From a bacterium (GTDB lineage Bacteria > JAJVIF01 > JAGGVT01): a stretch of DNA of 17,337 bases. The stretch is from contig JAGGVT010000094.1 in assembly GCA_021157815.1 (NCBI GenBank), positions 1-17,337 on the forward strand. The letters run 5' to 3'. How positions within the stretch are numbered: the first letter of the stretch is position 1; each line of letters begins with the position of its first letter. Below, in pieces: positions 1 to 17,337 of the stretch. A program made the position numbers and the translations under genes. The notes below the pieces were generated by a model that was not told the origin of the DNA, searched no databases, and saw nothing but the letters and a program-made list of their open reading frames with translations.

Positions 1-15
1 ACACAGAACCTGAGA

Positions 16-573
16 ATGTCGCGTGGTGGGATAAATTCACCCACAACGGAATCGTTCGCGCTGCAAACAGACCAGTTGACAATAGGCGACATGCCGCTCG
101 ATTTCGAAGGTGTTACTTTTTCCACATCAAAAAAATCGAGGCGGTTTGCCTCAAAAATGGCACGCAATCGAAAACGGCCGGTTCTGTTGTATTTCTTCAC
201 GCTCATCTCGGCTGATTCCGGCGCTCAGATGGATTGGGCTGAAACTCTTTATCCTAAATATAAAGATAAAAATGTCTATATCTTTTGTGTAACCGATGAT
301 AAACCTGAATTCCTTAAATGGTATCTTGAGCAGGGGAAATGGAAAGTGGCTGTTTTACGTGACGAGAACTCTCTGATGCATCATGATCTTGAGGTCGACA
401 TCCACCCCTACATTATTCTTCTTGACCATTGGGGTGTAGTGCGTACAATTTCCAGGGGGTATAATGAAGAATCTCTCAAATTTGTCGAGAGTGTAATGGA
501 TGAAATAATCGATGAGGCTAATCGTACTATTGCTCTTGAAAAAACGGGTGGCCCACCGATCCATAAGAATTAA
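16..573 (+). CDS. Thioredoxin-fold protein lacking the CxxC active site
   Basis: About 185 residues. The region around residues 54-64 (RPVLLYFFTLI) looks like the first core strand of a thioredoxin or TlpA/AhpC-type fold. Residues 128-140 (VDIHPYIILLDHWG) look like the strand carrying the cis-proline (P131) and the following strand. Where redoxins carry CxxC just after the first strand, this protein reads ISADSGAQ, so the redox cysteines are missing and a disulfide-exchange role is unlikely. No signal peptide is visible. The codons before the ATG at 16 stay open to the window edge and the Shine-Dalgarno is weak (a GAG next to the ATG), so the true start may lie upstream and the gene may be partial. 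A zinc-ribbon gene follows 18 bases later, probably in the same operon. Fold assignment is by motif only; function unknown. Confidence 0.7.
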   Translation: MSRGGINSPTTESFALQTDQLTIGDMPLDFEGVTFSTSKKSRRFASKMARNRKRPVLLYFFTLISADSGAQMDWAETLYPKYKDKNVYIFCVTDDKPEFLKWYLEQGKWKVAVLRDENSLMHHDLEVDIHPYIILLDHWGVVRTISRGYNEESLKFVESVMDEIIDEANRTIALEKTGGPPIHKN

Positions 574-591
574 TAAAACAAAGGACGCTAT

Positions 592-819
592 ATGTTCTAC
601 AAAACAACAAATGATGAACAGTACTTCTCTCGAGAGGGCACTTTTGCTTATACCGAGCAAAACCTTGAGGCTGTTCTTGATTACCTTGAGGATATGATTC
701 TCATGACAGGATGCTCTAAGTGCGGTTCGCTCAACACGCGATTGGTTATTACGGATTCATCACGCTTCCTCCTGTGCCTGACATGCGGCAACGCGGAAGA
801 GCTCCCTCCTCCAAGCTAA
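592..819 (+). CDS. Small zinc-ribbon protein
   Basis: 75 residues, preceded by AAGGA at 581-585, six bases before the ATG. The C-terminal half has two CxxC knuckles, C41-x-x-C44 and C62-x-x-C65, with a beta-hairpin-like spacer of 17 residues. This is the classical arrangement of a zinc ribbon binding one Zn2+. The N-terminal 35 residues look like a short helical region with no recognised domain. It follows the thioredoxin-fold gene by 18 bases and is probably co-transcribed with it. Zinc ribbons of this size commonly act as nucleic-acid or protein adaptors, but nothing here says which. The product is a hypothetical protein; zinc binding is well supported by the cysteine pattern. Confidence 0.75.
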   Translation: MFYKTTNDEQYFSREGTFAYTEQNLEAVLDYLEDMILMTGCSKCGSLNTRLVITDSSRFLLCLTCGNAEELPPPS

Positions 820-867
820 AACCATTGTAAAATATAAGACTCCTGATATTCGCGTGAAACAAAGTTC

Positions 868-1144
868 CGTCATTCCCGCGAAAGCCGGTTCTTTAGTCTG
901 TCCTCAGAAATCCATTTATTTCTTTGAATCAAGCTATCGCACTGATCTTTCCATCAATTGCCTTATACTAAAATCAAAAGAAAATTGTATCCTCGCTTTC
1001 GGGGCTGTTGAAAAAGTTTTAACGTAGGGACGAACCTTGTGTTCGTCCGGAAGGTTAGGCATAAATACAGGGCGAACACAAGGTTCGCCCCTGCGGTCTG
1101 TGTCAAAACAAGCTTTTTCAACAAGCCCTTTCGCGGGAATGACG
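868..1144. repeat. Nested inverted-repeat cluster in the 820-1261 intergenic gap
   Basis: This 442-base gap between convergent genes holds no convincing gene but three nested inverted pairs. The outermost is a perfect 17-base inverted pair, 868-884 and 1128-1144 (CGTCATTCCCGCGAAAG and its reverse complement). The next is GGGCTGTTGAAAAAG at 1002-1015 against CTTTTTCAACAAGCCC at 1113-1128 (one base longer). The innermost is 1027-1048 against 1070-1091. Arms of this kind are common dispersed intergenic repeats in bacteria (general knowledge). The nesting suggests repeats inserted into or next to one another, or a MITE-like foldback unit. No transposase gene is present. Confidence 0.75.
1027..1091. 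repeat. Inner inverted repeat, 22-base arms
   Basis: The left arm 1027-1048 reads GGGACGAACCTTGTGTTCGTCC, and the right arm 1070-1091 is its reverse complement except for a few changes near the ends. The spacer is 21 bases. Each arm is itself palindromic at its tips (GGACGAAC...GTTCGTCC and GGGCGAAC...GTTCGCCC), and the tip changes keep that pairing. This is the innermost pair of the 868-1144 cluster. Confidence 0.75.
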
Positions 1145-1216
1145 TTTTTCTTTCTGCCTGGAGGTTCTGAGACAGTCTCCTCATTAACCGGGAAAATGAT
1201 GGTAGATTCACGCAAT

Positions 1217-1239
1217 ACCCCGGCGAAGGGACGCCGGGT
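1217..1239. other. GC-rich hairpin downstream of two convergent genes
   Basis: ACCCCGGCG at 1217-1225 pairs with CGCCGGGT at 1232-1239 around an AAGGGA loop. It lies 23 bases beyond the stop codon of the minus-strand gene ending at 1262. It has no T-tract on either strand, so it is at best a weak or Rho-assisted transcription end, or an RNA-stabilising hairpin. Confidence 0.4.
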
Positions 1240-1261
1240 TACGAATTGTGTCAGATCGAAT

Positions 1262-2575
1262 TTACCCCAGCTTGTCCTTGATGATTTCCTCCAGCGACGG
1301 TTCGCTGGTTACCTCAAGGTTATAAAACACACGCACGGATGGCTTGTCGATTGTTATCAGCCTTCTCAAATCAATCGGAGTTCCAATCACAACCGCATCG
1401 CAATCCGTCGCATTAATGGTCTTTTCAAGGTCCTCAATCTGCTGTCCGGAATAGCCCATCGCCGGCAGAAGTTTTCCGATTCCCGGATATTTGCTGAATG
1501 TATCCTTGAGCGTACCGACAAGGTATGGTCGAGGGTCGATTATTTCAGATGCGCCGTACTTCTCAGCCGCGACAGTTCCCGCGCCTATTTTCATCCCGCC
1601 GTGAGTGCAGGTGGGGCCATCCTCGACAACAAGAACTCTCTTGCCCCTGATTGCGTTTTCATCCTCGACTGTGGCTGGTGAATTCGCATAAACGATTGTC
1701 GCACCGGGATTATGCTCTGCGACATTTCTTTTTATTATCTCAACACCCTCAGGCGGTGCGGTATCCATCTTGTTAAATACAATCACATCTGCTCGTTTGA
1801 AATTCTCATCGCTGGGATAATAACGCAATTCATCCCCGGCGCGATGCGGATCAACTACGGTAATATACAAATCAGGCTTAAAAAACGGAATGTCGTTGTT
1901 GCCGCCATCCCAGAGAACGACATCAGCCTCCTTTTCAGCCTCTCGAAGGATAGCCTCGTAATCGACTCCGGCGTAAACGATAGTGTTATTCACGATATGC
2001 GGCTCGTACTCTTCCATCTCCTCGATTGTGCATTTGTGCTTTTTCAAATCCTCGATTGACGCGAACCTTTGCACTTTTTGAAGATTCAATTCACCGTACG
2101 GCATCGGATGCCTTGCCGCGACGGTCTTTTTGCCCATCGAATTGAGAATATCCCTGACCCGCCGCGTTGTCTGCGATTTCCCGCATCCCGTTCGAACCGC
2201 GACAATCGCCACGACCGGCTTTGTGGATGGCACCATGCACGGATCTACCGGCGCAAGGCTGAAAGCTGATCCGGCATCTATGACACGATTTCTTTGTTTT
2301 TCAATGAAATCGTATGAAACATCCGAATATGCAAAAACACATTCATCCGCGGAATATTCCCTTATCAGCGATTCAAGATTAACCTCATCATGAATCGGAA
2401 TTCCGGTGGGATAAAGCTCACCGGACAGTTCAGGCGGATATGAGCGATCAACAATCCATGGAATCTGAGTCGCAGTGAACGCAACGATATTGTAATCGGA
2501 ATTGTTCCTGTAACATGTGTTGAAAACGTGAAAATCCTTGCCTGCAGCCCCCATGATGATAATTCTTCTTGCCAT
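1262..2575 (-). CDS. Cyclic 2,3-diphosphoglycerate synthetase-family P-loop protein
   Basis: 437 residues. The N-terminal 110 residues look Rossmann-like, starting RRIIIMGAAGKDFH. A P-loop follows at 126-134 (AVRTGCGKS), then WDGGNND at 222-228 and a GTPase-like NKMD specificity motif at 268-271, then a conserved C-terminal part with EDGPTCTHGGMKIGAG. This layout matches the family named after CpgS of Methanothermus, which closes 2,3-diphosphoglycerate to the cyclic form using ATP. Many bacteria carry homologues whose reaction is untested, so 'P-loop NTPase of the CpgS family' is the safe call. AGGAAGGC lies upstream of the ATG at good spacing. The gene is monocistronic: a divergent gene lies upstream and convergent genes downstream. 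The presence of NKxD makes GTP as likely a substrate as ATP. Confidence 0.85.
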   Translation of the reverse strand: MARRIIIMGAAGKDFHVFNTCYRNNSDYNIVAFTATQIPWIVDRSYPPELSGELYPTGIPIHDEVNLESLIREYSADECVFAYSDVSYDFIEKQRNRVIDAGSAFSLAPVDPCMVPSTKPVVAIVAVRTGCGKSQTTRRVRDILNSMGKKTVAARHPMPYGELNLQKVQRFASIEDLKKHKCTIEEMEEYEPHIVNNTIVYAGVDYEAILREAEKEADVVLWDGGNNDIPFFKPDLYITVVDPHRAGDELRYYPSDENFKRADVIVFNKMDTAPPEGVEIIKRNVAEHNPGATIVYANSPATVEDENAIRGKRVLVVEDGPTCTHGGMKIGAGTVAAEKYGASEIIDPRPYLVGTLKDTFSKYPGIGKLLPAMGYSGQQIEDLEKTINATDCDAVVIGTPIDLRRLITIDKPSVRVFYNLEVTSEPSLEEIIKDKLG

Positions 2576-2611
2576 TATTTTGCCTTCCTTATATCAGCAT
2601 TTCGAGTATAA

Positions 2612-2637
2612 AACCGGCACATTAACGGCTGCCGGTT
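2612..2637 (-). promoter_or_regulatory. Inverted repeat in the leader of the CpgS-family gene
   Basis: AACCGGCA (2612-2619) and TGCCGGTT (2630-2637) form a perfect 8-base inverted repeat with a 10-base spacer, 37 bases upstream of the minus-strand start codon. On the minus strand it is followed by TTTTATACT. It could be an operator, an RNA hairpin in the leader, or overlap a second promoter whose -10 would be TATACT at 2610-2605. The sequence alone does not decide. Confidence 0.4.
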
Positions 2638-2666
2638 GGTCCTCAATTACAATAACCAGAATCAAT

Positions 2667-2694
2667 ATCATAGCAAATAGGTTCTGAATCGCAA
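2667..2694 (-). promoter_or_regulatory. Candidate sigma70-type promoter for the CpgS-family gene
   Basis: On the minus strand, TTGCGA (2694-2689) and TATGAT (2672-2667) are separated by 16 bases, giving 4/6 and 5/6 matches to the consensus boxes. The transcript would carry the 2612-2637 inverted repeat in its leader. The call is by consensus only. Confidence 0.35.
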
Positions 2695-2717
2695 GCATTT
2701 TGAGTGCATGATTAATA

Positions 2718-2746
2718 TTCATTTTATTCTCTTTGTGGGTTATAAT
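2718..2746 (+). promoter_or_regulatory. Candidate promoter for the 2778 gene
   Basis: A perfect TATAAT at 2741-2746 lies 17 bases after a weak -35 box TTCATT (2718-2723). The predicted transcription start is near 2753, about 25 bases before the TTG start codon at 2778, with the Shine-Dalgarno in between. Confidence 0.45.
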
Positions 2747-2777
2747 TAAGTCTCTTTAAAATTGAAAGGATTGTCAT

Positions 2778-3359
2778 TTGGCAAATAAAAAACAGGACAG
2801 CATTGAATTCAACCGCGAAGCTGGCATGCGCGAGGTAAAAAAAACGATCGGAATCCCGCCGTGGGGATGGGCACTCGCCGCCGCGATATTTGCCGTCGCC
2901 ATCTTCGGAAGCATCATCATCAACAAAAATCTGTCAACATGCCCGTATGAAATGGATGCGCTATATGGTCTCAGAGCGCTTGGCAACATTGAACTCGCAT
3001 ATCGGGATTTCAATATCGAAAACAGGTATGCAACTCTTGATGGTTTAAAACAGCACGGGTTTGTCAAATATGGTTTCACTGATACGAAAATCGCGCGCGG
3101 ATACAGGGTCGAGATAACGCCATTCTCATTGAACAACGACAATGTCCACAGTTTTGTGATACGAATATTTCCACTATCCAAAACCCGCCCGTGTCGAATC
3201 TTTCAGGTGGGGCCGGACCGCAAATTCAAGGAGTTCCAACCGATGGTGGATTCAAATCCGCACAGAGTGGAAAATTGGATTGACGCTACCTACATTATTA
3301 ATCAACTCCCTGAAAGAGACCGCCTGCCCTGGATGGGCGAGAATTACATGTATAATTAA
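2778..3359 (+). CDS. Single-span membrane protein with a pseudopilin-like globular part
   Basis: 193 residues starting at TTG, chosen because GAAAGGA lies seven bases upstream and no ATG fits. A lysine/arginine-rich N-terminus is followed by one membrane segment at about 30-49 (WALAAAIFAVAIFGSIII), so the bulk probably lies outside the cytoplasmic membrane. The region after residue 63 (LRALGNIELAYRDFN... then ATLDGLKQHGFV) resembles the helix-plus-sheet region of type II secretion/type IV pseudopilins, but there is no G/FTLxE prepilin cleavage site. This is therefore a pilin-like domain on an ordinary membrane anchor, an inference from pattern only. A second exported protein gene follows 68 bases later on the same strand. 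Specific function unknown. Confidence 0.7.
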   Translation: MANKKQDSIEFNREAGMREVKKTIGIPPWGWALAAAIFAVAIFGSIIINKNLSTCPYEMDALYGLRALGNIELAYRDFNIENRYATLDGLKQHGFVKYGFTDTKIARGYRVEITPFSLNNDNVHSFVIRIFPLSKTRPCRIFQVGPDRKFKEFQPMVDSNPHRVENWIDATYIINQLPERDRLPWMGENYMYN

Positions 3360-3427
3360 TAATTGATGAGCATTACGCAGAGACGAGGGGCTTAAACCTC
3401 TTGTCCAGTGTTAATGAAAAGGTGAAA

Positions 3428-4438
3428 ATGATGAAAAGATTATTAACCGCTATCTGTATTCTCCTAGTGATTTTATCCGCATCCGGCGCTATCGCCGATG
3501 ACACTAAACTTAAAAGCCACTCTTCGGACATGGTAGGAATGAAACTTGATTATCCATCCGGCTGGGTTGCGGATGATTTCAGCTGGGGGTTTATGCTCAC
3601 CGACCCGTCAACAACCGCATCCGTGAGTGTCCAGGTCTTTTTCATGCCGGCTGAATTGGAGGAGGCATACGATATCAACCTGAACTTGGAATTTTCAAAA
3701 GTCTATGGCGACCTGTTTGAATCTGTCGATGAGGGCGAAAAGGAAATTTCCGGCTTCACTTGGGATTATATAATCAGCCGCGGCAGCATAGGCACTCCTC
3801 TGGAATATTTCGAGGCGTCATATTCGCTGTTGATTGAAAACACCGTGTATTCAATTCAGCTGTTTAACCCGGCTAACTCTCCAAAGGAAATTCTCGATGA
3901 TTTGAAAGATGTCATCGATTCAGTTAAGCTGATGTATCGTGAAAGCGAACTGCCGTTGATACGGGAATACAAGAAGAAATGGGACAAAGCTGAAAAAGAC
4001 GGCTCCGGTCTTTCGTTCGATATCCCATCAAATGGCATCAAAATAGAATATTCACCCCCGTGGATGTTCACCGGTACCGGTACAAGCACCGATGCCGCTT
4101 TTCATTACATTTCAGGAGACCCGTATCAAGATATCGATATGCTCCTTATTACAATACCGAATCCGGATGTTAAAAAATCAGTTATTATGCTGCAGGGGAT
4201 TCTCGCGTCACTGACATGCCCCTACTCATCCGAAAAGGAGGATGAGGCAACTTTCAACAAGGAAAAATACTATATAAAATTACTCACTCAGGGGAAGGAT
4301 GAAAACATCCTCCATACCAGATTCTACGCCGTTAAACATAATGATGAATCCACAATCATCATTTTCGCTTATCATGAGAAAGCAAGCGAACACGCCGACG
4401 AATTGATTGATGATTTCATGGAGGGTGTGAATCTTTAA
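3428..4438 (+). CDS. Exported protein with two PsbP/Mog1-like domains
   Basis: 336 residues from ATG 3428; the adjacent ATG at 3431 is equally possible. An upstream TTG at 3401 stays open but has no Shine-Dalgarno, whereas AAAAGGTG at 3417-3424 fits these ATGs. The N-terminus is a signal peptide (KRLLTAICILLVILSASGAIA), with likely cleavage at AIA|DD. The mature part appears to contain two related units. The first is at about 30-170, starting GMKLDYPSGW; the second is at about 195-335, starting GIKIEYSPPW. Each opens with a strand ending in YP/SxxW and continues with alternating strands and a C-terminal helix. This resembles the PsbP/DcrB/Mog1-type alpha-beta sandwich. The fold is inferred; the role is unknown. 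It probably shares a transcript with the membrane protein upstream. Confidence 0.75.
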   Translation: MMKRLLTAICILLVILSASGAIADDTKLKSHSSDMVGMKLDYPSGWVADDFSWGFMLTDPSTTASVSVQVFFMPAELEEAYDINLNLEFSKVYGDLFESVDEGEKEISGFTWDYIISRGSIGTPLEYFEASYSLLIENTVYSIQLFNPANSPKEILDDLKDVIDSVKLMYRESELPLIREYKKKWDKAEKDGSGLSFDIPSNGIKIEYSPPWMFTGTGTSTDAAFHYISGDPYQDIDMLLITIPNPDVKKSVIMLQGILASLTCPYSSEKEDEATFNKEKYYIKLLTQGKDENILHTRFYAVKHNDESTIIIFAYHEKASEHADELIDDFMEGVNL

Positions 4439-4496
4439 AACCATCACGGATTCCTGTCATCACGAACCTGTCGGGAAAGGCATCGCAAACAAAATG

Positions 4497-4626
4497 CCCC
4501 CACCCCAGCCCTCCCCGCGAGCGGGGAGGGAGAATGTTCTTGCTTCCTTTCGCAAGTGCATATACCAGCTATATTATTTGCACATGCAAAAAAATCTCCC
4601 CCCGCTCGCGGGGGATCAAGGGGGGG
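4497..4626. repeat. GC-rich double-hairpin repeat, copy 1 (130 bp)
   Basis: The left arm 4497-4532 contains CCCTCCCCGC-GA-GCGGGGAGGG, a near-perfect hairpin. The right arm 4596-4626 contains CCCCCGCTCGCGGGGG followed by a G-run. The two arms are approximate reverse complements of each other, so the whole unit can also fold back on itself. The middle (about 60 bp, AT-richer) keeps a weak inverted symmetry around GTGCA...TGCAC. A second copy of nearly equal length lies at 12908-13036. The unit fills the gap between two convergent genes and may help end transcription in both directions. Confidence 0.8.
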
Positions 4627-4671
4627 TGTGATGCAAAAACAATCTTTCCCGATGCCAAAATATACTTCATT

Positions 4672-5523
4672 TTAGAAAAGCTTACGCTGTTTTCTCGCGC
4701 TATTTCTTAGCTTTTCAAAATACTGTTTTGTCCACCTGTCAGCTTTCTCAATATTTGGATTGCGCGCAAGCATTTCTTTAAAGCGAGCGCCGTGTATAAC
4801 ACGTTTGTTATTCTGCTTTGTTGTTGGCACAAGATGATGAACCAGCTCATGGTAAACCACTGCTTCAACCACATATTTCGGCACATACGACCTGTCAAGC
4901 AGTGAATTTATCCGTATCAGCCCGCAATCATCCAGCCTTTTGTATGTTCCCCATGTAATCGAACGATAGCCGCCGGATGCACTCCGCCAGGCGATAAGAA
5001 CACCATCAGTTTGACACGTGTATTTCCTCATCACTTCATTCAGTATTTCATCGAGATTATGATGATTCCCGACTGGGCCATAGCAGTATTTCAAATGATT
5101 CGTTGACAGTGTGTTACGGTCTTTTCTCAGTGAACGTTCTGATAGAAATCTGTTGATTCGCTCATCATCGCCCCGACGGCGTTTCCTGAGGATATGCCTG
5201 AAAAGAGAACGAAGCGTTTCATCATCGGCTTCGAGAAATACCTTTTGCAACCTGAGGCATTTTCGCTTGTCAATCGATGCCATAATTTGGACATTGTCAT
5301 GCCAGATAATGTCGTAAAAGCTCAATCCCTCATCCTTTGCGATTTTATTTATTTCTTCCGTACGCCTGTTTCTTTCAGCATGAAGTTCAGCAAGTTCTCT
5401 GTCGGATTTCGACGTGTTTTCACTTTCCTCCTCTTTCTTTGTTTCAGAGGGCAGGTCGGATTGTTTTTCGACAGGGATATCGAAAAGCGTCAATTGATTT
5501 TCATCTGTTTGGTTTTTCGCCAC
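4672..5523 (-). CDS. SprT-like zinc metalloprotease with possible clamp-binding motif
   Basis: 283 residues. The C-terminal part carries the zinc-protease signature H225-E226-L-V-H229 (VVYHELVHH) and a third histidine in VIHGARF (H244). This is the SprT/Spartan/WLM-type arrangement, in which three His bind Zn2+ and Glu is catalytic. Residues 10-14 are QLTLF, close to the bacterial sliding-clamp (DnaN) binding consensus QL[SD]LF, and are followed by a charged, low-complexity linker (about 18-45). Residues 41-135 are helical and rich in Arg/Lys. SprT-family proteins in eukaryotes (Spartan) digest DNA-protein crosslinks and dock on PCNA through a similar short motif; that role here is inference. 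The start is GTG 5523, the first after an in-frame stop, without a clear Shine-Dalgarno. A terminator lies just upstream, so expression needs read-through or a hidden promoter. Confidence 0.85.
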   Translation of the reverse strand: MAKNQTDENQLTLFDIPVEKQSDLPSETKKEEESENTSKSDRELAELHAERNRRTEEINKIAKDEGLSFYDIIWHDNVQIMASIDKRKCLRLQKVFLEADDETLRSLFRHILRKRRRGDDERINRFLSERSLRKDRNTLSTNHLKYCYGPVGNHHNLDEILNEVMRKYTCQTDGVLIAWRSASGGYRSITWGTYKRLDDCGLIRINSLLDRSYVPKYVVEAVVYHELVHHLVPTTKQNNKRVIHGARFKEMLARNPNIEKADRWTKQYFEKLRNSARKQRKLF

Positions 5524-5559
5524 GATAACAGGAAGAATCTGTGGTTAATAAAGATTGAT

Positions 5560-5587
5560 AAAAAGACCCGCTCGTATATGGCGGGTC
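5560..5587 (-). terminator. Rho-independent terminator of the PKD lipoprotein gene
   Basis: On the minus strand GACCCGC (5587-5581) pairs with GCGGGTC (5571-5565) around a nine-base loop and is followed directly by TTTTTAT. It starts 26 bases after the stop codon of the gene ending at 5613, as expected for an intrinsic terminator, and it separates that gene from the SprT-like gene. Confidence 0.8.
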
Positions 5588-5612
5588 ACGTAAATCTGTC
5601 TTATTTGGATTC

Positions 5613-6320
5613 CTAGAAATCGACAAGTATATGAATGCTCGTTTCTTCCCACAATCCAAGATTGTCATACACTCTGAGCACCGGATAGTAATTGCCGGGA
5701 TTATCGAAAGTCCACGATGTGTTTCCATCATTTTCCGAAGTAACATAATCCCAGATACCATCGGAATTAAAATCCCATCGATATTCAACGAGACTCGCGC
5801 CAACCTGCGGAGTTGAGTCCTCCGAAATGAAATTGACATCAAGCGGTGCAGAGCCGGATGGCGGAATGGCGACTATAACCGGATTTGGCGTCGGTTCAAG
5901 CGCCTCTATCTCGAATGTCTCCACTGCCTGTGAGCCGAAGTCATCCTCGACTATCAGCTTGACATAATAGATTCCGGTTGCCGCGTATAACGGAGACGGA
6001 TTAGGTTCAACAGCGTCTGTTATTCCATCCGAGTCAAAATCCCAGATAAACTTGTATGGTTCCAGTCCGCCAACAGTTTCTGTTGTGAATGTAACCAGAA
6101 ATGGAACTTTGCCTGAATCGGCGCTGCGATAAACCGTAACCCCGAGGGGTTCAGTGTCACCGGGTATTGTCTGCCCTGGAGGCGGTGGAGGTCCGGGAAG
6201 ATTCTGCTGATTGTTGTCGTCCTGTCCCGGAGGTGCAATTGGTTCCGTAGTGGAATTGCATCCTACAAAAATTACAGCTAAAACCACGAGAATGATGGGA
6301 ATGAATATTTTATGTATCAA
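5613..6320 (-). CDS. Lipoprotein with two PKD-like domains
   Basis: 235 residues from TTG at 6320. This start is preferred over one 14 codons upstream because AGGGAGGAG lies six bases before it and it gives a clean lipoprotein signal (HKIFIPIILVVLAVIFVG|C21). After the lipidated cysteine comes a Pro/Gln/Asn-rich linker (about 27-55). Two beta-sandwich repeats of PKD type follow, at about 58-145 and 150-235. Each has the hallmark WDFxSDG core (WDFDSDG and WDFNSDG) and a Y-xx-L-x-V-xD segment near its end. The aspartate-rich turns could bind Ca2+. PKD domains are extracellular adhesion or spacer modules; no enzyme domain is attached. The gene is probably monocistronic, with its own promoter near 6423-6451 and a terminator at 5560-5587. 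Confidence 0.85.
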   Translation of the reverse strand: MIHKIFIPIILVVLAVIFVGCNSTTEPIAPPGQDDNNQQNLPGPPPPPGQTIPGDTEPLGVTVYRSADSGKVPFLVTFTTETVGGLEPYKFIWDFDSDGITDAVEPNPSPLYAATGIYYVKLIVEDDFGSQAVETFEIEALEPTPNPVIVAIPPSGSAPLDVNFISEDSTPQVGASLVEYRWDFNSDGIWDYVTSENDGNTSWTFDNPGNYYPVLRVYDNLGLWEETSIHILVDF

Positions 6321-6422
6321 GGTTAACTCCTCCCTGTAAATAGGGTGGCATAAATGAATCACCCTTGAAAGCTATTAATTATTTCACTTTCCGGGCAATT
6401 CTCTTTAAATAATCAAAGCTGG

Positions 6423-6451
6423 ATTATATCAATCCAATGCTTCAAATGCAA
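6423..6451 (-). promoter_or_regulatory. Candidate promoter for the PKD lipoprotein gene
   Basis: On the minus strand TTGCAT (6451-6446) is followed 17 bases later by a perfect TATAAT (6428-6423). Transcription would start near 6416 and leave a leader of about 95 bases before the TTG start at 6320. The call is by consensus match only. Confidence 0.45.
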
Positions 6452-6489
6452 TCACAAAATCAGTCCTGAGCTAATCACTGGCAGACGGA

Positions 6490-7053
6490 TTATTTATTAA
6501 CCCGTTCGAGATAACGCCCTTCGCGAGTATCCACCTTGATTGTTTCACCCTCGTTGATAAACAAGGGCACCTGAATCACCGCGCCGCCATCGATTGTCGC
6601 AGGCTTTGAGCCTCCTGTTGCTGTATCGCCCTTTACTCCCGGATCGGTTTTTACAATGGTTGTGATAATAATCGCCGGCAGTTCAATTCCCAGAATCTCA
6701 TCCCTGCAGGTTATCAGCGTTACATTCATGTTTTCAACCATATAGCCCGCCTGATCGCCAAGGCGCTCGGATGGTATCTCGGTCTGATCAAAACTCTCAT
6801 TATCCATGAAAACAAACGCATCACCTGATTTATACAGATACTGTGCTGTTCGATTCTCGACTCTCAACTCCTCAACCTTTTCACTCGTTCTGAAAGTTCT
6901 CTCAACCACGCTGCCTTTTCTCAGATTTTTTATCTTGACCCGCACAAACGCCGGACCCTTGCCCGGTTTAACATGCTGGTATTCAGTTACCTGCCAGTAC
7001 TCATTATCATGTTCAAAACAGGTACCGGGTCGAAGATCATTTGTCGTAATCAT
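6490..7053 (-). CDS. efp: Translation elongation factor P
   Basis: 187 residues, the normal length for EF-P. It enters the ribosomal E-site region and helps peptide-bond formation at proline stretches. All three domains are visible: the KOW-like N-terminal domain (1-65), the OB domain with QYLYKSGDAFVFMD, and the C-terminal domain with TDPGVKGDTATGGSKPA and VPLFINEGETIKVDTR. The loop tip is HVKPGKGPAFVR, with Lys32 at the tip. This is the form known from Bacillus subtilis, rather than the arginine form that is rhamnosylated. No modification gene (epmA/B or ymfI) is in the window. Start ATG 7053 has a modest GGGTG Shine-Dalgarno. A VanZ-family gene lies upstream on the same strand, 151 bases away. 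Confidence 0.97.
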   Translation of the reverse strand: MITTNDLRPGTCFEHDNEYWQVTEYQHVKPGKGPAFVRVKIKNLRKGSVVERTFRTSEKVEELRVENRTAQYLYKSGDAFVFMDNESFDQTEIPSERLGDQAGYMVENMNVTLITCRDEILGIELPAIIITTIVKTDPGVKGDTATGGSKPATIDGGAVIQVPLFINEGETIKVDTREGRYLERVNK

Positions 7054-7071
7054 GCCATATCACCCATACAA

Positions 7072-7107
7072 ATTATAGTAGTCCAAAAATAACAAACCGC
7101 GATTATA
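7072..7107 (-). promoter_or_regulatory. Two TATAAT -10 boxes upstream of efp
   Basis: The minus strand has TATAAT at 7107-7102 and again at 7077-7072, 49 and 19 bases before the efp start codon. Neither has a strong -35 box at the usual distance (the best for the upstream one is TTCATC with 16-base spacing). At least one is a plausible efp promoter, which would give efp expression independent of the vanZ-like gene. Confidence 0.35.
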
Positions 7108-7204
7108 TCACAAATAAAAAAATGATGAACCGTAACCCTGTCATGCCGTCCCGTGCACAGTTGGCAAATTTCTGTAATGTAAATCAAGCATGCCGGGGAG
7201 CTGG

Positions 7205-7597
7205 CTATTTATGCAGAACCCAGGAAGTTCCGGATAATAGCACAGCTAAAACCTGAGCAAACGCCACACCGCCCAGATTGGACAAAGCATCAGTTACAGA
7301 TGGCGTCCGACCGGGCGACAGGTATTGCGCTGCCTCAAGAAACGAGCCGTACGCAAATCCAATCGCGATAATCAACACCGCTGCTTTCAATAAGGATTGA
7401 TTGTGAAAAACACGTTTCATAGGAAAATGAAGAAAAAGACCAAAAGCGAAATACGCCGCGAAGTGCATCAGAAGATCATAATTCTCAAGCAAATCCCCTG
7501 TCTTCTCATATGGAACAAGAGACAGATACGCGATTGCGGCTGAGATAACCACTGTCGGTATCCAGCTTTGAATTATTTTCTGTAATGGTTTTTTCAC
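7205..7597 (-). CDS. VanZ-family membrane protein
   Basis: 130 residues with about four hydrophobic segments. Conserved VanZ-family features are visible in order: a first membrane helix, the D-xx-MHFAAYFAFG motif (about 42-54), and the E-AAQY-LSPGRTPSVTDALSNLGG motif (about 88-111) with its conserved Glu, Gln, Arg, Asp and Asn. The name comes from VanZ of vancomycin-resistance elements, which gives low-level teicoplanin resistance. Most chromosomal relatives, as here, are not next to van genes and their role in the envelope is unknown. The start is GTG at 7597; the only nearby purine-rich stretch lies in the arm of a hairpin (7608-7627) that also contains the upstream gene's stop codon. Probably translated from the same mRNA as the large membrane protein upstream. 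Confidence 0.88.
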   Translation of the reverse strand: MKKPLQKIIQSWIPTVVISAAIAYLSLVPYEKTGDLLENYDLLMHFAAYFAFGLFLHFPMKRVFHNQSLLKAAVLIIAIGFAYGSFLEAAQYLSPGRTPSVTDALSNLGGVAFAQVLAVLLSGTSWVLHK

Positions 7598-7607
7598 AGT
7601 TTAATAA

Positions 7608-7627
7608 CACCACGCTTTAGCGTGGTG
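7608..7627. repeat. Perfect hairpin with a stop codon in its loop
   Basis: CACCACGC (7608-7615), TTTA, GCGTGGTG (7620-7627) make an 8-bp stem with a four-base loop. The TAA stop codon of the minus-strand membrane protein gene (7619-7617) lies in the loop, and the vanZ-like start codon is 11 bases beyond. The palindrome resembles a dispersed REP-type unit. It could act as mRNA stabiliser, weak terminator (only TTATTAAA follows on the minus strand) or block to the downstream start. Confidence 0.7.
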
Positions 7628-9404
7628 CTTCTTTAATTACTTGACGACTCAAAACATAAAACTCGAACTGCTCATTCCCTGTCCGCTTCCATAACGGCTC
7701 ATACCTGCCAAAAACATCCGTTATCAGTGAATTGGCATCTGATTTTCCTTTCTTACCAACAATATAGTTATCAGATGTCAGATTAAAAATTTTGCGACTA
7801 ACCAAAACTCTTTTGCCATCGTATAGATTCCCGTTAATGATATATTCCATCGCCTTTTCGAATTCCTCATCGCTCCCGGTATATTTATAGACAAGGTCAA
7901 TGCAAACCTGATTGCATCCGACATATCTTTTTACATAAGCGCTGAAAATGCGATGCTGTCCGTTAATTATCAGATCATCTTTAGTTGCAACCTGCGCAAG
8001 TTGTTTTGCATACTGGTAATAGTAATCATTATTCGGATTATGCAATGGCGCGATACTCCCCGCCAGATTCACAACAAACAGAAACGCTGAAACCGCAATC
8101 AATCCAGCAAGCGTGAATTTACTCCTTCGACTCGTCCAGAGCATTGTAAAAATCAGCCATCCGCAGACTGATTGTGGTATCCAGTAATCAGGATTGGTCG
8201 GTACCCAGAACATGAAAAACAGCGCATAAGAGCAAAACCAGACTAGCGAAAGTGAAAAAAGAACCGGATGATTCAGCATTGCCGTTTTAAATCCACGAAC
8301 ACGCGACAGGAACATCGCTGCTATGGAAACAAACATCGCCAAACTAAAAAAACTCAGCAGATAAACGACAGGTTTTGAGATGTTTTGCGTTAGAAAGGAA
8401 TACGCAATCTGCCAGCTGGTTACAGAGCCAAAATCCGGGTATGCAGGATTATCTTTCAACGCGAAAACAAAATGCATCCCTATAATTGATCGCAAAAATC
8501 CTCGAATCGCATCCGGTATTGAGTGAAGGGATAGCGGACTCCAGTAGCTGGACTCATGCCCATACTTTGTCAGCCAGTTGAACATATCCCCCGGTGAACC
8601 AAGATTGAGCCCAAATTTCATTACAAAGAGATACGGAATTGCCACAACCGGAACAACAACAGCATACGCAATGATATTCCTAAAAAGCGCACGTTTGTTA
8701 TTTTTTCCATATAGATAAACAGCGGCAAGCACTACTGGCAAAAACAACACATTTGACTGATGAATCAGCATCGCGATTCCATGAATAGCGCCGACTGCCA
8801 GGAATGTTCCCCATGTTACATGTTCACCTGTCAGGAAATATAGAATCAACATGAGGAAAAACATCGGAATCATGTAGATTTCAACGACTGAGCTATAGAA
8901 CCAGAACGCGAAAGAAAACGCCGGAAGCGATGTCGCGATAATCGATAGAATAATTCCTAATTTCAAACGCCTCCGCATTAATGTGTAGAAAATCCCCAGT
9001 GTAAGCGCACCGAAAAACGAACTCATATATGATACAAGCGTAAGCGAATCGGCGGATGATCCGAAAAACCTGAGTATGCTAATCCACAATCTCGCAAGCG
9101 GCACATGAAGGAGATGATGCGGATGAAAAATATCGTTCACCGGATCAGCGTTTGCGATATAATACGCTTCATACTGCGCTCCGCTTAGATTAAGCGCAAC
9201 CGGGTCAATATTGTTGATATAGTAAATTCCATTATGAGCTTGAAAATAGTTGTATGAGATGCTCAGTGCATATATAAGAAAAGCCCCGAGAAGTATCAAA
9301 ACGGGTTCGATATATGAAAATTTTCTTTTTTTCATGTTCATCATCTGAAATAACGCCAGAGGCATAATACCCCAGAGAAAATCCATCATCAAGTGGAACC
9401 CCAA
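7617..9404 (-). CDS. Large multi-pass membrane protein, GT-C glycosyltransferase-like
   Basis: Up to 595 residues. It has a long hydrophobic N-terminal two-thirds with roughly ten membrane helices, and a soluble C-terminal segment of about 130 residues. The first outer loop holds charged motifs (NNIDPVAL, ANADPVNDIFHPHHLLH), followed by a helix-rich core. This is the layout of GT-C lipid-linked sugar transferases (GT39/PMT-like), where acidic residues in the first loop act in catalysis. The family assignment is by architecture, not a diagnostic motif, and a transporter or polymerase-like role is possible. The start is uncertain: TTG 9404 gives the longest frame, but no strong Shine-Dalgarno is visible, and ATG codons about 20 residues in (MMNMKKRKF) begin a more typical N-terminus. 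The vanZ-like gene follows after 19 bases. Confidence 0.75.
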   Translation of the reverse strand: MGFHLMMDFLWGIMPLALFQMMNMKKRKFSYIEPVLILLGAFLIYALSISYNYFQAHNGIYYINNIDPVALNLSGAQYEAYYIANADPVNDIFHPHHLLHVPLARLWISILRFFGSSADSLTLVSYMSSFFGALTLGIFYTLMRRRLKLGIILSIIATSLPAFSFAFWFYSSVVEIYMIPMFFLMLILYFLTGEHVTWGTFLAVGAIHGIAMLIHQSNVLFLPVVLAAVYLYGKNNKRALFRNIIAYAVVVPVVAIPYLFVMKFGLNLGSPGDMFNWLTKYGHESSYWSPLSLHSIPDAIRGFLRSIIGMHFVFALKDNPAYPDFGSVTSWQIAYSFLTQNISKPVVYLLSFFSLAMFVSIAAMFLSRVRGFKTAMLNHPVLFSLSLVWFCSYALFFMFWVPTNPDYWIPQSVCGWLIFTMLWTSRRSKFTLAGLIAVSAFLFVVNLAGSIAPLHNPNNDYYYQYAKQLAQVATKDDLIINGQHRIFSAYVKRYVGCNQVCIDLVYKYTGSDEEFEKAMEYIINGNLYDGKRVLVSRKIFNLTSDNYIVGKKGKSDANSLITDVFGRYEPLWKRTGNEQFEFYVLSRQVIKEAPR

Positions 9405-9596
9405 AATCAGCGATTGGGTTTGAGGATGGTTTTTCGGTGTTGTTTCAAGGCTTTTTCAATGATTTACGGCGGATACGTGTACAGTAACTGCTTTATTTAA
9501 TCCTTATAAAGGTTATTAATATTGGTTACCGTCATTACTTTATACTCAGCACAGGCTAAGCCAACCCTCCATGAATAAAAGTAAATTTTATTGTTT

Positions 9597-10126
9597 CTAG
9601 ATCGCCTGAGCGCAGCCCCAGGCGAGTTTTGAGCAACGTGCTCTCACCTCCTCGAACAGGTTGTATGCAAGCACGCCGATCCTGAAGAACAAAGCGTTCG
9701 CCTCAAGTTTCCCGCAGGGCATACGTTCCATCCCGAATCCAATTTTCAGTTCCTTTATGCGGTTCTCACTTGTCTCCCCGCGCTGGTTATACCATCCGAC
9801 AATTTCCTCCGCAGCGCCATCACGTTTGCTGGCAATTGCCGCAAATCGCTGGTTCGTGTCGCCTTCTTCAAACAGTTTCAGTTGATAGAGTCGGCATATC
9901 AGGATCAGCGGCATTACATGCTCTGATGGCTTGTATCCCGCATTACTGCCAGGCGATGGCATCATGCGATCCAGTTTCCCTGGCAGTCCCAATCCATGCG
10001 CAAATTTGCCTATTAATGCTAATCCGCTATGCGGAGTAATCGTATCTTTTGTTTTTTCAAGCTTGTATGGTAAAACAATTTGTGGAGTAATTCCTTCACC
10101 TTGTTGGTGCTTTGGTATTTGGTCAT
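9597..10126 (-). pseudogene. Internally deleted IS1380-family transposase remnant
   Basis: Reading on the minus strand, an N-terminal block (TITPHSGLALIGKFAHGLGL, then LDRMMPSPGSNAGYKPSEHV) typical of IS1380-type transposases is joined directly to the family's C-terminal block (GDTNQRFAAI, WYNQRGETSENRIKELK, GFGMERMPCGKLEANALFF, GVLAYNLFEE). The central catalytic part, normally well over 200 residues with two of the acidic residues, is missing; the junction is at about MPLILI/CRLYQ. The likely original start ATG (10126) is out of frame with the rest, indicating a frameshift near 10085-10100. The product cannot be an active transposase. I could not identify terminal inverted repeats, so element ends are unknown. 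The next intact gene, a Lon-type protease, is divergent. Confidence 0.85.
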
Positions 10127-10278
10127 AATTAGCTTAATCTTAGCATGCCAATAGAGTTTCTTTATGCCTTTTTTGTTTTAAAAAATCCAATCGCGGATTT
10201 AGGGAGTTTAAACCCTCTGTTATATTTATATCCACACGGCATATTGATATTATTTTTTGTAAAAAGCGCAAAAAAACA

Positions 10279-10306
10279 TTGAAAAATCGCTTAAAAGCAT
10301 TAAAAT
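10279..10306 (+). promoter_or_regulatory. Candidate promoter for the Lon-type protease gene
   Basis: TTGAAA (10279-10284) and TAAAAT (10301-10306) are separated by 16 bases, each a 5/6 match to sigma70 boxes. It lies in a strongly AT-rich stretch (about 10160-10320) between the IS remnant and the gene, and would give a leader of roughly 90 bases. No heat-shock (CIRCE-type) repeat was seen. Confidence 0.4.
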
Positions 10307-10403
10307 TTCATAAAAAGACTGAACTTTTAAAATCATCCTGATATCCTGAAAAAGGGGAATCGGGATGCTATTTGCAATAAGAATAAACGCAAGGAGAATT
10401 AAT

Positions 10404-12854
10404 ATGGCAAAATTATCTCAAGGGCTTTCATGGGACAAGCTTAAATACAGATGCGACCCATCGATGTTCAAATTCAAATCCACAGAGGAAATAGAGGTTG
10501 AGAATAGAATACTCGGACAGGACAGGGCAATCAGCGCGATTGATTTCGGCGTCGAGATAGAATCGTTCGGCTATAACATATTCGTCCTTGGTCCAGTCGG
10601 TACCGGAAAAACAACCGCTATCCGTCGCGCGCTTGTTCAAAAAGCGAAAGACATTCCAAATCCATCTGACTGGGTTTACATAAATAATTTCAGCGATTCA
10701 TCGCACCCAATCGCGCTTGAACTGCCAAACGGCACCGGAACAACCTTCCGCGATAACATAAAACTGCTGGTAACTGACCTTAAAGACCAGCTTCCTCAGG
10801 CGTTTGAAAACGAACACTATCAGGATGAGCGCAAGCAGATAACCGAGGAGCTTGAAAAGAAACGGCATACAGAACTGGAACATCTGGCGGAATTCGCCGC
10901 TGAGCGTAATTTCGAATTAAAAAGCATGGGACGCGGCTTCGCCATGATTCCCACCCGGGATGGCGCACCTTTGCCGCCTGAAGATTTCGAAAAGTTGCCG
11001 AAGGAGGAGCAGGAAAAAATCGAGCAAGCCATGAAGGAAATTCAGGAGGAAGCGGAAAGTATCATGGAACTCGTTCAGGACTTGGAGGAAAAGATCAATG
11101 AGCGAGTGAGTGAATTAAACCGTCGTATTGCTGATATGGCTGTGGGACGCTCCATTGGAAGGCTGAGAAAGAAATATTCCGATTTCCCTGAAATCATCAA
11201 TTATCTTAACGCTATGAAAGAGGATGTCCTTGAAAACGTGGATGATTTTATCCCCCAGCCGGAGGCATCATCAGAGGGCACGCCTTCTCTACCGCCGCAG
11301 CTTATGAAACAGCTTGTTCCTGATTTCAAAAGATACGAGGTTAATCTCCTGATTGGCGAAAGCATACATGATGGCGCGCCTGTGATTTTCGAAAAACACC
11401 CGACATACTACAACCTTGTTGGACGTATCGAGAATAAAGCCACACAGTCGGGAACATACGAAACCGACTTCACAATGATAAAACCGGGTTCATTGCACAG
11501 GGCAAACGGCGGATATCTCATTGTGGAAGTAAATGAATTACTTAAAAACTACACAGCCTATGACGCCTTGAAACGATGTTTGAAAAACCACCAGATTTTT
11601 ATTGAAGACCTTAACGAGCAGTTCAGGCTTGTCGCCACAACAGGACTGAAACCTGAACCGATTCCTCTGAATGTCAAGGTTGTCCTTATCGGCAGCCCAT
11701 GGTCATACTATATGCTTTACGCGTATGATGAGGATTTCCAGAAACTGTTCAAAGTCAAAGCTGATTTCGGATCAGAAATGAAACTGGATGACGCCTCCAT
11801 CAATGATTACACAACTTTCATTGCAACCATAATAAAACGCGAAAAGCTAAAACACTTCGGCGCGGATGCTGTTGCCATCATTCTCGAATATTCAACCAGG
11901 CTTGTTGAACACAGGGAAAAACTCGCGACCTCGTTCTCGCTTATAGCTGACCTTATTCGCGAATCCGATTACTGGGCGAAACAAAATGAAAACGGCCTGG
12001 TTACCGCCCAGGATGTTGAAAGAGCTCTCGAGGAAAAGGAATATCGCTCGAATAGAATAGAAACGAAACTGCAGGAGCTCATCGAGGACGGCACTATCAT
12101 GGTGGATTCCGACGGCAAAGTTGTCGGGCAGGTGAATGGCCTTGCGGTTATGTCCTATGGTGATTTCACCTTCGGGAAGCCATCGAGGATTACAGCTCTG
12201 CATTTCGCGGGGAAAAGCGGCATTATCAACATTGAGCGCGAGGTCAAACTCAGCGGACGGATTCATGACAAGGGAGTTATGATTCTAGCAAGTTTCATCA
12301 GAAGTAAATTCTGGCAGGAAAAAGTGCTCGCTTTTTCAGCGTCCCTGACATTCGAACAGGTTTATAATGAAATCGACGGCGACAGCGCAAGTTCAACCGA
12401 ACTGTACGCGATATTGTCCAGTCTATCCGGGGTGCCAATTAAACAAACAATCGCCGTAACAGGTTCTGTTAATCAATATGGAGAAATCCAGCCGATTGGC
12501 GGTGTGAATTATAAAATAGAGGGGTTCTTCGCTCTCTGCAAAGCAAGAGGCTTGACCGGTGAACAGGGAGTCATGATTCCACACCAGAATGTTCGAAATC
12601 TCGCCCTCAAGAATGAGATAATCGAAGCGGTTAAAGAGGGCAAATTCCATGTCTGGCCTGTTACAACAATCGATGAGGGAATTGAAATCCTGACCGGAAA
12701 ACCCGCCGGCAAACAAAAAAAGGATGGAACATACCCGAAACATTCAATCTACGGAAAAGTCGCCGCGCGCCTTGAGGAACTTGCCGAGGATGAGGAAAAT
12801 GGTGATAATGGAATCAACCGCGTCGGCTATCCGGCAAGAGGAGTTAAGATATAG
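10404..12854 (+). CDS. LonB-type ATP-dependent protease
   Basis: 816 residues from ATG 10404, chosen over an ATG 13 codons upstream because AAGGAG sits seven bases before it. The N-terminus holds an AAA+ ATPase with Walker A GPVGTGKT (63-70). A long charged, probably coiled-coil insert follows (about 135-250), then the second half of the ATPase with HRANGGYLIVEVNELL (365-380), a hallmark of the LonB-like AAA_32 group. The C-terminal S16 protease domain has the Ser-Lys dyad: S661 in GDSASS and K704 in GGVNYKIEG. They are 43 residues apart, as in E. coli Lon (S679/K722). It lacks the Lon N-terminal substrate domain, so it is a LonB-like paralogue rather than classical Lon. Role: ATP-driven degradation of damaged or regulatory proteins, cytoplasmic or membrane-associated. 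Confidence 0.93.
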   Translation: MAKLSQGLSWDKLKYRCDPSMFKFKSTEEIEVENRILGQDRAISAIDFGVEIESFGYNIFVLGPVGTGKTTAIRRALVQKAKDIPNPSDWVYINNFSDSSHPIALELPNGTGTTFRDNIKLLVTDLKDQLPQAFENEHYQDERKQITEELEKKRHTELEHLAEFAAERNFELKSMGRGFAMIPTRDGAPLPPEDFEKLPKEEQEKIEQAMKEIQEEAESIMELVQDLEEKINERVSELNRRIADMAVGRSIGRLRKKYSDFPEIINYLNAMKEDVLENVDDFIPQPEASSEGTPSLPPQLMKQLVPDFKRYEVNLLIGESIHDGAPVIFEKHPTYYNLVGRIENKATQSGTYETDFTMIKPGSLHRANGGYLIVEVNELLKNYTAYDALKRCLKNHQIFIEDLNEQFRLVATTGLKPEPIPLNVKVVLIGSPWSYYMLYAYDEDFQKLFKVKADFGSEMKLDDASINDYTTFIATIIKREKLKHFGADAVAIILEYSTRLVEHREKLATSFSLIADLIRESDYWAKQNENGLVTAQDVERALEEKEYRSNRIETKLQELIEDGTIMVDSDGKVVGQVNGLAVMSYGDFTFGKPSRITALHFAGKSGIINIEREVKLSGRIHDKGVMILASFIRSKFWQEKVLAFSASLTFEQVYNEIDGDSASSTELYAILSSLSGVPIKQTIAVTGSVNQYGEIQPIGGVNYKIEGFFALCKARGLTGEQGVMIPHQNVRNLALKNEIIEAVKEGKFHVWPVTTIDEGIEILTGKPAGKQKKDGTYPKHSIYGKVAARLEELAEDEENGDNGINRVGYPARGVKI

Positions 12855-12907
12855 GATTGATTATTTTCAGGATTTGTTATATATGACCGAACCTTGAACG
12901 TAAGAAT

Positions 12908-13036
12908 CCCCCTCCCCAGCCCTCCCCGCAAGCGGGGAGGGAGCAAACAGTCCCCCTCGTTCGCGATTGTATTGACCGGACACTTGGGACGCAAATGAAA
13001 AACATCTCCCCCCGCTCGCGGGGGGATTAGGGGGGG
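12908..13036. repeat. GC-rich double-hairpin repeat, copy 2 (129 bp)
   Basis: The left arm 12908-12943 (with CCCTCCCCGC-AA-GCGGGGAGGG) and right arm 13006-13036 (CTCCCCCCGCTCGCGGGGGG then ATTA and a G-run) match copy 1 at 4497-4626 in sequence, order, orientation and total length (129 versus 130 bp). The interiors have diverged considerably. This copy lies between the lon-type gene and the C_GCAxxG gene. Its right arm ends 13 bases before the next start codon, so its hairpin could affect initiation there. Confidence 0.8.
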
Positions 13037-13049
13037 AAAGAAGAGGTAA

Positions 13050-13511
13050 ATGACTGTCAATAACGAATTACTAAATAACGAAATTCTCAACATCTTCGGA
13101 ACACCCCAAGACCCCAATTGTGCCGAAGGCATGCTGATGTACGCCCTGAAAGCCTTCGACCTGGATGTCCCCGAGGATCTGCTTCGTATCGCAACCCCGT
13201 TCGGAGGCGGTATCGCAAGATGCGAGGAGACATGCGGAGTAATCACAGGCGCGATTATGATTATCGGTTTTAAATACGGCAGAACAAACCTCGACCAGGA
13301 CAAATATAAAGCGTATCATATCGGCGAGAATTTCTATAAATGGTTCAAAGATGAATTCAGCTCGACTAACTGCTACGAATTGAACCACGGCGATTACGAT
13401 TCAGAGGAACATCGCGCCAGATGCGGCGGAATGTTCATCACAAAATCGATACAATATCTTGATGGTCTGTTTGAAAAAATCGATTCCGGAGAATGGAAAC
13501 AACCGGAATAA
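13050..13511 (+). CDS. C_GCAxxG_C_C-family putative redox protein
   Basis: 153 residues. The features of the C_GCAxxG_C_C family are present in order: NC24AEG near the N-terminus, FGGGIARC58EETCGVITGAIM with C58 and C62, C108 in TNCYEL, and C125 in ARCGGM. The family is named for this cysteine/glycine spacing and is thought to be redox-active or metal/cofactor binding; its reaction is not established. The protein has no signal peptide and is probably cytoplasmic. AAGAGG precedes ATG 13050 by only three bases, and the GC-rich repeat ends 13 bases upstream. The next gene, a short-chain dehydrogenase, follows after a hairpin with a T-run, so they may be separate transcripts. Confidence 0.9.
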   Translation: MTVNNELLNNEILNIFGTPQDPNCAEGMLMYALKAFDLDVPEDLLRIATPFGGGIARCEETCGVITGAIMIIGFKYGRTNLDQDKYKAYHIGENFYKWFKDEFSSTNCYELNHGDYDSEEHRARCGGMFITKSIQYLDGLFEKIDSGEWKQPE

Positions 13512-13518
13512 AAAATAA

Positions 13519-13557
13519 TGTCATTCCGGGCTTGACCCGGAATCCATTCTTTTTTTT
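13519..13557 (+). terminator. Repeat-derived hairpin with T-run, likely terminator
   Basis: ATTCCGGG (13523-13530), CTTGA, CCCGGAAT (13536-13543) form a perfect 8-bp stem, followed after CCATTC by eight T residues (13550-13557). It begins eight bases after the stop codon of the C_GCAxxG gene. Bases 13519-13547 are identical to 17212-17240, so the terminator is made from a dispersed repeat. The six-base gap between stem and T-run is longer than usual. Confidence 0.6.
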
Positions 13558-13596
13558 AGGTCTCTAAATTAATAAATCAAATGGCGGAGGTTAATT

Positions 13597-14358
13597 ATGC
13601 GATTGGACGGTAAAATTGCTCTTGTAACAGGAGCTGGAAGCGGTATCGGGCGGGCAATCGCCACTCTTTTCGCTAAAGAGGGCGCAACTGTCGCGATTAT
13701 GGGACGTCGCGAGAATGTCCTTGAAGAATTACTAAGCGAACTTATCGCACATGGACGGGATGTGCTTGTTGTTTCAGGTGATGTTTCCGATCCGGAAACC
13801 TGCAACAATGTTTGCGAGCGCGTTTACAAAGCATACGGCGCGTTTCATATCCTGGTAAACAACGCCGCGATTCTTGAACGGGGCAAATGCGTGGAAACAT
13901 CCGACGCCTCATGGCATCGCATGGTCTCGACAAACCTGTCAGGCCCTTTTCAGATGTGCCGCGCCGCAATCCCGCACATGCTGAACAGCCGAAGTGGAGT
14001 GATACTGAATATCAGTTCCGTTGTTGGCAAAGTGGGGGAAAAAGACCTGTCCGCATACTGCGCGACCAAATCCGCGCTGATCTCATTCACAAAAAGCATC
14101 GCGCTTGATTACGGTCCTCAGGGAATTAGAGCCAATACAATCTGTCCGGCTTATGTCGAAACGGACCTGAATCGAGAACGCCTGGCAAAACTGCGCAAGG
14201 ACAAAGATGAATGGCAGAAAGTAATTGACGCCCATCCGCTTGGACGTATCGGCACACCGGAGGATGTCGCAAAAGCGGCCAGATTCCTGTGCAGCGATGA
14301 TGCCAGCTGGATAACTGGAATCGACCTGCCTGTCGATGGAGGATATCTTGCAAGATAA
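13597..14358 (+). CDS. Short-chain dehydrogenase/reductase (FabG-like)
   Basis: 253 residues, the usual size for a classical SDR. Visible motifs are the dinucleotide-binding TGAGSGIG (11-18), D62-V63, NNAA (88-91), and N113. The catalytic set is S141, Y154 and K158, with the Ser-Tyr spacing of E. coli FabG. The C-terminal VDGGY is also typical. R37-R38 after the second strand favour NADP(H) over NAD(H) (inference from the family). The substrate is not determined: FabG-type 3-oxoacyl-ACP reductase, sugar or alcohol dehydrogenase are all possible, and no fatty-acid genes are nearby. GGAGG lies six bases before ATG 13597. It stands alone between a terminator-like hairpin and a lipoprotein gene 82 bases downstream. 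Confidence 0.93.
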   Translation: MRLDGKIALVTGAGSGIGRAIATLFAKEGATVAIMGRRENVLEELLSELIAHGRDVLVVSGDVSDPETCNNVCERVYKAYGAFHILVNNAAILERGKCVETSDASWHRMVSTNLSGPFQMCRAAIPHMLNSRSGVILNISSVVGKVGEKDLSAYCATKSALISFTKSIALDYGPQGIRANTICPAYVETDLNRERLAKLRKDKDEWQKVIDAHPLGRIGTPEDVAKAARFLCSDDASWITGIDLPVDGGYLAR

Positions 14359-14440
14359 AATAAATTCCCTATAATATTCCTTTTGAATTTTGTACTGAAT
14401 TCATATCATTTCAGCATTAATTGCATACGGAGATTAAATC

Positions 14441-14899
14441 ATGCACACAAAAACATACGTTACAACAATTGCGATTTCGCTTTTCTTCATTTTGTTTCTG
14501 CTTGTCAGCGGATGCGTTACCGATCCAATCAAGAGTGTGAAAAACAATCCTGATAAAATGGATATCCTGATGAATCACATCGCGAACGATGACGCTTTCC
14601 GTGAGAAAATGATTGATAAACTGCTGAAAACAGGAGACCGCCAAAAAATGGCGGAGCAGTTTGTGCAAGAGGAGGATGTCGCCAGAATGCTCCTTTCGAA
14701 AATCATCGAGACCGAAAAAGGAAAACAGGATGTCATCAATAGAGTCGGCAATCGTAAAGAACTTATCACAAAAGCCATTTCGAAATCCCTTTCATTATTT
14801 GAATACAGGGAAACCCTGCTTGATACATTCCTGCTCAATGAGGAGATGGTGGAATTCATGAGGAATAGCGAAAAACTCAAAAAGGCGCTGGAAGAATAA
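14441..14899 (+). CDS. Small helical lipoprotein of unknown function
   Basis: 152 residues, ATG 14441 with GGAG eight bases upstream. The N-terminus is a lipoprotein signal with the lipobox LVSG|C25. The residue after Cys is Val, not Asp, so in a diderm of E. coli type it would be sorted to the outer membrane (inference). The mature part, about 125 residues, looks entirely helical and highly charged, built from short repeating units with a hydrophobic residue pattern and recurring AspPhe/LysLeu-type turns. No known domain is recognised. It may share a transcript with the dehydrogenase upstream, since only 82 bases separate them and no terminator is seen. Confidence 0.75.
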   Translation: MHTKTYVTTIAISLFFILFLLVSGCVTDPIKSVKNNPDKMDILMNHIANDDAFREKMIDKLLKTGDRQKMAEQFVQEEDVARMLLSKIIETEKGKQDVINRVGNRKELITKAISKSLSLFEYRETLLDTFLLNEEMVEFMRNSEKLKKALEE

Positions 14900-14985
14900 C
14901 TGAAGTCGTCAGAGTAATAGTGGGATTGTTGTGGGTGATTTGCCGCAAAGCAATAGAGTAATATAAATCCACGACTCCACATTCA

Positions 14986-15014
14986 TTGACAGCAATCAGC
15001 CTATGGGGTATATT
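14986..15014 (+). promoter_or_regulatory. Strong sigma70-like promoter for the pseudopilin gene
   Basis: A perfect TTGACA (14986-14991) is followed, exactly 17 bases later, by TATATT (15009-15014, 5/6). The predicted start near 15021 gives a leader of about 117 bases before ATG 15138, long enough for regulation. I see no recognisable riboswitch in it. This is the best promoter match in the window. Confidence 0.6.
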
Positions 15015-15137
15015 TAAATAGTAGGGAAACCCTCTTGATATGTTATTTCAGGTTCGGGTTAGCTATGCGTATATTAGATTATATACTGAGGTTTTCATTA
15101 TTTATCCCCCATTGACACAATCAAGGAGTTGATGGTA

Positions 15138-16190
15138 ATGCCATTTTTTTTAAGGCATGATAACAAAGGATTTACGCTGGTTGAGATGCTGGTGGTTATT
15201 ACGATAATCGGCATTCTCGCCGCGATTGCAGTCCCAAACTATCTGAAAGCGAAAAATAAAGCCAAAGAGGCTGAATGTAAAGGCAATCTGCACATTATCC
15301 AGACCGCTCTCGAAAGATACAGCGTTGACCACGAAGGACTCTACCCGCCATACCTTATCGGCGGCGACAAAGGCGGATGGATGAAATGGCATCAGCAAAA
15401 TGACGGTTCTCATCCCAATGCCTGCTATCTGATGGATCCGCTTGTGGAATTTGGATACATGGATACCTATCCAAAAAATCCACTGATCACCGACGGTTCC
15501 ACAATTGTCTATTTTACCGGTGGAACATCCGTGGCTGGAACAGGAGACCCAAGATTCGGGCAGGCCGGTAATGTCATTGGCAACGTTGTCGAAGACCCCC
15601 GTTACTACCGAAAGGATAACGTGGCTGATATTCGCGACCCTGTCATCGAGACATATCTCACTCTTCCGAACACCGCGGAGGGTTTCAGGGACACATATCA
15701 CTATGAGATGGGCGGTTTCATGAATTCAAATGGCGATGTTCTCACCGCTGGCTGGTCCGGCCAGTTCTTCTATCGAGCGACAAGGGATATCAAACTCGGA
15801 CGAACCGGCGCGCAGGATCTCAACACCAAACTGCCGGATTACGGCTGGACGAAATCCAACGTGTATTACATTCTCGGGGTATTCGGTGCTGAGGGAACAC
15901 GCGGCATGGATGTCATTCGCCTTATCAATTACGATTCAAACGGCGCGCAGCTTTCCTATCGCACACCGCCTGAGGCTGGCTTGAACATTCAACTCGGTCG
16001 ATACGGTGACGACGGCAACGGAATCCCCGAGGTTTTCGGCGGCGGTGACCGTAACACAGGTCCGGTCTGGCCATATAACTACGACATTGACAAAAGAGGC
16101 GTAGAGGAAATGCGCTTCGGCGCCCCGGACGGTGTCCACGATGGCGTTGTCCTCGTGCTAACATCCAGCGGAAACGCCGAAAATTTCTAG
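15138..16190 (+). CDS. Type IV pilin/GspG-like pseudopilin with large C-terminal domain
   Basis: 350 residues from ATG 15138, chosen because AAGGAG (15123-15128) is nine bases upstream; the ATG at 15132 would be too close. A short basic leader (MPFFLRHDNKG11) ends at a class III signal site, G|FTLVE with the conserved Glu at mature position 5. A hydrophobic helix follows (LVVITIIGILAAIAVPNYL), as in type IV pilins and type II secretion pseudopilins cleaved by prepilin peptidase. Residues about 30-100 match the GspG-type helix (ECKGNLHIIQTALERYSVD then YPPYL). The remaining 250 residues are an unusually large Gly/Asp-rich outer domain (usual GspG: about 140). Monocistronic, with its own promoter and terminator; no secretion ATPase or peptidase gene is near. 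Confidence 0.9.
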   Translation: MPFFLRHDNKGFTLVEMLVVITIIGILAAIAVPNYLKAKNKAKEAECKGNLHIIQTALERYSVDHEGLYPPYLIGGDKGGWMKWHQQNDGSHPNACYLMDPLVEFGYMDTYPKNPLITDGSTIVYFTGGTSVAGTGDPRFGQAGNVIGNVVEDPRYYRKDNVADIRDPVIETYLTLPNTAEGFRDTYHYEMGGFMNSNGDVLTAGWSGQFFYRATRDIKLGRTGAQDLNTKLPDYGWTKSNVYYILGVFGAEGTRGMDVIRLINYDSNGAQLSYRTPPEAGLNIQLGRYGDDGNGIPEVFGGGDRNTGPVWPYNYDIDKRGVEEMRFGAPDGVHDGVVLVLTSSGNAENF

Positions 16191-16256
16191 GCGTTTATAA
16201 ACCCCTTGGGAACGCGAGTGTCTCGCTCGCATTTGATAAAAAATATAAGTTAACGC

Positions 16257-16308
16257 AACCCGGCACTTAGGTAAGTTCAGCACAGGCTGACCCCGTCGCC
16301 GGGTTTTT
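16257..16308 (+). terminator. Terminator downstream of the pseudopilin gene
   Basis: AACCCGGC (16257-16264) pairs with GCCGGGTT (16298-16305), followed by a run of T (16304-16308). The 33-base apical region has its own small hairpin, TCAGC-ACAG-GCTGA (16277-16290). It begins 66 bases after the pseudopilin stop codon. The same TCAGCACAGGCT string also appears at 9546-9557 without the partner stem. Confidence 0.75.
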
Positions 16309-16472
16309 ATTTGTCCAAAGCATGGAGCAAATCACATGCAATCGTGCATTTCAAATGCATAATTGTTAGAAGAAGATCGACCATCTAATTTGAATTATCA
16401 GAAAACCACTTGCGAAATGGTGCGCATTAGTATAGTGTTTAGGTGGCTGCTCAAGCCCTTTTAAATACAAAT

Positions 16473-16527
16473 GAGTATCGGGTGAGAAATAATAAAGGAT
16501 ATTCAAATTCCAGGAGAGTATCGGGTG
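16473..16527 (+). repeat. 12-base direct repeat beside the RAYT unit
   Basis: GAGTATCGGGTG occurs at 16473-16484 and again at 16516-16527, the second copy running into the left inverted repeat of the RAYT element. The rest of the 16309-16521 stretch is AT-rich, without a gene or clear signal. The repeat may mark an earlier insertion or an adjacent truncated repeat end. Confidence 0.55.
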
Positions 16528-16570
16528 CCGCCCACACATCACGTCTTTTTGTGATTTGTGGGTGAAATGC
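16522..16570 (+). repeat. Left REP-like terminal repeat of the RAYT unit
   Basis: Within the 49-base repeat, CCCACACATCAC (16531-16542) pairs with GTGATTTGTGGG (16551-16562), with a single C-T mismatch in the stem and loop GTCTTTTT. A single-stranded foot, GGGTGCCG, precedes the stem. A short foot beside an imperfect stem-loop is how RAYT enzymes recognise REP sequences (family knowledge). Confidence 0.8.
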
Positions 16571-16585
16571 GTAACTTAAAACAAC

Positions 16586-17134
16586 ATGCCCTCCAAATAC
16601 ACAAGACACAATATTCCTGGACATGCCCACGAGCTAACATTCTCATGCTACAAACGCCAACCTTTTCTTAAAAACGATAATATAAAAGAAATACTCGCAA
16701 TTGCAATAAACAACGCAAGTAATAAACATCATTTCGACACTTGGGCTTATGTATTCATGCCGGAACATGTCCACATCCTGATTTATCCCCAGGAAGAGAT
16801 CTATTCAATTTCCAATATTCTGAAATCAATAAAACTATCTACATCAAAAAAAGTAATAGCACGCCTTAGAAAAAAGAACTCACAATACTTAAAATATATG
16901 CGAACAGGCTTAAAACAACCGGAATATCGCTTCTGGCAGGACGGCGGAGGATATGACAGGAATTATATTACTCCAAAAGAAATCCTGAAACAAATAAAAT
17001 ACATTCACAATAACCCTATCAGACGAGATTTTGTTGATGACCCGACAAAGTGGAAATGGTCAAGTGCCGGTTTATGGTTAAGGGGAGAAGATGGTCCTGT
17101 TGCAATAAATAAAGAATCAATACCGATGATCTAA
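16586..17134 (+). CDS. REP-associated tyrosine transposase (RAYT, IS200-like HUH enzyme)
   Basis: 182 residues, full length for the family. Conserved features are the HUH metal-binding motif H61-V-H63 in FMPEHVHILI, the FWQDGGGYDRNY block (116-127), and IKYIHNNPIRR (137-147) with the probable catalytic Tyr139. The closing PTKWKWSSA is also conserved. HUH transposases cut single-stranded DNA and form a 5'-phosphotyrosine link. RAYTs act on REP hairpins and are normally host-domesticated, single-copy enzymes. No Shine-Dalgarno is seen before ATG 16586 (the upstream bases are AACTTAAAACAAC), so translation may be weak. No promoter was found between the pseudopilin terminator and the gene. The coding sequence looks complete and undamaged, so the enzyme may be active. 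Confidence 0.93.
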   Translation: MPSKYTRHNIPGHAHELTFSCYKRQPFLKNDNIKEILAIAINNASNKHHFDTWAYVFMPEHVHILIYPQEEIYSISNILKSIKLSTSKKVIARLRKKNSQYLKYMRTGLKQPEYRFWQDGGGYDRNYITPKEILKQIKYIHNNPIRRDFVDDPTKWKWSSAGLWLRGEDGPVAINKESIPMI

Positions 17135-17139
17135 TTCAT

Positions 17140-17188
17140 GCATTTCACCCACAAATCACAAAAAGACGTGATGTGTGGGCGGCACCCG
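17140..17188 (-). repeat. Right REP-like terminal repeat of the RAYT unit
   Basis: This is the exact reverse complement of 16522-16570, with no change in 49 bases. It starts five bases after the transposase stop codon (TAA at 17132-17134). In this orientation its stem-loop has no T-tract, so it is not an obvious terminator. Confidence 0.8.
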
Positions 17189-17211
17189 GGGATGTGTCAT
17201 TTACATACTTT

Positions 17212-17288
17212 TGTCATTCCGGGCTTGACCCGGAATCCATCTTGATAAGCGATAAAGGCATGGATTCTGAATCAAGTTCAGAATGACA
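17212..17288. repeat. Head-to-head pair of 29-base palindromic repeats
   Basis: The left unit 17212-17240 is identical to 13519-13547. The right unit 17260-17288 is an inverted, diverged copy. Each has a perfect 8-bp stem: ATTCCGGG/CCCGGAAT at 17216-17236, and ATTCTGAA/TTCAGAAT at 17264-17284. The five-base loop is the same in both once orientation is matched (CTTGA). Three base pairs differ between the two stems and all three keep pairing. The 19-base spacer carries no signal. Confidence 0.8.
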
Positions 17289-17337
17289 CTTCGTTGCTTG
17301 TATAAATCAGTATTGAAGTTTTAACATAGGAAGCGGA

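Follow-up and report, generated by a model that had tools for sequence, protein, structure and literature searches.

The analysed stretch of bacterial DNA, 17,337 nucleotides long and referred to here as the window, carries on its minus strand a GTG-initiated gene (4672..5523) for a 283 amino acid protein that is likely, at a probability of roughly 0.68, to be a bacterial counterpart of Spartan, a clamp-tethered protease that would clear proteins stuck on DNA. The clamp-type motif, its position and selective conservation, the protease fold and catalytic residues, the disordered tail and the clamp pocket of the same genome were shown, while clamp binding, proteolysis, the substrate and the repair outcome are inferred. 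The N-terminal QLTLF peptide would occupy the hydrophobic pocket on the beta sliding clamp (DnaN), and the flexible tether, whose length varies, would give the DNA-associated minigluzincin protease reach near loaded clamps at forks, gaps and repair patches. The protease would then degrade proteins that are crosslinked to DNA or jammed on it, allowing bypass by polymerases or excision to be completed. No binding or protease data support this reading, and the gene's own neighbours, which encode a PKD protein and EF-P, are not repair genes.

The window protein, the only copy of the protease in its genome, contains the peptide NQTDENQLTLFDIP, with L11 and F14 within the predicted beta-clamp-binding motif QLTLF at residues 10–14 (5482..5496, minus strand, as for all features of the gene). 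The motif is followed by a charged disordered linker at residues 15–33 (5425..5481) that is unconserved among homologues, a folded domain at residues 34–145 (5089..5424) and a catalytic minigluzincin/SprT domain at residues 150–272 (4708..5076), with the chain ending approximately 10 residues later. The AlphaFold2 model had a mean pLDDT of 85 with an unstructured N-terminus; residues 1–33 were modelled without structure, the first three ten-residue blocks scoring 46–54, while the core was mostly above 90. The charged, disordered linker proposed in the initial annotation was therefore confirmed, but the tail spans no more than some 33 residues in this protein because residues 34–145 form a folded domain.

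The catalytic domain contains HELVH at residues 225–229 (4837..4851), providing zinc ligands and the catalytic glutamate, and a third zinc ligand at H244 (4792..4794). In an alignment of 62 sequences H225, H229 and H244 were invariant and E226 nearly so. Structural alignment of this domain gave Z scores of 11.7 for selecase, 11.1 for abylysin and 11.1 for jannalysin, 10.5 over 106 residues for human SPRTN and a weaker 6.6 for Wss1; Foldseek returned weak E-values (best 4.5e-3) despite a probability of 1.00. The Pfam SprT-like model PF10263 matched residues 201–254 at 20.3 bits, under its cut-off of 25.6, which was exceeded by the single-domain homologues L169 (40.9 bits) and L173 (38.4 bits). 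The window protein matched no named family in NCBIfam. The fold and residues identify it as a metalloprotease of the minigluzincin/SprT type, its proteolytic activity being inferred, and the SprT/Spartan-like catalytic part with HELVH and a third histidine, as originally proposed, is upheld.

The domain preceding the protease does not contain HExxH. When residues 32–150 were folded separately the model reached a pLDDT of 87 and was best matched by minigluzincins (selecase, PDB id. 4qhg, Z 7.5, 2.3 Å over 80 residues). The domain is thus probably a degenerate, catalytically dead second minigluzincin-like copy, although this rests on fold matches only and a Z score of 7.5 alone is no proof. Alignment of the N-terminal domain with the protease half using hhalign gave the expected register, but p was 0.12, which is not significant, and a sequence-based proof of duplication was dropped. 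Such a dead domain probably regulates the active site or holds DNA, although this is a weak inference.

A first contig scan using the single window protein as query recovered no relatives. Searching 59 genomes with the same protein gave relatives in 12, mostly from distant families, and the matched regions began downstream of the motif, yet the N-termini of these proteins show QLGLF, QLNLF, QLFLF, QLSLF and QMSLF. A profile search of 385 genomes produced matches in 74, and a scan of named genomes yielded 80 loci, almost all from Myxococcota. One profile (A1) included the motif and carried a risk of circularity, and a second, motif-blind profile (A5) was restricted to the part following the tail. 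In the phylum of genome G010, A5 matched 17 of 39 genomes, and 11 of 15 previously unseen loci carried the motif; circularity as the source of the enrichment was rejected on this basis. Many of the proteins found with A5 are shorter, lacking the N-terminal domain and keeping QLDLF, QVELF, QIELF or QFELF before the protease. Myxococcus and Citreicoccus genomes contain two or three paralogues (L066/L013, L015/L132, L006; L077, L115), two of them motif-bearing (QMSLF or QTSLF in one, QLGLF or QLALF in the other) and one without the motif. In a short SprT-like protein (L060, frame 3932 on the minus strand) the chain ends with QMALF, the same kind of tether placed at the C-terminus.

The published consensus for clamp binding is Q-phi-x-[L/M]-[F/L] or Q-phi-x-[L/M]-x-[F/L] (PMC13254535). 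Pentapeptides (QLDLF, QLELF, QLALF, QLTLF, QMDLF) and hexapeptides (QLSLPL, QLALPL, QLDLAF, QLSFEF, QLAFEF, QLEFSL) were both observed at homologue N-termini, usually starting at residues 2–14, and the QLxLF and QLxLxL/F forms interchange among homologues. Most fit the consensus, and the forms whose fourth residue is F or whose second is M are close variants of it. Motif frequency was measured in the N-regions of a diverse sample of 48 homologues from which the window's own gene was left out. The published consensus occurred in 13 (shuffled mean 1.95), the strict pattern Q[LIVA]x[LM]F in 9 (0.28 in shuffles) and an extended form admitting the variants observed in 22 (2.3 in shuffles); the extended form was also present in 72/80 of a Myxococcota-rich set against 1.1 expected. 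As a control, searching these proteins outside the N-region, in the core plus C-terminal part, gave 2/52 against 3.1 expected. Within the first 60 residues of 650 neighbouring ORFs QLxLF was absent and the extended form occurred three times, while QLxLF was found in 30 of 87 family members. Since these same sequences served to tune the extended form, the strict and published patterns provide a fairer test; all counts come from related sequences and are not independent events.

Conservation was concentrated in the motif. Identity in one Myxococcota clade was 93% for the motif, 18% for the linker (lengths 44–205) and 71% for the core, and the corresponding values in a second clade were 89, 20 (lengths 27–187) and 72%; a third set, of closer relatives, gave 85, 52 and 89%. 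The motif was still present ahead of linkers of 165–205 residues. A conserved motif beside a variable linker is characteristic of a tethered short linear motif; the conservation is shown directly, and clamp binding is inferred. Mapping presence and absence onto a tree gave at least 17 changes of state as scored, with the caveat that some rows marked as motif-less carry the motif behind a long linker. About half of the diverse, very distant homologues have no recognisable N-terminal motif and, since so many relatives do without it, tethering is a lineage trait rather than universal. The initial annotation had placed QLTLF at residues 10–14 near the N-terminus, and this is strengthened by the homologues. 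Its concern that the motif arose by chance was not borne out by the shuffles, the background N-termini, the core control or the motif-blind profile, and its proposed check, a motif conserved while the linker is not, was positive in two clades. Homologues that keep the protease and lack the motif, which it considered refuting, were found only in part, among roughly half of the very distant sequences.

A further concern was the GTG start, which has no Shine-Dalgarno sequence. No standard start codon other than this GTG separates the motif from the upstream stop, and close relatives from the same class (L002, L003) have an ATG start six codons ahead of the motif. A Shine-Dalgarno-like sequence precedes just 9 of 50 motif-bearing genes, so a start poor in this signal is usual for the family and the concern is answered. 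In many of these genes (among them those of L002, L003, L013, L027, L091, L092 and L143) a TTGA..TAnnnT promoter-like pair ends approximately 7–10 nt before the start, and these promoter-proximal starts suggest leaderless mRNA, inferred from sequence alone. No promoter of the window gene itself could be recognised by eye. The gene probably forms a separate transcript, because a terminator-like hairpin with a T-run (5560..5587, minus strand, read by eye) follows the upstream PKD gene.

The DnaN of the same genome was identified and matched to solved clamps. In E. coli numbering it keeps pocket residues T172, G174, R176, L177, P242, R246, V247, V360, M362, P363 and R365, and differs from E. coli at L155, H175, V344 and S346. 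Close to its C-terminus the genome's own Y-family polymerase (Pol IV) carries QLSLF; in the DnaE of this genome, QEQLF takes the place of QADMF in E. coli, the positional equivalence being our reading. Because the pocket is kept and both polymerases carry such motifs, the genome is inferred to use the same clamp-binding code, in the absence of binding data. Separately, a minus-strand frame of 1111 amino acids (L150, G000:C123) is the second DnaE-like frame of its genome and reads through YLPPLAGGLKGGE, which looks as though a palindromic repeat had been inserted in frame and translated.

The genes surrounding the protease were compared across genomes. RmuC is encoded directly upstream in 7 genomes of one phylum, an HhH-GPD base-excision glycosylase adjoins the gene in 3 genomes, and an MGMT-family gene adjoins a homologue on 2 cyanobacterial plasmids; the glycosylase-linked and MGMT-linked forms have no motif. 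The rmuC-adjacent genes encode single-domain SprT proteins with a clamp motif (L059/L165, L164, L166, L167, L168, L171, L172), and some pairs overlap or nearly overlap, which may point to an RmuC-SprT repair operon. The plasmid homologues (L154, 4668–5657; L155, 4584–5519) are each paired divergently with the neighbouring MGMT-family gene, and their N-terminal extension differs and lacks the motif. No repair-gene neighbour of the window gene is present in the window, and a conserved operon around it was looked for and not found. The parallel design for repair of DNA-protein crosslinks put forward in the initial annotation is supported, but remains an inference from SPRTN and from the DNA-repair neighbours of relatives. 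Phage spread of the family was rejected as no phage match was obtained, and plasmid spread was rejected as the only matches were cyanobacterial (22–28% identity), the three sequences examined having no N-terminal motif. The window also contains paired GC-rich palindromic intergenic repeats of REP/BIME-like type (4497–4532, 4588–4626, 12908–12943, 12998–13036, 13519–13547 and 17212–17240), and an IS200-like Y1 transposase gene at 16586–17134 could be the REP-associated transposase of these repeats.

Three other explanations were considered. The first is that the protease is clamp-tethered and mainly regulatory, trimming or removing clamp clients such as translesion polymerases and MutL, or processing the clamp itself. 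In its favour, partners crowd onto the clamp and use one and the same pocket (PMC9690074), and SPRTN, first tied to translesion synthesis, cleaves Chk1 that is not crosslinked as well (PMC7782752). However, the neighbours of relatives are the DNA-repair enzymes RmuC, HhH-GPD and MGMT, and long variable linkers suit non-specific reach more than a single defined client, making this reading unlikely. The second is that the peptide binds the protein's own active site or dead domain as an autoinhibitory propeptide, or binds a partner other than the clamp. Archaeal minigluzincins with the same fold have been solved as zymogens (4jiu, 4jix), but a clamp peptide accounts better than a contact within the protein for the exchange between QLxLF and QLxLxL/F, for a linker that varies in length up to 205 residues, and for a motif that occurs in single-domain homologues and occasionally at the C-terminus (QMALF, L060); there is very little to recommend this explanation. 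A chance match or mis-annotated start that leaves the motif outside the protein draws on the GTG codon, the missing Shine-Dalgarno sequence and a motif of just five residues, and is all but excluded by the 30/87 against 0/650 occurrence of QLxLF, the ATG codons of L002 and L003 and the lack of any other standard start.

The preferred reading remains a clamp-tethered protease acting on proteins stuck on DNA. A bolder version, which the evidence favours by a small margin, is that a widespread bacterial family of clamp-tethered SprT proteases, either tandem dead and active domains or single-domain, carries out replication-coupled crosslink proteolysis, and that this design was reached independently of Spartan with the peptide at the other end. 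Reviews frame bacterial crosslink repair as nucleotide excision and recombination, dedicated proteolysis having been discovered in eukaryotes (PMC6219452), and no protease appears in a recent compilation of partners of the bacterial clamp (PMC9690074). In the open-access literature searched, which leaves most subscription journals uncovered, no published account of a bacterial SprT protein bearing a clamp motif was found. If the reading is correct, proteolysis would join the jobs of the bacterial clamp, clamp tethering of a SprT protease would have evolved at least twice, and a gene would be available for testing in Myxococcus xanthus.

When the window protein was compared with known systems, the archaeal minigluzincins selecase, jannalysin and abylysin gave the nearest solved fold for the catalytic domain (Z 11–12) and the best match for the N-terminal domain (Z up to 7.5), although each consists of one small domain and has no clamp peptide. 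E. coli YggI/SprT belongs to PF10263, the family whose model the window protein matches at 20.3 bits, below the cut-off of 25.6. YggI lacks a canonical clamp motif at its N-terminus, the only match being a weak one (QANLKL) in what is likely a helix, and it contains a C-terminal cysteine-rich module that is absent here. E. coli Hda bears a hexapeptide clamp motif at its N-terminus. The placement in homologue L143, with QLSLPL at residues 3–8, is similar, while Hda is an AAA+ regulator of DnaA and no protease. In eukaryotes a PIP box that is required for dealing with protein obstacles recruits the protease FAM111A to the clamp (PMC7782752), but FAM111A is an unrelated serine protease. SPRTN (Spartan, DVC1) likewise joins a SprT/minigluzincin protease domain through disordered sequence to a peptide that binds the sliding clamp. 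Its PIP box, which binds PCNA, lies at the C-terminus, and SPRTN also has p97- and ubiquitin-binding motifs (SHP, UBZ) and a zinc-binding domain, whereas the window protein has an N-terminal bacterial clamp motif and a second folded domain before the protease. The zinc-binding module that follows the catalytic domain in both SPRTN and YggI is also missing. As the C-terminal modules are absent the window protein is not a SPRTN orthologue. The PIP box of human SPRTN is reportedly dispensable for fork localisation and recruitment (PMC7782752), and therefore the tether may add reach or timing without being needed for localisation. The window protein would still be SPRTN-like in the respect that matters, the combination of a protease with a clamp peptide, and the pairing in the two proteins is inferred to be a probable case of convergence.
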